From assembly GCF_000531125.1 (NCBI RefSeq), contig NZ_CBTK010000047.1:1-64000 (forward strand): a DNA stretch of 64,000 bases. Reading direction: 5' to 3'. This DNA comes from Candidatus Contendobacter odensis Run_B_J11. GTDB lineage: Bacteria; Pseudomonadota; Gammaproteobacteria; Competibacterales; Competibacteraceae. Numbering within the stretch: the stretch's first letter is position 1; each line of letters opens with the position of its first letter. Shown here in pieces: positions 1 to 64,000 of the stretch. Below the pieces are notes generated by a model that had not been told where the DNA came from, ran no database searches, and was given only the letters and a program-made list of their open reading frames with translations. A program made the translations under genes and the position numbers.

Positions 1-2033
1 GAACGCCGGTTTCCATCAGCGTCCTCGCCAACGACACCGGCACCGGGCTGATCATCAGCCAGGTCAGCAACCCATCGCACGGCAGCGCCGTGATCAGCGG
101 CGGTGCCGTGGTCTACACTCCAGCGCCGGGCTTTGCCGGCACCGACAGTTTCATCTACACGATTCGCGACAGCTTCGGCCAGATCGCCAGTGCCACCGTG
201 ACAGTGACGGTGAGACCGCCAGCCTTGGACGCAGTGAACGACACGGCGATTACCCAGGCCAGAACCCCGGTCAAGATTCTCGTACTGGTTAATGATGTGG
301 GCACGGGGTTGGCTATTATTCAGGTCGGCGCTCCAGCCCATGGCAGCGCAGTGGCCAGTGCAGACGGCACGATCACCTACACGCCAGCCCAGAACTTCGC
401 CGGCACGGATACTTTCACCTACACCATTACTGATGGCATCAGCACCGACTCGGCTACGGTGCGGGTGACAGTCATTGCTCCGACTTTGGACGCTGTAGAT
501 GATACAGCTACCGCCCAGACCAGAACACCAGTCGCAATTCCAGTGCTGGCCAACGACGTAGGCACGGGGCTGACCATCACCCAGGTAAGCACCCCGGCTC
601 ATGGCGCTGCGATGACCGGTGCGGATGGTGCGATCACCTATACCTCAGCCCCGAACTTCACTGGCGCCGATACCTTCACCTACACCATGACCGACGGCAT
701 CAACACCGATACCGCCACGGTGACCGTCACCGTCAAGCGCAGCAAGGAAGGCACCCAAAAGCTGTTGGAGAACACGACCGACAATCCCAATGCCAAAGAG
801 GTCGGCCGAACCATCGGCGGTCTCTGCTTTGATCAGACCGCCAGTGCGACCTTCCTGCGTGACTGCGATACGCTCATTAACGCGGCCAGTAACAACGAAC
901 CCGGGGTGGGTCTGGCGCTGGAGCAAATTACCCCCGAGGCTTTAGGTATTGCGGCCGATACCTCACAAACCAGCGTACAAAACCAGATGTTGAGCATCCG
1001 CTCCCGCATGGCCTCGTTGCGCAGCGGGGTTATGGGCATCAACCTCGACCAGTTGAATATCCAGCGCGGCGGCTGGACACTCTCTGGGCGGGACTTGCGC
1101 TACCTGCTGGCCAGCGTGGGCGGCGGCGGCCCCAGTGCGGATGTGGACACGAATCTGGGCGGGTTCGGCATTTTCGCCAGCGGCACCTTCAATCTCGGCA
1201 ACCGGGATAGCACCGTGAATCAGACCGGGTTTGATTTTAAGACTCTCGCATTGACGGTAGGCGCCGATTATCGGCTCAGCGATCAGTTCGTACTCGGGAC
1301 CGCCTTTTCATATACCGCCATCAATACTGATGTGGATAGCAGCGGCGGCTCTCTGGATACCCGGGGCTACGGCCTGACGCTGTACGGTACCTATTACCCC
1401 TCCGACCAACTCTATTTCGACGGCATGGTCAACTACGGCTGGAATAACTACGACCAACAGCGCAACGTGGCTTACCGGCTCCAAAATACTGACGTGAAGC
1501 AGCGCTTTGATAGTAGCTATGGTGGCCAGCAGTTTTTTGTTGACCTGGGCGTCGGTTACCAATTCACGCACGGTAATCTGACCTTCGGCCCCGAGGTCCG
1601 CCTGAGTTATCTGGATGTAAAGGTGGATTCGTTCCAGGAACGGGCGGGTAATAGCAATCCCGGCTCAGCCTGGGCGGTAGCGATTGACCCGCAGGATTTG
1701 CAATCGCTGGTTTCAACGGTAGGCGGACGAGTCAGCTACCTGATTGATCAGCCGTGGGGGGTGTTGCAACCGCAACTGGAATTGAGTTGGCTGCACGAAT
1801 TCAACGATGATAACCGCTTGGTCAGGGGTCGCTTCGTAGAGGGTGCCGTCGTTCCCGATAATCTGTTCCAATTGGCTACCGATCCAGTGGATAAAAATTA
1901 CTTCAGACTGGGCTTGGGCTTATCGGCGCGGTTTAACCGAGGCCCGTCCGTTCTGATTCAGTACCGCACCCTGTTCGATTACACCAGCCTGGAGGAGCAT
2001 GCTGTTACTACCGAATTGCGCTGGGAGTTTTAG
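1..2033 (+). CDS. Autotransporter/adhesin with Ig-like tandem repeats, C-terminal part (5' end outside window)
   Basis: The reading frame is open from base 3 to the stop at 2031-2033, so the true start lies upstream of the window. The visible N-terminal part holds about three Ig/cadherin-like repeats of about 87 residues, each with a VLANDxGTGL core, a GxITYTPA strand and a DTFTYTITDG motif, typical of tandem-95 / Big_9 domains in large surface proteins. After a linker (about bases 735-1080) comes an autotransporter-type beta-barrel: alternating amphipathic strands such as GADYRLSDQFVLG, ending in an aromatic strand with a terminal phenylalanine (LRWEF), the outer-membrane assembly signal. 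Likely role: surface display or adhesion. The ligand cannot be told from sequence. Confidence 0.85.
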   Translation, partial: TPVSISVLANDTGTGLIISQVSNPSHGSAVISGGAVVYTPAPGFAGTDSFIYTIRDSFGQIASATVTVTVRPPALDAVNDTAITQARTPVKILVLVNDVGTGLAIIQVGAPAHGSAVASADGTITYTPAQNFAGTDTFTYTITDGISTDSATVRVTVIAPTLDAVDDTATAQTRTPVAIPVLANDVGTGLTITQVSTPAHGAAMTGADGAITYTSAPNFTGADTFTYTMTDGINTDTATVTVTVKRSKEGTQKLLENTTDNPNAKEVGRTIGGLCFDQTASATFLRDCDTLINAASNNEPGVGLALEQITPEALGIAADTSQTSVQNQMLSIRSRMASLRSGVMGINLDQLNIQRGGWTLSGRDLRYLLASVGGGGPSADVDTNLGGFGIFASGTFNLGNRDSTVNQTGFDFKTLALTVGADYRLSDQFVLGTAFSYTAINTDVDSSGGSLDTRGYGLTLYGTYYPSDQLYFDGMVNYGWNNYDQQRNVAYRLQNTDVKQRFDSSYGGQQFFVDLGVGYQFTHGNLTFGPEVRLSYLDVKVDSFQERAGNSNPGSAWAVAIDPQDLQSLVSTVGGRVSYLIDQPWGVLQPQLELSWLHEFNDDNRLVRGRFVEGAVVPDNLFQLATDPVDKNYFRLGLGLSARFNRGPSVLIQYRTLFDYTSLEEHAVTTELRWEF
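225..738 (+). repeat. Tandem Ig-like coding repeats, 261-bp period
   Basis: Two closely similar units start at 225 and 486 (LDAVNDT and LDAVDDT). A more diverged unit is visible upstream from base 3. The spacing of 261 bp equals 87 codons. Both units keep TRTPV or ARTPV, NDVGTGL and DTFTYT at matching positions, so this is a recently duplicated domain array that continues beyond the left edge. Confidence 0.75.
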
Positions 2034-2094
2034 CCGTGGATTACTGCGTTATCATTCAGCCCTCTTTAAGCCGATACGAGAGAGTAGTTTGGGT

Positions 2095-2120
2095 CTGCCG
2101 ACACGGTAAGCGGTCGGCAG
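2095..2120 (+). other. Intergenic hairpin before the kinase gene
   Basis: CTGCCGAC (2095-2102) pairs with GTCGGCAG (2113-2120) around a 10-nt loop. No U-tract follows, so it is not a canonical terminator. It lies between the autotransporter stop and the kinase start. Confidence 0.3.
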
Positions 2121-2153
2121 CGGTTACCTTTAATACAGTGGGTGGTAGCATTG

Positions 2154-3656
2154 ATGTCCTATCCTGACAAGGTTAAACCTGATGCCCAGGCAAATATTGA
2201 TATCAGTGATCTCAAGATCAGTGATGCGACTCCCGTAATTCCCGGCTACAAGGTTGAAAAGCTGATTAATGGCGGCGCTATGGGCCAGGTGTACTTAGCG
2301 ACTCAGGAAGCATTGGAACGGCCAGTCGCAATCAAAGTCATTACCCCTGCTCTGAGCATTGACGCCACCTTCCGCCTGCGCTTTCTCAAGGAAGGGAAGA
2401 TCGTGGCTCAACTGCGCCATCCGCATATTGTGACGATTCACGATATCGGCGAATGCCTGAATCAGTACTACATGATCATGGAATATATAGAAGGTGGCAC
2501 ATTAAAGGATCGGATTAAAAAAGGTTTGTCCCCGGAACAGGCTGTCAATATCATGCGCCAACTGGCCAGCGCCTTGGGCTATGCGCATCGTCAGGGTTTT
2601 ATTCATCGGGATGTCAAACCCGCTAACATTTTATTTCGCGACGATCATAACGCAGTACTCTCCGATTTCGGCATTGCAAAATCCTGTGAAGATAGCGTCC
2701 AGCTTACCGCGACCGGCTTGGCGATTGGCACAGTCCTTTATATGAGTCCGGAACAGGCTCAAGGTAGAACACTGGATGGCCGAAGTGACCTGTATTCGCT
2801 TGGATTGTTGTTTTACGAAATGCTGGTCGGGTTTCGACCCGATCGCACCTTGGAGGGGTTTATCGAACGCTTGCCAGCGGGATTTGGTCGATACCAGGGC
2901 ATTCTGGACCGACTGCTGGCCCGCAACCCGAATGAGCGCTTTAATACCGCCGAACAGCTCATTAACGCCCTCGATAAAATCAGCGATAAGGAAGATGACA
3001 AAACTATTGTCCTGCCTTCAACAGTGGACAGTAGTCAACAAGCTAAACGCCTGCGTCTATTCAACCCATACTCTATCGGGATCGCGCTTCTTCTGGTCAC
3101 CGCTTTTCTGGTGGGATCCGGTTATTTTTTTTGGGATCGCCCATTAAATTCTGCTCTTTCCGTTCAGGTGTCCTATTCCTACCGACCCACTGATCAGCTT
3201 AATTTTCGATCACTGACCAACGATGGGGTCCTACACTCCGGGGATCGTTACCAAATTCGCTTTATACCAGAACAAGACGGCTATGCGTATATTTTTCAAA
3301 TTGATAGCAGTGGGAAAATTTACCGCCTGTTCCCGGTGGAAGGCAGCGACACCTCACAAACCGCTAATGTTAATCCGGTGCGGGCGGGCATGACCTACTT
3401 TGTGCCCGCCGAAGACGAGGCTTTTCAACTGGATGATCAGGTAGGCCAGGAGCAAATCCACTTTTTGGCTTTCAGGAATCGCAATGTCGCCCTTGAAGGC
3501 CAGTATACCGCGCTGGTTGAAGCGCGCCGGGTGCAGAACCATTCACGAATTGCGGATCTGCAAGGTCAGTTGACCCATAGCTTGCAGAAGGTTCAATTAG
3601 GCGCCATGCCGGTGATTAATTTCAAACACAATGAGAGGGGAAGCCATGATCTGTAA
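2154..3656 (+). CDS. Transmembrane Ser/Thr protein kinase (PknB-like) with extracytoplasmic DUF4384 domain
   Basis: Eukaryotic-type kinase of about 500 residues. The cytoplasmic N-terminus carries a glycine-rich loop (NGGAMGQVY), the ATP-binding lysine (VAIKVI), catalytic loop HRDVKPAN (about residue 154), DFG metal site (SDFGIAK) and MSPEQ activation segment, so it should be active. One membrane helix follows at about residues 303-327. Outside the membrane is a DUF4384 domain (about 335-450: YRPTDQ, SGDRYQI, YAYIFQIDSSG, YRLFP, VRAGMTY). Start: an in-frame GTG lies at 2142; ATG at 2154 is chosen as the likelier one. The gene overlaps the next by 11 nt, and the next gene encodes a stand-alone copy of the same DUF4384 domain. 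Substrates unknown. Confidence 0.88.
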   Translation: MSYPDKVKPDAQANIDISDLKISDATPVIPGYKVEKLINGGAMGQVYLATQEALERPVAIKVITPALSIDATFRLRFLKEGKIVAQLRHPHIVTIHDIGECLNQYYMIMEYIEGGTLKDRIKKGLSPEQAVNIMRQLASALGYAHRQGFIHRDVKPANILFRDDHNAVLSDFGIAKSCEDSVQLTATGLAIGTVLYMSPEQAQGRTLDGRSDLYSLGLLFYEMLVGFRPDRTLEGFIERLPAGFGRYQGILDRLLARNPNERFNTAEQLINALDKISDKEDDKTIVLPSTVDSSQQAKRLRLFNPYSIGIALLLVTAFLVGSGYFFWDRPLNSALSVQVSYSYRPTDQLNFRSLTNDGVLHSGDRYQIRFIPEQDGYAYIFQIDSSGKIYRLFPVEGSDTSQTANVNPVRAGMTYFVPAEDEAFQLDDQVGQEQIHFLAFRNRNVALEGQYTALVEARRVQNHSRIADLQGQLTHSLQKVQLGAMPVINFKHNERGSHDL

Positions 3657-4434
3657 AACGTATTGGTGGAATTATTCATTGCTCATCTTGCTCGGTGGCG
3701 TATTGAGCGGAACCGCAGGAGGTGCTGACAATCCTTCATCCGACACCGATCTGAAAACCCGTGGTCCGGCGGGGACCGTCAAAATTGCTCCCGAGCCGGG
3801 TGGAGCAACCCCAAAACCGGCGTCACTCACCCCACAAACGGCGCTAAAATCGCTGAACTTCAAGGTTAATTATGTCTATCGCCCTGGTGGTCAGGGAGTT
3901 CTCAAGCCATTGGTTGATGGCAGTGTCCTGAATTCCGGTGACCACTACAAAATTCAATTCACCCCTGAAGAAAATAGTTATGTGTACATTTTTCAGGTGG
4001 ATAGCAGCAAGGCGATTTACCGGCTTTTCCCGATGACCAGTTTTGGAGGGATCAAGGTTGACAATCTTAATCCGGTTCGGGCCGGTGTCACTTATCATCT
4101 GCCGGCCAAGGATAAATCGTTTCAGCTTGATAATATCGTCGGCTTGGAAAGCATTCTTTTTCTGGCCTTCCGACAACCCAATCAGGCGTTAGAACAGCAA
4201 TACGAAGAGTTGTTAAAAGCCCGGCTGGCTAAGGATAATTCCAAAGCCGATAATTTGCAGACCACGATCAAGAGTAGTTTCAAAACCCGTGGTTTGGCGG
4301 CTATCGTGGACGATCCTGAGAAAAAAGCGACCACTGTACAATGGACATCAGCGGAATCTTTTACTATACCGGTGCAGCGTTTGGATAACCTGTGTGCGGA
4401 TTGTGTCAGTATGATTAGCTTCGATCATCGGTGA
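3646..4434 (+). CDS. Secreted DUF4384 protein
   Basis: A 262-residue protein with an N-terminal hydrophobic signal segment (LLILLGGVLSG), a short proline/glycine linker and one DUF4384 domain. The domain shares SGDHYKIQF, YVYIFQVDSS, IYRLFP and NPVRAGVTY with the C-terminus of the kinase upstream. Start: ATG 3646 is preferred over 3631 because a GAGGGG ribosome site lies 6 nt upstream and the signal peptide then begins directly. It overlaps the kinase stop, implying translational coupling. It may be a periplasmic partner or ligand-sharing companion of the kinase sensor domain (inference). Only two cysteines occur, both near the C-terminus (CADC). Confidence 0.75.
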   Translation: MICKTYWWNYSLLILLGGVLSGTAGGADNPSSDTDLKTRGPAGTVKIAPEPGGATPKPASLTPQTALKSLNFKVNYVYRPGGQGVLKPLVDGSVLNSGDHYKIQFTPEENSYVYIFQVDSSKAIYRLFPMTSFGGIKVDNLNPVRAGVTYHLPAKDKSFQLDNIVGLESILFLAFRQPNQALEQQYEELLKARLAKDNSKADNLQTTIKSSFKTRGLAAIVDDPEKKATTVQWTSAESFTIPVQRLDNLCADCVSMISFDHR

Positions 4435-4460
4435 CTGTTTTTATCAAGGAGAGGTTGTTC

Positions 4461-5807
4461 ATGAATTTCGCTGGGATTGGTCTACAGCTTCCGTCGCTAC
4501 TCTTACCCCAAGCGAACGTGAACCTTAGTCAGTGGGCGGTGGTCGCCTGCGATCAATACACCTCACAGCCGGAGTACTGGGCGCGGGTGGAGGCGCAGGT
4601 AGGTGATGCACCGTCCACCCTGCGGCTGATTTTGCCCGAGGTTTATTTAGGGGCGACGGATGAAACGCAACGGATTCAGGCGATTCAGGACACCATGCGC
4701 TGTTATCTGGATGAGGCGGTGCTGGTTCCGCAAAAGCCTGGCTGGATGCTGATAGAGCGGGAGACAGCGTCAGGACGGTCGCGCAAGGGGTTGGTGGTGG
4801 CGCTGGACTTGGAACACTACGATTTCAATGCCGGCGCCAAGACTCTGATTCGACCGACCGAGGGCACCATTCTGGAGCGGTTGCCACCGCGAATCCGGGT
4901 GCGCGAGGGCGCGTCGCTGGAACTGCCGCATGTGATGGTATTGATTGACGACCCGGAGCATACGGTCATCGAACCGCTGTTTGCCGAGCCACTGGAGCCA
5001 CTGTACGACGTGCCGCTGATGCTGGACAGCGGTCGGGTTCGTGGCTGGCAGGTGGAACATCCCTGGCTGATTCAATGGGTGGTCGAGCAGTTGACGCGGT
5101 TGGCTGATCCGATGGTGTTCGCTACCCGTTATGAAGTCGCCGACGAGCCAGTGCTGCTGTACGCCATGGGTGATGGCAACCATTCTTTCGCCACCGCCAA
5201 GATCATCTGGGAAAATCTCAAGCGCGCTGCCCCTGATCCCGTGGCGATCATGAACCATCCCGCTCGTCACGCGCTGGTGGAACTGGTCAATCTCCATGAT
5301 CAAGGGCTGGAATTTGCGGCAATTCACCGGGTCGTGTTCCATGTTGAACCCTACCGCTTGCTGACGGCGCTGGCGGATTTTTGCGCAGCGCAGGGTTCGC
5401 GATTAACGGTGCAGGATTACCCCTCATGGTCAGTCACGCGACAGGCGTGGCAGGAGATGCAATGGTCGCCTAACTGCCATGCCATCGCTTTCGTAAACCA
5501 GCAGAGTTGCGGAGTGTTACTCATCGAGCAGCCACGTCTGAGCCTGCCGGTCGCCAGCCTGCAAGCGTTCCTGGATCACTATCTGCCAGATCTGCCCGAT
5601 GCACGGCTTGATTACATTCACGGCGAGGACACGTTGGAACAACTTGGCGTGCAACCGGGCAATATGGGGTTCTATCTACCGGCATTAGCCAAGGATGATT
5701 TCTTCCGCACCGTGATCCGCGACGGCGCTTTGCCTCGCAAGACTTTCTCAATGGGTGAAGCCGATGAGAAACGGTTCTATCTGGAATGCCGGCGGATCGC
5801 GCCCTAA
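4461..5807 (+). CDS. DUF1015 family protein
   Basis: A 448-residue soluble protein recognised as DUF1015 from the N-terminal VVACDQYTSQPEYW segment and the family hallmark GDGNHSFATAKIIWE in the middle. The biochemical role of the family is not settled. Start: ATG 4461 has AAGGAGAGG at an appropriate distance; an upstream GTG at 4431 would overlap the previous gene. It lies 26 nt downstream of the DUF4384 gene and 28 nt upstream of the EF-G paralogue on the same strand, so it may be co-transcribed. Confidence 0.8.
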   Translation: MNFAGIGLQLPSLLLPQANVNLSQWAVVACDQYTSQPEYWARVEAQVGDAPSTLRLILPEVYLGATDETQRIQAIQDTMRCYLDEAVLVPQKPGWMLIERETASGRSRKGLVVALDLEHYDFNAGAKTLIRPTEGTILERLPPRIRVREGASLELPHVMVLIDDPEHTVIEPLFAEPLEPLYDVPLMLDSGRVRGWQVEHPWLIQWVVEQLTRLADPMVFATRYEVADEPVLLYAMGDGNHSFATAKIIWENLKRAAPDPVAIMNHPARHALVELVNLHDQGLEFAAIHRVVFHVEPYRLLTALADFCAAQGSRLTVQDYPSWSVTRQAWQEMQWSPNCHAIAFVNQQSCGVLLIEQPRLSLPVASLQAFLDHYLPDLPDARLDYIHGEDTLEQLGVQPGNMGFYLPALAKDDFFRTVIRDGALPRKTFSMGEADEKRFYLECRRIAP

Positions 5808-5835
5808 TCCCCAATCCCTGCTTGCAGAAAACGTT

Positions 5836-7893
5836 ATGTTAAAGGCTCCGGACCTTTCGCAGGTACGCAACATCGGCATTGCTGCCCATGTAGACGCCGG
5901 CAAGACCACGCTGACTGAGCGGATGCTGTATTACGCAGGCGTTTCCCACAAGATCGGCGAAGTCCACGAAGGTGCGGCTCACATGGATTACATGGCCGAA
6001 GAACAGGAGCATGGCATTACCATTACCGCCGCCGTGACTCAATTGCCTTGGCGCGACCATCGGATTCAGTTGATCGATACCCCCGGCCATGTCGATTTCA
6101 CGATTGAAGTCGAACGCTCGATGCGAGTGCTGGACGGTTGCGTAATCGTGTTGGATGGCGTGCGTGGGGTAGAGCCGCAGACTGAAACCGTGTGGCGGCA
6201 ACGCACTCGATTTCAGTTACCAGCGTTGTTTTTCGTCAACAAGCTGGACCGGCCCGGCGCTGATTTTGGACGGGTGCTGGAAACCGTGCGTAGACGTTTG
6301 CAGGTTGAACCGATAGCAGTAACGTTGCCGCTGCCTGATTACGACGGTTCAATCATTCACCTGATCGAAAAAACCCGGTTGTGCTTCGGTGGCGACAAGG
6401 GCGAACAAGTGCGGATTGCGCCCTGTGATGAGGCGACTTGGGAGTGGGCGCGACCGTATCGGGAAAGCCTGCTGTTGGCGGCGGCGGAGATGGACGATGC
6501 GCTGGCGGAACAGGTGTTGGCGGAGCAGGAACCGGAGGCTGAAACGGTATGGGCGGCGTTGCGGCTGGCGGTGCTGGCCGGCAAGGCTTGCCCGGTTTTT
6601 GCCGGTAGCGCTCTGCGCAATCAGGGTGTACAGCCGTTGCTGGATGCAGTGGTGCGGTTGTTACCGACCCCTACCGAACGTCCGCCAAGTCTGGCGCACC
6701 GGCCTGAAGGTGGTGAGGAATGGGTAGCGATGGATGCCAGGGGTCCCTTGGCGGCGCTGGTGTTCAAAGTACAGATGTGGGAAGGCCGCCGCCACGTTTT
6801 CGCCCGACTTTACCGAGGAACGCTCAAGCCCGGTGATGAAATTGCGATCCCCGGCTTGAACGGGACGCTGCGGCAGGAGCGGGTAGCACGGTTGTTCGAG
6901 GTCGACGCCAACCACAAGAATCGGCTGGATGAGGCCAGCGCCGGTCAGATCGTGCTGCTGGCCGGGCTGCGCTGGGCAACGACGGGCGATACCCTGTGCG
7001 CGCCGACGCATCCGCTGTGGCTGGTGCGGATCGAAACCCGGGCACCGGTGCTGGGGTTGGCGATTGAACCGCAATCCAGCGCCGACGAGCAGAAGTTGCT
7101 GGAGGCGCTGGACAAGTTGCAGCAGGAAGATCCGACGCTGCGGGTTGAGGAAAATCAGGAGACCGGCCAACGGGTGCTGCGTGGCATGGGTGAACTGCAC
7201 TTGCAGATTGCCCAGGAGCGGTTGCAGCGCGAGTTCGGGGTCAAGATTCGGGCCGGCCATCCCGATGTGGTCACCCGTGAGTCCATTACCGGACCTGCCG
7301 AGTTTACCAGCGTGTTTTACCGGCTGATCGATCAGCCGGACGGCAGGAAGCTGGAACTAAAAGCTGGAGCGCGAGTGGCAGTGGAACCGCTGGCGCGTGG
7401 CGCAGGCGTGACCGTGACCGTTGAGCCGCGAGTGTGCCCGGAAGGGGTCGAACTGCATCCCGCACAACGAGACGCAGCGGCGGGTGGAGCGGAGGATGCG
7501 CTGGTCAGCGGTCCCGCAACCGGGATGCCGTTGCAGGATTTAGCGGTGCGGGTGCTGGAAGTGGAATTGTTCGGCGCCTTGTCCAGCCCGCAGGCGCTGC
7601 GGGTAGCGGTAGCGGAGGCGACCCGCAAGGCACTGGTTCAGGCGGGTGGTCTGGTGTTACGGCCGATGATGACGACCGAGGTGGTGATCCCCGAAAGCGA
7701 TGTCGGGATGGTGATCGGCGATTTGCAGTCGCGCCGGGCGGTGATTCGCGATACGACCACTTTGGGCGAAATGACGATTATTCACTGCGATTGCGCGCTG
7801 AATCGGTTGTTGGGTTATATCACCGATCTGCGCGGGATGACCCGTGGGCGCGGTCAGTTCACCATGACTTTTGATCGGTTTGATGTGGCCTGA
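5836..7893 (+). CDS. Elongation factor G-like translational GTPase (paralogue)
   Basis: A 685-residue GTPase with EF-G layout: P-loop AHVDAGKTT, switch I QEHGITITAA, DTPGHVDF, the G4 motif NKLD, domain II, then domains III-V ending in RGMTRGRGQFTMTF. E. coli EF-G is about 704 residues. Domain IV is divergent: where canonical EF-G has the DGSYH-type tip loop, this protein reads VRVLEVELFG, so it may not be the main translocase. No str-operon genes (rpsL, rpsG, tuf) are adjacent. Start: ATG 5836 fits the family N-terminus; a longer frame from 5755 overlaps the DUF1015 gene. Its stop abuts the converging cbiA stop with no spacer. A ribosomal-protection (Tet-type) role is less likely given the overall EF-G pattern. 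Confidence 0.85.
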   Translation: MLKAPDLSQVRNIGIAAHVDAGKTTLTERMLYYAGVSHKIGEVHEGAAHMDYMAEEQEHGITITAAVTQLPWRDHRIQLIDTPGHVDFTIEVERSMRVLDGCVIVLDGVRGVEPQTETVWRQRTRFQLPALFFVNKLDRPGADFGRVLETVRRRLQVEPIAVTLPLPDYDGSIIHLIEKTRLCFGGDKGEQVRIAPCDEATWEWARPYRESLLLAAAEMDDALAEQVLAEQEPEAETVWAALRLAVLAGKACPVFAGSALRNQGVQPLLDAVVRLLPTPTERPPSLAHRPEGGEEWVAMDARGPLAALVFKVQMWEGRRHVFARLYRGTLKPGDEIAIPGLNGTLRQERVARLFEVDANHKNRLDEASAGQIVLLAGLRWATTGDTLCAPTHPLWLVRIETRAPVLGLAIEPQSSADEQKLLEALDKLQQEDPTLRVEENQETGQRVLRGMGELHLQIAQERLQREFGVKIRAGHPDVVTRESITGPAEFTSVFYRLIDQPDGRKLELKAGARVAVEPLARGAGVTVTVEPRVCPEGVELHPAQRDAAAGGAEDALVSGPATGMPLQDLAVRVLEVELFGALSSPQALRVAVAEATRKALVQAGGLVLRPMMTTEVVIPESDVGMVIGDLQSRRAVIRDTTTLGEMTIIHCDCALNRLLGYITDLRGMTRGRGQFTMTFDRFDVA

Positions 7894-9183
7894 TTATGGC
7901 AGAAACAGCCGTGCCGTTGCCGCAGGATTACTGGCAAAATACAGATGGAGATACGAGGCGGTCAGCCGTCCGACTCGATAAACCGCTTCGCCCGGTTTGC
8001 CATCACGCTGGCGGCGACCGTTGATCAGCGGTTGCAGCGGCATGTCCAGCTTGGAATGGTGAAACGTATGGCCGCGTAATTCACCTTCCGGCAATTCCAC
8101 CGCCTGCATGCCCAATCCCACCAGTTTGGTTTGCAACGCCGCATGACCCGGCAATAAACCCAGCATGGGTGCGCAGTTGCCCTCCTTATCGGCGAGCGAT
8201 TCCAGGGTATAGAGCAAGCCGCCACATTCGGCATAAATCGGCTTGTTGGCTTGATGATGCCGATGCAGCGCCGCACGCATGGATGAGTTAGCGGCCAATG
8301 CGCTCAAATGCAATTCGGGATAGCCACCGGGCAGATAAACGCTATCTACCGCCGGCAATTCGCGATCCCGCAGCGGCGAGAAAAATGCCAGCTCCGCGCC
8401 TAATGCCCGTAGCAGATCCAGATTAGCCGGATACAGAAACGCGAATGCGGTGTCGCGGGCGATGCCGATGCGCACACCCTTGAGCAAGGGCGGCAATGGT
8501 TCCGCGTTGACTTCTGGAAAAATCACCGATGGCGGCAATTCAGCCAGTCCAGTCGCAGCAATCAGCGCGGCGGTACTTTCCAGCCGCGTTTCCAGATCGG
8601 CAATTTCGGCGGCCTGCACCAAACCGAGATGGCGGTCGGGCAGGGCAATTTCACCGTCACGCGGCAACCAGCCGTAATAACGCAAGTCCAGCGGCAGGCT
8701 TTCGGCCAGCAGTTCGGCATGGCCTGGCCCCGCCACTCGATTGGCCAACACCCCGGCGAAGGGCAAGCCGGGCCGGTAGTGCGCCAGGCCATAAGCGAGT
8801 GCGCCGAAGGTTTGAGCCATGGCGTGAGCATTAATCAGCGCCAGCACCGGGACTCCGAACAGGTAGGCCAGATCGGCGCTGGACGGGGTGCCGTCGAATA
8901 AACCCATCACCCCTTCAATCAGGATTAAATCTGCTTCCTGCGCGGCCTGATAAAGCAGCGTCTTGCAATCACGTTCGCCCACCATCCACAAATCCAGTTG
9001 ATAGACTGGCAGGCCAGAAGCTCGCTCTAAAATCATCGGATCAAGGAAATCCGGGCCGGTCTTGAAGATGCGGACTTTACGGCCTTGATTGCGGTGATAA
9101 CGGGCGAGGCCGGCGGTAACGGTCGTTTTACCTTGACCGGAGGCCGGGGCACTGAGTAACAGAGCAGGACAAGATGTGGACAT
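7894..9183 (-). CDS. cbiA: Cobyrinic acid a,c-diamide synthase
   Basis: A 429-residue glutamine- and ATP-dependent amidotransferase that amidates the a and c side chains of (hydrogeno)cobyrinic acid in cobalamin synthesis. Seen: dethiobiotin-synthetase-like P-loop (APASGQGKTT), KTGPDFLDP substrate segment, and a C-terminal class I glutaminase domain with the nucleophile cysteine in YAECGGLLY plus a late HTFHHS histidine region. Its ATG overlaps the stop of the upstream CoA-transferase gene by 1 nt (TAATG), so it is the translationally coupled last gene of the smtA-to-mct operon. CbiA and CobB names both apply; the aerobic or anaerobic variant cannot be told from this gene alone. Confidence 0.92.
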   Translation of the reverse strand: MSTSCPALLLSAPASGQGKTTVTAGLARYHRNQGRKVRIFKTGPDFLDPMILERASGLPVYQLDLWMVGERDCKTLLYQAAQEADLILIEGVMGLFDGTPSSADLAYLFGVPVLALINAHAMAQTFGALAYGLAHYRPGLPFAGVLANRVAGPGHAELLAESLPLDLRYYGWLPRDGEIALPDRHLGLVQAAEIADLETRLESTAALIAATGLAELPPSVIFPEVNAEPLPPLLKGVRIGIARDTAFAFLYPANLDLLRALGAELAFFSPLRDRELPAVDSVYLPGGYPELHLSALAANSSMRAALHRHHQANKPIYAECGGLLYTLESLADKEGNCAPMLGLLPGHAALQTKLVGLGMQAVELPEGELRGHTFHHSKLDMPLQPLINGRRQRDGKPGEAVYRVGRLTASYLHLYFASNPAATARLFLP

Positions 9184-10403
9184 TAACGGCAGGGTCCAGC
9201 GACTATTTTATCCTCATGCAATCTGGAAATTTCGGAGTCACTAATGCCCAGAATTTCCGATAAAATCTCGTCGGTTTGTTCCCCCAAGATCGGAGCCGGT
9301 TTAGGAGCAAGACGCTCAAATTCACTGAATTCAAAAGGACTGCCAGGTACTGGATAATGGCCGATTCCCGGTTGTTCCACCGTGCTGAACATCGGATGCT
9401 CTACTGAAAAATCAGGGTCTTCCTCTACAGCTTGCTTGAAGGTGCGAAACACCGACCAGGTGACTCCGTTATCATCAAAAGACGTGGCGAAATCTTCAAT
9501 GGTTCTTACGCGAAACCAGGATTCAAAAACCGCCGTAATTTCTTTTCGTGCTATAAATCGATTCCCTTCCTGACGCAGATTTAAGCCGAGTCTATCGCCC
9601 AGTGCATTGAACTCCGTTTGCAGACCCGTTGATTTACACAAGCCATCCCACTGCCTTTGCGTTAGACCCACTACCATGACTCTTCTACCATCAGCCGTTA
9701 AAAAATCCTGTCCATAAGCGCCATACAGCGCATTACCGTACTTGGGGCGATCAAATTGATTGACAGTAACCTCACCAATGATCCCCAAATTACCCAACAT
9801 TGCCAAGGCCACATCTTTCAGCGCAATCTCAACCGCTTGTCCCTGTCCAGTTATTCTTCTATGCCGCTCTGCCGCCAGCACACCCAAGGCGACCATTTGT
9901 CCGGTAATACAATCCCAGGCGGGTAATACATGGCAAACCGGGTCTGCGGAACCCTCTGGACCGGTCGCATAAGGAAAGCCAACCGCAGGATTGATAGTGT
10001 AATCCACTGCCGGGCCACCCTCTCTAGTACCCAGCACGGTCACGGCAATCAAGTCTTCCCGGTGTTTTTTCAGGTTCTCGTAGTCCATCCAACCGCGAAC
10101 CCTAAGGTTCGTCAGAAAAATACCCGCATCCGGCCCCGGCGCACAAATGAGTTGAGTGATGATTTCCTGTCCACGCGGTGTTGTCATATCTATCGCAATA
10201 GAGCGTTTCCCCTTATTCAAACCCGCCCAAAACAGACTTTTATTTTCCTGGGTAACCGGCCAGCGATGATAATCCAGCCCCCCTCTGATTCTATCAAAAC
10301 GAATAACATCCGCACCCATTTGGGCGAGTGTCATTCCTGCCAGCGGTGCAGCTACAAATGCAGAGCCTTCTATGACTCGCAGTCCTTGCAGTATTTTCAC
10401 CAT
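9183..10403 (-). CDS. mct: CaiB/BaiF CoA-transferase, probable mesaconyl-CoA C1-C4 CoA transferase
   Basis: A 406-residue family III CoA-transferase with the fold signature GLRVIEGSAFVAAPLAG, NKGKRSIAIDM and an active-site aspartate in PAWDCITGQ. In the 3-hydroxypropionate bicycle Mct moves CoA within mesaconate from C1 to C4. The assignment rests on family resemblance plus neighbours: lyase (mcl), HTD2-like hydratase (meh) and two Smt-like CoA-transferases lie upstream in the same operon. The alternative is an itaconate CoA-transferase (Ict), which also occurs with a hydratase and a CitE-like lyase. Start ATG 10403 has AAAGGA 8 nt upstream. Base composition is lower in GC than in smtA/smtB and cbiA. 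Confidence 0.65.
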   Translation of the reverse strand: MVKILQGLRVIEGSAFVAAPLAGMTLAQMGADVIRFDRIRGGLDYHRWPVTQENKSLFWAGLNKGKRSIAIDMTTPRGQEIITQLICAPGPDAGIFLTNLRVRGWMDYENLKKHREDLIAVTVLGTREGGPAVDYTINPAVGFPYATGPEGSADPVCHVLPAWDCITGQMVALGVLAAERHRRITGQGQAVEIALKDVALAMLGNLGIIGEVTVNQFDRPKYGNALYGAYGQDFLTADGRRVMVVGLTQRQWDGLCKSTGLQTEFNALGDRLGLNLRQEGNRFIARKEITAVFESWFRVRTIEDFATSFDDNGVTWSVFRTFKQAVEEDPDFSVEHPMFSTVEQPGIGHYPVPGSPFEFSEFERLAPKPAPILGEQTDEILSEILGISDSEISRLHEDKIVAGPCR

Positions 10404-10442
10404 TGTTGATTCCTTTTATTGTTAAGTGAATTTTAATAGCGG

Positions 10443-11366
10443 CTAGTCATTCAATAATCCAGCAATCCGAGCTTTTTCCACGGTTGCACGACACATTCTC
10501 AATGAAGCAACATCAATCATCTTGCCTTTTACACTAATGGCCCCCTTACCTTGCTCCAGCGCCGCTTCATATTCATGGAGGACCTGTTTCGCCCACTGAA
10601 TATCTTTTTCAGAAGGGACAAAGGTTTGATTCACAGTCTCAACCTGATTGGGATGGATACACCACTTACCATCAAATCCCATGGCTCGTCCAATCCTACA
10701 GGCTTGGAGCAGACCATCAGCATTCTTGATGCCGGCAAAAGGTCCATCAACCACTCGTTTTTGATAAGCTCTTGCTGTACTGACCAGCGCATGCATCACA
10801 TAATGCCATCGATGCCCCGGATAAAGAGCATCATTAGCGTCCATCTCGCCAATGGATTCCATCGGCATTTGTACCGAGGCTGCATAATCACCCGGTCCAT
10901 ACACAACTCCCTCCAGGCGGACTGAGCAAGCGACTATTTCCTTGATATTGACGCAGCCCAAAGCAGTCTCAATCAGTGCCTCGATTCCAATCGGATGCTT
11001 TATTTTTTTATAACTTTCAATCTGACTGAGCAGTGTTTCTACTACATAAATATCCTCAGCCCGGTTAACTTTTGGAACAACAATAATATCTATTTTATCG
11101 CCAACCTCTTCTACAATTTCGATCAGATCCCGATAGGCAAAATGGGTATCCAGTCCATTCATTCTAAACATCTTCGATTTTCTACCGAAGTCCAGTTCCT
11201 TATAAGCTCGTATTATATTGACCCTACCGACTTCCTTTTCACTGGCTGCTACGGCATCCTCCAAATCAATACAGACCGCATCCGCTTGAGATGCAGCAGT
11301 TTTTTGAATCATATTCCAATTAGAAGCAGGCACCAGTAAAACTGAGCGTTCCAGTCTATCAATCAC
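10443..11366 (-). CDS. mcl: HpcH/HpaI (CitE-like) lyase, probable malyl-CoA/beta-methylmalyl-CoA/citramalyl-CoA lyase
   Basis: A 307-residue TIM-barrel lyase of the CitE/malyl-CoA lyase family. Seen: N-terminal RSVLLVPASN, metal/substrate motif IDLEDAV, GIEALIET, the GPGDYAAS loop and GKWCIHPNQV. Family enzymes cleave or condense 3-hydroxyacyl-CoAs with glyoxylate or pyruvate. In this operon it could make beta-methylmalyl-CoA from propionyl-CoA and glyoxylate and split (S)-citramalyl-CoA to acetyl-CoA and pyruvate. A dedicated citramalyl-CoA lyase (Ccl) of itaconate degradation is the alternative. GTG start at 11366 has GGAG 8 nt upstream. The gap to meh is 4 nt. Two hand-counted 60-base lines in this gene are 32% and 45% GC, unlike the GC-rich surroundings. 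Confidence 0.7.
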   Translation of the reverse strand: MIDRLERSVLLVPASNWNMIQKTAASQADAVCIDLEDAVAASEKEVGRVNIIRAYKELDFGRKSKMFRMNGLDTHFAYRDLIEIVEEVGDKIDIIVVPKVNRAEDIYVVETLLSQIESYKKIKHPIGIEALIETALGCVNIKEIVACSVRLEGVVYGPGDYAASVQMPMESIGEMDANDALYPGHRWHYVMHALVSTARAYQKRVVDGPFAGIKNADGLLQACRIGRAMGFDGKWCIHPNQVETVNQTFVPSEKDIQWAKQVLHEYEAALEQGKGAISVKGKMIDVASLRMCRATVEKARIAGLLND

Positions 11367-11370
11367 CGTA

Positions 11371-12213
11371 TTATCTCCAGGTTACATGTGCTTGCATCCC
11401 GATGTTATTATCGGTGCTGGCAGTAAACAGATCGCTGCTTCCATCTGGAAGCAAGCAACCACAAAGACTGACTTTATCAAAATCAAAAATCGGACGAACC
11501 GCTTTGAACTCATACCGGGAAACTTTTTTTCCGGGATTGTGTTTCTTAGCAGACTCCAAAAGCAAAAGCGCCTGTAACGGTCCATGAACCACTAGCCCCG
11601 GATATTTTTCAACTTCAGTGGCATATTTCCAATCATAATGAATTTTATGGCTATTGAACGTCAGTGCGGAGAATCTGAACAATACGACGGGACTGATGGG
11701 ATATTCCTCTGTCCAGTGCAAGTCAGCGGGTGCAGGATTGGGTGCAGGCTGAATAAAGGACTTGGGCATTGACAGGTAAACAATATCCTGCTCTTCTTCA
11801 ATTGCAATGCCTTGATCAGACTTGACCAGATGTCTGACGGTTACAAAGACCATCTTGCCGGATTTACCTTCTTTTTCACTTACTTTGATAATTTCAGATA
11901 TTTTTGTGATTGCTTGCCCGATGTATAAATCTTGATGAAACTCCAATCTGCTGCTGGCCCACATCCGTCTTCCCAAAGAAACCGGCGGCAGGAAGCTGCC
12001 CCGTTTGGGGTGTCCATCCCCGGCGATTTCCGAAATAGCGACCAGTGGCAAAAAATAAAGCCAGTGCCAAAGCTCAGGCAAAACATCGCCTACGTCGGCT
12101 GCAAATGTGTTGTAATCCAGAGTTTGCGCAAGCGCCTTGACTGGCGTCGGATAACTGTGATCAACAACCTGTTCGGTCTTTCCGACCCAATCCTGCAAAT
12201 TCAGATCACCCAC
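11371..12213 (-). CDS. meh: HTD2/MaoC-like hydratase, probable mesaconyl-C4-CoA hydratase
   Basis: A 280-residue double-hotdog protein: an N-terminal FAS1-like half (LPELWHWLYFLP, LGRRMWASSRLEF) and a C-terminal catalytic half containing FNSHKIHYDW and YPGLVVHGPLQAL, the HTD2/Meh-type active-site pattern. Length matches Meh (about 270-280 residues), not the longer Mch dehydratase. Expected reaction: hydration of mesaconyl-C4-CoA to (S)-citramalyl-CoA. Itaconyl-CoA hydratase (Ich) has a similar fold and remains possible. GTG start at 12213 with GGAG 8 nt upstream; 25 nt from smtB. Confidence 0.68.
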   Translation of the reverse strand: MGDLNLQDWVGKTEQVVDHSYPTPVKALAQTLDYNTFAADVGDVLPELWHWLYFLPLVAISEIAGDGHPKRGSFLPPVSLGRRMWASSRLEFHQDLYIGQAITKISEIIKVSEKEGKSGKMVFVTVRHLVKSDQGIAIEEEQDIVYLSMPKSFIQPAPNPAPADLHWTEEYPISPVVLFRFSALTFNSHKIHYDWKYATEVEKYPGLVVHGPLQALLLLESAKKHNPGKKVSRYEFKAVRPIFDFDKVSLCGCLLPDGSSDLFTASTDNNIGMQAHVTWR

Positions 12214-12238
12214 CGGATTGTCTCCACTGATTGCCCGA

Positions 12239-13456
12239 TCAAATCACCCGCTTCTTGCGCAATTCGCTGATTTCAGCACTGTCCATACCTAGCAGATCTT
12301 TGAGCACTTCTTCGGTGTGTTGCCCCAGTTTGGGTCCCAAGTGCCGAATTTGCCCCGGTGTTTTCGACAGGCGTGGAATCACTGCAGGCACGATAATCGT
12401 CTCGCCCAAATCCTCGTCGTCAATCGCAACAACATTGCGCCGGGCGTGGAATTGGCGGTCGCCGAAGATATCGGCAATATTATTCAGCGGACCCGCTGGC
12501 GCTCCCGTTGTAAAACAACGCTGAAGTATCTCCTCGCGGGTCAGGGAACCGCACCAATCCCGGACGATCTCATTCACGTCATGCCGATTTTCCAGCCGGG
12601 TTTTCTGTTCGCCGTAAAGACCAGAAGAAGCAAGTTCTGTCCGTCCCATTGCTTCAGCCAGTCGTCCAAATAGCTTGTCGGTCGCGCAGGCGATAGCAAT
12701 CCATTTACCGTCCTTGGTCGGAAAGTGCCCATAAGGACAGGCAAAGTCATTATGAGTAGGCCCATGCCGTTCCCGAACCACGTTGTGCATGGCATAAGCC
12801 GGTGCCAATTCATCAGTGCAGCGGAAAACGGACTCATACAATGCCGCGTCTACATATTGACCGCGCCCGGTGAGTTCACGAAAACGCAAGGCCATCAGCA
12901 CACCGAGACAGCCATAAAGACCAGTGAGGTAATCGCCCAAGGTAGTGGAACCCGGAGTCACCGGCGTTCCTTTAGGCATTCCAGACAGATAGGCGATACC
13001 GCCTACGGCATGGGCGACCCGGGCAAAGCCGGGGCGATCCTTATAGGGGCCGGTTTGTCCATATCCGGTGACGCGCAATAGAATCAGGCTGGGGTTAATC
13101 CTGCGCAACACCTCCCAGCCTAATCCCCATTTCTCCAGGGTTCCGGGCCGAAAGTTCTCGCACACCACATCGGTTTTCTCGACCAGTTGCTTGAAAAGTT
13201 CAACACCATCGGGGCGGTGCAAATCAATCGTCACCGATTTCTTATTACGGGCTTCACTCATCCAGGTGAGGGTATCGCCGCGCCGGGTCGGAGTGCCAAA
13301 CCGCCGCAGTGGATCGCCGCCGACCGGATGCTCTACTTTCAGTACCTCAGCACCAAACTCGCCGAGAATGCCGGCGCAATAAGGGCCTGCGATCACCGTC
13401 GCGACATCAATGACGCGAATTCCCGCAAGGGGCAGTTCTACTTTATCCTGATCCAT
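12239..13456 (-). CDS. smtB: Family III CoA-transferase, probable succinyl-CoA:(S)-malate CoA-transferase subunit B
   Basis: A 405-residue CaiB/BaiF protein with [20 protein letters not shown], the CoA-binding [30 protein letters not shown] and the active-site aspartate in TTLGDYLTG. It strongly recalls Chloroflexus SmtB throughout ([20 protein letters not shown]-terminal KKRVI), as judged from memory rather than alignment. Expected role: with SmtA, transfers CoA from succinyl-CoA to malate (possibly citramalate or itaconate) to feed the malyl-CoA lyase. Start: ATG 13456 has GCGAGG at good distance; a GTG at 13489 would overlap the smtA stop by 1 nt. Confidence 0.7.
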
Positions 13457-13488
13457 TCTGGGTTGCCTCGCACCGTATTCTGCTACCA

Positions 13489-14766
13489 CTAGATAATCTT
13501 GCGTTGCCGCAACCGTTTGATATCGTCAGCCGAAATCCCCAGCAGCTCACGCATGACCTCGTAGGTCGCATTACCCATGACTGGCCCCAGATGGGTAATT
13601 CTTCCGGGCGTTTCCGACAGCGTGGGTATGACCCCAGGCACCACCACTTCACCTAAACCTTCTTCGGTGATTTTGGCTAAATTGCCCCGCGCCTGAAAAT
13701 GCTCATCTGCAAAAATATCGGCAATGCTATTGACCTTGCCGACCGGGACTTCGCAGTCAAGACAGCGTGTCATCACCTCATCGCGGCTGAGCGAACCCAC
13801 CCATTCAATCACCAGCCGATTGACTTCATCGCGGGCGGCCAGCCGTTTGCGCTGATCGCCATACAGACCGGAAGAGGCCAGTTCAGGGCGTTCCATGGCT
13901 TCGGCAAGACGCTCGAACATCTTGTCGGTGGTGCAGGCGATGGCGATCCATTTGTCATCCTGGGTGCGAAAATGGCCGTGCGGCACCGCGACAAAGCTAC
14001 CCGACCCTTCCCGCTCCCGAACTTTCCCAAACAGGCCATAGGAAGCGGCAATCTCGTCCAATTGGCGGAAGACCGCTTCGTAAATACCGATATCTACAAT
14101 CTGACCTTCGCCGGTTTTCTCCCGATGCCGCAGTGCCAACAGAATGCCAATCGCACCGTAGATGCTCGATAGATAATCCCCCAGCGGCGCAGTGCCGGGC
14201 ACCACCGGGGTTTCGCCGGGAAAACCGGCCAGATAGGACAAGCCGCCAAAGGCGTGAGCAATATGGGCGAAGCCGGAGCGATGGCGATAGGGTCCGGTTT
14301 GTCCATACCCCGATACCCGCAAATACACCAGACCTGGATTGGCTTGACTGAGCGTCTGCCAATCCAGCCCCCATTCTTCCATGGTGCCCGGTCGGAAGTT
14401 CTCGATCAGCACATCCGATTTGGCGATCAGCTTGAGGAAAAGCTGAACCCCTTCCTGCTGGCGCAGATCAATGGTGACTGATTTTTTATTGCGCGCCTCG
14501 CTGAGCCAGGCCAGGGTCGCATCGTGACGTTTGGTGGCGGTGCCGAAGCGTCGCATCGGATCACCGGCGATAGGGTGTTCGACTTTGAACACTTCGGCAC
14601 CAAACTCGCCCAGGATCGATGCCGCATAGGGACCGGCCAGGAAGGTTCCCAGATCGATGACGCGGATGCCGTTCATGGGCAATTTTACCGCTTCCGCTGG
14701 CTGATTCTGAGCGGGTTCGGGACTGTCGGCAGCAAGAGCCTCGGCTTGAGCATTCTCGTCGGACAT
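13489..14766 (-). CDS. smtA: Family III CoA-transferase, probable succinyl-CoA:(S)-malate CoA-transferase subunit A
   Basis: First gene of the operon, 425 residues. It has a short charged alanine-rich N-terminal extension (about residues 1-28) before the CaiB/BaiF core: [61 protein letters not shown] and active-site aspartate in APLGDYLSS. It is a clear paralogue of smtB next door, as expected for a heteromeric SmtAB enzyme. The CoA acceptor is inferred from operon context; either subunit alone could be annotated only as CoA-transferase. GC content is high (one counted line about 68%), contrasting with the meh-mcl-mct part downstream. Confidence 0.68.
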
Positions 14767-14897
14767 GCCGGGTTCGCCTCTGATTTATGGTCGTTTCACG
14801 GGGTTCACTGGACGTTCCAGTTTCATCATCGGCGTGGTTTCAGCACCGCGCTGCGATGAGTGGATCTCACTAAAAAGGCTGGTTGTTGAAGTCGAGT

Positions 14898-14926
14898 GTG
14901 TCAAGGGCGGCTGATAAAAATACAAT
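14898..14926 (+). promoter_or_regulatory. Candidate sigma70 promoter of the ABC permease gene
   Basis: GTGTCA (4/6 to TTGACA) at 14898-14903 and TACAAT (5/6) at 14921-14926 are separated by 17 bp. Predicted transcript start near 14933, giving a leader of about 27 nt. The same bases read TTGACA on the minus strand, but no minus -10 follows at proper spacing. Confidence 0.4.
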
Positions 14927-14959
14927 GTCTACTTTCAATGCCACCTTGAGCGTGTCACC

Positions 14960-15757
14960 GTGATTGCCCATCCACCCTATGCCCGGACCGTCCGTACTCA
15001 ACTCATTGCCTTGCAAACCATTCTGCTCAAGGAAACCCTGCGGTTTTTACGGATATGGATTCAGACGCTCATTCCGCCAGCAGTGACGGTGCTGCTGTAC
15101 TTCATTATTTTCGGCAAGCTGATCGGCGCGCAACTGGGGCCGGTGGACGGCCTGAGCTATAGCCAGTACATCGCGCCGGGGCTGATCATGATGGCGGTGA
15201 TCACCAATGCCTATTCCAACGTGGTGTCCTCGTTTTTCAGTGCCAAATTTCAGCGCCATATTGAGGAAATGCTGGTTTCGCCCCTGCCCAATACCATTAT
15301 TGTGCTGGGCTTCGTCGGTGGCGGGGTGGCGCGAGGGCTGGCGGTGGGAATGGTGGTGACGGCGGTTTCGTTGTTCTTCACCGACCTGCACTGGCAACAT
15401 CCGTTGCTGACCCTTGCCGTGATGATCCTGACTTCGTTGCTGTTCGCTTTGGCGGGACTGATCAACGGCATCTTTGCCAAGAGTTTCGATGATGTTTCGC
15501 TGGTTCCAACCTTTGTGTTGACCCCGCTGACCTACTTCGGCGGTATTTTCTACTCAATTAATATGCTGCCGCCGTTCTGGCAGGATGCGTCGCGGTTCAA
15601 TCCCATCCTGTACATGGTCAACGCCTTTCGCTACGGCATCCTTGGCGTATCCGATATTGATATCCGCCTCGCCTTCACCATTATTTTGCTGCTGATTGCA
15701 GCGCTGTTTGGCTACAGCTTGTGGTTGCTGGACCGGGGGACTGGCATCCGCACCTGA
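14960..15757 (+). CDS. yadH: ABC-2 type transporter permease (YadH-like)
   Basis: A 265-residue inner-membrane permease with six predicted hydrophobic segments, starting with WIQTLIPPAVTVLLYFIIFG. It has the ABC-2 motifs YSQYIAPGLIMM, RHIEEMLVSPLP and LTPLTYFGGIFYS and closely recalls YadH. The partner ATPase (YadG), normally adjacent, is not next to it here, so it may be encoded elsewhere. Start GTG 14960. The stop codon lies inside a 23-bp sequence repeated 1.67 kb downstream, beyond the lemA-GIDE pair. Substrate unknown. Confidence 0.8.
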   Translation: MIAHPPYARTVRTQLIALQTILLKETLRFLRIWIQTLIPPAVTVLLYFIIFGKLIGAQLGPVDGLSYSQYIAPGLIMMAVITNAYSNVVSSFFSAKFQRHIEEMLVSPLPNTIIVLGFVGGGVARGLAVGMVVTAVSLFFTDLHWQHPLLTLAVMILTSLLFALAGLINGIFAKSFDDVSLVPTFVLTPLTYFGGIFYSINMLPPFWQDASRFNPILYMVNAFRYGILGVSDIDIRLAFTIILLLIAALFGYSLWLLDRGTGIRT

Positions 15758-15771
15758 CGCCGGCTCACTCC
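15749..15771 (+). repeat. 23-bp direct repeat, left copy
   Basis: Begins CGCACCTGACGCCGGCTCAC and is identical to 17414-17436. It overlaps the permease stop codon. The two copies bracket the lemA-GIDE operon. Confidence 0.75.
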
Positions 15772-15788
15772 ATGCGATGAATATCGTT

Positions 15789-16730
15789 TCAAAACAGCCA
15801 GTTCAGCAGAAAAACGCTGGACAGCGTGGTCGCCAGCAGGCAACCGGCAGCACGCCATTGAAAATAGCGGATCAGCCGATCCTCCTCACGGAAGGCGGCA
15901 ATAATGAACGGACGGGTCGGATCGCCGGTATCGGCCAACAAATGGACATCCGGCTCTGTCGCCTGTTGCCGCTGTTGCCGCCGAACCTGCTTCTCCGCTG
16001 CCCGCCGCGCCGCCTCCCACTCATCGGGATCGACGCGGCCATTGCGACGACGGTCAAACAGCGCCATGCGTTTTGGATCGCGTTTCCAGCGTTCCAGCAA
16101 TTCTGCTACTTCCCGCCGGGTGTCCGGCGCCTCGCGCAGGCCACCAACGGTGCGGAACCCTCCGATGGCGTGCAATTCTTCGCCGGGCATAATGCGCTGC
16201 TCGACATGGCGATAGGCGGCGCCAATGCCCCACAGTGCATGGGAACGCATCCCGCTCTCGCTGGCATACCAGACATCGCGCCGGGTTTTGACGAAGTGGG
16301 CGCGGTCGGGATCGATCACGCAGCGACCGGTGCCGTCGTCGAGTAGGAACAGACTGTCGCTTTCGCCCGAATCCACCGGCCACCAGCGGCCGTTCGCGGA
16401 TCGCTCCTCAATCCGGTAGGAGTACCAGGCACAGGGTAGATGACTGAGCGGGGCAAGAATGGGCGGTCCGTCCATCAGTCGGGCACGGCCATAAAGCTCC
16501 ACATAACCCTGCGGCGCGGAGCGAATACGAGCGATGGGCGTATCAGCCAACCGCCAGGCTCTCCGCCCAAAATACAAAGCGCCGTAGGCCCCGGCGACTG
16601 CGGCTGCCAGAGCGAAGGCGGCAAACGGGAGTTGCCGGTCCACACAATTCCCCCCTTGCCGCAGCAGAAGAAAACTGCCGAACCAGAGGGCGCCAAACAG
16701 CAGCAGTCCCTTGAGACCAAGATCGCGCAT
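15789..16730 (-). CDS. GIDE-domain membrane protein (LemA partner)
   Basis: A 313-residue protein with two N-terminal membrane segments (LGLKGLLLFGALWFGSFLLL and FAAFALAAAVAGAYGALYFG), a GIDE-type central domain (GYVELYGRARL, CAWYSYRIEER, DSLFLLDDGTGRCVIDP, VEQRIMPGEELHAIG) and a C-terminal membrane hairpin. Bacterial GIDE proteins resemble the membrane part of mitochondrial E3 ligase MUL1/GIDE but lack the RING. A short stretch DRRRNGRVDPDE looks like a degenerate EF-hand loop. It lies 18 nt downstream of lemA, the usual pairing for this family. Function unknown; probably envelope related. Confidence 0.75.
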   Translation of the reverse strand: MRDLGLKGLLLFGALWFGSFLLLRQGGNCVDRQLPFAAFALAAAVAGAYGALYFGRRAWRLADTPIARIRSAPQGYVELYGRARLMDGPPILAPLSHLPCAWYSYRIEERSANGRWWPVDSGESDSLFLLDDGTGRCVIDPDRAHFVKTRRDVWYASESGMRSHALWGIGAAYRHVEQRIMPGEELHAIGGFRTVGGLREAPDTRREVAELLERWKRDPKRMALFDRRRNGRVDPDEWEAARRAAEKQVRRQQRQQATEPDVHLLADTGDPTRPFIIAAFREEDRLIRYFQWRAAGCLLATTLSSVFLLNWLF

Positions 16731-16748
16731 CGGCGCATTCGACCAGGA

Positions 16749-17321
16749 TCAGCGGAATAACCGGGCGAGATCCACGTCCCGTTTTTCCGGATCGGTGAAT
16801 TCCAACAGGCGGAACGGCCCAAAGTGAAACATCTGGGCGGCCAGCACATCTGGAAACTGCTCGATGCGGACGTTGTTCATGTTCACGCTGTCGTTGTAAA
16901 ACTCGCGGCGGTCGGCGATAGCGTTTTCCAGACCGGTGATGCGGGTTTCTAAATGGCGGAAATTGTCGCTGGCGCGCAACTCGGGATAGGCTTCCGCCAC
17001 AGCGAATAACTGACCCAACCCGAGCCGCAACTGGCTTTCAGCAGCTCCCAGTGCCGGCAGGTCGCCCCGTTTCTGGGCATCGGCTACCCCTTGACGGGCG
17101 CGCATCACCGCCTCCAGGGTCGCACGTTCGTAGCTCATGTACTGCTTGCAGGTCTCAACCAGTTTGGGCAATTCATCATGGCGCTGCTTCAACAGTACGT
17201 CGATGTTGGACCAGGCCATGCCGACATTGTGTTTGAGGTTGACCAGGCGGTTATAGATAACGACCAAGTACAGCACCAGCAACGTGCCAGCGACGATCAG
17301 GGTGATGGCGAAAGGATTCAT
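16749..17321 (-). CDS. lemA: LemA family membrane protein
   Basis: A 190-residue protein: one N-terminal membrane anchor (ITLIVAGTLLVLYLVVIY) followed by the LemA helical domain with YNRLVNLKHNVGMAWSNIDV, KQRHDELPKLV, YPELRASDNF and ETRITGLENAIADRREFYND. Start at 17321 gives the standard LemA N-terminus; upstream in-frame codons would add an unlikely 27-residue extension. Forms a two-gene operon with the GIDE gene downstream. The biochemical role of LemA in bacteria is not established. Confidence 0.88.
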   Translation of the reverse strand: MNPFAITLIVAGTLLVLYLVVIYNRLVNLKHNVGMAWSNIDVLLKQRHDELPKLVETCKQYMSYERATLEAVMRARQGVADAQKRGDLPALGAAESQLRLGLGQLFAVAEAYPELRASDNFRHLETRITGLENAIADRREFYNDSVNMNNVRIEQFPDVLAAQMFHFGPFRLLEFTDPEKRDVDLARLFR

Positions 17322-17413
17322 GGTAGTCGGGAACTGGGTGTGGGTCGATGAATTATAGGATAGCGCGTTGAGCCTGATCATGAATGTGGTGTTCAGCGTC
17401 AACCTGTCGTATT

Positions 17414-17436
17414 CGCACCTGACGCCGGCTCACTCC
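17414..17436 (+). repeat. 23-bp direct repeat, right copy
   Basis: Exact second copy of the sequence at 15749-15771, here in non-coding DNA upstream of lemA and the TRAP operon. Confidence 0.75.
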
Positions 17437-17543
17437 TGGCAAGCTGCAACAATCCGATGTGATGCGCTTTGCGCGCTTTCTTAATTATTTCACCTATCCT
17501 TAACGGTCAAGGTCCCGCGTTCACGCTGACCTCGATCCAAGGA

Positions 17544-17571
17544 CTGACATTGCATTCAGTCCGCCAATAAT
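17544..17571 (+). promoter_or_regulatory. Candidate sigma70 promoter of the TRAP transporter operon
   Basis: CTGACA (5/6) at 17544-17549 and AATAAT (5/6) at 17566-17571 with a 16-bp spacer. Predicted start near 17578; the ribosome site AAGGAGG follows at about 17579-17585 before ATG 17595. Confidence 0.5.
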
Positions 17572-17573
17572 GA

Positions 17574-18584
<1,011 letters not shown>

Positions 18585-18594
18585 CTCTCGTTCT

Positions 18595-18624
18595 CAACCC
18601 CTCCATCTCCGCATGGGGGGGTTG
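18595..18624 (+). promoter_or_regulatory. Intercistronic hairpin between dctP and dctQ
   Basis: CAACCCCTCC (18595-18604) pairs with GGGGGGGTTG (18615-18624), with two further A-T pairs closing the loop and one wobble. No long U-run follows, so partial attenuation or 3'-end protection of dctP mRNA is likelier than full termination. Confidence 0.5.
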
Positions 18625-18651
18625 TTTGCGCTTACGTTCGGAGAATCCCGC

Positions 18652-19245
18652 ATGCTGATTCGTATCGCTCATCATCTGGAGGAGGGTTTCATCGCGCTGC
18701 TGCTGGCGTTGATGACCCTGATCACCTTCAGCCAGGTTATCGCCCGCTATCTGTTTGGAGCGGGCTTCGGCTGGGCGCTGGAACTGACCACCTATCTGTT
18801 CGCCTGGCTGGTTCTGTTCGGCGTTTCCTACGGCATTAAGGTGGGCGCTCACATCGGCATCGATGTGGTGGTCCGTCAATTCCCGCACACCCTGCGCCGC
18901 ACCGTCGGGCTGTTGGCGGTGCTGTGCTGCTGCGCCTACTGCATCATTTTGCTGGTCGGCGCGTTCGGCTATGTCCACAAACTGTATGTCATCGGCATCG
19001 AAGCCCAGGATCTGCCGATTCCCCGTTGGACGGCCTTCATCATGTTACCGCTGGGTCTGGCGCTGGCTCTGCTGCGATTGTTGCAAGTCGCCTGGTATAC
19101 CCTGATTGGCCAGCAAGAAGGCTTACGGCTGGCTGACGAAGCTCGTGAAGCCATCGAAGCCGTCGAGGGCGTCGAGACGGTCGAGGCGGTTGAAAGCTTT
19201 GAGACCCTGCACCCCACCGCCGCCCGCAAGGAGAACGCGCCATGA
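18652..19245 (+). CDS. dctQ: TRAP transporter small permease DctQ
   Basis: A 197-residue inner-membrane protein with four hydrophobic helices and DctQ motifs (TFSQVIARYLFGAGFGWALEL, the WLVLFGVSYGIKVGAHIGID region). ATG 18652 is chosen because a longer frame (18538) overlaps dctP and the intercistronic hairpin. The C-terminus carries an unusual glutamate/valine/alanine-rich tail (EAVEGVETVEAVESFE) not typical of the family, probably cytoplasmic. It overlaps dctM by 4 nt (ATGA). Confidence 0.85.
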   Translation: MLIRIAHHLEEGFIALLLALMTLITFSQVIARYLFGAGFGWALELTTYLFAWLVLFGVSYGIKVGAHIGIDVVVRQFPHTLRRTVGLLAVLCCCAYCIILLVGAFGYVHKLYVIGIEAQDLPIPRWTAFIMLPLGLALALLRLLQVAWYTLIGQQEGLRLADEAREAIEAVEGVETVEAVESFETLHPTAARKENAP

Positions 19246-20519
19246 CCTCCCTGTTCCTGTTCACAATGCTGTTTCTGTTCCTGGTGATGGGGGTGCCGAT
19301 TGCGTTCTCGCTGGGACTGTCCAGCATCCTGACCATCCTGTTTTTCACCAACGATTCGCTGGCCTCAATGTCGCTCAAGCTGTTCGACACCATGGAGCAT
19401 TACACCCTGCTGGCGATTCCGTTCTTTATCCTGGCTTCGGCTTTTCTGACCACCGGTGGCGTTGCTCGTCGGCTGATCCGCTTTGCGATTGCGGTGGTCG
19501 GTCATGTCACCGGCGGGCTGGGCATCGCTTCGGTGCTGGCCTGTATGCTGTTCGCAGCAGTGTCGGGTTCATCGCCAGCCACGGTGGCGGCCATTGGTTC
19601 CATCGTGATCGGCGCGATGGTCAAATCCGGCTATCCGCTGCCCTACGCTGCCGGGATGATCTGCAACGCCGGCACCCTCGGTATCCTGATTCCGCCGTCC
19701 ATCGTGATGGTGGTGTACGCCGCCGCGACCGAGCAGTCGGTCGGCCAGTTGTTCATGGCGGGCGTCATTCCCGGCATTCTGCTGGGCCTGATGTTAATGG
19801 CGGCGATCTACTTCAGTGCCCGCAAATTCAAGATTCCGGTGCAGAAGCGGGCGTCATTTCCGGAATTGATGGTTGCCACCCGCGATGCCATCTGGGGACT
19901 GGGACTGATTTTCGTAGTGATGGGTGGCATCTATGGCGGCATCTTCACCGCGACCGAAGCCGCCGCCGTGGCGGCGGTCTACGCTTTCATCGTTGCCCTG
20001 TTCGTCCACAAGGACATGGGCTGGCCGCAAATCCCCCATGTGTTTGCCGATGCCGGCAAAGTGACGGTGATGCTGTTATTCATCATCGCCAACGCCATGC
20101 TGTTCGCCCATGTGCTGACCACCGAGCGCATCCCGCAGGTGATGGCGGAGACGATTATCGGCTGGGGCCTGGCGCCCTGGCAGTTTCTGATCGTGGTCAA
20201 CATCATCCTGCTGATCGCCGGCAACTTCATGGAACCGTCGTCAATCCTGCTGATCCTGGCGCCGATCCTGTTTCCCATCGCTACGCGACTGGGTATTGAT
20301 CCGATCCATCTCGGTATCATCATGGTGGTGAATATGGAAATCGGCATGATCACGCCGCCGGTGGGCCTGAACCTGTTCGTGACCTCGGGGATCACCGGGA
20401 TGCCGCTGTGGGATGTGGTGAAGGCCGCCATGCCGTGGCTGATGGTGATGCTGACTTTCTTGATGATCATTACCTACATCCCGCAGGTCAGCCTGTTCCT
20501 GCCCCAGCTCCTGTTTTAG
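19242..20519 (+). CDS. dctM: TRAP transporter large permease DctM
   Basis: A 425-residue polytopic permease of standard length. Seen: VPIAFSLGLSS, HYTLLAIPFFILAS, AAVSGSSPATVAAIGS, GTLGILIPPSIVMVVYA, NFMEPSSILLILAPI and GMITPPVGLNLFV, all DctM hallmarks. It carries the Na+-coupled transport pathway of the TRAP system. Start overlaps the dctQ stop. It is followed by a bidirectional hairpin terminator. Confidence 0.92.
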   Translation: MTSLFLFTMLFLFLVMGVPIAFSLGLSSILTILFFTNDSLASMSLKLFDTMEHYTLLAIPFFILASAFLTTGGVARRLIRFAIAVVGHVTGGLGIASVLACMLFAAVSGSSPATVAAIGSIVIGAMVKSGYPLPYAAGMICNAGTLGILIPPSIVMVVYAAATEQSVGQLFMAGVIPGILLGLMLMAAIYFSARKFKIPVQKRASFPELMVATRDAIWGLGLIFVVMGGIYGGIFTATEAAAVAAVYAFIVALFVHKDMGWPQIPHVFADAGKVTVMLLFIIANAMLFAHVLTTERIPQVMAETIIGWGLAPWQFLIVVNIILLIAGNFMEPSSILLILAPILFPIATRLGIDPIHLGIIMVVNMEIGMITPPVGLNLFVTSGITGMPLWDVVKAAMPWLMVMLTFLMIITYIPQVSLFLPQLLF

Positions 20520-20537
20520 CCGGGTATCGGGTTGAAA

Positions 20538-20569
20538 AAAGGGGGCGATCTTATCAGTCCGCCCCCTTT
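20538..20569. terminator. Bidirectional Rho-independent terminator
   Basis: AAAGGGGGCG (20538-20547) pairs with CGCCCCCTTT (20560-20569) over a 12-nt loop. Read on the minus strand it ends in TTTTTT; on the plus strand the U-run is short. It lies between converging dctM and the DUF882 gene. Confidence 0.8.
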
Positions 20570-20593
20570 CTCATTAATTTGCCCACCGTCAGT

Positions 20594-21187
20594 TTAACCC
20601 CAGTAGCGCACCGGTCCGCTGTCGATGTGGACGAAGTTGGCGCCGGGGTAATACCCGACCCCGCCCGCGCCCAGGGAACGGGCCGCCTGACACACATCCC
20701 AGACCCGGTTGCCGGGAACCCGGATATCGAGCGCCATGGCCTGAATGTGGTAGCTGTTGCGCGCTACGCCCCGGCTGCGCTCGCATAACATCCAATTCGT
20801 GGACGGCGAGCGATAGCCGCTGATGATATGCACCGGGCGGCCTAAACCCAATTGCAACTGCATGGCGTAAAGCTGGTCCAGCACATTGGGGTCAAATTGC
20901 TTGACCTGATCATTATGATAATCGCGTAACGCCCAACTGATCTCCTTGAGAGACTCACGGATATAGCCTTCGCGCGGCGTCCAGTAGACTTGGCGGATGG
21001 TCTCGCCGGTGTTGGGGTTATGGAACAAGAGATAACGTTCACGTAAAACCGCCGCTTTGAGCAGATCAGGGGCCAGCGCCAGGGCGCCGATACCGCCTGC
21101 CATCCATTTCAGGAACCCACGCCGACTTGCTTCCGGCTGCTCTTTCCCCATCCCGCTGCTCGGTTGGAGCGTCATATTTGCTCGCAT
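20594..21187 (-). CDS. Tat-exported DUF882 (M15-like peptidase) protein
   Basis: A 197-residue protein with a twin-arginine signal (SRRGFLKWMAGG) and a YcbK/DUF882 domain: VHIISGYRSPSTN, SYHIQAMALDIRVPG and GYYPGANFVHIDSG. The His and Asp residues in SGYRSP, HxxxxALD and FVHxD match the zinc ligands of M15-type peptidoglycan peptidases. E. coli YcbK has the same layout. Probably acts on the cell wall in the periplasm. Monocistronic; its 3' end is at the shared terminator. Confidence 0.85.
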   Translation of the reverse strand: MRANMTLQPSSGMGKEQPEASRRGFLKWMAGGIGALALAPDLLKAAVLRERYLLFHNPNTGETIRQVYWTPREGYIRESLKEISWALRDYHNDQVKQFDPNVLDQLYAMQLQLGLGRPVHIISGYRSPSTNWMLCERSRGVARNSYHIQAMALDIRVPGNRVWDVCQAARSLGAGGVGYYPGANFVHIDSGPVRYWG

Positions 21188-21553
21188 TTCTTTTACATCC
21201 TCCCAGCAATTGAATTTTTCTTTACTCTAACCAAATTAGCTTTCTTAAAGCAAGAATCAGTTGTGCCAATACGCTTGTGTCATTAAGCAACAAAAAGGCT
21301 ATTGCATTTTTTTGTCCAACTTTTCAAAAGATTTTAATAGAACAAAATATCAGCACTAAAAGAAGTCGGAAAAAGAAACGCGAGTGCAGAAAAAAAATTA
21401 GATTAAAAAGTAAGTTATGTAAAATCATTCCACTGTCACAATTATTTATTATCAAAAATAAACAAAAAATTATCTTTATTACAACTTATTATTAAAATGG
21501 CAAATTAACTACGAGCGCTTTGCAAGGTATTTATGAGCAAGGAAAAATTTCCA
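21188..21553. other. AT-rich gene-free interval
   Basis: About 360 bp of strongly A+T-rich DNA between the divergent DUF882 and ybaK genes. The one frame of any length (21277-21495) is lysine/isoleucine-rich low-complexity and is not accepted as a gene. It probably holds promoters for both flanking genes, but no unambiguous -35/-10 pair was fixed. Confidence 0.5.
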
Positions 21554-22021
21554 ATGACACCCGCGATCCGGTTGTTGCTAAAACACAACATTACCTTTAC
21601 CAGCCACCTCTACCCCTACCAAGAACGCGGCGGTACTGCGCACAGTGCGCATTGTCTGAACGTGGATGAGCATTGCGTGATCAAGACCTTGATCATGGAG
21701 GATGAGCGCCGGCAACCGCTGATCGTGCTGATGCACGGCGACCGCAAGGTTTCCACTAAAGAATTGGCGCGGCGGCAGGAGGTCAAGACCATCACCTCCT
21801 GCGATCCCGCCGTCGCCAACAAGCACAGTGGCTATCAAGTCGGCGGCACCTCGCCCTTTGGCACCCGCAAAATCATGCCGGTGTATATGGAAAGCAGCAT
21901 CCTGGATTTGCCACAGATTTATATCAACGGTGGCAAACGCGGTTTTTTGATCGGAATGACGCCGACTGAGGTTCAGCGCGTGCTGCAACCAACGCTGGTT
22001 GAGGTGGCTATTGAGGGTTAA
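21554..22021 (+). CDS. ybaK: YbaK/EbsC family aminoacyl-tRNA deacylase
   Basis: A 155-residue protein that starts MTPAIRLLLKHNI, matching the YbaK N-terminus, with VIKTLIM, the conserved KVSTKELA helix, SGYQVGGTSPFG and YINGGKRGFLIG loops. The family clears mischarged Cys-tRNA(Pro) in trans. Start: ATG 21554 has AAGGA upstream and fits the family; ATG 21533 (7 residues longer, AAGG 6 nt upstream) is the alternative. It ends 3 nt before rlmL, so the two are probably co-expressed as translation-quality and rRNA-modification genes. Confidence 0.85.
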   Translation: MTPAIRLLLKHNITFTSHLYPYQERGGTAHSAHCLNVDEHCVIKTLIMEDERRQPLIVLMHGDRKVSTKELARRQEVKTITSCDPAVANKHSGYQVGGTSPFGTRKIMPVYMESSILDLPQIYINGGKRGFLIGMTPTEVQRVLQPTLVEVAIEG

Positions 22022-22024
22022 CGA

Positions 22025-24181
22025 ATGAGTGAACAAACTTTTTTTGCCACCGCGCCAGCAGGCGTTGAACTGTTGCTGGCAGCGGAACTGGTTGAACTGG
22101 GTGCGGCGACGGCCCAAGCCGCTCGCGGCGGGATTTTATTCCGAGGGCCGCTGGAATTGGGGTATCGCGCTTGCCTGTGGTCGCGCACCGCCAGCCGGGT
22201 GTTGTTACCGCTGGCGGAATTTCCTGCTGCTGACGCCGAAGCGCTCTACGCCGGTATCCACGATCTGCCTTGGGAAAACCATCTGGCGCCGGACGGGACC
22301 CTGAGTATTGAATTTAATGGCAGCGGTCCCGGCATTGACCATAGCCACTACGGCGCACAGCGGGTCAAGGATGCCATTGTGGATCGATTCCGGGCACGTT
22401 GCGGCGAACGACCGAGCATAGATTCACGGCAGCCGGATCTGCGGATTCACGCCCATTGGCGGAATGGACAGGTGACGGTCAGCCTCGATCTGTCGGGGGA
22501 CAGTCTGCATCGGCGGGGCTACCGCGAGGCCACTGTGACTGCGCCGTTGAAAGAAACGCTGGCTGCTGCACTGCTGTTAAAAGCCGGCTGGCCGGCTATC
22601 GCTGCGGCGGGTGGACCCCTGATCGATCCGTTATGTGGTTCCGGCACCCTGATAATTGAAGCTGCCTGGATGGCGGGCGACCACGCACCGGGCCTGCTGC
22701 GGAGTCATTGGGGATTCAGTGGTTGGTTGGGCCATGTTCCTGCGCTGTGGAACCGGCTGCTGGCTGAGGCGGATGAACGCTGTGCCGTGGGTCAGAGCCG
22801 GATTCCACCGTTGTTCGCCAGCGATCACGATTCAAAAGCGGTGCGGGCAACGCTGATCAATACCGGGCGCGCCGGCGTCGCGGATCGGGTGCGGGTCGAG
22901 CGGCGGGAATGGGCTACGGTCAAACCGCCACCGGGTCCGCCGGGATTGCTGATCGCCAATCCGCCTTACGGCGAACGAATGGGCGAAACCGATGATGTGA
23001 GCGCCTTATACATTCAGTTGGGCGAGCGGCTGAAAAGCCACTTCGGCGGCTGGCGGGCGGCGTTGTTCACCGGTGCGCCTGAACTCGGCAAGCGGATGGG
23101 ACTGCGCGCCCACAAAACCAATGTCTTCTACAACGGCCCGCTGGAATGCCGACTGCTGCAATTTCGAGTTGAGCCGGAATTTTTCGTGGATCGGGACGCC
23201 GCCGACCGCCATGCTCGCGCTGCCGCACTGAATCGAGCGATCAGCGATGGAGCTGATGGCTTCATCAACCGGCTGCGTAAAAATCTGCGCCATCTGGGCC
23301 GTTGGGCGGAACGGGAAGGAGTGAGTTGCTACCGTATTTATGATGCGGACCTGCCGGAATACGCGGTCGCAATAGACCGCTATGAACAATGGCTGCATGT
23401 GCAGGAATACGCTCCGCCCTCCAGCATCGATCCCGCCCGCGCTCAACAGCGGCTGGAACAGGTGATAGCGGTATTGCCCGCAGTGCTGGAACTGCCGCCG
23501 GATCAGGTTGTTCTCAAAGTTCGGCAACGGCAGAAGGGCGCCAGCCAGTACCAGAAACAGGCGGAACAGGGCCGCTTCCATGAAGTCCATGAGGGACCGG
23601 CGCGGTTGCTGGTCAACTTCACCGACTACCTGGACACCGGCCTGTTTCTCGACCATCGCCTCACCCGGCAACTGCTGCGGGAACAGGCGACCGGGCGACG
23701 CTTCCTCAATCTGTTCGGCTACACCGGCACCGCCACGGTTCACGCCGCACTGGGCGGTGCAACCAGCACCACGACGGTCGATTTATCAGCGACTTATCTG
23801 GACTGGGCACGGCGCAATCTGGAACTGAACGGGATTCACGGTTCCCAGCACCAGTTGATCCGGGCCGACTGTCGGCAATGGCTGACGCGGACGCTGGATC
23901 GCTACGACCTGATCTTTCTCGACCCGCCTACCTTCTCCAATTCCCGGCAGTTGACCGAGAGCTTCGATATTCAGCGCGATCAGGTTGAACTGCTGCGGCA
24001 AACCCTGCGACTACTGGCACCTGGCGGGGTGCTGATTTTTTCCACCAATCACCGCAAATTTCGGCTGGAGGTAGCGGCGCTGGCCGATATCCATCTCGAA
24101 GACTGGAGCCGACGCACCCTGCCGCCTGATTTCGCCCGCGATCCAAAAATTCACCGCTGCTGGCGCATTACGCAAAGTTAA
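22025..24181 (+). CDS. rlmL: 23S rRNA (guanine) methyltransferase RlmL/RlmK fusion
   Basis: 718 residues, close to E. coli RlmKL (about 702). N-terminal THUMP and RlmL methyltransferase (DPLCGSGTLIIEAA, ANPPYGERMG; m2G2445) fused to a C-terminal RlmK methyltransferase (FLNLFGYTGTATVHAA, FLDPPTFSNS; m7G2069). Both catalytic N/DPPY/F motifs are intact, so both modifications are expected. Start ATG 22025 lies just after the ybaK stop. The fused form is typical of gammaproteobacteria and supports the taxonomic guess. Confidence 0.95.
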   Translation: MSEQTFFATAPAGVELLLAAELVELGAATAQAARGGILFRGPLELGYRACLWSRTASRVLLPLAEFPAADAEALYAGIHDLPWENHLAPDGTLSIEFNGSGPGIDHSHYGAQRVKDAIVDRFRARCGERPSIDSRQPDLRIHAHWRNGQVTVSLDLSGDSLHRRGYREATVTAPLKETLAAALLLKAGWPAIAAAGGPLIDPLCGSGTLIIEAAWMAGDHAPGLLRSHWGFSGWLGHVPALWNRLLAEADERCAVGQSRIPPLFASDHDSKAVRATLINTGRAGVADRVRVERREWATVKPPPGPPGLLIANPPYGERMGETDDVSALYIQLGERLKSHFGGWRAALFTGAPELGKRMGLRAHKTNVFYNGPLECRLLQFRVEPEFFVDRDAADRHARAAALNRAISDGADGFINRLRKNLRHLGRWAEREGVSCYRIYDADLPEYAVAIDRYEQWLHVQEYAPPSSIDPARAQQRLEQVIAVLPAVLELPPDQVVLKVRQRQKGASQYQKQAEQGRFHEVHEGPARLLVNFTDYLDTGLFLDHRLTRQLLREQATGRRFLNLFGYTGTATVHAALGGATSTTTVDLSATYLDWARRNLELNGIHGSQHQLIRADCRQWLTRTLDRYDLIFLDPPTFSNSRQLTESFDIQRDQVELLRQTLRLLAPGGVLIFSTNHRKFRLEVAALADIHLEDWSRRTLPPDFARDPKIHRCWRITQS

Positions 24182-24197
24182 AGGCCGGTAATCGGCA

Positions 24198-24203
24198 TAT
24201 AAT
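24198..24203 (+). promoter_or_regulatory. Candidate -10 element for phaC
   Basis: A perfect TATAAT lies 72 bp upstream of the phaC ATG. No convincing -35 at 16-18 bp spacing was seen, so an activator-dependent promoter is possible. Confidence 0.35.
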
Positions 24204-24274
24204 TCATACGGGTACTCTGTGAAACGCACCAGTCGCCCACGACATTTTGGTTCGCGCGGCATAGGAGGATCAAC

Positions 24275-25981
24275 ATGAACACGCAGACGATCAGCAACCC
24301 ATCCGCTTCCCCACCCCCTGGATCGCAGCTCGACCCGTTTGATATCGTCGGATCGAGCTTGGCGGTGCAGCAATTCTGGTTGCGCCAGCCGGAGCGGTTG
24401 GCCACCGTTCTGCAAAATTTGGCTCTGGATGCCCACCGGGTGCATGACCGCTTCGCCCGAACCAGCCTCGGCATTCCCAGTGAACCGGCGGTGGCCGCAG
24501 TCATCCATGACCAGCGCTTTCAGAATTCGGCATGGATCGAACAGCCCGGATTTGCCTACCTGAAAGAAATGTACCTGCTCTACAGCCGTTATCTGGAAGA
24601 CACCATTTACGCCACCGAGGACATCGATCCCACTCAACGGCAGCGGGCGGCATTCTGGGTTCGGCAATGGCTGGACGCTATCGCTCCCACCAATTTCTTC
24701 TGGACCAACCCGGAAGCGTTACGACGCGGCTTCGCCAGTCACGGCTTCAGCGTCCTGTCGGGTTTGCAAAACTGGCTACGCGATCTTGCTGCTGGCAATG
24801 TGCGGATGGTGGAACCGGATGCGTTTCAGATTGGTCGCGATCTGGCCGCCACCCCCGGTCAAGTGGTGCTGCGTAACGAGCTGCTGGAACTGATCCAGTA
24901 CACACCCACTACTGACCAGGTTCGGGCGATACCGGTGGTGCTGGTGGCACCGTGGATCAACAAGTACTACATCATGGATCTCGGCCCGGATAACAGTCTG
25001 GTGCGCTTCCTGCGCGATCAAGGCTTCACCGTGTTCATCACCAGTTGGAAAAATCCGGGTCCTGAAGCCCGTGCAGCGACGCTCGACGATTACCTGCTCA
25101 AGGGAGTACGACCGGCGCTGGAAGCGGCACGCGCCATCTGCGGCGTTCCCCAGGTACACGCCACCGGCTACTGCCTGGGGGGTACCTCGCTGGCGCTGCT
25201 ACTGGCCTGGTTCAACGCCGATCCCACCGACCGCGCCGCTCACCCGATTGCCCACTGGACTACTTTTACCACCTTGGTGGATTTCAGCGATCCCGGCGAA
25301 ATTGGCGTGTTCCTGAGCGAAAACAGCTTCGAGTTCCTGCGCAAGCGGATGAACAAAGTGGGCTATCTGGATGGCGCCGACATGGCCAGCGCGTTTCGGA
25401 TGCTGCGACCCAATAACCTGATTTGGCATTACGTGATGCATAGCTACCTGTACGGCGAAGAATTGCCGCCCAGCGACGTGCTGTTCTGGAATTGCGACAC
25501 CACGCGGATGCCGGCAGCGATGCACGAGTTTTATCTGCGAGAACTGTATCTGAATAACCGGTTGGTGCAGGGTAGCCTGGAGATTGGCGGGCGCCGGCTG
25601 GATTTGGGGGCCATTCAGCAACCGCTATACGCCGTCGGGGCGGAACAGGATCACATCGCGCCCTGGAAACAGACCTTCCGGCTGTGTGGGCTGATCGGTG
25701 GGCCAGCGCGTTATGTGCTGGCCACCTCCGGGCACATCCTCGGCATCATCAATCCACCGGTCACGCCCCCCAAACGGCGCTACTGGGTGGGTGATGCCAG
25801 CGGATCACAGGACGCCGCCGCGTGGCAGGAAGCCACTGCTAAAGCGCAGGGATCGTGGTGGGAGGATTGGGTTCGCTGGCTGAACGAACGCTGCGGCCCG
25901 CTGGGACCGCCGCCGCCGCTCGGAAACAGCCAATATCCACCGCTGGATACGGCGCCAGGACGGTATGTACTGGAAAAGTAA
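24275..25981 (+). CDS. phaC: Class I poly(3-hydroxyalkanoate) synthase
   Basis: A 568-residue polymerase that joins hydroxyacyl-CoA units into PHA. Lipase-box-like GYCLGG holds the catalytic Cys (about residue 300). The Asp of the GAEQDHIAPW loop (about 459) and the His of SGHILG (about 487) complete the triad. N-terminal class I features include the FWVRQWLDAIAPTNFFWTNP region. It starts behind a strong AGGAGG site at ATG 24275. No phaA/B, phaP or phaE gene is nearby. It supports carbon storage and consumption of acetyl-/propionyl-CoA, linking to the B12 and mesaconyl-CoA genes here. Confidence 0.95.
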   Translation: MNTQTISNPSASPPPGSQLDPFDIVGSSLAVQQFWLRQPERLATVLQNLALDAHRVHDRFARTSLGIPSEPAVAAVIHDQRFQNSAWIEQPGFAYLKEMYLLYSRYLEDTIYATEDIDPTQRQRAAFWVRQWLDAIAPTNFFWTNPEALRRGFASHGFSVLSGLQNWLRDLAAGNVRMVEPDAFQIGRDLAATPGQVVLRNELLELIQYTPTTDQVRAIPVVLVAPWINKYYIMDLGPDNSLVRFLRDQGFTVFITSWKNPGPEARAATLDDYLLKGVRPALEAARAICGVPQVHATGYCLGGTSLALLLAWFNADPTDRAAHPIAHWTTFTTLVDFSDPGEIGVFLSENSFEFLRKRMNKVGYLDGADMASAFRMLRPNNLIWHYVMHSYLYGEELPPSDVLFWNCDTTRMPAAMHEFYLRELYLNNRLVQGSLEIGGRRLDLGAIQQPLYAVGAEQDHIAPWKQTFRLCGLIGGPARYVLATSGHILGIINPPVTPPKRRYWVGDASGSQDAAAWQEATAKAQGSWWEDWVRWLNERCGPLGPPPPLGNSQYPPLDTAPGRYVLEK

Positions 25982-26017
25982 GCGGCGGCAGTGAGTAAGT
26001 GTTACTCAGCCCTAAGC

Positions 26018-26584
26018 TCAACCCGTCGGCTGTTCGGTGCGGTTTGGATTACGCCATAGCACCTCGACCCCGCCATCATCGCGGGCCAGAATCCGGCACA
26101 GTACGAAGAGCAGGTCTGACAGCCGGTTCAGATAAACCCGCACCGATTCACCGACCTCTTCCTCCCGCGCCAGTGACACCACTCGTCGCTCGGCGCGGCG
26201 GCAAGTCGCCCGCGCCATGTGGCAATCAGCCGCCGCCCGCCCGCCGCCCGGCAGAATAAACTCCTTGAGCGGCGGTAATTGCACGTTGAACTCATTCAGC
26301 AAGGCTTCCAGTCGGGTCACATCCTGCTCCTTGACTGCCTGGTAACCAGGGATGCTCAGTTCTCCACCCAGATCAAACAGCTTGTGCTGCACTTCTTGTA
26401 AACAGTCACGAATTTCCATACGCAAGTCATGCACCAGCACCCGGCCAATCGTACAGTTCAACTCATCCACCGCACCAATCGCTTCAATCCGCAAACAATC
26501 CTTGCTAACCCGTTCGCCGTTGCCCAGCCCAGTCGTACCTTCGTCACCGGTGCGGGTGTAAATTTTGGAAAGTCGGTTGCCCAT
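26018..26584 (-). CDS. PduO-type cob(I)alamin adenosyltransferase
   Basis: A 188-residue ATP:corrinoid adenosyltransferase making adenosylcobalamin. Seen: KIYTRTGDEGTTGLGNG ATP motif, GAVDELNC, FDLGGELS, FILPGGGRAAADCH and the arginine-rich RATCRRAERRVV helix, all typical of the PduO/MMAB trimeric family. ATG 26584 is preferred over 26599 because GAGG lies 9 nt upstream. It converges with phaC; a 7-bp hairpin (arms 25992-25998 and 26002-26008) sits between. Its product is the cofactor of methylmalonyl-CoA mutase, which is not in the window. Confidence 0.92.
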   Translation of the reverse strand: MGNRLSKIYTRTGDEGTTGLGNGERVSKDCLRIEAIGAVDELNCTIGRVLVHDLRMEIRDCLQEVQHKLFDLGGELSIPGYQAVKEQDVTRLEALLNEFNVQLPPLKEFILPGGGRAAADCHMARATCRRAERRVVSLAREEEVGESVRVYLNRLSDLLFVLCRILARDDGGVEVLWRNPNRTEQPTG

Positions 26585-27387
26585 CGTTTCATTCCTCATC
26601 GTGGTCGGTTGTTCACCATACCAAGTCCCGCCTCATGCCGGAAACCCTAGCCCCGAATCCGCTCGGATTTTCTATCGCAGCCACCGGAAATTCACCCCCG
26701 GTGCCACCCCGCTACCGGTTCGGGTGCTGGGTTATTGCTGACCTCGGATTGGTCATGCCGATGCTTTTATAAAAAAGCAAATATTTTCAACGAGTTATTA
26801 AATAAATTAATTATACAAGACAAGCAAGAAAAATACCAATTTAACTTATTGAAAAATATCATATTTATTAAAATTTCTCTCCTTGGTTTGCAAAAATCCC
26901 CCGTATTTTCTTGCAGACCCTTGACTCGTCGAAAATCGCCCTGATTTGCCTCATCGTGAAAAATTTTTTAACCTATTGTTAATAAACAACAATTTTATTT
27001 TTTATCCAAAAAACAAAATTTAACTTAACTATATGTTTATAAACATAAAATTTATAAATAATCACTGATTAAAAACCATTTTATCCAAAATGAAAAAATA
27101 TTTATTTCACAAATAAAGACTTGCAAAACAAATTTCCTCCGTGCTTTCATAGCGCCGCAATGCTGTATTGCAATAAGTTCCTGCCATAGGCCAGTCATGT
27201 TGTAAACACTGCCCTGGGAACGTCAGGCGGCACCGGTAGCCAGGCTGGCAGGCCTGTATCCGGAGTTGCTTAGGTCGGACTCGTAGGGGATTGGAGTGAT
27301 CCGATCCGGACCAGGAAAAGTCCCTCGCCGATTCAGGATGAGTCCATCAAGCACTATCAGTGCGTACTGATCAAAGATGGAGGTCTC
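26585..27387. other. Long gene-free interval with an AT-rich island
   Basis: About 800 bp between divergent adenosyltransferase and lytic transglycosylase genes. From about 26760 to 27130 it is extremely A+T-rich, with repeated TTTTATCCAAAA (near 27000 and 27078), an imperfect TTGTT/AACAA dyad (about 26977-26990) and a 16-bp perfect palindrome. From 27150 to 27387 base composition returns to normal and forms a long leader before the transglycosylase. I see no credible gene; short frames such as 26735-26944 have low-complexity composition. Confidence 0.5.
27032..27047. repeat. Perfect 16-bp palindrome in AT-rich island
   Basis: TATGTTTATAAACATA is its own reverse complement, a size and symmetry typical of a dimeric regulator operator. 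No regulator can be assigned. Confidence 0.4.
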
Positions 27388-28026
27388 ATGGAATTTACCG
27401 AATGTGTCAAAGGAAGGCTTGCTCTGACCCTGAAGTCGAGTCTGCTGTGTGCGGTCATGTTGATGCCGGCGTCGGTGCTGGCGCAATCGCTGAAGGCCGC
27501 TGGCGACGAAGAAGCAGTTCAGGCCACCTTGGCCATAACGGCCGACTCCACCACTCATTCCGCTGCGGCGCAATCCACCGACCAGCGGCAAATCACCCGT
27601 CTTTCCAGGCACATCCAACGCAAATATCAGATATCTGACGCCAAGGCGCGGCGGATTGTCGCTGAAGCCATCCTCAACGGCAGGACTTACCAAGTTGACC
27701 CGGAGCTGATCCTCGCCATTATCGCCGTCGAATCTACCTTCAAGGAGCGCGCCGTCAGCCGGGAAGGCGCTCGCGGTCTGATGCAGGTGATGCCCGGTGC
27801 CCACCCCAAAAAAATGCAGAACATCGGCGGCGCTCATGCCCTGTTTGATCCGGCCAAGAATATCCACACCGGCTCCCTGATTCTGGTGAAGTACCTGGAT
27901 ACCCATTCCGGCAACCTGCGGCGGGCACTTCTCAGCTATAACGGCAGTCTGGGATCGCGCTCATCTTTCCCTGATCGAGTCATCCGAATCTATCAGGATC
28001 TGCGGCGCACCACGACCGAAGGTTGA
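27388..28026 (+). CDS. Secreted lytic transglycosylase (SLT domain)
   Basis: A 212-residue protein with a signal peptide (hydrophobic LLCAVMLMPASVLA, cut near residue 33) and a C-terminal goose-lysozyme-like SLT domain: catalytic glutamate in AVESTFKERAVS, GARGLMQVMPG, and ALLSYNGS. It cleaves peptidoglycan glycan strands, leaving anhydro-muropeptides. ATG 27388 is preceded by GGAGG. It lies alone behind a leader of over 200 bp downstream of the AT-rich island. Confidence 0.85.
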   Translation: MEFTECVKGRLALTLKSSLLCAVMLMPASVLAQSLKAAGDEEAVQATLAITADSTTHSAAAQSTDQRQITRLSRHIQRKYQISDAKARRIVAEAILNGRTYQVDPELILAIIAVESTFKERAVSREGARGLMQVMPGAHPKKMQNIGGAHALFDPAKNIHTGSLILVKYLDTHSGNLRRALLSYNGSLGSRSSFPDRVIRIYQDLRRTTTEG

Positions 28027-28141
28027 CGCGCAACACCGCCCGCGCCAACCCGTCCGGGCGGCACTTTTTCCCATCGACGCAGTGACCCTCTCGACATTGG
28101 CACCCCAAGGCAGGTTCTTTATCGCAGTCGTTCCGCATTCC

Positions 28142-28147
28142 TATAAT
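28142..28147 (+). promoter_or_regulatory. Candidate -10 element for the DUF1285 operon
   Basis: A perfect TATAAT; the -35 region is weak (TTTATC near 28118). A transcript start near 28154 would exclude the ATG at 28152 and supports ATG 28179 as the true start of the DUF1285 gene. Confidence 0.4.
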
Positions 28148-28178
28148 ATGGATGCCTTCGACTACCCGATGCCAAACC

Positions 28179-28748
28179 ATGCCTCCTTCCCGACCTGATC
28201 CGGCCACCTTAGCCGCCACACTCCCTGCCACACCGGCATTGCCACCGGTTGAGCGCTGGAATCCATCGCTCAGCGGTGACATGGATCTGCGTATCACCCG
28301 CGACGGTGCCTGGTACCATGAGGGCACGCTGATCCAGCGCGAGGCACTGATCCGGCTGTTCGCTTCCATTCTGCGCTGTGATGAAGACAGCCATCATTAT
28401 CTGATCACCCCAGTGGAGAAATGGCGCATCCGCGTGGATGACGCGCCCTTTCGAGCAGTACGGCTCGACGTGACCGGCACCGGGCGCGAACAAATTCTGA
28501 GCTTCACCACCAACGTCGGCGACATGATTGCTGCCGGCTCCGATCATCCGCTGAGCGTGGAATACCAGACCCCCGGCGGCGAACCGGCTCCCTATCTTCA
28601 GGTGCGCGGTCGGCTGCGCGCCCTGCTCACCCGGGCAGTATTTCTGGAACTGGCTGAACTCGGCGAGGAACGTCCTTCCGATCAGGGCCGCGACTACGGG
28701 GTGTGGAGTCAAGGCCAGTTTTTCAGCCTCGGTCGGCTGGACGACTGA
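28179..28748 (+). CDS. DUF1285 family protein
   Basis: A 189-residue soluble protein recognised as DUF1285 from GDMDLRITRDGAWYHEGTLI, LIRLFASILRCDEDSHHYLITPVEKWRI-type segments and late GEERPSDQGRDYGVWSQGQF. The fold is known in structural genomics but the function is not. ATG 28179 is preferred to 28152 because of the promoter position. First gene of an apparent run of six same-strand genes that ends at the terminator at 32851-32878. Confidence 0.75.
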   Translation: MPPSRPDPATLAATLPATPALPPVERWNPSLSGDMDLRITRDGAWYHEGTLIQREALIRLFASILRCDEDSHHYLITPVEKWRIRVDDAPFRAVRLDVTGTGREQILSFTTNVGDMIAAGSDHPLSVEYQTPGGEPAPYLQVRGRLRALLTRAVFLELAELGEERPSDQGRDYGVWSQGQFFSLGRLDD

Positions 28749-28765
28749 TACCGCGAGGGCCGCCG

Positions 28766-30199
28766 GTGCGCCGCTCATTGCTGTCTCTGCTGCGCGTGAT
28801 CGTGCTGCTACCGTCCTATACACTGGTTTTAGTGGTTCGCCTGCTGAAATGGTTGATCGCCCCGCTCGCTTTGCTGTTGCAATTGCTGATTGGCGTTCCG
28901 CTGGTTCTGCTGCGAATTCGCCAGCCGCTACGACCGCGCTTTGTCCCCATTCAGGAAACCGATCTACCCGACGCGGCCTGGATTGAACTCACCAGCACGG
29001 CTGAAGCCTTGGCCGCCGACGGCTTTGTTCACTACGGTGATTTTCGTTGCGACGGCCTGATCCAGAATGCAGTGCTATGGTTGCGATTGTTGGGTCAGCC
29101 GGAGCAGGGGATCGGCGCCGTAGCCGCACATATCGAGTACGTCGCCAACGCTCGCCCGGCGCAGAACTACGTCGAATTCGCTACCGAATTCAGTGACGGT
29201 CGGGTGCTGTCCACCAACAATCTGAACCTGCCCTATAGCTTGCCGGCGCCGGATTATCTGGCCCGCTTGCAACTTAAGGATGTCTGGGAACCCCGCGCGC
29301 TGTACGTCCTGCACCGTGATCTGATCGCGGCCTTGGCGCGGCCCGTAAGCTTGGCTAAGGTCGAGCGGGCTGCTTGCGATCCTGCCGTTTTGCTGGCTGA
29401 TAGTTACGCCCGGGAAATTGAGGCGCTGATCGTGCAGGGTTGGCTGCGGCTAGACCCGAATACGGGCGCGGCCCGGTTGAGTGTTGAGGGCGCGATAGCG
29501 GGCGTTTGGCGTCAAGCCTGGCCGCTGGCCAGCCTGCACTTGCGGGCTGCCGACCGCTACGCCCGCCGCCTGCTGGCCGAGCATGACCTCGATGTTGAAG
29601 CCTTTACGGGCGCTGCTCCCGACATTCTGGTCGCCCGCCAGTCACTCCCGGCGCAAACCCTCATCGGGACAGTACGCGCTGGCTATGAACACGTCCGACT
29701 GCTGGCCCAGCACATCGATCCGCAGGCCGCGCTGGAATCGGTGGTGGTCGAACTGGACCGCGACGCCGCTGGAATGGCGCAGATGCTGGAGTTCCGCTAT
29801 ACCTTTCTTGGCTATGCTGACCACAGCCGGCGCCGGATTCGCCGAGTGCGTGGTTTCGATATTATGCTCGACTTGGAAGCCGCTACGCTGGCAGTGACCG
29901 CCATGGAGCGGCAGTTCGAGCAGGCGAGCGATGAAGCCGTGTGGGCTGAACTGACCGTAGATTCGCCGCTGGCGCCGTTACGACTCGGCCCTTGGCTGCA
30001 CGATCTGGATCGCGTATTACCCACTGCCTTGACCGCACTGGATCAACACGCGGGGGCTGGGCGCCATGCGCTAGAATCTGCTTCGCTGTATTGCGATGAA
30101 GACGGCGCGCCGCGTTGGCAGGTGGTGGCCTGGACCGAGACCGATCAGCCGTTGACCGTCACGCTGGACGCCCGATCGGGCGTCGTTCTGGATGGATAA
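28766..30199 (+). CDS. Uncharacterised membrane-anchored protein
   Basis: A 477-residue protein I do not recognise. The N-terminus has two closely spaced hydrophobic segments (LLRVIVLLPSYTLVLVVRLL and LIAPLALLLQLLIGVPLVLL) forming a membrane hairpin. The remaining about 400 residues look soluble and contain EFATEFSDGRVLSTNNLNLP and several alanine/leucine-rich helices. GTG 28766 with GAGGG upstream is the likely start, since a longer frame from 28703 overlaps the DUF1285 gene. It sits 20 nt before qmcA, so a role near membrane microdomains is conceivable but unproven. Confidence 0.6.
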   Translation: MRRSLLSLLRVIVLLPSYTLVLVVRLLKWLIAPLALLLQLLIGVPLVLLRIRQPLRPRFVPIQETDLPDAAWIELTSTAEALAADGFVHYGDFRCDGLIQNAVLWLRLLGQPEQGIGAVAAHIEYVANARPAQNYVEFATEFSDGRVLSTNNLNLPYSLPAPDYLARLQLKDVWEPRALYVLHRDLIAALARPVSLAKVERAACDPAVLLADSYAREIEALIVQGWLRLDPNTGAARLSVEGAIAGVWRQAWPLASLHLRAADRYARRLLAEHDLDVEAFTGAAPDILVARQSLPAQTLIGTVRAGYEHVRLLAQHIDPQAALESVVVELDRDAAGMAQMLEFRYTFLGYADHSRRRIRRVRGFDIMLDLEAATLAVTAMERQFEQASDEAVWAELTVDSPLAPLRLGPWLHDLDRVLPTALTALDQHAGAGRHALESASLYCDEDGAPRWQVVAWTETDQPLTVTLDARSGVVLDG

Positions 30200-30219
30200 C
30201 CCTATAAAGGAGTCGAGTC

Positions 30220-31152
30220 ATGTTGGAAGGTTTTCCCGCTTTCGTAGTCACTCTGGCGATTTTCGCCGTGATCCTGATTTTTCTGGGAGTTAAATCGGTG
30301 TCGCAGGGCATGGAATACACGGTCGAGCGCTTTGGCCGCTACACCCAGACCCTGACGCCGGGACTGAACTTCATCGTCCCGGTGATTGATCGCATCGGGC
30401 GCAAGATCAATATGATGGAAACGGTGCTGGACGTACCCTCACAGGAAATCATCACCAAGGACAATGCCATCGTTCGGGTCGATGGCGTAGTGTTTTACCA
30501 AGTGCTGGACTCGGCTAAGGCGGCCTACGAGGTCAATCAACTGGAATTGGCCATTCTCCAACTGACCATGACCAATCTGCGCACCGTGATGGGATCGATG
30601 GACCTGGATGAACTGCTGTCCAAGCGCGACGAGATCAACACCCGGCTGCTGATGGTCGTGGATGAAGCGACGACGCCGTGGGGGGTGAAAGTGATCCGGA
30701 TTGAGATTAAGGACATCACCCCGCCCAAGGATTTGGTGGATTCCATGGGGCGACAGATGAAGGCGGAACGCGACAAACGGGCGGCAATTCTGGTTGCCGA
30801 GGGTGAGCGGCAGGCGGCGATTCTGGCCGCTGAAGGTCAGAAGCAGGCGGCGATTCTGGAAGCGGAAGGCCGTAAAGAATCGGCGTCCCGCGATGCCGAA
30901 GCCCGTGAGCGGTTGGCTCAGGCCGAAGCTCGCGCCACCTTGATGCTGTCGGAGGCCATTGGCAAGGGCAGTGTGCAGGCGGTCAACTATTTTGTAGCGC
31001 TGAAATACGTTGAGGCGATTACCAAGCTGGCGGCAGCGCCAAACCAGCGGGTATTGCTGATGCCGCTGGATACTTCGGGGCTGATAGGCACCCTGGCCGG
31101 GGTGGCTGAATTGACGCAGGAAGCGATAAGCAAAGCCGGTGCGCGCTCGTGA
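30220..31152 (+). CDS. qmcA: SPFH/Band 7 protein (QmcA-like stomatin)
   Basis: A 310-residue membrane-anchored SPFH protein: N-terminal helix ([16 protein letters not shown]), Band 7 core ([59 protein letters not shown]) and a coiled-coil of repeated AAILxAEG units (about residues 190-225). Family members form oligomeric membrane microdomains. The next gene encodes NfeD, its usual partner, overlapping by 4 nt (GTGA). Strong AAAGGAG before ATG 30220. Confidence 0.92.
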
Positions 31153-31622
31153 GCGCATGGTTACTGGAGCCAACCTCTTGGAACTGGATGCTGGCGGGAG
31201 TAGTCCTCATGGCTATCGAGGCCATCTCTCCCGGCTTCTTCTTTCTGTGGATGGGGGTCGCCGCGCTCCTGATCGGGTTAGTACTCACCGTATTGCCGAA
31301 TATGGACTGGAGCTATCAGATCATGCTGTTCGCGCTGCTGTCGGTGGGTTCCATCGTCGCCTGGCGGCGGCGGTTGCGGCGACACCCGACTCAGAGTGCT
31401 GATCCACTGCTCAACCGGCGCGGCCATCAGTACGTCGGGCGGGTGTTCACCCTGGACACACCAGCGGTCAATGGTCACGGCAAAATCCGGGTCGATGACA
31501 GCACCTGGAAAGTGGTGGTAGAGCAGGATTGTCCGGCGGGAACCCGGCTGCGAATCGTCGGGGTAGACGGGGTGATGCTGAAAGGCGCGGTTGAAAGGGC
31601 TGTCAAGGAGGGAGACGACTGA
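31149..31622 (+). CDS. NfeD-like membrane protein (YbbK-like)
   Basis: A 157-residue NfeD1b-type protein: two to three transmembrane helices ([47 protein letters not shown]) followed by a small OB-fold domain ([37 protein letters not shown]). GTG start overlaps the qmcA stop. NfeD proteins pair with SPFH proteins in membrane quality control. The stop overlaps the next gene's ATG by one base (TGATG). Confidence 0.88.
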
Positions 31623-32035
31623 TGCGCGAGATACTTCATTTGACCAGCCAGCACCGGGAAGAACTGCTCGACATTACTGCGCAGGTAGCCGCTGTCGTCA
31701 AGACCAGCGCAGTGCAACAGGGACTGGCAACGATCTACGCCCAAGGCGCGACCGCAGCGATCATGATTCAGGAAAACTGGGATGAGAGCGTGCAAACCGA
31801 TGTGATTGACCTGTTGCGCAAGCTGATTCCGCGTGGGGTCTGGTTGCACGACCAGCAGGATGGCAATGGTGACGCTCACCTCAAGGCTGGTCTGGTGGGA
31901 CCATCGGAGACCATCCCTATTGTGGATGGAGAACTGGGCTTGTCCCGCTGGCAGAATATCTTTTTCTGCGAGTTCGACGGCCCGCGCCGGGATCGCCGGG
32001 TGGTCTGCACCGTGCTGGCGGACACTGCCGGTTAA
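31622..32035 (+). CDS. yjbQ: YjbQ/UPF0047 family protein
   Basis: A 137-residue protein with the UPF0047 pattern ENWDE, DLLRKLIP, DGNGDAHLKAGLVGPSETIP and CEFDGPRRDR. Family members are called secondary thiamine-phosphate synthases from limited evidence. The usual HTTA motif is replaced by GATAA here, so the histidine normally present there is absent and the activity may differ. Translationally coupled to the nfeD-like gene. Confidence 0.85.
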   Translation: MREILHLTSQHREELLDITAQVAAVVKTSAVQQGLATIYAQGATAAIMIQENWDESVQTDVIDLLRKLIPRGVWLHDQQDGNGDAHLKAGLVGPSETIPIVDGELGLSRWQNIFFCEFDGPRRDRRVVCTVLADTAG

Positions 32036-32069
32036 GCGCCCTCACCGCCATCAACCCATGAGAATCACC

Positions 32070-32828
32070 ATGTCCCAAATTGCCTTGATCACCGGTGCTA
32101 CCTCTGGATTTGGCGCGGCTTGCGCCCGCCGCTTCGCCGCCCACGGCTGGACCCTGATCCTCTGCGGGCGGCGTCAGGATCGGTTGGACGCCCTGCGCAC
32201 TGAACTGGCGGCGACGGTGCCGGTTCATGCCTTCCCGCTCGACGTGCGCGACGAGACTGCGGTCAACGCGGCCATTGCCGCTTTGCCGATTGAGTTTGCC
32301 GAAGTGGATTTGCTGGTCAACAATGCCGGACTGGCGCTGGGTCTGGAACCGGCCCAGCGTTGCGACATGGAAGATTGGCAGCGGATGATTGATACCAATA
32401 TCAAGGGCCTGCTGTACTGCACTCGGGCGATCCTGCCCGGCATGGTCGCTCGTCAGCGGGGACACATTATCAACATTGGCTCGGTGGCCGGCAGCTACCC
32501 CTATCCCGGTGGCAACGTCTACGGCGCGACCAAGGCCTTCGTGAAGCAATTCTCGCTCAATCTGCGCGCCGATTTGCTGGGAACGCGGGTGCGGGTTACC
32601 AATGTCGAGCCAGGGCTGGCGGAAAGCGAATTTTCACTGGTGCGCTTCAAGGGTGACCGTGACAAAGCCGACCAAACCTACCAGGGAACCCAGCCATTGC
32701 GGCCAGAAGATATCGCCGACATTGTGTATTGGGCGGCGACCTGTCCGGCTCATATCAACATCAATCGCATCGAAGTAATGCCGGTGGGTCAGGCGTTCGC
32801 GCCGTTTGCCATCAGCCGTGACGGCTGA
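32070..32828 (+). CDS. ydfG: YdfG-type short-chain dehydrogenase (3-hydroxy acid dehydrogenase / malonic semialdehyde reductase)
   Basis: A 252-residue SDR enzyme. Cofactor loop TGATSGFG, GRRQDRL (NADP preference), NNAGLALGLEPA, catalytic Ser in NIGSVAGSYPYPGG and YGATK Tyr/Lys are all present. Near-continuous resemblance to E. coli YdfG (ADLLGTRVRVTNVEPGLAES, NINRIEVMPV). Known YdfG activities: L-allo-threonine/3-hydroxy acid oxidation and malonic semialdehyde reduction to 3-hydroxypropionate. Start: ATG 32070 (32058 possible). Last gene before the strong terminator. Confidence 0.9.
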   Translation: MSQIALITGATSGFGAACARRFAAHGWTLILCGRRQDRLDALRTELAATVPVHAFPLDVRDETAVNAAIAALPIEFAEVDLLVNNAGLALGLEPAQRCDMEDWQRMIDTNIKGLLYCTRAILPGMVARQRGHIINIGSVAGSYPYPGGNVYGATKAFVKQFSLNLRADLLGTRVRVTNVEPGLAESEFSLVRFKGDRDKADQTYQGTQPLRPEDIADIVYWAATCPAHININRIEVMPVGQAFAPFAISRDG

Positions 32829-32850
32829 AGCTGTTAGGCCGGCCACGAAT

Positions 32851-32878
32851 AAAAAAGCCCGGTTCTCCGGGCTTTTTT
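32851..32878. terminator. Strong bidirectional Rho-independent terminator
   Basis: AAAAAAGCCCGG (32851-32862), loop TTCT, CCGGGCTTTTTT (32867-32878): a perfect 12-bp stem with U-tract on either strand. It closes ydfG (plus) and the small membrane-protein gene (minus). Confidence 0.92.
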
Positions 32879-32907
32879 TATTGGAAAACCAATCGTTAAG
32901 GAAGGCA

Positions 32908-33111
32908 CTAAGACACCGACAGGGATGATGTTCTTGCGAACAGGTTGTCTTCGATATGTTTCCATGTGTTGGGAAACGTCGTCGAAAATGCGATGCCCAC
33001 CGGCAATAGGAACACTGCCGCACCCACCAGCGCCACCACCCAAAAACCTATCACCGGCGATAGCGCCACCACCAGCAGTGCACATGCAACTATCTTGAAA
33101 AATTCTTTCAT
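32908..33111 (-). CDS. Small membrane protein, 67 residues
   Basis: Unrecognised small protein with one long or two short hydrophobic segments (FFKIVACALLVVALSPVIGF and VVALVGAAVFLLPVGIAF) and a polar C-terminus (TWKHIEDNLFARTSS). ATG 33111 is chosen because GGAAA lies 7 nt upstream; longer in-frame starts to 33177 add a hydrophilic stretch. It lies 98 nt downstream of another small gene on the same strand and ends at the bidirectional terminator, so the two may form a small-protein operon. Confidence 0.5.
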   Translation of the reverse strand: MKEFFKIVACALLVVALSPVIGFWVVALVGAAVFLLPVGIAFSTTFPNTWKHIEDNLFARTSSLSVS

Positions 33112-33209
33112 AGCAGTTTCCGCAGCACCCATCCTCCATTTATTGGGCGAACAGTGCTTGCGTCCTCCAAGGATCATTAAATGTCAGCAACAACCCGGTT
33201 GCGGAGGGC

Positions 33210-33353
33210 TTACCGATCGACGAGGAGCAGTTTCCATCCGGGATCGAAACACCAAACCAAGGTCGATCCAGCCTTTGATGCGTCATTGATGGCGCGACGT
33301 GCGCTTTGGATAGTCCCTTGACGATCCTTTTCATCCCTGCTCACGGAAGCCAT
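33210..33353 (-). CDS. Small ORF, 47 residues, unknown function
   Basis: Short frame found by reading the minus strand: ATG at 33353, TAA at 33210-33212, 47 codons. It begins MASVSRDEKDRQG, continues with a helical AINDASKAG segment and ends WCFDPGWKLLLVDR. An AAAGGAG ribosome site lies immediately upstream at ideal spacing, and a TTGCAG-16-TATACT promoter lies 60-90 bp further up. Mixed, non-repetitive composition argues for real coding. No family recognised. Confidence 0.55.
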   Translation of the reverse strand: MASVSRDEKDRQGTIQSARRAINDASKAGSTLVWCFDPGWKLLLVDR

Positions 33354-33413
33354 GACTCCTTTTGTAACCCTCTGATTTTCTGCGCTTCCGCTCTTGCATA
33401 ACCTGCTTATTTC

Positions 33414-33441
33414 AGTATACCTAAAAAATGCTGCACTGCAA
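33414..33441 (-). promoter_or_regulatory. Candidate promoter for the 47-codon gene
   Basis: On the minus strand TTGCAG (33441-33436) and TATACT (33419-33414) are separated by 16 bp. Predicted leader about 50-55 nt. MITE copy A begins 24 bp upstream of the -35. Confidence 0.45.
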
Positions 33442-33464
33442 AATTTATTGCGTTTTTTATTAAG

Positions 33465-33578
33465 CAGGACTTTCGCTTTCCGTCATTCCCGCGTAGGCGG
33501 GAATCCAGTCAACCGCTGAAAAACTTGGATACCCGCTTTCGCGGGTATGACGAATTTACGAGTTTAGCGAAAGTCCTG
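33465..33578 (+). mobile_element. MITE-like element, copy A (114 bp)
   Basis: Perfect 13-bp terminal inverted repeats: CAGGACTTTCGCT at the left end and AGCGAAAGTCCTG at the right. Flanked on both sides by TTAAG (33460-33464 and 33579-33583), a 5-bp target duplication. Inside are two hairpins, ATTCCC-8N-GGGAAT and an ATACCCGC/GCGGGTAT dyad. It sits between the small-protein genes and the 3' end of the hydrogenase operon. The rest of 33354-33725 holds a promoter and no further gene that I can support. Confidence 0.9.
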
Positions 33579-33725
33579 TTAAGGTTCGCCGTGCTGTCAT
33601 CAGGGTTTACCCGATAGCTAACGATCACAGGAACAAGCGCATGGAGAAGGTATTGACTCGGACCAACAGGCGCAGCATTGAAACTTGGAGCAGGGGGAAA
33701 GATAGGCGGTTGGTCTGATACGGTG

Positions 33726-34844
33726 TCAACGCGCCTCGATGGCGAGTTCAAAGCCGACGCAGGGATCCAGTGCGGTGATGAGGAGTTCAATAGCTTGATG
33801 GAGCGTTGTTCCCACTGGAACCGGTGCGCCGGTCAAACCACACACCAACGAACCTTGCGGATGAAAATTCCATTCGGTGGGCGCCAGGACGTGGTAATCA
33901 CACACTCGGCCCTCCGCTACCACCAGCCGATGAATCAGCCTCCCCCGCGCACATTCCACTATGCCCAAACCCATACCCATCCTGCTGGCCGTCTCTGCGA
34001 GCGGTATTCCAGAATCGGCACTCAGCGCAAGTGCCTGATTGCGCAATTCTGCAATCAGAGCGCTGCTTTCGATCACCCGTGCAGTCAACCGGGTAAGCAA
34101 TCCGTTACCGTAATCGGCTCGCAGCGCGGTAATCAGCGGATGTCGCCACCGTCGGGCTAAAGCACCGGTTTCGCCGATAGTGTTTGCGTCGAATTCAGAC
34201 AACGGCATCACGGCACAGCGGCCAAAATTGGACAGTTTGATGTCATCCACGAAGCGCAGTGTCACCGCAGCGGGAGTCGTAGCGGTACGCAGCCAATGAT
34301 CGAAACTCCGTCGATCCACCCACTGCCCGTCGCCAAGTACCGCCTCGTTAACACCACTTTCGATGGCGTCCAGCGCCGCAGCGAGTTCAGCGTGGTTTGG
34401 CGTCAACTCTGCGCCGCCGATGCGATTCCAGGCCGGATCGGGAAACAGTAGCGGTCGCAGCGATGCCAAAACCCGTCGCAACTGTTTCAAAGGGTCCAGG
34501 ACGGAGACAGCGCCAACGCAGCGCGGCCAATCCAGCAGAATGCGCCAAACCGTCTGATCAAGAGCTTCGGCGGCAACCAGCAGGCGACGAGCGGCTACTT
34601 GAGCGGGTGCCGGGGTGAAACCGAGTGCGGTTTCGGCAGCGATGAGTCCAGCCACCGCCTGAGCGGTACTGCACAAGCTAAACAGCCGGGGCAACAGCGT
34701 AATGGCGTCGCCGAGGCGGCGACCGACCAGGACGGAACAGGCATTCAGCGGACGGGTTGAAGTCAGCGTGACATTCACGATCACGCCATTTTCTACCGTA
34801 ACCCGAATCTGTAACCGGCCTTCACCACCGTTGATGGTCGGCAA
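33726..34844 (-). CDS. hupK: HupK-like hydrogenase accessory protein (degenerate large-subunit homologue)
   Basis: A 372-residue protein distantly like a [NiFe] hydrogenase large subunit but lacking the active-site set. The N-terminal CxxC is reduced to NACSVLVGR, and the C-terminal DPCxxC is DPCVGF, with one cysteine lost. HupK-family proteins act in maturation, with a proposed scaffold role for the Fe(CN)2CO group. TTG start at 34844 directly follows the hybE stop, which supports coupling. Last gene of the hydrogenase operon. No obvious terminator before MITE copy A. Confidence 0.7.
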   Translation of the reverse strand: MPTINGGEGRLQIRVTVENGVIVNVTLTSTRPLNACSVLVGRRLGDAITLLPRLFSLCSTAQAVAGLIAAETALGFTPAPAQVAARRLLVAAEALDQTVWRILLDWPRCVGAVSVLDPLKQLRRVLASLRPLLFPDPAWNRIGGAELTPNHAELAAALDAIESGVNEAVLGDGQWVDRRSFDHWLRTATTPAAVTLRFVDDIKLSNFGRCAVMPLSEFDANTIGETGALARRWRHPLITALRADYGNGLLTRLTARVIESSALIAELRNQALALSADSGIPLAETASRMGMGLGIVECARGRLIHRLVVAEGRVCDYHVLAPTEWNFHPQGSLVCGLTGAPVPVGTTLHQAIELLITALDPCVGFELAIEAR

Positions 34845-35339
34845 TCAAGCGTTCCTGCGACCGCGCAAGAAGGCGCGACGGCTGAGATTCGCGGGTTCTT
34901 GTGGTGGAGATTCTTGCGCCACGGGTTTCGGCAGTTCAGCAGGCGGGGTCAACAAGGCGGTCAGGCGGGCTTGCGCTTCGTGGCGAGCGCGATCCTGGGA
35001 GGTGAAAGCTGCCATCGGTGAATACAGCGACAGGCTTTTATAACCGCCGACCGTTTCATCCCCGCCGCTGATAAAGGCACAAGTCGCCGCAGGCAACGCC
35101 TCCTGACTTTTTTGGCCGATGAGCTTGGCATCCAGTGCGGTCTTTTCGGATGGCAGCAGGATCGCGTTCATAAACCACGGCGTGATTAAGACCCCGATCC
35201 AACGGTTGCCAACCGCTTGAAATCCAACCGCTTCAACCTCCAGGCCGGCGTTGTAGATCGGTAAATCCTGCATCTGTATCACGCCGATCTGGCGAAAATG
35301 GGCTACCAGTTCCGCGATGCGGGATTCGATCTCAGTCAT
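34845..35339 (-). CDS. hybE: [NiFe] hydrogenase assembly chaperone HybE/HupJ
   Basis: A 164-residue protein with HybE-family motifs (LPIYNAGLEVEAVGF, WIGVLITPWFMNAILLP, GYKSLSLYSPMAAF). The family assists folding and proofreading of hydrogenase subunits before Tat export. Oddity: the extreme C-terminus reads SRRAFLRGRR, a twin-arginine-like motif, at the wrong end for an export signal; it may take part in Tat proofreading. ATG overlaps the hypC stop by 4 nt. Confidence 0.85.
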   Translation of the reverse strand: MTEIESRIAELVAHFRQIGVIQMQDLPIYNAGLEVEAVGFQAVGNRWIGVLITPWFMNAILLPSEKTALDAKLIGQKSQEALPAATCAFISGGDETVGGYKSLSLYSPMAAFTSQDRARHEAQARLTALLTPPAELPKPVAQESPPQEPANLSRRAFLRGRRNA

Positions 35340-35578
35340 GCGGTTCCATCAGCCACGGTCGCGCCGATGATTTCATCAAACAAACGATAACTTTCGAGCG
35401 CCTCTTCGGGGTCAATTTTCCGTACTGCGTAGCGCTGTGCCTGAATGATCAGGTAATCGCCCAGTGCCACCGCTTCCTCCAGCAGCAGCAGGCTGACCTC
35501 CAAGCGCTCGCCGTAGCGTTCCACCACCGCGCTGGTCTCGCGCAATTCGATCACTTGGGCCGGAATCGCGATGCACAT
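35336..35578 (-). CDS. hypC: Hydrogenase maturation chaperone HypC/HybG/HupF
   Basis: An 80-residue chaperone beginning MCIAIPAQVIEL, with the essential second-residue cysteine that carries the Fe(CN)2CO precursor. The usual hydrophobic core (LLLLEEAVALGDYLIIQAQRYA) is present, and the C-terminus is slightly longer than in E. coli HypC. It lies between hybD and hybE. Being inside the structural operon, it corresponds to HybG/HupF in position. HypA, B, D, E and F are not in the window. Confidence 0.92.
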   Translation of the reverse strand: MCIAIPAQVIELRETSAVVERYGERLEVSLLLLEEAVALGDYLIIQAQRYAVRKIDPEEALESYRLFDEIIGATVADGTA

Positions 35579-35581
35579 GAT

Positions 35582-36082
35582 CTAAACCATTGCGGCTAAA
35601 ACGGCAGAACGCGGCTCAAGGATGAACCCCAGCCGGCGCAATTCTACTGCCAGACATTCCACTGCACGCTCGGCGGCAATCGCCACTTCGGGCGACAGAT
35701 CAAGACCCAATTCCAGATCACTGGGCACCACGCCAATCAGGGTGATCGAGACCGGAGTTTCGTCGGTAAGAATGAGCGTTGCCAGCACATCCGCTACGCC
35801 GAGCTGGTGGGGCGAGAAGCGGTTACGGAACAGGGCCGGGACTTGAGCATCACAGAGTTTGATCACCGATCCTGGTGGCGCATCCGCCCGCACCGCATCG
35901 CAAATCAACAAATGATCGCAGCCGGCGATGGTATCCAGCAAATCCATCCCCGAAGTCCCACCGTCCACGATCTCGACCTCTGCCGGAATGACATAACGCT
36001 CGGCCAATGCCTCAATCACCCGAACACCAACGCCCTCATCGCGGAGCAGAATATTGCCGAGACCCAGCACCAAGACCCGCAT
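35582..36082 (-). CDS. hybD: Hydrogenase maturation endopeptidase HybD/HupD
   Basis: A 166-residue nickel-dependent protease that trims the large-subunit C-terminus after metal insertion. Nickel ligands are visible: Glu in RDEGVG, Asp in VDGGTSG and His in SPHQLG. Start ATG 36082 overlaps the hybC stop by one base (TGATG). The expected target is the adjacent HybC, whose tail after DPCLACAVH is 15 residues long. Confidence 0.92.
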   Translation of the reverse strand: MRVLVLGLGNILLRDEGVGVRVIEALAERYVIPAEVEIVDGGTSGMDLLDTIAGCDHLLICDAVRADAPPGSVIKLCDAQVPALFRNRFSPHQLGVADVLATLILTDETPVSITLIGVVPSDLELGLDLSPEVAIAAERAVECLAVELRRLGFILEPRSAVLAAMV

Positions 36083-37791
36083 CAAAAGGCCTTGACCCGA
36101 ACGATGGGCTGATTGTCAGCATCCACCAGATGAACCGCGCAAGCCAGACAGGGATCAAAGGAATGCACAGTGCGCAGCACCTCCAGCGGCAATTCGGGAT
36201 TAGCGACCGGATTATCCACCAGCGAGGCTTCATACGGCCCCATGCTATCGGCGTCGTCGCGTGGCCCAGCATTCCAGGTACTCGGCACCACCGCCTGATA
36301 ATTCTTGATCTTGCCGTTTTCGATCACGATCCAGTGCGATAGCACCCCGCGTGGCGCTTCGTGATAGCCGAAGCCGCGATTCTCGCCCTTGGGAAAAACC
36401 GGTCGGTTGAAGGTGTCGAAATCGCCCTTGGCGATGTTATTGACCAACAATTGCCACTGATTTTGCAGCGATTCCAGCAGCACTGCACAGCGCACCGCCC
36501 GCGCCGCAATCCGCCCGATGGTTGAATGCAGCGCCGCGACTGGAATGGGAGTTCCAGCCACGGTGCTGGCAATGTCCAACACCCGCTTCAAATGGCGTTG
36601 AGTCGGCTCGTGACCGGCGGCGACCATCGCCAGCACATTGGCCAGCGGCCCGACCTGCACCCGCTGGTTGTAAAAGGTCGGCGCTTTGACCCAGGAGTAT
36701 TTGCCGTCGTCCTGAAACGCGGTGTGATGCGGGTTGGTCTGGCCGTCGTAGGGATGACGCGCCCCGTCGCCGCCCTGATATTCATACCAGGCGTGTTTGA
36801 CGCTTTCCTTAACCCCATCACGGAAATAGCCGTCCTGATAACTGGTGATCGGCTTGAAACTGGAGAGATCGCCCTTGGCGATATAACCGCCGGGCAGCGC
36901 AAATTGGGTTCCCTTGCTATCCAGCGGCAAATCCGGCACCGACAGATAGTCGGTGATGCCGGCGCCGTGCCCGGTCCAGTCTGCATACAACGCGCCGACC
37001 GCCGCGACATCAGGCAGCAGCGCGCCATTGACGAATTCGCCGAGCTTATCGATCTCGGTCTTAATCGCGTAAAGCCGCTCCAGGGTCAGGGTGGACTGGC
37101 TGTCCGGGTTAATCGGATTAGCGACGCCGCCGACTGCGAGATTCTGAATATGCGGGGTCTTGCCGCCGAGAATGGCGACAATCCGGTTGGCGGTGCGCTG
37201 ATATTCCAACGCCTGTAAATAATGGGTCGCGGCCAGCAGATTGACTTCCGGCGGCAGCTTCATCGCCGGGTGACCCCAGTAGCCGCTGGCGAATACGCCC
37301 AATTGCCCGGTCCCTACAAAAGCTTTAAGTTTTTCCTGAATCTTGCGGATTTCCGGCAAGCTGTTATGCGGATAGTCCGGCGAAAGCGTGGCCCCCAGCT
37401 TGGCGGCGGCTTCGGGACTGGCCGATAACGCCGAGACAATATCCACCCAGTCCAGTGCGGTCAGTTGATAAAAATGCACGATATGATCGTGAATGCCGTG
37501 CGCCGTGATCATCATGTTGCGGATGTACTGGGCGTTCAGCGGCACTTCCAACCCCAGCGCATTTTCGACCGTGCGCACCGAGACAATGGCGTGAACCGTA
37601 GTGCAGACTCCGCAGATGCGCTGGGCGAACAGCCAGGCATCACGCGGATCACGGCCTTTGAGAATGGTCTCGATGCCGCGCCACATCTGCCCCGATGACC
37701 ATGCTTTAGTCACCTTGCCATTATCCACTTCGCAATCAATCCGCAGATGGCCTTCGATGCGAGTGATCGGGTCAATAGTGATTCGGGTCAC
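36082..37791 (-). CDS. hybC: [NiFe] hydrogenase large subunit (Hyb/Hyd-2 type)
   Basis: 569 residues; carries the NiFe(CN)2CO site. Ni ligand pairs: RICGVC (Cys60, Cys63) and DPCLACAVH (Cys548, Cys551). The 15-residue extension after His554 is the HybD cleavage tail. ITRIEGHLRID is the usual N-terminal family signature. GTG 37791 is chosen over far upstream codons because it overlaps the hybB stop (GTGA) and gives the standard N-terminus. Works with HybO as a membrane-bound, periplasmic uptake (possibly reversible) hydrogenase coupled to quinone through HybA/HybB. Confidence 0.95.
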   Translation of the reverse strand: MTRITIDPITRIEGHLRIDCEVDNGKVTKAWSSGQMWRGIETILKGRDPRDAWLFAQRICGVCTTVHAIVSVRTVENALGLEVPLNAQYIRNMMITAHGIHDHIVHFYQLTALDWVDIVSALSASPEAAAKLGATLSPDYPHNSLPEIRKIQEKLKAFVGTGQLGVFASGYWGHPAMKLPPEVNLLAATHYLQALEYQRTANRIVAILGGKTPHIQNLAVGGVANPINPDSQSTLTLERLYAIKTEIDKLGEFVNGALLPDVAAVGALYADWTGHGAGITDYLSVPDLPLDSKGTQFALPGGYIAKGDLSSFKPITSYQDGYFRDGVKESVKHAWYEYQGGDGARHPYDGQTNPHHTAFQDDGKYSWVKAPTFYNQRVQVGPLANVLAMVAAGHEPTQRHLKRVLDIASTVAGTPIPVAALHSTIGRIAARAVRCAVLLESLQNQWQLLVNNIAKGDFDTFNRPVFPKGENRGFGYHEAPRGVLSHWIVIENGKIKNYQAVVPSTWNAGPRDDADSMGPYEASLVDNPVANPELPLEVLRTVHSFDPCLACAVHLVDADNQPIVRVKAF

Positions 37792-38972
37792 AACAGCCTC
37801 CCATGGGATTGATTGGCGCTGCCGTGCAATATCGGCAGAGTTTTGATAAAGAACAGATACAACATGATTTCCAGGCAGACCACCCCGACCGTGATCATCA
37901 ACTCCGGGGCGGAGGGGAAATAGACCCAACCGTTACCGGGATCAACTGCCATCAGGTAAGCGTTAATTCGGTACAGCGAACCGCCCGCCAGCAAGCTAAC
38001 TGCGGCTAAAAAGCGCCAGCGCTGGCTGCCACGGCCGCCAGGTGACGCGAGAATGAACAGCGGTGCGAGGAACAGCGCGGTTTCAATCAGGAACAGACTA
38101 CTCAACCGATCCCCGGCGAAAACCAGATTCAGGTGTCCGCCCGCCAACAACGCGCCGAACCGGATTAGCAGGAACAGCGCCAGTAGCCCGGCGACGATTC
38201 GTGAGAGTGGCGTCAGCAATGCCGATTCGGAAGGCAACCGGAACGCCCGGCTGACCAAGGTAGACTCCAGCAGCACCACGCTGTAACCCATGGTCAGCGC
38301 CGAGATCAGGAACAGCAGCGGCAGCCAAGCGGTGTACCACAGTGGCGATAGCTTGGAACCCATCACCAGCAGCACCGAACCCAGCGATGATTGGTGCATG
38401 GTCGGCAGTAGCACGCCGAGACCGATAAAGACGAACATGTAGCGCTTCAAAAAAGCCTGAAATTTTTCCAGGTTGAACCGCTGTTTGAAGGCGGGTGGCA
38501 TCCGCTCCAGAAACACCGGCCAGAACTCGATCCACAGCACGGTGGTGTAGGCCATCACGCACAGCGCCACCTCGAAAATCACCGAATTCAACTGGGCATA
38601 CCACGGCATCAGCAGGTTGAAGGCGTTCCAGTAGCGCCCCAGGTCAATCATCACCGCCAGGCCGGCCAGGGTGTAGCCGAACACCCCACCGAGCAGGGCT
38701 GGCCGCATCAGCGGGTGATAAGTATTGCGGTTGAAAATATAGATCAGCAGCGCCATGGCATAACCACCACAGCCGAACGCGGTGCCGACCACGACATCTA
38801 TCGCTACCCAAACCCCCAGCGGATAGCCGTTGCTCATGTGGCTGACATCGCCGAGACCAAAAATGAACCGGCGCGCAATAAAGTACGCTCCGAGCAATAC
38901 GAAGAATCCGAGAATAAAAACTGGTTTGGTCAGAATCCGACCGCCAAGCGGCCGATGGGCAAGGGCGCTCAT
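37788..38972 (-). CDS. hybB: NrfD/PsrC-family membrane subunit HybB
   Basis: 394 residues, about ten membrane helices, no heme-binding CxxCH. Typical HybB features: PLGVWVAIDVVVGTAFGCGGYAMALL, AVMIDLGRYW, LPTMHQSSLGSVLLVMG. Acts as quinone-facing anchor taking electrons from HybA. Overlaps hybA by 4 nt (ATGA) and hybC by 4 nt, consistent with tight co-translation. This subunit set is the E. coli Hyd-2 (group 1c) arrangement rather than the cytochrome b (HyaC) arrangement. Confidence 0.92.
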   Translation of the reverse strand: MSALAHRPLGGRILTKPVFILGFFVLLGAYFIARRFIFGLGDVSHMSNGYPLGVWVAIDVVVGTAFGCGGYAMALLIYIFNRNTYHPLMRPALLGGVFGYTLAGLAVMIDLGRYWNAFNLLMPWYAQLNSVIFEVALCVMAYTTVLWIEFWPVFLERMPPAFKQRFNLEKFQAFLKRYMFVFIGLGVLLPTMHQSSLGSVLLVMGSKLSPLWYTAWLPLLFLISALTMGYSVVLLESTLVSRAFRLPSESALLTPLSRIVAGLLALFLLIRFGALLAGGHLNLVFAGDRLSSLFLIETALFLAPLFILASPGGRGSQRWRFLAAVSLLAGGSLYRINAYLMAVDPGNGWVYFPSAPELMITVGVVCLEIMLYLFFIKTLPILHGSANQSHGRLL

Positions 38973-39976
38973 GAGGATGGATCCTCGTCGTGGTGGGATT
39001 TGACGCCGCGTCGGGCCAGAAACACCAGTCCACCGAGCAGTGCCAGCGGCGCGATCATTCCCTTATATAAGGTGTGCTGCATCCCCTCCGACACTGCGGC
39101 GAACGAGTGGTCGGGCAAGGCGGGCAAACCCAGCTTTTCGTGCGGTACGCCGGTCAAATAGCGCACCTGAGTACCGCCGGATTCCTTTTCACCGTAGAGG
39201 TGCGGCTGATATTCGCCCAGTGGCGCTTCGTGGCTGGGGCGGTCGCCGCCCAGCTTGCCACGGGCAAAGGTGTACATCTCCCCCGGCTTGGCCGCCAGCC
39301 GCCGTTCCGCTTCAGCTTGCAAATCGGTCACCAGTCCAAACAGCGAGGCTCCGGTCGGGCACACGTCGCAACAGGCCGGCAGCTTGCCTTGCTTTTGCAA
39401 GTGGTTACAGAACTGGCACTTGGCAATCTGGCCGAAGGTCTCGTCGAACTGGTATTGCGGCACGTTGAACGGGCAGCCGTAAACGCAGTAGCGACAGCCG
39501 ATGCAAGCGTCCGGGTTATGGCTGACGATGCCGGTTTCCGGGTCCTTGCGCATTGCACTCACCGGACAGACCGAGATGCAGGAGGGATCGACGCAGTGCA
39601 GACAATGGCGCTTGACGAAAGCGTAACCGTCCTTTTCGCGATCCTTTTGCTCCATGGTGCCGTTCTGGTAGACCCGGATCACGTTCAAGGTATGACCGGA
39701 AATGTCCTCCGCCATGTCCCAGGTGCCCTCGCCCCAAGCGGCCAGATGTGCCGGCTGTTCGACCGGCATCCCGTTGGCCTGCTTGCAGGCGCTGACGCAG
39801 GCTTTGCAACCGACGCACAGGGTTGAGTCGTACAGCATCCCCACCGCTTTGGGCGGCAACTGCTTGGGTTCACGCGGACCAAACGGGGTCGCTTCCGCAA
39901 CCGGCGCGGCGACGGCAGTGACTGCACCAGCGGCAGCGCCACGCAAAAAGTTTCTGCGGCTCAAATCTATGCTCAT
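38969..39976 (-). CDS. hybA: Ferredoxin-like hydrogenase subunit HybA (4 x [4Fe-4S])
   Basis: 335 residues with a Tat signal (SRRNFLRGAAAGAV), four cysteine clusters (CVGCKACVSAC, CLHCVDPSCISVC, CIGCRYCVYGC, CQFC...CCDVC) and a C-terminal membrane helix (IAPLALLGGLVFLARRG). Relays electrons between the small subunit and HybB at the periplasmic side. It lies 12 nt downstream of hybO. Confidence 0.95.
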   Translation of the reverse strand: MSIDLSRRNFLRGAAAGAVTAVAAPVAEATPFGPREPKQLPPKAVGMLYDSTLCVGCKACVSACKQANGMPVEQPAHLAAWGEGTWDMAEDISGHTLNVIRVYQNGTMEQKDREKDGYAFVKRHCLHCVDPSCISVCPVSAMRKDPETGIVSHNPDACIGCRYCVYGCPFNVPQYQFDETFGQIAKCQFCNHLQKQGKLPACCDVCPTGASLFGLVTDLQAEAERRLAAKPGEMYTFARGKLGGDRPSHEAPLGEYQPHLYGEKESGGTQVRYLTGVPHEKLGLPALPDHSFAAVSEGMQHTLYKGMIAPLALLGGLVFLARRGVKSHHDEDPSS

Positions 39977-39988
39977 GGCATTCGCCTC

Positions 39989-41158
39989 TTACCGCTCGCT
40001 ATCGTGGCTGGAACCCGCCGCCGACTCATCCTTGCCGTCCATGCCGCGCAAAGCCATTGCCCCCGCGCCTACCGCCAATCCGGCCGCGCCGGCGATAATT
40101 GCTACCGCCGCTGGAGTGACGCCCTCGCCCTTGGTTGCGTCTACCGCCGGGAACGCGGTCGGCGGCGCGTAGGTTTTCACTCTGGAGAGGGCATGGAGTG
40201 GTTTGGTAAAGCCGACCCCTTCCTCGGTGCAGCCAAAGCAGGGATGACCGATACCCACCGGCCAGTTACCCTCACCGACATCACCGAAGCCAATCGCGGG
40301 ACAGTTGGCGTAGGTTTCCGGCCCCTTGCAGCCGATTTTGTAGAGACAGAAACCCTGGCGGTGGCCGAAATCGCCGAATTCCAGGGCGAAGCGGCCGGCG
40401 TCGAAGTGTGGGCGCCGCTCGCAGTTTTCGTGGATCAGTCGGCCATAGGCGAATCTCGGCCGGTTCTTCGAGTCCAGCTCCGGGGGCTTGCCGAAGGTCA
40501 GCAGGTAGAGAACGGTGGACAGGAAGTTGTAGGGATTGGGCGGGCAACCGGGAATGTTGACCACCGTCTTGCCGGGTAATACCGCATGAACTGATTGGGC
40601 ACCGGTCGGATTGGGATCGCTGGAGGGAATGCCGCCCCAGGAAGCGCAGGAGCCAATACCGATAATCACTGCGGCTCCTTCTGCCGCCTCGCGGACGGTT
40701 TCCAGAATTGGCCTACCGGCCACCATGCAGTAGATCCCGCCGTCTTTGGTCGGAATCGAGCCGTCTACCACCAGGATGTACTTGCCCCAGTTGGCCTTCA
40801 TCGATTGGGCGCGGTACGCCTCGGCCTGATGACCGGCTCCCGCGCACAACGCCTCGTGGTAATCGAGGGAAATCATGTCGAGGATCAGGGTTTCCAGCGT
40901 CGGATGGTAGGCGCGCAGCAGCGACTCGGTGCAGCCAGTGCATTCCTGCGCCGACAACCAGATGACTGGCGGTCGGGCGGGCGCGGTAGCCGCAGCCGCA
41001 ATGCGCAGGCCCATCATCGAGGACAGGCCCAAAGTGGCGGCAACGCCGGTGCAGTAGCTCAGGAATTCGCGGCGGGTGAGTCCGCCCAGCGCCCCCTGAT
41101 AACCGTCGAGGTCCTGAACCGTGCCTACCTCGATAGCGTGATCTTCGACCTGTTCCAT
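39989..41158 (-). CDS. hybO: [NiFe] hydrogenase small subunit (Hyd-2 type)
   Basis: 389 residues: Tat signal LTRREFLSY (Arg29-Arg30), proximal cluster motif ECTGCTES, GSCASWGG, IPGCPPNP, medial/distal cysteines including CLYKIGCKG and GHPCFGC, and a C-terminal membrane anchor (AAVAIIAGAAGLAVGAGAMA). The proximal motif is CTGC, without the extra cysteine of O2-tolerant enzymes (CTCC), so a standard oxygen-sensitive hydrogenase is inferred. ATG 41158 with AGGGGG upstream; the longer frame to 41233 would run over the FNR-like box. First structural gene of the operon. Confidence 0.93.
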   Translation of the reverse strand: MEQVEDHAIEVGTVQDLDGYQGALGGLTRREFLSYCTGVAATLGLSSMMGLRIAAAATAPARPPVIWLSAQECTGCTESLLRAYHPTLETLILDMISLDYHEALCAGAGHQAEAYRAQSMKANWGKYILVVDGSIPTKDGGIYCMVAGRPILETVREAAEGAAVIIGIGSCASWGGIPSSDPNPTGAQSVHAVLPGKTVVNIPGCPPNPYNFLSTVLYLLTFGKPPELDSKNRPRFAYGRLIHENCERRPHFDAGRFALEFGDFGHRQGFCLYKIGCKGPETYANCPAIGFGDVGEGNWPVGIGHPCFGCTEEGVGFTKPLHALSRVKTYAPPTAFPAVDATKGEGVTPAAVAIIAGAAGLAVGAGAMALRGMDGKDESAAGSSHDSER

Positions 41159-41192
41159 AAACGCGCCCCCTTGAAGGACTGAGTATTCATGA

Positions 41193-41233
41193 AATCTAGT
41201 AGGGCACGGGCGATCCGGTTTGATGATCGTCAA
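41193..41233 (-). promoter_or_regulatory. FNR-type class II promoter of the hyb operon
   Basis: TTGAT-GATC-GTCAA at 41220-41233 (minus strand TTGAC-GATC-ATCAA) matches the FNR consensus TTGAT-4N-ATCAA at 9 of 10 positions. On the minus strand a TAGATT -10 lies at 41198-41193, about 31 bp from the box centre, close to the spacing of activator sites centred at -41.5. Predicted start near 41186. Confidence 0.6.
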
Positions 41234-41268
41234 CTTTTGGAATTTTTTTCATCGGCGGTACCGCCCGC

Positions 41269-42003
41269 TTAATCCAGTCGCGACGGGCGCTGGATTTCCT
41301 GAACCAGCGAATGGGGCTGGGTCAGATGGACGGTGCGCCCGGAAAAACGGGCCAGGCCGTCTTCTTCCAGCCGACCGATGATTCGGGACAGGGTTTCGTG
41401 GCGAGTGCCAATCATGGAGGCGAGATCGCGCCGGGACAGCGGTAATTCCATGAACCGGCTGCCGTCGGTGGCGGTGCAGCCATGACGATTCATCAGCGCC
41501 AGCAGCAGATGAACAAATTTGCTGCGGTTGGACAGGGTTGCGTTCCGCATCAAGTGATCGTGGGCGGCGTCCAGGTCATTGGCGATCCGATGCAGAAATT
41601 GCTGTCCCAACGCCGGATTCCGGTCGAGCAAGGTCTTGACCACCGGTTTATCAATGAAGCAGATACGGCTGGGACCGAGGGCTTCAGCACTGTAACGACG
41701 CTTGGCGTCCAGCAGCAAACCCCGATAGCCCAGAGTATCGCCGGGATACGCCAGCCGGATCGGAATCACGTTGCCTTCGGCGTCGCTCTTGCGGATCGCG
41801 ACCGTGCCCGAAACCACACAGTAGAGGCCGTGACTCGGCTCGCCCATCGTGAACACTGATTCACCGGCCCGATAGTCCCGACTCTTGCGACTGCGGGCGA
41901 GCAATCGGGTTTCGGCCTCGTTCAAGACACTCCACTCGTTGCGTTGGCGCAGTGGGCAGCTTAAACAACTCGCACCGAGTGTCCCTTTACGTTGTTCTGC
42001 CAT
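41269..42003 (-). CDS. Crp/Fnr family transcriptional regulator
   Basis: A 244-residue regulator: N-terminal CLSCPLRQ (Cys13, Cys16), cyclic-nucleotide-binding-like beta-roll (GESVFTMGEPSHGLYCVVSGTVAI, PGDTLGYRGLL), dimerisation helix and C-terminal HTH (LSRRDLASMIGTRHETLSRIIGRLEEDG). The HTH keeps the E-xx-SR residues that read TTGAT half-sites in FNR. Only part of the FNR cysteine set is obvious, so Fe-S sensing is uncertain. ATG 42003 has AAGGAG upstream. It lies 110 bp upstream of hybO on the same strand, and FNR-like boxes precede both genes, suggesting local control of the hydrogenase. Confidence 0.88.
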   Translation of the reverse strand: MAEQRKGTLGASCLSCPLRQRNEWSVLNEAETRLLARSRKSRDYRAGESVFTMGEPSHGLYCVVSGTVAIRKSDAEGNVIPIRLAYPGDTLGYRGLLLDAKRRYSAEALGPSRICFIDKPVVKTLLDRNPALGQQFLHRIANDLDAAHDHLMRNATLSNRSKFVHLLLALMNRHGCTATDGSRFMELPLSRRDLASMIGTRHETLSRIIGRLEEDGLARFSGRTVHLTQPHSLVQEIQRPSRLD

Positions 42004-42024
42004 TGTCCGCTCTCCTTTAGTGGT

Positions 42025-42072
42025 TTTATATTGGCTGCTAATCATCCCGGTCTTTTGGTTAATCGCGATCAA
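42025..42072 (-). promoter_or_regulatory. FNR-like box and -10 upstream of the Crp/Fnr regulator
   Basis: TTAAT-CGCG-ATCAA at 42059-42072 matches TTGAT-4N-ATCAA with one difference. On the minus strand a TATAAA -10 lies at 42030-42025, 38 bp from the box centre. Suggests autoregulation or cross-regulation. Confidence 0.45.
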
Positions 42073-42122
42073 GTGCGATCTGATCTGAGCTTGAAAAGCA
42101 ATCTCTGAAACCGGAACTACAA

Positions 42123-42151
42123 TTGACTTGAAATATAGTTCAAATTCTGAT
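42123..42151 (+). promoter_or_regulatory. Candidate promoter for the cytochrome c gene
   Basis: TTGACT (5/6) at 42123-42128 and TCTGAT (4/6) at 42146-42151 with a 17-bp spacer. MITE copy B lies between this promoter and the gene. Confidence 0.4.
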
Positions 42152-42160
42152 CAAACGAAT

Positions 42161-42275
42161 CAGGACTTTCGCTTTCTGTCATTCCCGCGAAAGCGGGAAT
42201 CCAGTAAGCTACTGAAAAAATTGGATACCCGCTTTCGCGGGTATGACGAATTTAAGGGGCTTGGCGAAAGTCCTG
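42161..42275 (+). mobile_element. MITE-like element, copy B (115 bp)
   Basis: Terminal repeats CAGGACTTTCGCT and GGCGAAAGTCCTG (one mismatch) are flanked on both sides by CGAAT (42156-42160 and 42276-42280), a 5-bp target duplication. Same orientation and internal hairpins as copy A. One frame through it stays open into the cytochrome c gene, which invites a false N-terminal extension (SFPRKRESS...). Confidence 0.9.
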
Positions 42276-42304
42276 CGAATAAAACAACAGTGGGGAATTG
42301 CGAC

Positions 42305-42733
42305 ATGCGAGAGAAAAGAATTCAGCCGATGACAATGATCGTTATCACCGTACTGGTTTTAGGGGGGGCATGGTACGGGTTTACCCTGATGGCGCAACCG
42401 ACGCCGGGCAACGAACGCTATGCGGTCAAGCCGGCGGGTTGGGACAGTCCCGCCGGGAAGTGCGTGGTTTGCCACAGTCTGGAAAAAGGCGGTTCTACTC
42501 CGGTTGCACCCAGTCTGTGGGGGATTGTGGGGGCACCTAAAGGGGGGGCCAAAGGTTATGGCTACTCGCTCGCGCTGGCCAAAGCCGGCGGGGTGTGGAC
42601 CGAACACGATTTGGACGAGTATCTCACTGCCCCCAGCCGGTTCCTGCCCGGCACCACCAAGACCATTAGCGGCCTGCCGAATACTCAGGAGCGCGCCAAA
42701 GTCATCGCCTTCCTGGCGACGCTAAAGGATTGA
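42305..42733 (+). CDS. Membrane-anchored class I cytochrome c
   Basis: A 142-residue monoheme cytochrome: N-terminal uncleaved helix (MIVITVLVLGGAWYGFTLM), heme site CVVCH and a class I cytochrome domain with PSLWGIVG and LDEYLTAPSRFLPG, whose methionine ligand may be replaced or lie elsewhere (no canonical MxFxG in LPGTTKTISGLP). ATG 42305 has GGGGA upstream; starts back to 42128 would translate MITE copy B and are rejected. Probably an electron carrier on the periplasmic side of the inner membrane. Confidence 0.8.
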   Translation: MREKRIQPMTMIVITVLVLGGAWYGFTLMAQPTPGNERYAVKPAGWDSPAGKCVVCHSLEKGGSTPVAPSLWGIVGAPKGGAKGYGYSLALAKAGGVWTEHDLDEYLTAPSRFLPGTTKTISGLPNTQERAKVIAFLATLKD

Positions 42734-42742
42734 TGGTGGTGG

Positions 42743-42761
42743 AACGGGCATCCTGCCCGTT
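42743..42761 (+). terminator. Hairpin after the cytochrome c gene
   Basis: AACGGGCA (42743-42750), loop TCC, TGCCCGTT (42754-42761): a perfect 8-bp stem 10 nt after the stop. No U-run, so termination strength is doubtful. A second small dyad (CGGGC/GCCCG) follows near 42781-42795. Confidence 0.4.
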
Positions 42762-42804
42762 GTCCGTTCCAGATACGTGTCGGGCAAAGCGCCCGGTTTA
42801 TCCG

Positions 42805-43326
42805 TCAAGCGGCATCCTGCTTTACCCGAATCAGCGCGTCGGTGGCAAAGCCCAGCGCTTTCGCCTGCTGCACTAAGTTCTCCAGCACTGCCGGCGGCAA
42901 GTGCCGGGTTCGGGCCAGAATCCATAGATAATCCCGGCTGGGACCGCTGATCATGGCGTAGGAGTACTGTTCCCGATCCAGCGCAATGAGGTGATAACCG
43001 CCGTAAAATGGGCCGAAAAACGACACTTTTAGCGACCCCACCGTCGGTTCCCCGGTGAAATAAGCGCGACCTTCGGCCTCTTTCCAGACCCCGGCGCGGT
43101 CGTCGTAGCCCCGGTTCAATACCTTCACGCCGCCGTCGTCGCGCCGACTATAATGAGCATTAACCTGACTCAAGCCGCGCTCAAAGGAATGATCCAGCCG
43201 GGCTATTTCGTACCACTGGCCCAGATAGCGATCCAGTTCAAAACCGGTAATGGGGATCACCCCGGCGGGCGGCGCTACCGCGCAACCGCCCAGCATCATC
43301 AATAGGGAAAGCAGTAGTTTCTTCAT
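42805..43326 (-). CDS. blc: Outer-membrane lipocalin Blc
   Basis: A 173-residue lipoprotein: lipobox LGGC after a signal peptide, the lipocalin GxW motif in GQWYEIARLDHSFERG, then VKVLNRGYD, AYFTGEPTVGSLKVSFFGPFYGGYHLIALD and the LARTRHLPP end region. Bacterial lipocalins bind fatty acids or lysolipids at the outer membrane. It is divergent from the giant c-di-GMP gene and convergent with the cytochrome. Confidence 0.92.
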   Translation of the reverse strand: MKKLLLSLLMMLGGCAVAPPAGVIPITGFELDRYLGQWYEIARLDHSFERGLSQVNAHYSRRDDGGVKVLNRGYDDRAGVWKEAEGRAYFTGEPTVGSLKVSFFGPFYGGYHLIALDREQYSYAMISGPSRDYLWILARTRHLPPAVLENLVQQAKALGFATDALIRVKQDAA

Positions 43327-43382
43327 GGATGCGCAGAGATTCCCGATAGTGGTTTGTACTTGTCCGAGTTGAAAGTTTGACT

Positions 43383-46300
43383 ATGTATAAAGCATCCAGC
43401 AGTCTAACGCAAACCTCCTGCTTACTGCCAGTGATCATTAAAATGGCGGGTGGTTTTATGGGGATTATGCTCATTCTATTGATGTCGATCTTCCTGATGG
43501 GCAATGCCGTGGCCGCAGAAAAAGTGTCGCTGCAATTGCGCTGGGATCATCAATTTCAATTTGCCGGCTACTATGCAGCGCAATGGCAGGGCTATTACGC
43601 CGATGCGGGATTTGAGGTCGAGATTCGGTCGGCGATTAAACCGGATGGGACGATCCTCAGCGCGACCCAGGAAGTCGCTAATGGCAATGCCGACTTCGGG
43701 GTAGGCGCGGCGGATATTCTGATTGCCCGCGATCAAGGCATCCCGTTAGTGGTACTGGCCTCCATTTTTCAGAATAGTGCCGCCGAATTTTATGCTAAGG
43801 AAGGCACGCATCTTCAAGCTCCAGTAGATTTGCTGAAGCTGCGGGTGGCCCGAATCAAGAATGATCTGATTGATATCGAATTGCAGGCCATGCTGCGCGC
43901 CGAAGGCATCGATCCGAATCAAATCACCCCCTATCCCCACGAACCGGGTATCGATCATCTCGTCACAGATCGCGTGGATGTCATCCCCGGGTATCGGATT
44001 TCTACTCCCTATGCATTCCAGCAACAGGGAATATCGGTTACCACCCTGCGTCCTATTAATTACGGGATCGATTTTTATGGAGATTCCCTGTTTACTCACG
44101 CCCGCTGGATTGAGCGCGACCCTAAAGCGGTTCAACGCTTTGTTCAAGCGACCTTGAAAGGATGGGCCTATGCGCTGGAACATCCGATTGAGATTGCGGA
44201 TAAAATTTCCCAAGACCTGCCGCGCACTGAAACAATAGCCCACGGAACTTTCCATGAGCTGAACCGGTTTCAGATTGACGGTGTAAAGACATTGACCCTG
44301 TATCCATTGCTTGATGTCGGTCACACTAACCCGAATCGCTGGCGTCGGATGTATGAGTTGATGCGAACGATAGGAATTATTACCAAACCAATGGCTATTG
44401 ACGAACTGATCTTTGATCCGGCTAGACAGGAACACAACCGAGAACATAACATCCATAGGCAGTTGCAAACGGCTCTCTATGGGATTGCCGGATTAATCAT
44501 CCTCATTTTTGCCTGGAACCAGACCCTCCGCAAAGTCCTGACCCGAAAAACCAGGGAATTGCTTGGAGTCAACCAACAACTCCAGGACAGCACATTACGG
44601 CTGAAAATGGCCACGGAAGCGGGCAAAGTTGGATTATGGGATTGGGATTTGGGCACCAATGAAGTGTTCTACTCCGCAGAGTGGAAACGGCAAATCGGCT
44701 ATCAGGATCATGAGATCGCCCACAATTTTATGGAGTGGCAAAGCCGGGTTCACCCCGACGATCTGGATCGTGCGTTGCGGACGGTACAGACCTATATCGA
44801 GAAGCCGTGGCCGAACTACACCGTGGAACTCCGTTTCCGCCACAAGGATGGCTCCTACCGCTGGATTCTAACCCATGCCTCCCTGATCCAGGACGCCCAA
44901 GGCAAAGTCTTGCGGATGCTGGGTTCCCACATTGACATCACCGAGCGCAAACAGACGGAGAAAGCACTGCGGCGCAGCGAAGAACACTACCGGGCGGTGA
45001 TTGAAACCTCCCCGGATGGATTCTGGATGTTGGACACTCAAGGGCATCTGCTGGCAGTGAATGAGGCTTATGTGCGGCTGTCAGGCTACAGCCGTGATGA
45101 ACTGTGCACGATGACTGCGGCCGATCTGGAAGCCAGCGAGAATCCGGCGGAGGTCGCCGCCCACATCAAAACGATTATCGAGCAAGGCAGTGACCTGTTT
45201 CAAACCCAGCACCGGGCCAAAAGCGGTCGAATCTGGCAGGCCGAGATCAATGCCGCCTACTATCGCTACCCTGCGGGCGACCGCATCTTCAGCTTCATCC
45301 GCGACATCCACCGCCGGCAACGCTCCGAGGCGCTGCTCAAAGTGCGGATGCACCTGTCCGAAAAGGCCCGCAGCGGCAGTCTGGACGACATTCTGCGAGC
45401 CGCGCTGGACGTTATGGAACGCTTCACCGGCAGCCAGATTGGCTTTTTCCATTTCGTCGATCCGGATCAGGAAACCCTGACGCTCCAAAGCTGGTCCAGC
45501 CATACCCTGAATACGATGTGCAAGGCCGAGGGCAAGGGTCTGCACTATTCAATCAGCCAAGCCGGAGTCTGGACCGACTGCATTCGACAGCGCCAGCCGG
45601 TCATCCACAACGACTACGCCAGCCTGCCGCATCAAAAAGGGCTGCCCGAAGGCCATGCTCCAGTGATCCGGGAACTGACCGTGCCGATTCTGCGCAACGA
45701 TCAAGTAATCGCCATTATCGGCGTCGGCAACAAGCCGGAGGACTACACCAGCGACGATGTAGCCGCAGTGCAGGTTCTGGCGGATTTGCTGATCGATGCG
45801 GTTGAGCGCAAGCAGGCCGAAGATCGGATCGAACATCTGGCCTACCACGATGCGCTGACCCAGTTGCCCAACCGGGTATTGCTGACCGACCGCTTGCAAC
45901 AAGCCATGGCTCAGACCGAGCGCGACCAGAAGCGGCTGGCAGTGTGTTACATCGATCTGGACGATTTCAAACCGATCAACGACACCTGGGGCCATAGCCA
46001 CGGTGATCAGGTGCTGATGGAAGTCGCCCAGCGCCTCAAAGCCAGTGTGCGCGCTGGCGATACGGTGGCGCGGCTGGGCGGCGATGAGTTTGTGCTACTG
46101 CTGGGGGATTTAGCCGACGTGGAGGAATGCGAACACGCCCTGGATCGAGTGGTGACGGCGCTGCGCGTTCCCTTTACCGTCTCCGGCCAATTGTTGCCGC
46201 TGACCGCCAGCCTCGGGGTGAGCTTGTATCCCGATGACCACGCCGACCCCGATACTCTGCTACGCCATAGCGACCAGACCATGTACGCCGCCAAGCAGGC

Positions 46301-47180
46301 CGGCGGTAACTGCTATCACTGGTTTGATGCCGAATACGACCGCCGCTCCCGCCACTACCGCGACAGCCTGCACCGGATTGAGCAAGGGCTGGTCGCGGGC
46401 GAACTCCGCCTTTATTACCAACCCCAGGTAGACATGCGCCACGGCACCGTCATCGGCGCGGAAGCGCTGATTCGCTGGCAACACCCGGACGAGGGCTTGC
46501 TGCCACCGGCGCGATTCATGCCTGCGGTGGAAGCCAGCGATCTCGCCATCGCCGTCGGGCAATGGGTGATGAACGAAGCCCTGCGGCAGATGACCATTTG
46601 GGCGGCGCAGGGGTTGCGGTTGCCGGTGAGCATCAACATCTCCAGCCGCCACTTGCAGCAGTCGGATTTCGTCGCGGAGTTGCAGGCGGCGCTGGCGGCT
46701 CATCCCGACGTGCCCGCGCACGGACTCGAACTCGAAATTCTGGAAACGGTGGCTTTGGAAGATATGGCGATCATTTCCCACTTGATCGAAAGCTGCCGGC
46801 AACTGGGGGTGCGCTTCGCTCTGGACGACTTCGGCACCGGTTACTCCTCGCTGACCTACCTTAAAAATCTGGCGGTGCATCTGCTGAAAATTGACCAATC
46901 GTTCGTGCGCGACCTGCTGGTGGATAGCGAGGCACGGGCGATTGTAGAAGGCGTGATCGGGCTGTCGGTGGCCTTCCGCCGCAAGGTAATCGCCGAAGGG
47001 GTGGAAACTGACGCCCATGGCAGCCTGTTGATCCGGCTGGGCTGTGATCTCGCCCAGGGCTATGGCATCGCCCGGCCGATGCCGCCCGAACAGCTCCCGG
47101 CCTGGATCGCGGCTTGGACCGCACCCAGTGCGTGGATCGGTATGGCAAACGGAGAGCGTGACCTTGACATCCCAGCATAG
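43383..47180 (+). CDS. c-di-GMP cyclase/phosphodiesterase with periplasmic NMT1-like binding domain (SBP-PAS-PAS-GAF-GGDEF-EAL)
   Basis: A 1265-residue membrane protein. Order: signal/anchor (about 20-45), NMT1/THI5-like substrate-binding domain (about 48-330: VSLQLRWDHQFQFAGYYAA, NADFGVGAADILIARDQG), membrane helix (about 363-381), two PAS domains (about 405-645), GAF (about 655-810), GGDEF (intact GGDEF at about 899, I-site RAGD five residues before) and EAL (AEALIRWQHP, DDFGTGYSS, LKIDQSF, EGVET intact). Both catalytic halves look functional. It probably turns binding of a periplasmic thiamine-precursor-like or other small ligand into c-di-GMP changes. ATG 43383 is chosen over TTG 43377. 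Its stop overlaps the next gene. Confidence 0.9.
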   Translation: MYKASSSLTQTSCLLPVIIKMAGGFMGIMLILLMSIFLMGNAVAAEKVSLQLRWDHQFQFAGYYAAQWQGYYADAGFEVEIRSAIKPDGTILSATQEVANGNADFGVGAADILIARDQGIPLVVLASIFQNSAAEFYAKEGTHLQAPVDLLKLRVARIKNDLIDIELQAMLRAEGIDPNQITPYPHEPGIDHLVTDRVDVIPGYRISTPYAFQQQGISVTTLRPINYGIDFYGDSLFTHARWIERDPKAVQRFVQATLKGWAYALEHPIEIADKISQDLPRTETIAHGTFHELNRFQIDGVKTLTLYPLLDVGHTNPNRWRRMYELMRTIGIITKPMAIDELIFDPARQEHNREHNIHRQLQTALYGIAGLIILIFAWNQTLRKVLTRKTRELLGVNQQLQDSTLRLKMATEAGKVGLWDWDLGTNEVFYSAEWKRQIGYQDHEIAHNFMEWQSRVHPDDLDRALRTVQTYIEKPWPNYTVELRFRHKDGSYRWILTHASLIQDAQGKVLRMLGSHIDITERKQTEKALRRSEEHYRAVIETSPDGFWMLDTQGHLLAVNEAYVRLSGYSRDELCTMTAADLEASENPAEVAAHIKTIIEQGSDLFQTQHRAKSGRIWQAEINAAYYRYPAGDRIFSFIRDIHRRQRSEALLKVRMHLSEKARSGSLDDILRAALDVMERFTGSQIGFFHFVDPDQETLTLQSWSSHTLNTMCKAEGKGLHYSISQAGVWTDCIRQRQPVIHNDYASLPHQKGLPEGHAPVIRELTVPILRNDQVIAIIGVGNKPEDYTSDDVAAVQVLADLLIDAVERKQAEDRIEHLAYHDALTQLPNRVLLTDRLQQAMAQTERDQKRLAVCYIDLDDFKPINDTWGHSHGDQVLMEVAQRLKASVRAGDTVARLGGDEFVLLLGDLADVEECEHALDRVVTALRVPFTVSGQLLPLTASLGVSLYPDDHADPDTLLRHSDQTMYAAKQAGGNCYHWFDAEYDRRSRHYRDSLHRIEQGLVAGELRLYYQPQVDMRHGTVIGAEALIRWQHPDEGLLPPARFMPAVEASDLAIAVGQWVMNEALRQMTIWAAQGLRLPVSINISSRHLQQSDFVAELQAALAAHPDVPAHGLELEILETVALEDMAIISHLIESCRQLGVRFALDDFGTGYSSLTYLKNLAVHLLKIDQSFVRDLLVDSEARAIVEGVIGLSVAFRRKVIAEGVETDAHGSLLIRLGCDLAQGYGIARPMPPEQLPAWIAAWTAPSAWIGMANGERDLDIPA

Positions 47181-50100
47181 GCTTTCCCGATTTTCGCACC
47201 ATCTTTGGCTGACGGCAGGGCTGTTCGTGGCGCTGGCTATCGCCTTTGTCCTCTACGTCCACTCGGAAAAGCAGATTGATCGCGCCCATGATTTACGGCA
47301 TCAGTCCTTTCTGCTGGCCGATGAATTGCGCCAATCTTCAGATGACCTGACCCGAATGGCCCGAAGCTATGTCGTAACCGGCAATCCGGTCTACCAAAAG
47401 TATTATCAGGACATTCTGGATATTCGTGAGGGCAGGCAGCCTCGCCCGCAGGAGTACCAGAGTATTTATTGGGATCTGGTGCTGGCGGACGGTCAACCGC
47501 CCCGTCCCGCCAGCCCGCAGACGATAGCACTGCTGGAATTGATGCGGCAGACCGGATTTACCGAGCAGGAGTTCCAAAAGCTGGCGGACGCTAAAGCCAG
47601 TTCCGACGCACTGACGGCCACCGAACGCGAAGCGATGCAACTGGCCCAGTCCACCGGCCCGGAGGCCGAGGCCGACCGCGCCAAAGCGCGCCTGATGCTG
47701 TATGGCGACCGCTATCATCAGGCCAAAGCCACCATCATGCAGCCCATCGCTGAGTTCTATCGGTTGATGGATCAGCGCACGCTTGATGCGGTCCATACCG
47801 CTGAAACCCGTGCGACTGCCTTCCGGTTCCTGCTGATCGGATGCGGCATCGCGGTGCTGTTGATGCTCTGGCGGGTTTACACCGCGTTGCGCGGCACCCT
47901 GGGCGGTTCGGTGGACGCGGTTTATGCCCAGATCGCCCAAATCGGCGATGGGGATTTATCACCCGCGATTCCGATCAAAGCGGAGCTGGAACATACGGTG
48001 TTAGGGTGGTTATCCGCCACGCGAGCCAAGCTGAACCGCATGGATCGCGAGCGCCAGCAGGTGGCGGAAGCACTGCGGGTGAGTGAGACCCGGGTTCGGA
48101 TGAAACTGGACAGCATCCTGTCTCCCAATGGCGACCTCGGGGTGCTGGAACTGGCCGATGTGCTGGATATTCCGGCGATCCAGGCCACCATGGATGAATT
48201 TTTCAAGCTCACCCACATCGGCATCGGAATCATCGATCTGAAGGGCCAGGTGCTGGTCGGCACCGGCTGGCAGGACATCTGTGTGCAGTTTCACCGGGTT
48301 CAGCCGCAAACCTGCCGGAACTGTGTCGAAAGCGACATCGCGCTGTCGCGGGGCGTGGCCCCGGGAACCTTCAAGGTCTATCGCTGCAAAAATCAGATGT
48401 ACGATATTGCGACCCCGATCATGGTGGGCGGGCAGCATCTGGGCAATGTGTTTCTGGGGCAATTCTTCTTTGACGATGAACCGCCCAACCGCGAGCAGTT
48501 TCGCGCTCAGGCCCAACACTACGGCTTTGACGAAGCCGAATACCTGGCGGCGCTGGATCGGGCACCGCGCTGGAGCCGGGAAAAAGTCAACACCGCGATG
48601 ACGTTTTACACCCAGTTCGCTCACCTGTTTTCAGCCGTGAACTACAGCAACCTGCAACTGGCGCGGAGCGTGGCCGAGCGGGATGACTTGCTCAACGCGC
48701 TGCAAGACAGCGAAGCGCGGTTCCGCCGGGCCATGGAGGAGATTCCGGTTCCGATCATGATTCATGACGAGGACGACCGGATCCTGCAACTCAGTAAAGG
48801 CTGGACCCGTTACTCCGGTTACACCCTCGCCGATCTGCCGACGCTGGGCGACTGGACTGAGCGCGCCTATGGCGCACGGACTGGTTCCGAGAAGGACTAT
48901 ATCGACCGGCTGTTTCTGATCGACGCCACCATGAACAATGGCGAGTGGATCGTCACCGCCAAAGACGGCTCGAAACGGATTTGGGAGTTCCAGACCACCC
49001 CGCTGGGCCGAATCCATCAGGATAAACGGGTGCTGTTGAGCCTGGCGGTGGACATCACCGAGCGCAAACAGGCGGAAGCGGCACTGCGGGAAAGCAATGA
49101 GTTGCTCTCCTTGTTTTTGCAGCACTCGCCTCTTTTCACCTACATCAAGGTGGTAACTGCCACCGAAAGTCGGGTGCTGAAGGCCAGCGAAAACTTTCAG
49201 GAGATGATCGGCATTCCGGGTTCAGAACTGGTCGGCAAGACCATGGAAGACCTGTTTCCTGCTGAATTTGCGGCAAAAATTACCGCCGACGATTGGGCCG
49301 TCGTTTCCAGCGGTCAGACCCTGGAATTGAATGAGCATTTGAATGGCCGCACTTATACCACTCTCAAGTTCCCGCTTGCTCTGGGCGGTAGAAGCCTGTT
49401 GGCCGGGTACACCATAGACATCACTGAACGCAAGCAGATAGAAGAAGCGCTGCGCGTCAGTCTGGCCGATGTCAAGCGCCATGACGCTCAGATGATCGTC
49501 CTCAACCGCATGAACGATCTGCTGCTCTCGTGTGAAACCCGCGCCGAAGCCTATGAGGTGATTGCAAGCAGCGCAGGCACCTTATTCGCCGGATGCGCCG
49601 GTAGTTTGGCGATGCGTGAGGCCACCGCGCCGGAGCTGCGAGTGGTCGCGACCTGGGGCGATGCCGATGCCCTGCCCACCACCTTCCCGACCCACCAGTG
49701 TTGGGCCTTGCGGCGCGGGGAGCTGTATGAAGTAGCCGATCCCGCCCACCGTGTGCATTGTCAGCACTTTGCCACCCCGCCGCAGTACGCCTACTGGTGT
49801 ATACCGCTGACCGTGCGGGGCGAAAATCTCGGCCTGTTGCATGTCAGCACCGCTACTGCACTCGCCGGGGACGCGCTCCAGGAATGGCGCCCCCTGCTGA
49901 TGAAAGTCAGCGGCTCGATCAAACTGGCGCTGTCCAACCTCAAATTGCAGGAAGCCTTGCGCGAGCAGGCGATCCATGACGTGCTGACCGGACTGTTCAA
50001 TCGCCGCTACCTGGATGAAACCCTGCCCCGGGAACTTCGTCGCTGCCAGCGCAGCGGCGAACCCCTGGCCGTCGCGATGCTGGATCTGGATCATTTCAAG

Positions 50101-50466
50101 GGTTTCAACGACACCTACGGTCACGAAGCGGGCGATGCCATCTTGCGAACCGTCGGCGAATTGCTGTGGCGTTCGTTGCGCGCCGGCGACCTCGCCTGTC
50201 GCTACGGTGGTGAGGAACTGACCCTGATCTTGCCCGGTGCTACAGCGGACCAGGCCAGGACCCGGCTGGATGGCCTGCGGCAAGCCATCATGCAACTGCG
50301 GCTGCTCTACCAGGGAAGCGAGTTGCCGGCGATCACCGTCTCTATCGGAATCGCGGTCGCCGGGCAATGGGAAACCAACGCGACCGCCCTGTTGGGTCGG
50401 GCTGATGCGGCGCTGTATCGGGCCAAGGAAAGCGGGCGTAACCGAGTGATGATTGCGGGCGCGTAG
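47158..50466 (+). CDS. Diguanylate cyclase with PocR, PAS and GAF sensor domains
   Basis: About 1102 residues. Two membrane helices (about 16-34, 222-241) flank a helical periplasmic region. Then come a HAMP-like linker, a PocR ligand-binding domain (about 325-500: ATMDEFFKLTHIGIGIIDLKG, CQF-less VQPQTCRNCVESD, YRCKNQMYDIATPI), two PAS domains (about 515-765), GAF (about 780-925) and GGDEF (about 935-1100). The signature reads GGEEL at about 1016, with leucine instead of phenylalanine; the I-site RAGD is present. No EAL. The start is uncertain: GTG 47158 or TTG 47164, both within the previous gene's 3' end (GGAGAG nearby), so the two are translationally coupled. Confidence 0.85.
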   Translation: MTLTSQHRLSRFSHHLWLTAGLFVALAIAFVLYVHSEKQIDRAHDLRHQSFLLADELRQSSDDLTRMARSYVVTGNPVYQKYYQDILDIREGRQPRPQEYQSIYWDLVLADGQPPRPASPQTIALLELMRQTGFTEQEFQKLADAKASSDALTATEREAMQLAQSTGPEAEADRAKARLMLYGDRYHQAKATIMQPIAEFYRLMDQRTLDAVHTAETRATAFRFLLIGCGIAVLLMLWRVYTALRGTLGGSVDAVYAQIAQIGDGDLSPAIPIKAELEHTVLGWLSATRAKLNRMDRERQQVAEALRVSETRVRMKLDSILSPNGDLGVLELADVLDIPAIQATMDEFFKLTHIGIGIIDLKGQVLVGTGWQDICVQFHRVQPQTCRNCVESDIALSRGVAPGTFKVYRCKNQMYDIATPIMVGGQHLGNVFLGQFFFDDEPPNREQFRAQAQHYGFDEAEYLAALDRAPRWSREKVNTAMTFYTQFAHLFSAVNYSNLQLARSVAERDDLLNALQDSEARFRRAMEEIPVPIMIHDEDDRILQLSKGWTRYSGYTLADLPTLGDWTERAYGARTGSEKDYIDRLFLIDATMNNGEWIVTAKDGSKRIWEFQTTPLGRIHQDKRVLLSLAVDITERKQAEAALRESNELLSLFLQHSPLFTYIKVVTATESRVLKASENFQEMIGIPGSELVGKTMEDLFPAEFAAKITADDWAVVSSGQTLELNEHLNGRTYTTLKFPLALGGRSLLAGYTIDITERKQIEEALRVSLADVKRHDAQMIVLNRMNDLLLSCETRAEAYEVIASSAGTLFAGCAGSLAMREATAPELRVVATWGDADALPTTFPTHQCWALRRGELYEVADPAHRVHCQHFATPPQYAYWCIPLTVRGENLGLLHVSTATALAGDALQEWRPLLMKVSGSIKLALSNLKLQEALREQAIHDVLTGLFNRRYLDETLPRELRRCQRSGEPLAVAMLDLDHFKGFNDTYGHEAGDAILRTVGELLWRSLRAGDLACRYGGEELTLILPGATADQARTRLDGLRQAIMQLRLLYQGSELPAITVSIGIAVAGQWETNATALLGRADAALYRAKESGRNRVMIAGA

Positions 50467-50512
50467 CGGTCCATTGCCTTGCCTGAGAAACCGTTCACCC
50501 CCCCCACCCCAG

Positions 50513-50600
50513 CCCTCCCCCACAAGGGGGGAGGGAGTCTTGCGGAACAATAGGTTGCTGGCTCCCCCTCCCCGCGCGGGAGGGGGTTGGGGGGAGGGGG
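50513..50600. repeat. GC-skewed intergenic hairpins and G-quadruplex motif
   Basis: Two hairpins: arms 50513-50521/50527-50535 and 50564-50572/50578-50586. From 50578 to 50600 the plus strand has four G-runs (3, 5, 6 and 5) separated by 1-2 bases, a strong G4 motif. It lies between convergent genes. It resembles common proteobacterial intergenic palindromes and may end transcription from both sides. Confidence 0.5.
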
Positions 50601-50620
50601 TCTGAACGCTTACCCTAAGA

Positions 50621-51379
50621 CTATTCCGATTGGCGCCGATACCACTCCGCATGTTCGACACTGTAGAGATAGGACGCTGGAAATCCTTCCGGCTGAATCA
50701 CCTGTCCAACCAGAATCAGCGCAGTACGGGTAAAACCCTTCGCTTCAACTTTGGCGGCGATGTCGGCCAGAGTGCCCACTACCCCATCCTGATCCGGCCA
50801 TGACACCCGATGCAGCACCGCTACCGGACACTCCGCGCCGTAGCACGGAATCAGTTCCGTCACGATCTCCTGCAACTTGTCCACACTAAGATAAATCGCC
50901 ATGGTCGCCCGGTGCTGGGCCAATTCCGGCAGACTTTCCCCTTCCGGCATCGGAGTTTTGCCGGCATGGCGGGTGAGAATGAGGGTCTGGCTAATACCCG
51001 GCAGAGTCAGTTCCCGACGTAACATTGCGGCCCCGGCAAAGGCGGCGGTCACCCCAGGAATCACCTGGTACGGAATTCCCAGTTTTTCCAGTTCGCGGAT
51101 TTGTTCACCAATGGCTCCGTACAATGCTGGATCGCCGGTATGCACCCGCGCCACATCCAACCCCTGCTCATGCGCGGCGCGGATCCGAGCCATGATCCCG
51201 TCCAGACTCAGATCAGCGGTATTGACAATCTCCGCCGTGGGGTTGGCGGTCAGAACCACTTCCTTAGGCACCAGCGAGCCGGCGTACAGCACCAACGGAC
51301 ATTCGCGGATCAGGCGCTGACCCTTGACGGTGATCAGTTCGGGATCGCCGGGACCGGCGCCAATGAAATAAACAGTCAT
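50621..51379 (-). CDS. cobM: Precorrin-4 C11-methyltransferase
   Basis: A 252-residue SAM-dependent tetrapyrrole methylase: N-terminal GAGPGDPELITVKG, VARVHTGDPALYGA, IPGVTAAFAGAAMLRRELTLP and GQTLI-type TLILTRHAGKTP segment. CobM/CbiF methylates C11 in cobalamin synthesis. No other cob/cbi genes flank it; cbiA lies 41 kb away. It is monocistronic and faces the diguanylate cyclase whose PocR-type domain is a sensor family first known from B12/propanediol regulation. Confidence 0.92.
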   Translation of the reverse strand: MTVYFIGAGPGDPELITVKGQRLIRECPLVLYAGSLVPKEVVLTANPTAEIVNTADLSLDGIMARIRAAHEQGLDVARVHTGDPALYGAIGEQIRELEKLGIPYQVIPGVTAAFAGAAMLRRELTLPGISQTLILTRHAGKTPMPEGESLPELAQHRATMAIYLSVDKLQEIVTELIPCYGAECPVAVLHRVSWPDQDGVVGTLADIAAKVEAKGFTRTALILVGQVIQPEGFPASYLYSVEHAEWYRRQSE

Positions 51380-51554
51380 TGAAAATTACCCTTATCCAAT
51401 GGTTCTACCAAAGCTACGCTTTGATGGGTGGGTTACATGCATGGGAATGATGGAAAGCGGAACTTTTAGAATACCATCCTGACTCGCACGAGCAGGGCCA
51501 AACTCAAGCGCAATACGACGGTTGAAACCGCAGAGCAACGCAAGAGAGAACTCT

Positions 51555-52943
51555 ATGGAACTACGGTGGAAGCTGGTTGAAACAATACCCGTTGAAGCTG
51601 GACGGATGGCGGAACCGCTGACTGATAACGATGTGACCTGGGCACGAATGGATGGGCCGGGACAGCCGATGGTTGTCACGATTGTGCTGCTACTGGATCA
51701 GCCGCTGAATGCGGAACGGTTACGCGAAACGCTGCGATTGCGATTACTGCCCTTGGCGCGATTCCGGCAACGGGTAGCGTGGAGCGCAGGCCGCTATCGC
51801 TGGCTGGAGGACGCGCCGCTCGACTGGACCGCCCATCTGCACTCGATGCAGTTACCGGAGCCTGCTGATCAACGCCTGTTGGAGGAACAGATCGGGCGCT
51901 GGGCCGGCGAGCCGCTGGATTTTACCCGCCCGCTCTGGCGCTGTTTTCTGGTAGAGAATTACGCTGCCGGTTGTGCGCTGGTGTTCCGGGTGCATCACTG
52001 CATCGCGGACGGGGTGGCGCTATTACGGGTGTTCCTGGCGCTGACCGACCGAGCGGCAGTGGCGCAGGTCGTGGATCCGCAGGCCGAGCGCCAGGAGCAG
52101 GCGCGGCTGGCAGCAAAAACCGCCAAGCCGCTCACACCGCTGCGTGACCTGACCGAGAAAATGCGCTGGGGAGCCGCGTTCGGAACGGCGTTGCTACGGC
52201 AACTGTTCATGATGCCGGAGGTGCGCACCGCGCTGCGCGGACGCTTGAATGGGCATAAGCGGGTGGCATGGTCGGCGCCGATCCCGTTGCAGGACATCGC
52301 CCTGATCCGCCAACGGCTGGGCGGACGGGTGAATGATGTGATGCTGGCCGTGATCGCTGGAGCCTTCGGGCGCTATCTGCGGGCGCGGGGCGAGATCACC
52401 CCGACGCTAAAGGTGCGGCTGGTGGTGCCGGTCAATCTGCGTGCTTACGAAGAGGAAATCCGGCTGGGAAACCAGTTCGCAGTGATCTTTACGAGCTTGC
52501 CGCTGGGAATGGTCAATCCCGTAACACGCCTGAAGGCAGTGCGGGCACAAATGGAGCGGATCAGGATCTTGCCGGAGGCAGTAGCCAACCGGGTCATGAT
52601 CAATCTGGTGGGTCGGCTGCCCGCTTGGCTGGAACGAGGGGCATTGTGGCTGTTTGGCATCAAGGCGACGGCGGTGATCACCAACGTGCCGGGGCCAGAG
52701 CAGCCGCTCTATCTGAGCGGAGCGCCGCTGGGACGGGTACTGGCCTGGGTGCCGCAGATCTCCGGCATCGGTATCGGCGTGAGCGTTCTGAGCTACGCCG
52801 GATCGATCACGGTGGGGGTAATGACCGACAGCGGCGTGATCGCCGATCCGTGGGAACTGGTAGCCGGGTTTGAGGCGGAACTGGCGGAATGGGTAGAACT
52901 GGCGCAGATCGAACCCGGGTGGCACGGTGAGCGCTGCCGTTAA
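51555..52943 (+). CDS. Wax ester synthase/diacylglycerol acyltransferase (WS/DGAT)
   Basis: A 462-residue acyltransferase. N-terminal DNDVTWARMDGPGQPMVV, catalytic HHxxxDG as HHCIADG, then GRVNDVMLAVIAGAFGRYLR, VVPVNLR and TNVPGPEQPLYLSGAPL. Makes wax esters or triacylglycerol from acyl-CoA, a second storage route beside PHA. ATG 51555 has an AGAGAG site; ATG 51606 would give a shorter, family-like start and is possible. MITE copy C follows 11 bp after the stop. Confidence 0.88.
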   Translation: MELRWKLVETIPVEAGRMAEPLTDNDVTWARMDGPGQPMVVTIVLLLDQPLNAERLRETLRLRLLPLARFRQRVAWSAGRYRWLEDAPLDWTAHLHSMQLPEPADQRLLEEQIGRWAGEPLDFTRPLWRCFLVENYAAGCALVFRVHHCIADGVALLRVFLALTDRAAVAQVVDPQAERQEQARLAAKTAKPLTPLRDLTEKMRWGAAFGTALLRQLFMMPEVRTALRGRLNGHKRVAWSAPIPLQDIALIRQRLGGRVNDVMLAVIAGAFGRYLRARGEITPTLKVRLVVPVNLRAYEEEIRLGNQFAVIFTSLPLGMVNPVTRLKAVRAQMERIRILPEAVANRVMINLVGRLPAWLERGALWLFGIKATAVITNVPGPEQPLYLSGAPLGRVLAWVPQISGIGIGVSVLSYAGSITVGVMTDSGVIADPWELVAGFEAELAEWVELAQIEPGWHGERCR

Positions 52944-52954
52944 TGACAAGAAGT

Positions 52955-53069
52955 CAGGACGTTCGCTCATAAACTGGGTGTCGTCATACCCGTGAAAACG
53001 GGTATCCAGCCTTTTCAGCAGCTTACTGGATTCCCGCTGACGCGGGAATGACGAAAAGCGAAAGTTCTG
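52955..53069 (-). mobile_element. MITE-like element, copy C (115 bp, inverted)
   Basis: Ends CAGGACGTTCGCT and AGCGAAAGTTCTG (two mismatches as inverted repeats) are flanked on both sides by GAAGT (52950-52954 and 53070-53074). Internal order of hairpins is reversed relative to copies A and B, so it is inserted in the opposite direction. It lies between the WS/DGAT and AAA-FHA genes. Confidence 0.9.
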
Positions 53070-53143
53070 GAAGTGAAACCGCTATGGCGATAGTCGTTAG
53101 CCCCTTACAATGATTCATGGCCCGTGGTGGCAAGGAGGGAAAC

Positions 53144-55906
53144 ATGTATACCAGCCATTTCGGTTTTGACAGCAAGCCGTTCAAATCCAAAGATCCGAAG
53201 GATTTTTACCGTAATGCCAATTTCGATGTCGCCTGTGCCGACATTCTGGACGGTATTCGGGAACGGCGCGGGTTCATCCTGCTGACCGGCGAGGCCGGGA
53301 TCGGAAAAACCTTCGTGCTGCGCCGCTGCATGGCAGAAGCCGACGATATCCGCTTCGTGCTGCTCAACAACGCCAATCTCAACTTTCCCGACCTGCTCAA
53401 TTATCTGTGCGGCGCGCTGGAATTGCCGGCCACCCACCTGAATACCGAGCAGCAGGGCCAACGGCTGCTGGACACTTTGGTGGCGTATGCACGCCGTAAC
53501 CAGACCATCGCCTTGCTCATTGACGATGCCCATCATCTGCGCGCCGATGCGTTGTGTCGCCTGTGGGAATTTGTAGAGGTGCCGTCGCTGCCCAGCCAGC
53601 GCTTGCAAGTCGTACTGGCAGGATTGCCGGAAATCGAAGGCAAACTGCGCCAGTACGATTTACAACTGATCCAGGACAGCATTGAGGTTCGCTGTCATCT
53701 GGAGCGCCTGAGTACCCTGGAAACGGGGCTGTTTATCTCGCACCAGTTCACGGTTGCCGGACTTGAAGTCGGCGATTTGCTCTCGCCGGCGGTGATTGAT
53801 CGGATTGCCACCCATAGCCAGGGCGCACCCCGCGCAATCGCCATGCTGTGCGATGCGATCCTGCTCTTTGCCAGCCTGGAATCAAATCAGCGGGTCACGC
53901 CGGAGCTGGTGGACGACGTTGCTCGCGACTGTTTTCTCGGTGCCCGCTCCGAACGGCCAATAGTCGAAACTCAAGCTCCCCGTCACCCGGTTTCCACTGC
54001 TGCCACACCGATGACCGATGACGATCTTGACGATCTTGAACTGGGTTTGCCCGATCTCGATTTCACCTTCGATTTCGATCCGGATCAAACGGCGGTCAGT
54101 GAGTTATCGGTGGGTGAATCGCCGGCGGTTGCGATCCCGGATTTTGAGCTGGAGCCGGCCACTGTGATGACCCCGGAACCGCCGGTCGAGCCGGCATTCG
54201 CCCCACTGGCGGAGTTCCCTGAGCCCATCCCGGAGCCAATCCCGGAATCGCTCCCGGAAGCCCTGTTGCCGGCGTCGCCGCCCCTGCGTGCATTTGCCCA
54301 GTTGCTGGAGGAAACCGTTGCCAAACAGGATCGCCATGATGTCCGGGATCGGGCGGCGCTCCGCTTTTTCCACTACGGCTATCTGCGGTTGTTGCAAGGC
54401 ACGAGTCGGGCGCGGCTGACCGAGTGCGAATGGCGACTGGCGCGGCTGGCGCAAATCCAGCAGCCGGTGGTGGTCATGCTGGCGGTGGCTATCCGCGCCG
54501 CACCGAGATCGAGTGGGGTGTTATGCGCCCTGCTGATCAATCCGACCTGGTGGCAGTATCGCGAGATTCGCTTGCAGGTGCGCAGTCCCGATCTCAGCTT
54601 CGCCAACGCTGGACAGGCTATCTCGCTGCGGTTGCTGGGCGGTCGCGACGCCCATCCGGTGTATCTGGAATTTCACGGCGCGAGTGCGGGTTCCACCCAG
54701 GCCGGGCTGCGGCTGGAGATCGAACTCCGCGATCATCGCGGGGAATGGCAGGCTTATGTCAGTCGGCGGGAGATTCGGCTGGATCTGCCGCTGAGGCGCG
54801 AAGGCGGGCGCAAGGTGGATAAGGTGCTGGCGACCGACGCCCGCCCCGATTGTTTCTGGCCTGAACCGGAAGGCGCTGAAAACGATGCCGCTGCCGGAAT
54901 CTGGTTGTTGAACGAGTCTGCCGCCTTAACCACTGTGGGCGGTTTGGCCGATACCCTGCCACTCGAGCTGGAAGTCGATGCCGAGCGCACCCAACGTCTG
55001 CGTGCTACGACGGTGCAAACCCTCGTTCGTGGCACCCCGCTCACTCGAGCGTTGCTGTTGTCCGCCGACCCCGCCCACGCGCCGGCGCGGATCGAACTGG
55101 TTTCGCGTCCTTTCATGGTGCTTGGGCGCTACAACGCCGTGACGGGAATGGGTTTCGGCGACTTCGCTCTGGGTTTCGTCCCCAAGTACAACCGGATTTC
55201 CCGGCTACATGGCGTGATTTGCGCGCTGGGTGATCAGTTGGCGCTGATGCCGGCGAGCAATCAGGGTTACACCTACATGGGTCGCAATGGGGTGCGATTG
55301 GAGCGCGGGTGCTGGGAGTTCCTTGAGTCCGGCGATGCTCTGGAGATTTGCGGCCTGTACCGCCTGCGCCTGACTCTGAGCTGGGATCAGCGGGGTGAGC
55401 GCGACCCGCCGGGCTGGGATCCCGCCGAGTCACGCGAAAAGTTTGGGCATTATCTGCTCGACCTGGTTGACGAGTTGCAGCAGCGTGATTCGCGCACCAA
55501 TACCGACGAGACCCAAGCCCCGCTCAGGAGTCGCTACCTCAACCTGCTCCGGATGCAGGAACGGGTCGCCGTCATGAACGGGGTCGGCAGTCCGGGTGCC
55601 CTGCTCTATGCCCGATTCGAGCGCGAGGATGAAGCCGGAGGACGGCAGGTGGTGCATTATTACCTGCCCAAGTGGTTGTCTTTAGGCAGTGATCCGCAAG
55701 CCGGTTTGCGGATCACTGCCGCAGGCGTAGCGCCGCAACAGGCCGAGCTGCTGCTCCGCGATGGCATGTACTGGATTCAGAATCTGGCCGGACCGGGTTC
55801 GGTGCGGGTCGGTTGTCACGGGTTGGCTACTAACGAGGTAATCGCATTGGAAGCAGGCGATGTGCTGGGGATTGGGTCAGCGCGATTTACCTTCGAGGCG
55901 TATTGA
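53144..55906 (+). CDS. ExeA/GspA-type AAA ATPase fused to two FHA-like domains
   Basis: A 920-residue protein. Residues 1-265 form an ExeA-like AAA domain (YTSHFGFDSKPF start, Walker A GEAGIGKT, Walker B ALLIDDAHH, QGAPRAIAMLCDAIL). A proline/glutamate-rich acidic linker (about 280-390) follows, then a beta-rich middle. An FHA-like domain at about 655-745 has GRY...KYNRISRLHGVI, matching the FHA pattern GR-...-SRxH, and a second, more degenerate one at about 840-918 starts SLGSDPQAG. ExeA proteins help outer-membrane secretin assembly; FHA domains bind phosphothreonine. No peptidoglycan-binding domain is evident. ATG 53144 follows AAGGAGGG. The stop abuts the converging histidine-kinase stop. 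Confidence 0.8.
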   Translation: MYTSHFGFDSKPFKSKDPKDFYRNANFDVACADILDGIRERRGFILLTGEAGIGKTFVLRRCMAEADDIRFVLLNNANLNFPDLLNYLCGALELPATHLNTEQQGQRLLDTLVAYARRNQTIALLIDDAHHLRADALCRLWEFVEVPSLPSQRLQVVLAGLPEIEGKLRQYDLQLIQDSIEVRCHLERLSTLETGLFISHQFTVAGLEVGDLLSPAVIDRIATHSQGAPRAIAMLCDAILLFASLESNQRVTPELVDDVARDCFLGARSERPIVETQAPRHPVSTAATPMTDDDLDDLELGLPDLDFTFDFDPDQTAVSELSVGESPAVAIPDFELEPATVMTPEPPVEPAFAPLAEFPEPIPEPIPESLPEALLPASPPLRAFAQLLEETVAKQDRHDVRDRAALRFFHYGYLRLLQGTSRARLTECEWRLARLAQIQQPVVVMLAVAIRAAPRSSGVLCALLINPTWWQYREIRLQVRSPDLSFANAGQAISLRLLGGRDAHPVYLEFHGASAGSTQAGLRLEIELRDHRGEWQAYVSRREIRLDLPLRREGGRKVDKVLATDARPDCFWPEPEGAENDAAAGIWLLNESAALTTVGGLADTLPLELEVDAERTQRLRATTVQTLVRGTPLTRALLLSADPAHAPARIELVSRPFMVLGRYNAVTGMGFGDFALGFVPKYNRISRLHGVICALGDQLALMPASNQGYTYMGRNGVRLERGCWEFLESGDALEICGLYRLRLTLSWDQRGERDPPGWDPAESREKFGHYLLDLVDELQQRDSRTNTDETQAPLRSRYLNLLRMQERVAVMNGVGSPGALLYARFEREDEAGGRQVVHYYLPKWLSLGSDPQAGLRITAAGVAPQQAELLLRDGMYWIQNLAGPGSVRVGCHGLATNEVIALEAGDVLGIGSARFTFEAY

Positions 55907-57253
55907 TCAGACCAGACCGCCGGCAAGCCCCGGTACGCTCACTTCAGCGAGAAACCCACCCAGCGTCCCGGAACGACCCAAGCGCAGGGTACCGCCGTAT
56001 TGCGCAACGATGTCCCCGGCAATCGCCAGTCCCAGACCGTGACCGGCACGGGACTCATCAATCCGCACCCCACGCTGGCGCAACCCCTCCATCTGTTCCG
56101 GCGAGCAGCCTGGCCCGTCGTCTTCTACCCGCAGCCACCAACCTTCCGCGTTAGCCGTAGCGGTCAATCGCACCCGTGTTTTTGCCCACTGGCAGGCGTT
56201 GTCCAACAGATTACCCAGCAGTTCCAGCACATCGTCGCGGTCACCGGGAAATCCGCAATCCGGCGGAATCCGGGTTTCGATAATGAGGTTACGGTCGCGG
56301 TGGATGCGATACAGAGTTTCAACCAGATCAGTGACTTCCCGTTCCAGCATCACCCGCTGACCCGGAGCGCCCCCGCCGACGATGCGCGCCCGTTTGAGTT
56401 CACGTTCGGTCAGGGCACGGATGTGCTGAAGCTGCTGGCGCAAATCCCGCCACCAAAGCGTGCTATCGCCCGCCGGCGGTAACTGTTCGGCTAACTGAGT
56501 CAGCACGGTCAGCGGTGTTTTCAAGGCATGAGCCAGATTGCCCAGCGCATGGCGGGAACGGCGCTGGCGTTGATCCAGCAATTCCAGCAGCCGGTTGAGT
56601 TCAGCCACCAGCGGCTGCACCTCGGCGGGGGCCTCGCCCGACAATTGCGGAATTTCCCCCCGCGCCAAGCGGGGCAGTTCGCGACGAACCTGCTCCAGCG
56701 GTGCCAGTCCGCGCCGCACGATCAGCCGCTGCACCAGCAGCAGCACGCCGAACAGCGCTAGGGCGATCAGGACAAATTGCAGCAACAGGCGTTGCAGTCC
56801 AGCGTCCACCGGGCTGAAATCCTCGGTGACTCCAATAGCAACCGGTTGGTTCTGCACCCGAAAGGCGCGACCCACCAGCAACAATTGTTGCTGCTGCGGG
56901 CCGGTCACGAAGCTTCGGGTGAAACGGTCAGGAACGAGTGGTGGCAGTGGCAATTCAGCATCCCACAGCGAGCGCGAGCAGATTTCGCCGGTGGCCGTTG
57001 TGATCTGGTAATAGTGTCCCGAATAGGGCTGGCGGAACGTCGCGCTGATCCGGTCAGTAGCCAGTTCAAGTTGACCGTTGGCGTTCAGCGTCAGCGCGGC
57101 CAGCAGCGTTTCCAGATCGTGTTCCAGTCGACCGGCCACAAAATCCTCGGCCAGCCGCCGCAGCGAGTAGCCGCCAACCGCAACCGCCAGCACCGTGAGC
57201 ACTGCCAATACGATGATCAGGCCAGCCGAGAGCCGGGCTTGCAGCGACTTCAC
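55907..57253 (-). CDS. Sensor histidine kinase (PhoQ/QseC-like)
   Basis: A 448-residue kinase: membrane helices at about 10-30 and 158-178 around a periplasmic domain, HAMP region, H-box NLAHALKTPLTVL, N-box LLGNLLDNACQWAK, and G boxes DDGPGCSPEQ and GHGLGLAIA. The LAHALKTPL H-box is the PhoQ-like subclass. It overlaps the upstream response-regulator gene by 4 nt (ATGA). The signal is unknown; the linked PepSY and cytochrome b561 genes suggest an envelope, redox or metal cue. Confidence 0.9.
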   Translation of the reverse strand: MKSLQARLSAGLIIVLAVLTVLAVAVGGYSLRRLAEDFVAGRLEHDLETLLAALTLNANGQLELATDRISATFRQPYSGHYYQITTATGEICSRSLWDAELPLPPLVPDRFTRSFVTGPQQQQLLLVGRAFRVQNQPVAIGVTEDFSPVDAGLQRLLLQFVLIALALFGVLLLVQRLIVRRGLAPLEQVRRELPRLARGEIPQLSGEAPAEVQPLVAELNRLLELLDQRQRRSRHALGNLAHALKTPLTVLTQLAEQLPPAGDSTLWWRDLRQQLQHIRALTERELKRARIVGGGAPGQRVMLEREVTDLVETLYRIHRDRNLIIETRIPPDCGFPGDRDDVLELLGNLLDNACQWAKTRVRLTATANAEGWWLRVEDDGPGCSPEQMEGLRQRGVRIDESRAGHGLGLAIAGDIVAQYGGTLRLGRSGTLGGFLAEVSVPGLAGGLV

Positions 57254-57921
57254 TCGGCATCGGCTCCGAAAATGTAGCCTTGGCCGCGCCGGGTGGCGAT
57301 CAGATCGCGCCCCAGCTTGCGGCGCAACCGGTTGATGTAGACCTCCAGCACGTTGCTATCGCGCTCGGTCTCACAATCGTAGACTTGCTCGGCCAGCCGG
57401 CTTTTGGACAGTACCCGGCCAGGGTGCAACATGAAATAGCGCAGCAGGCGAAACTCGGTGCCGGTCAGTTCAAAAATCTCGCGGGTGGCGGAAATCTGCA
57501 CGGTCTGAGTGTCTTCGTCCAGTTCCAGACCGGCGATTTTCAGCGGACCCGGTGGTCGAGCGACGCCGCGCCGTAACAGGGCGTGAAGCCGGGCGATCAG
57601 TTCAGCGACATGGAATGGCTTGCTCAGATAATCGTCAGCGCCGGCCTTAAAACCCTCAACTTTTTCGTGCCAGGCGTCGCGAGCGGTCAGAATCAGCACC
57701 GGCGCCGGATTGCCGGCGGTGCGCCAATGCCGCAATACCTCCAGCCCAGAGCGACCCGGCAGCCCCAGATCCAGCACCACCGCCGCGTAAGGTTCGGATT
57801 CACCCATGAATTCGGCATCCACCCCGTTATCCACCACGTCCACCGCAAAACCGGCCTGTTCCAGATCGATTCGCAGGCGACCGCTCAACATCGCGTCGTC
57901 TTCAACCAGTAATAGCCGCAT
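57250..57921 (-). CDS. OmpR/PhoP-family response regulator
   Basis: A 223-residue regulator: receiver domain (RLLLVEDDAML, phospho-acceptor Asp in VVLDLGLPGRSG, Lys in DYLSKPF) and winged-helix DNA-binding domain (LTGTEFRLLRYFMLHPGRVLSKSRL, SNVLEVYINRLRRKLG, IATRRGQGYIF). Close to the QseB/PmrA type. Start ATG 57921 gives the canonical N-terminus; the longer frame (57954) overlaps the PepSY gene. It lies 2 nt after the PepSY stop, so it is in the same operon. Confidence 0.92.
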   Translation of the reverse strand: MRLLLVEDDAMLSGRLRIDLEQAGFAVDVVDNGVDAEFMGESEPYAAVVLDLGLPGRSGLEVLRHWRTAGNPAPVLILTARDAWHEKVEGFKAGADDYLSKPFHVAELIARLHALLRRGVARPPGPLKIAGLELDEDTQTVQISATREIFELTGTEFRLLRYFMLHPGRVLSKSRLAEQVYDCETERDSNVLEVYINRLRRKLGRDLIATRRGQGYIFGADAE

Positions 57922-57923
57922 CG

Positions 57924-58244
57924 CTATTTCCGGGGTTTCTGCTCGAGATGCCACAGTTCACCGGTGCGGGCGTCGTATTCAAACTCCCGCACCACGCCGT
58001 CTTCGCCCAGAAACTTGAGATCGTAAACATAGCGCCCCTGCTCAAATTCCAGTTCCGCTTCCAGCAATTGCCCATCGGAATACTGGCGCCGGTGATTAGC
58101 AATGATCGTTTCCAGCGACAGGATTGCCCCGGCATCGCGCAACTGGCGAACCTCCTTGTAATCGCGTCCGGCAGTCACCGGGCTGGCAGCGAGCGAACCC
58201 ACCGCCAGAGTCAAAAAGAGGGCGAATCTGGCATAAAGGCACAT
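57924..58244 (-). CDS. Secreted PepSY-domain protein (small)
   Basis: A 106-residue protein with a signal peptide (FALFLTLAVGSLAASPVTA) and a single PepSY-like domain (LRDAGAILSLETIIAN, LEAELEFEQGRYVYDLKFLGEDG, FEYDARTGEL). PepSY domains are proposed modulators of periplasmic enzymes or two-component sensors. It sits between cytochrome b561 and the response regulator in one operon. Confidence 0.85.
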   Translation of the reverse strand: MCLYARFALFLTLAVGSLAASPVTAGRDYKEVRQLRDAGAILSLETIIANHRRQYSDGQLLEAELEFEQGRYVYDLKFLGEDGVVREFEYDARTGELWHLEQKPRK

Positions 58245-58269
58245 GAACGCATTGCCACGAGTGCCAGAT

Positions 58270-58884
58270 TCAGGCGCGTTTGCGCCCGGTAATCATGGCG
58301 CGGGCCAGATTCTCGCGGTGCAACAGGCTTTCCCAGACCACACCGATCAGATGCCCGACCACCAGAATGACGGTAAAGTTGGCAAAGAATTCGTGCAGTT
58401 CCTTGAAGGTGTCAATGGCGCCGTCGCTACTGTTCGCCAGCAGGCCGGCGAGTGGCCCCAGTCCCTTGTCGGCGCCGTACAGCATCAGGCCGGCAGCGAC
58501 CGTGATCGTCAGGCTGAGCAATAGAACGATGATCATCATGCCGCCGGCAGGGTTGTGCCCCAAATGACGGGGGGCGCGCAAAGTTAGCACGCTCTTGACA
58601 TAAATCAGGACTTCACGCGGCCCATACACAAAGTCGCTGAAACGGGCGTAGCGCGGCCCCACAAAGCCCCACAGCAGGCGGAACAGCAGCAGGCCGGCAA
58701 GGGTGTAACCGGCCCAGACATGGAGGGTTTGCAGCCACTCTTCACTCAGTAGCCGATCCCGAATTTCTTCAAACCACTCACTCTGGGTGCAGTAGGCGAG
58801 GACGAAAGCGATCACCAGGGTCCAGTGGAACAGGCGGACCAACGGGTCCCAAACAATGATTTCAGCAGTGCTACGGTCGGTCAT
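58270..58884 (-). CDS. Cytochrome b561-type membrane protein
   Basis: A 204-residue di-heme cytochrome b with four helices. Candidate heme ligands: His in VRLFHWTLVIAF, His in LQTLHVWAGYTL, and His in FKELHEFFANF and VVGHLIGV. Family members shuttle electrons between quinol and periplasmic acceptors. It is flanked by two PepSY genes. It resembles hydrogenase-type cytochrome b subunits, but the hydrogenase here already has HybB, so it more likely serves the PepSY/two-component module. Confidence 0.85.
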   Translation of the reverse strand: MTDRSTAEIIVWDPLVRLFHWTLVIAFVLAYCTQSEWFEEIRDRLLSEEWLQTLHVWAGYTLAGLLLFRLLWGFVGPRYARFSDFVYGPREVLIYVKSVLTLRAPRHLGHNPAGGMMIIVLLLSLTITVAAGLMLYGADKGLGPLAGLLANSSDGAIDTFKELHEFFANFTVILVVGHLIGVVWESLLHRENLARAMITGRKRA

Positions 58885-58972
58885 GGTTATTTCGACGCAT
58901 CGGTAGCGCCTCCACCGCAGCGCGGACGCCGGCGGGGAGGCAGGGTGATAGGCGGAGGGACTTATTCAGTCG

Positions 58973-59278
58973 TTACTTGCCTTGGGCGTCGACCAGTGCG
59001 CCAGTGGCGATCTCGTAGTAAACCTCCCACTTCTTGCCATCGTCGCCGGTGATTTTAACCTCCCAGGTCTGCTTGCCTTTATGGGTATCCTCATACGCCT
59101 TGGTCACTTTGCCCGGATGCGCTTTGAGCGCCATTTCGGTTGCCTGTTCCTTGGTGATAGCGGCGGCGGGCTGGGAAGTGGCTGGAGCCGATGAGACTGG
59201 AGTAGCGGCAAAGGCGGCGGTGGTAGCGAAGGCAATGGCGAGGGTGACGGCGGCGAGTAGCGGTTTGCGAACGATCAT
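58973..59278 (-). CDS. Secreted PepSY-domain protein
   Basis: A 101-residue protein: signal peptide (LLAAVTLAIAFATTAAFA) and a PepSY domain (TKEQATEMALKAHPGKVTKAYEDTHKGKQTWEVKITGDDGKKWEVYYEIATGAL pattern, with the characteristic W/Y strand pair). First gene of the PepSY / cytochrome b561 / PepSY / RR / HK operon. Upstream (59385-59401) two TTTAAG-like half-sites 5 bp apart on the minus strand might be a PmrA/QseB-type box. Confidence 0.85.
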   Translation of the reverse strand: MIVRKPLLAAVTLAIAFATTAAFAATPVSSAPATSQPAAAITKEQATEMALKAHPGKVTKAYEDTHKGKQTWEVKITGDDGKKWEVYYEIATGALVDAQGK

Positions 59279-59432
59279 GGATGTAGACCTCGTAAGATGG
59301 ATTCAGGGATGACAATCGGGCCGTGGGTTCGGATGAGTTGCTCTGCCGTGACCACAGCCTTGGAGCACACTGTAAACCGCTTGCCTGAATTGAACCTTAA
59401 AATACGCCGACATCCCGCTCGACCCATGGATT

Positions 59433-59547
59433 CAGGACTTTCGCTCATAAACTGGGTGTCGTCATACCCGTGAAAACGGGTATCCAGTCTTTTCAGCAGC
59501 TTACTGGATTCCCGCTGACGCGGGAATGACGAAAAGCGAAAGTCCTA
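59433..59547 (-). mobile_element. MITE-like element, copy D (115 bp, inverted)
   Basis: Ends CAGGACTTTCGCT and AGCGAAAGTCCTA (one mismatch) are flanked by GGATT on both sides (59428-59432 and 59548-59552). Nearly identical to copy C, including the ATACCCGT/ACGGGTAT hairpin and ATTCCC-8N-GGGAAT. The remainder of the gap 59279-59677 holds upstream signals for the PepSY operon and the prsT leader; I see no other gene. Confidence 0.9.
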
Positions 59548-59677
59548 GGATTCATTGATGTCGCGGCTGATCCAACACCATTAACCGAGAATGCTTAACC
59601 TATAATCTCACCGATATCAGTGTTTCTGTTTGTCCTTGTCCTTGTCCTTGGATTGCAACGCACCCGGAGCTCGTCTT

Positions 59678-62600
59678 ATGAAATTTGATATGCGGGTATC
59701 GCTACCCGAGCCGCGCACTGCGGCACTCAAACTGTGCCTGGCCGTGGGTCTGGCGGTCGGAGGGGTCGGTTGCGGTGATCGCACCACCGATGTCGAGTAT
59801 GTGCAGCGCGCCCGTGAACATCAGGCTAAACGGGAGCTACAGGCCAGTGTCATCGAACTGAAAAACGCCCTGCAAAAGAATCCAGAGAATCGCGATGCCC
59901 GCGCGCTGCTCGGTCAGTTGTATGTGGAGACCGGCAACGGGGTGTCGGCTGAAAAGGAATTGCAGCGGGCCAAGGAACTGGGTGCAGATCGGAGCGTCTG
60001 GCAGGTGCCACTGGCACGGGCTTACCTGTTGCAGGGTCAGAACCAGAAACTGCTCGATTTGACGCCAGAAGCCAACGATCCCGCAGCGCAACAGGCCACC
60101 CTGCTGGCTTTGCAGGGACTGGCCGAACTGGCGCTGAATCGTTTGGACAACGCCAAGGCCAGCCTGAGTCGCGCCCTGGAATCGCAGCCCGATAATCCAG
60201 ACGCCTTGCTGGGGATGAGCCAGTTGGCACTGATCAACCGTAATTACAGCGAGGCGGAAAATTTCGCCAGCAAGGCCAGCGAACGCGATCCGCACGATGT
60301 GCGGCCCTGGTTCGTCAAGGTGCGGTTGAGCCGCATGCAGAATGACGATCCGGCAGCGCTGAAGTCGTTGCAGCGGATTCTGGAACTGCAACCACAAAAT
60401 CCTGTGGCTCTGCTGGAGCGGGCGGAGATCGCCATTACTCAGGGCAAGCAAGACGAGGCGCTGGCCGATGTTGAAGCCGTGCGCAAGCGCCAGCCCAATC
60501 TGCCAGACGCCAACTATCTGCGCGGGCGCATCCTGTTCCAGAAAAAAGATCTGGCGGGCGCGCAGGATGCGCTATTGCAGGTGCTCAAAGTGGTGCCCAA
60601 CCATCCGGGCAGTCAGTTCCTGCTGGGGTCCATCAATTACGAACAGAACAATCTGGGGCAGGCGGATTTGTACCTGACCCCCTTCGTTAACAGCCAGCCG
60701 GGCTATCTCCCGGCCCGGTTGCTGCTGGCGGCAACCCAGCTCAAGCAAAATCAGTCGCGCCGGGCGATTGATCTGTTGACGCCGGCGTTGGCGCAGGCAC
60801 CGAATGACGCGCAACTACTGGCCCTGCTAGGCAGCGCCTATTTGCAGGATCGCAACTTTGCCAAGGGTTCCGAATATTTGCAGAAGGCCGCCCAAATCAC
60901 CCCGGAAGCCACCGGCGTTCGCACTCAACTGGCGCTGTCACGGCTGGCCGAGGGGCGGGCGGATGAAGCGGTGCAGGAACTGCAAGGACTGGTGGAACTG
61001 GGCCAGGACGTGATGCAGGCTGACCTGTTGCTGGTGCAAGCCTATTTGCAGCAGAAAGATTACGACAAGGCTATCGCGGCTGCGACCACACTGACCGGAA
61101 AACATCCCAACGATCCGGTGGCCCATAACCTGTTGGGCAGCGCCTATCTGGCTAAGGGCGAAGATGGTAAAGCCCGTGGCGAATTTGAGCAGGCGTTGAA
61201 ACTGGACCCGAACCTCAGTCCCGCTGCACTAAATCTGGCGCTGCTGGAACTCAAGGCCGGCAACCGCGACGCTGCCCGCGCCCAGTACGAAGCCATCGCC
61301 CAAAAAGATCCCGCCAATCTGAACGCGCTGCTGCGCCTTGCCGGTTTGGCGGAACAGGCGGGTCAAGCCGACCAGGCCCAGCGCTGGCTGGAGCAGGCCT
61401 GGAACAAGAATCCGTCGTCACTGCCCGCTGGCTTGGCCCTGATCGAGCGCTATCAGGCCGCGAGTCTCAATCTGAAGGCGGTCAATGTGGCGCGTGGACT
61501 GGAAGCCGCCAATCCCACTCACCCGGCAGCGCAACGGGCGCTGGGTCTGGCGCTGCTGGCCGATGGACAGCCCGCCGAGGCGCTCAAAGCCTTCCGCAAG
61601 CTGGCCGAATTGCAGCCGCAAGCGCCGGAACCCTGGCATCTGATCGCCCTGACCCTGGCGCGAACTCAGGATTTCAAAGGCGCGACGGAGGCGATTAACA
61701 AGGCGCTGGCGGTGCAGGGCAACTATCTGCCCTCGCTGATAGCGCGAGTGGAGTTGCAGGCTCAGCAACAACAATTCAAAGAGGCGCTGGCCGGAGCCAA
61801 GGCGCTGCAAAGCCAGTTCCCGGATTTGAACATTGGCTATCGGCTGGAAGGCAATCTGTACTTGCAGCAGAAGGATTTTGCCAAGGCGCTGGCAGCCTAT
61901 CGGACGGCTCATGCCAAGACTCCGGACAGCCAGACCGTGTTGTTGCTGGCCGGGGCACAGCAGGTCACCGGCGATAGCGATGGCGCGATTAAGACGCTAC
62001 GCGATTGGCTGACCGCGCATTCTGATGACGTGCAGGTTCGCACCCGGCTGGCGATGGAATTGCAGCGGCTGGGTCGGCGCGAAGAGGCGATTACCGAATA
62101 CGAGCGGTTGGCCCAGCGTGAAGCGCAGGCGAAACCGGGTTCTGATGCGACGGTGCTGGATCGGGGTCTGCGGCAGGCCGACACTCTGTTGATCCAGGCG
62201 TATCTGCAACAAAAAGACTACGACAAGGCCATCACGGCAGCCCGCGAGCTGACTCAGAAACAGCCGAACGAACCCGGCGCGTTCAACCTGCTGGGCGCGG
62301 TTTATCTGGCCAAGGGCGATAACCCAGCAGCGCGGACCGCCTTCGAGCAGGCGCTGAAGCTGAAACCGGATTACGTTCCCGCGCAGATGAACCTGGCCGG
62401 GATCGAAGCCCGCTCGGGCGATAAGGCAGCAGCGCAACTGCGTTATCGGCGAGTGCTGGAGCGCGAGCCGGACAATCTGGCGGCTGTAGTGCGGCTGGTG
62501 GCGCTGCTGGGCCAAACCGACGAATCCTTGCGCTTGCTGGAGGGTGCTTGGAACCGGCGGCCCGATTCGGTTGAGGCTGGGTTGGCGCTGGCGCAGGACT

Positions 62601-63631
62601 ATCTGGCCCGTAAGGACAACGCCAAGGCGCTGGCGGTGGTGAAAAAGCTGGCAACCGCCAAGCCGGATGACCCGCAGGTGGTGCGGGCGCTGGGCGTGGC
62701 CCAGGCCAACAGCGGCGAAATTGCCAATGCGATCACGACCTTCAAGAAGCTGGCGGGATTGGTGCCGAAATCGCCGGAACCGTGGTATCTGGCGGCCATG
62801 GCGCAGGGGGTCGCCAAGGATACCAAGGCAGTGGCCGAATCGCTCGACAAGGCGCTGGTGATTCAAAGCAACTATCTGCCGGCGCTGATCGCCAAGGTGC
62901 AGTTACAGCAGCAGGAGGAGAAGTTCGACGCAGCGCTGGCCGGAGCGCGCAACATTCAGGCGCTCTATCCCGATCAAGTGACGGGTTACCTGCTGGAAGG
63001 CGAATTGGGCTTGCGCCGGAAAAATTATGCGCCAGCCATTGCCGCCTATCAGGCCGCCTACGCAAAAACGCCGAATGGCGAAACTGCGCTGCGGCTGGCG
63101 AACGCACAATGGCAAGCGGGTGAACGCGATCCGGCGCTGGCGACGCTACGCCAGTGGTTGACCAGCGAGCCGAAGGATGCGCGGGCGCGATTGGCGCTGG
63201 CGGTTTATTTACAGGAAACACAGCGGCGGCCTGAGGCCATTGCGGAATATGAGCAATTGGCTAAACAGGCCCCGGATAACGCTGCGGTGTTGAACAACCT
63301 GGCCTGGCTGTACTTCGAGGTGAACGACCAGCGAGCGTTGCCCTACGCGGAACGGGCACACGACCGGGCACCGGATCGGGCCGATGTGACCGATACCCTG
63401 GGCTGGATTCTGGTGCAGCGTGGTGAGACGTTGCGGGGCCTGGAATTACTGCAAAAGGCAGCGGAACAGGACCCGAAGCAGCTCTCGATCCGTTATCACC
63501 TGGCGGCAGCCTACGCCAAGGCGAGTCGCAAGGATGCCGCACGGCAGGAGTTGGAGAAGCTGTTGAGCGGCCCGGAGGCTTTCCCGGAGCGGGAAGACGC
63601 CCGCAAGCTGCTGGAGAGTGTGCGGAACTGA
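59678..63631 (+). CDS. prsT: PrsT-type TPR lipoprotein (PEP-CTERM/exosortase-system associated family)
   Basis: A 1317-residue protein with lipobox GVGCGD after a signal peptide, then more than 30 TPR-like helical repeats (for example AALNLALLELKAGNRDAARAQYEAI). The size, lipoprotein start and opening KRELQASVIELKNALQKNPEN match the PrsT family, usually near exosortase/EPS genes, none of which are visible here. A 386-residue block is duplicated in tandem: QQKDYDKAIAAATTL near 460 and QQKDYDKAITAAREL near 846. ATG 59678 with GGAG upstream; a TTG frame from 59630 is rejected. Probably a periplasmic scaffold for polysaccharide export. Confidence 0.8.
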   Translation: MKFDMRVSLPEPRTAALKLCLAVGLAVGGVGCGDRTTDVEYVQRAREHQAKRELQASVIELKNALQKNPENRDARALLGQLYVETGNGVSAEKELQRAKELGADRSVWQVPLARAYLLQGQNQKLLDLTPEANDPAAQQATLLALQGLAELALNRLDNAKASLSRALESQPDNPDALLGMSQLALINRNYSEAENFASKASERDPHDVRPWFVKVRLSRMQNDDPAALKSLQRILELQPQNPVALLERAEIAITQGKQDEALADVEAVRKRQPNLPDANYLRGRILFQKKDLAGAQDALLQVLKVVPNHPGSQFLLGSINYEQNNLGQADLYLTPFVNSQPGYLPARLLLAATQLKQNQSRRAIDLLTPALAQAPNDAQLLALLGSAYLQDRNFAKGSEYLQKAAQITPEATGVRTQLALSRLAEGRADEAVQELQGLVELGQDVMQADLLLVQAYLQQKDYDKAIAAATTLTGKHPNDPVAHNLLGSAYLAKGEDGKARGEFEQALKLDPNLSPAALNLALLELKAGNRDAARAQYEAIAQKDPANLNALLRLAGLAEQAGQADQAQRWLEQAWNKNPSSLPAGLALIERYQAASLNLKAVNVARGLEAANPTHPAAQRALGLALLADGQPAEALKAFRKLAELQPQAPEPWHLIALTLARTQDFKGATEAINKALAVQGNYLPSLIARVELQAQQQQFKEALAGAKALQSQFPDLNIGYRLEGNLYLQQKDFAKALAAYRTAHAKTPDSQTVLLLAGAQQVTGDSDGAIKTLRDWLTAHSDDVQVRTRLAMELQRLGRREEAITEYERLAQREAQAKPGSDATVLDRGLRQADTLLIQAYLQQKDYDKAITAARELTQKQPNEPGAFNLLGAVYLAKGDNPAARTAFEQALKLKPDYVPAQMNLAGIEARSGDKAAAQLRYRRVLEREPDNLAAVVRLVALLGQTDESLRLLEGAWNRRPDSVEAGLALAQDYLARKDNAKALAVVKKLATAKPDDPQVVRALGVAQANSGEIANAITTFKKLAGLVPKSPEPWYLAAMAQGVAKDTKAVAESLDKALVIQSNYLPALIAKVQLQQQEEKFDAALAGARNIQALYPDQVTGYLLEGELGLRRKNYAPAIAAYQAAYAKTPNGETALRLANAQWQAGERDPALATLRQWLTSEPKDARARLALAVYLQETQRRPEAIAEYEQLAKQAPDNAAVLNNLAWLYFEVNDQRALPYAERAHDRAPDRADVTDTLGWILVQRGETLRGLELLQKAAEQDPKQLSIRYHLAAAYAKASRKDAARQELEKLLSGPEAFPEREDARKLLESVRN

Positions 63632-63852
63632 ACGGCGGCATCGGAGCGATGGATCGCTCCTCCGCTGGATCGCCCGCGATGCGGGATTAAGCCGGAGTGA
63701 TTCGACAGTCACCCCAGCGGAAACTATAGTAACCAGAGGATGAGATTCACGGATCACGGCGGCGCAATGGCGCTGGCCGCAGTTCGATCAAGCGAAGGCT
63801 TATACTCATCCGCTTTCGTGAGCCCCTTAACAATTGCATAAGGAAGCTGTCC

Positions 63853-64000
63853 ATGTCCGTTCCCAGCGACCTGCCGGTCTGGCAAGAACTGAAAGCCCAT
63901 CACGCCGCCATGGCTGATCTGCATCTGCGCGAGCTGTTCGCCGCCGATCCCGCCCGGTTCAGCACCTTTTCCCGGCGGTTTGGCGATCTGCTGGTGGATT
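63853..64000 (+). CDS. pgi: Glucose-6-phosphate isomerase, N-terminal fragment (runs off window)
   Basis: Forty-nine codons are visible from ATG 63853 behind AGGAAG. The translation [19 protein letters not shown], then [18 protein letters not shown], is the standard Pgi N-terminus. The rest lies beyond base 64000. It links the region to glycogen/hexose metabolism. The upstream gap (63632-63852) has two small dyads near 63643-63660 and 63666-63680 and a TATACT at 63801-63806 that may be its -10. Confidence 0.85.

Follow-up and report, generated by a model that had tools for sequence, protein, structure and literature searches.

The question raised by this locus is what an ExeA-type AAA ATPase does with FHA-like domains on its C-terminal side. 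The gene lies in the window, the whole 64-kb stretch of DNA from a Competibacteraceae genome analysed here, and encodes a protein of 920 residues (Table 1). The start methionine is common to the homologues in the alignment, and stop codons interrupt the opposite strand in the frame facing the gene. From the N-terminus to the C-terminus, the protein consists of an ExeA/AAA_22 ATPase domain, a linker, a β-sandwich, a first FHA domain (FHA1), a helical hairpin and a second FHA domain (FHA2). We hold this domain content with high confidence; the confidence of the structure models is modest across the protein (pLDDT 63–68). An earlier note on this DNA had described an ExeA-type AAA domain joined to one canonical and one degenerate FHA domain, and profiles and fold searches bear this out. 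It overlooked the β-sandwich between the linker and FHA1, and also the PrsT gene downstream.

Table 1. Coordinates of the gene, its domains and other window features named in the text
Feature	Position in window	Strand	Basis
Whole gene, 920 aa	53144-55906	+	single intact open frame
Shine-Dalgarno AAGGAGG	53132..53138	+	read directly; 5 nt upstream of ATG at 53144
ExeA/AAA_22-type ATPase, residues 1-270	53144..53953	+	Pfam, TIGR03015, motifs, trees
Acidic Pro-rich variable linker, residues 265-380	53936..54283	+	composition, homologue alignment
Helical segment and β-sandwich (appendage/Ig-like topology), residues 381-625	54284..55018	+	AlphaFold2 model
FHA1, residues 640-755	55061..55408	+	profiles of homologues, model, fold search, conservation
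Helical hairpin between FHA domains, residues 760-812	55421..55579	+	model
FHA2, FHA/YscD-like, residues 815-920	55586..55903	+	profiles; PDB match
PrsT-type TPR protein (TIGR02917), 1333 aa	59630..63631	+	1070.8 bits, cut-off 312.2
Ser/Thr kinase	2142-3656		intact motifs

The N-terminal domain matches Pfam AAA_22 at residues 40–168 (E = 9e-21). The XrtA/PEP-CTERM ATPase profile TIGR03015 covers residues 1–262 with 138.4 bits, under its curated cut-off of 324.5, and a PDB sequence search with the AAA domain as query gives no match. The Walker A motif, GEAGIGKT, is essentially intact across 27 homologues. The Walker B motif is ALLIDDAHHL, with DD in 26 of the 27 homologues and DN in the remaining one. 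The ExeA-like paralogues have DE at this place, as ExeA does, and hydrolysis by the 920-residue protein could therefore be slow or absent. ExeA carries a membrane helix and a periplasmic peptidoglycan-binding domain, and it assembles the secretin through its ATPase domain (PMC4098917). In the 920-residue protein the maximum 19-residue hydropathy is only 1.56, compared with 1.74–2.39 in the membrane-anchored paralogues, giving no strong membrane helix, and Pfam finds no peptidoglycan-binding domain. This contrast with ExeA, drawn in the earlier note, is true. It is unremarkable by itself, because TIGR03015 relatives such as L002 likewise lack both parts.

The linker was said to be acidic, and its composition agrees: the 116 residues from 265 to 380 include 25 Asp or Glu, 3 Lys or Arg and 23 Pro. 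Its sequence and length vary among the homologues except for one short acidic motif at about residues 303–315, which reads LGLPDLDFTFDFD in the window copy and in which D310 is invariant. A self-phosphorylated linker serving as the ligand of FHA1, in the style of DgcB or OdhI, was considered and rejected, since the acidic motif holds mostly Ser and seldom Thr in the homologues. After the linker, the AlphaFold2 model has blocks between residues 381 and 550 mostly at pLDDT 80–90, with the β-sandwich proper at about residues 443–550. Structural searches with the sandwich return generic appendage, Ig and C2 matches alone (best Z 7.2) and point to no family.

FHA1 shows the features of a phosphothreonine reader. 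Pfam detects an FHA domain here in 21 of 30 homologues (best E-value 2.8e-5), although the window copy alone has no Pfam match and a PDB sequence search with FHA1 has none either. The model of residues 628–920 has a pLDDT of 63 and a pTM of 0.67, and the best 50 Foldseek matches to it are all FHA-containing proteins (best E-value 1.7e-3), the alignment covering FHA1. OdhI, DgcB, Rad53 and MDC1 are among them. A finer structural aligner again returns only FHA domains, with modest Z-scores of up to 5.2. Profiles and fold searches thus both identify FHA1 as an FHA domain. Its phosphothreonine-binding set is G661 and R662, S686, R687 and H689 (S-R-x-H), and N715 and G716. These positions correspond to R61, S75, R76 and N97 of the DgcB FHA domain. 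In DgcB the phosphothreonine cleft is lined by R61, S75, R76, T96 and N97, and the FHA domain is believed to govern the enzyme fused to it (PMC6733907). All 30 homologues, a standalone protein of 41% identity among them, carry G661, R662, S686, R687 and N715, while H689 is kept in 29 and G716 in 27. With 28 of the 113 alignment columns invariant, the chance that all five canonical positions fall in invariant columns is 7e-4 if columns are taken as independent. Between G-R and S-R there is an unusual insertion, modelled at low confidence (pLDDT 38–47). Judged by these residues, FHA1 apparently is able to read phosphothreonine.

FHA2 is different. Pfam FHA matches it in 29 of 30 homologues (best E-value 7.2e-10); the window copy alone scores 15.4–17.3 bits, below the Pfam gathering score of 20.7. 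A PDB sequence search with FHA2 finds the FHA domain of EmbR (E = 0.0079). The region is poorly modelled (pLDDT 36–52), so the assignment of FHA2 rests on the profiles. The phosphothreonine-binding residues are gone: G848 and S849 (G-S/N) stand in place of G-R, A863 and P864 in place of S-R, and N-G is absent. The structural His and Ala are largely retained despite this loss. The window copy also fits the YscD-type FHA profile (8.5e-4) better than the general FHA profile (0.025), and there is a weak match to TagH. These features of FHA2 suit a scaffold in which both FHA domains make protein–protein contacts without reading phosphate, like the FHA-like domains that YscD-type proteins contribute to secretion apparatuses, and the protein acts as an adaptor for an assembly ATPase. 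However, a pure scaffold would not need the five canonical FHA1 residues that never vary in 30 proteins, and we consider this explanation somewhat unlikely.

We prefer to read the protein as a cytosolic AAA ATPase that is recruited by phosphothreonine, and give this a probability of roughly 45%. In such a protein the ExeA-type ATPase would work without membrane anchor or cell-wall-binding part; ExeA itself multimerises and helps to build envelope complexes. The C-terminal reader module, made of the β-sandwich, FHA1, the helical hairpin and FHA2, would take the place of both missing parts. FHA1 would bind to a client that carries phosphothreonine, or else to a partner chain that has been phosphorylated, while FHA2, with the sandwich as a further contact, would make phospho-independent contacts. 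Docking would then concentrate or gate the step in which the client is assembled or remodelled at the expense of ATP. From ExeA (PMC4098917) and FHA-regulated proteins such as DgcB we infer the mechanism as a whole, including phosphopeptide binding by FHA1, the ATPase activity and cycle of the 920-residue protein, the client, the writer kinase, the direction of regulation and the biological role.

The surroundings of the gene offer another candidate role. The usual neighbours are a WS/DGAT acyltransferase upstream and a convergent cluster of a two-component pair, PepSY and cytochrome b561. They differ in several genera, and we rejected them as conserved operon partners, as the synteny looks inherited and changes between genera. 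Across the family genomes no conserved operon partner and no kinase or phosphatase neighbour is found. The PrsT gene points to the XrtA/PEP-CTERM system of exopolysaccharide sorting, of which the 920-residue protein might be a member together with PrsT. The long PrsT gene is located within about 6 kb in seven of the nine genomes that have both genes, in three of them at a distance of at most 160 bp on the same strand, and the AAA domain has its distant TIGR03015 match. Synteny of PrsT among related species may be inherited, though, and the distribution of XrtA disagrees. XrtA scores above its cut-off in 12 of 39 genomes, nine with the gene and three without it, and has no match above that cut-off in 24 of the 33 gene-bearing genomes. 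The 920-residue protein therefore cannot depend on PEP-CTERM sorting, and a required link through PrsT was discarded on the same count. In the source genome, XrtA and its own TIGR03015 ATPase are on another contig, C278; this real TIGR03015 ATPase is a separate gene (L002, 378.7 bits) and falls in a different clade from the 920-residue protein. Membership in the system is thus improbable. Separately, the PrsT protein of the window far exceeds the 899-position TIGR02917 model in length, and the 3′ part of its gene matches the model again.

It is very unlikely that the protein assembles a secretin directly, as an ATPase of the ExeA/GspA type whose FHA part stands in for ExeB or peptidoglycan contacts. 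The ATPase superfamily is shared with ExeA, whose ATPase domain does this work. Yet the 920-residue protein lacks both the membrane helix and the peptidoglycan-binding domain, related genomes do have ordinary ExeA-like paralogues with both parts, which belong to a different clade, and no secretin gene is seen near the 920-residue gene.

The earlier note had named the Ser/Thr kinase of the window as a possible writer, the two genes sharing the 64-kb window, and the kinase motifs are intact. That this kinase is the dedicated writer is scarcely credible and was dropped, because the two genes are about 50 kb apart, 9 of the 39 family genomes have a full-length orthologue of the kinase while 33 carry the 920-residue gene, and the source genome has several other kinase-type matches. 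For the phosphothreonine-recruited ATPase, a writer probably exists all the same, since Ser/Thr kinase-type matches are found in 38 of the 39 family genomes. The C-terminal part of the window kinase (about residues 334–480) shares 48% identity with a portion of the gene that follows it (3631–4434), and this pair (window 2142–4434) stays together in relatives.

The C-terminal half is present in 33 of 39 Competibacteraceae genomes, in single copy apart from split matches. On every contig that extends far enough to tell, it is joined to the ATPase, with the exception of one genome (G001), in which the sandwich, FHA1 and FHA2 form a standalone gene of 575 residues without ATPase and with 41% identity (L022:8944-10671). 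No further relatives of the whole C-terminal half are found in samples of 369 genomes of the class and 398 genomes of the phylum; a few extra matches there cover the FHA2 part alone. Two of them, L066 and L069, are ATPases of the ExeA type that end in a single canonical FHA domain, and a search with L069 gives matches across both domains in 18 of the 369 gammaproteobacterial genomes. The combination of an ExeA-type AAA domain and FHA is thus found elsewhere, and the rarity claimed earlier for a phosphothreonine reader on such an ATPase was overstated. These single-FHA fusions have no conserved neighbour and no obvious linked kinase.

In the AAA-domain tree the single-FHA fusions fall together (97/94) close to the XrtA ATPases. 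The nearest neighbours of the Competibacteraceae protein are instead paralogues from its own family that are anchored in the membrane and have Sel1-like repeats (support 99/94, and 97/92 when fewer sequences are used). Common AAA ancestry of the two FHA-bearing families is not supported by these separate clades, from which it follows, if the branch supports are trusted, that fusion of FHA to an ExeA-type ATPase arose at least twice. Two different ExeA-FHA fusions are seen in each of the genomes G322 (L129, L142) and G371 (L132, L145).

Comparison with known systems shows how the parts are distributed. The single-FHA fusions of other Gammaproteobacteria (L098-L110, L116, L120, L121, L129 and others) are proteins of 390–470 residues. 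Like the 920-residue protein, they have an ExeA-type AAA domain followed by a C-terminal FHA domain, no membrane helix and no conserved operon partner. They differ in having one FHA domain instead of two, no β-sandwich, a shorter linker and an AAA domain from the clade beside the XrtA ATPases. The closest AAA domains are those of the membrane-anchored Sel1-like paralogues (L081, L082, L084, L087; L078), the sister clade, which partly share the DDAHHL of Walker B; they carry a membrane helix and a Sel1-like tail (repeats assigned by eye) and no FHA domain. The XrtA/PEP-CTERM ATPase (G000:C278, L002) is of the same superfamily and also without membrane helix, and it has no FHA domain. With ExeA/GspA of type II secretion the protein shares AAA_22. 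DgcB of Bdellovibrio and OdhI/GarA share the FHA fold and the phosphothreonine-binding set of FHA1; they are not ATPases, and in them the FHA domain either is joined to GGDEF or occurs by itself.

The joining of AAA and FHA is therefore recurrent, and what is particular to the Competibacteraceae lineage is its own origin, the two FHA domains, the extra sandwich and the standalone relative. The protein is an unusual variant and not a new kind of machine, because similar fusions arose separately elsewhere and versions with a single FHA domain turn up here and there in the class. A search of the open-access literature found no report of an ExeA-FHA or a Competibacter FHA protein. ExeA-type assembly ATPases, tethered to membrane and cell wall in ExeA, occur more than once as soluble proteins with phosphothreonine-reader domains, suggesting that AAA machines of the envelope or of assembly may be regulated in Gammaproteobacteria by signalling through Ser/Thr kinases. 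To our knowledge, clear kinase-reader-effector chains are few in these bacteria. The invariant phosphothreonine pocket of FHA1 makes the idea of a phospho-reader directly testable with one purified domain. A wider reading is unlikely and offered as speculation: the phosphothreonine-gated AAA protein would be a family-wide phospho-signalling hub of these glycogen-accumulating sludge bacteria, and its sandwich and tandem-FHA module would once have been a separate protein, joined later to an ExeA-type ATPase independently of the parallel gammaproteobacterial invention.

Two minor observations concern the related ATPases. The Competibacteraceae ExeA-like proteins L081, L082, L084 and L087, with a membrane helix and a Sel1-like C-terminus, are apparently another family-level ExeA variant. 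At L069:21-1580 and L147:7531-9186, in two relatives, single-FHA ExeA genes are followed in a conserved run by a gene whose product, judged by eye, appears to combine vWA and FHA domains with a membrane helix.
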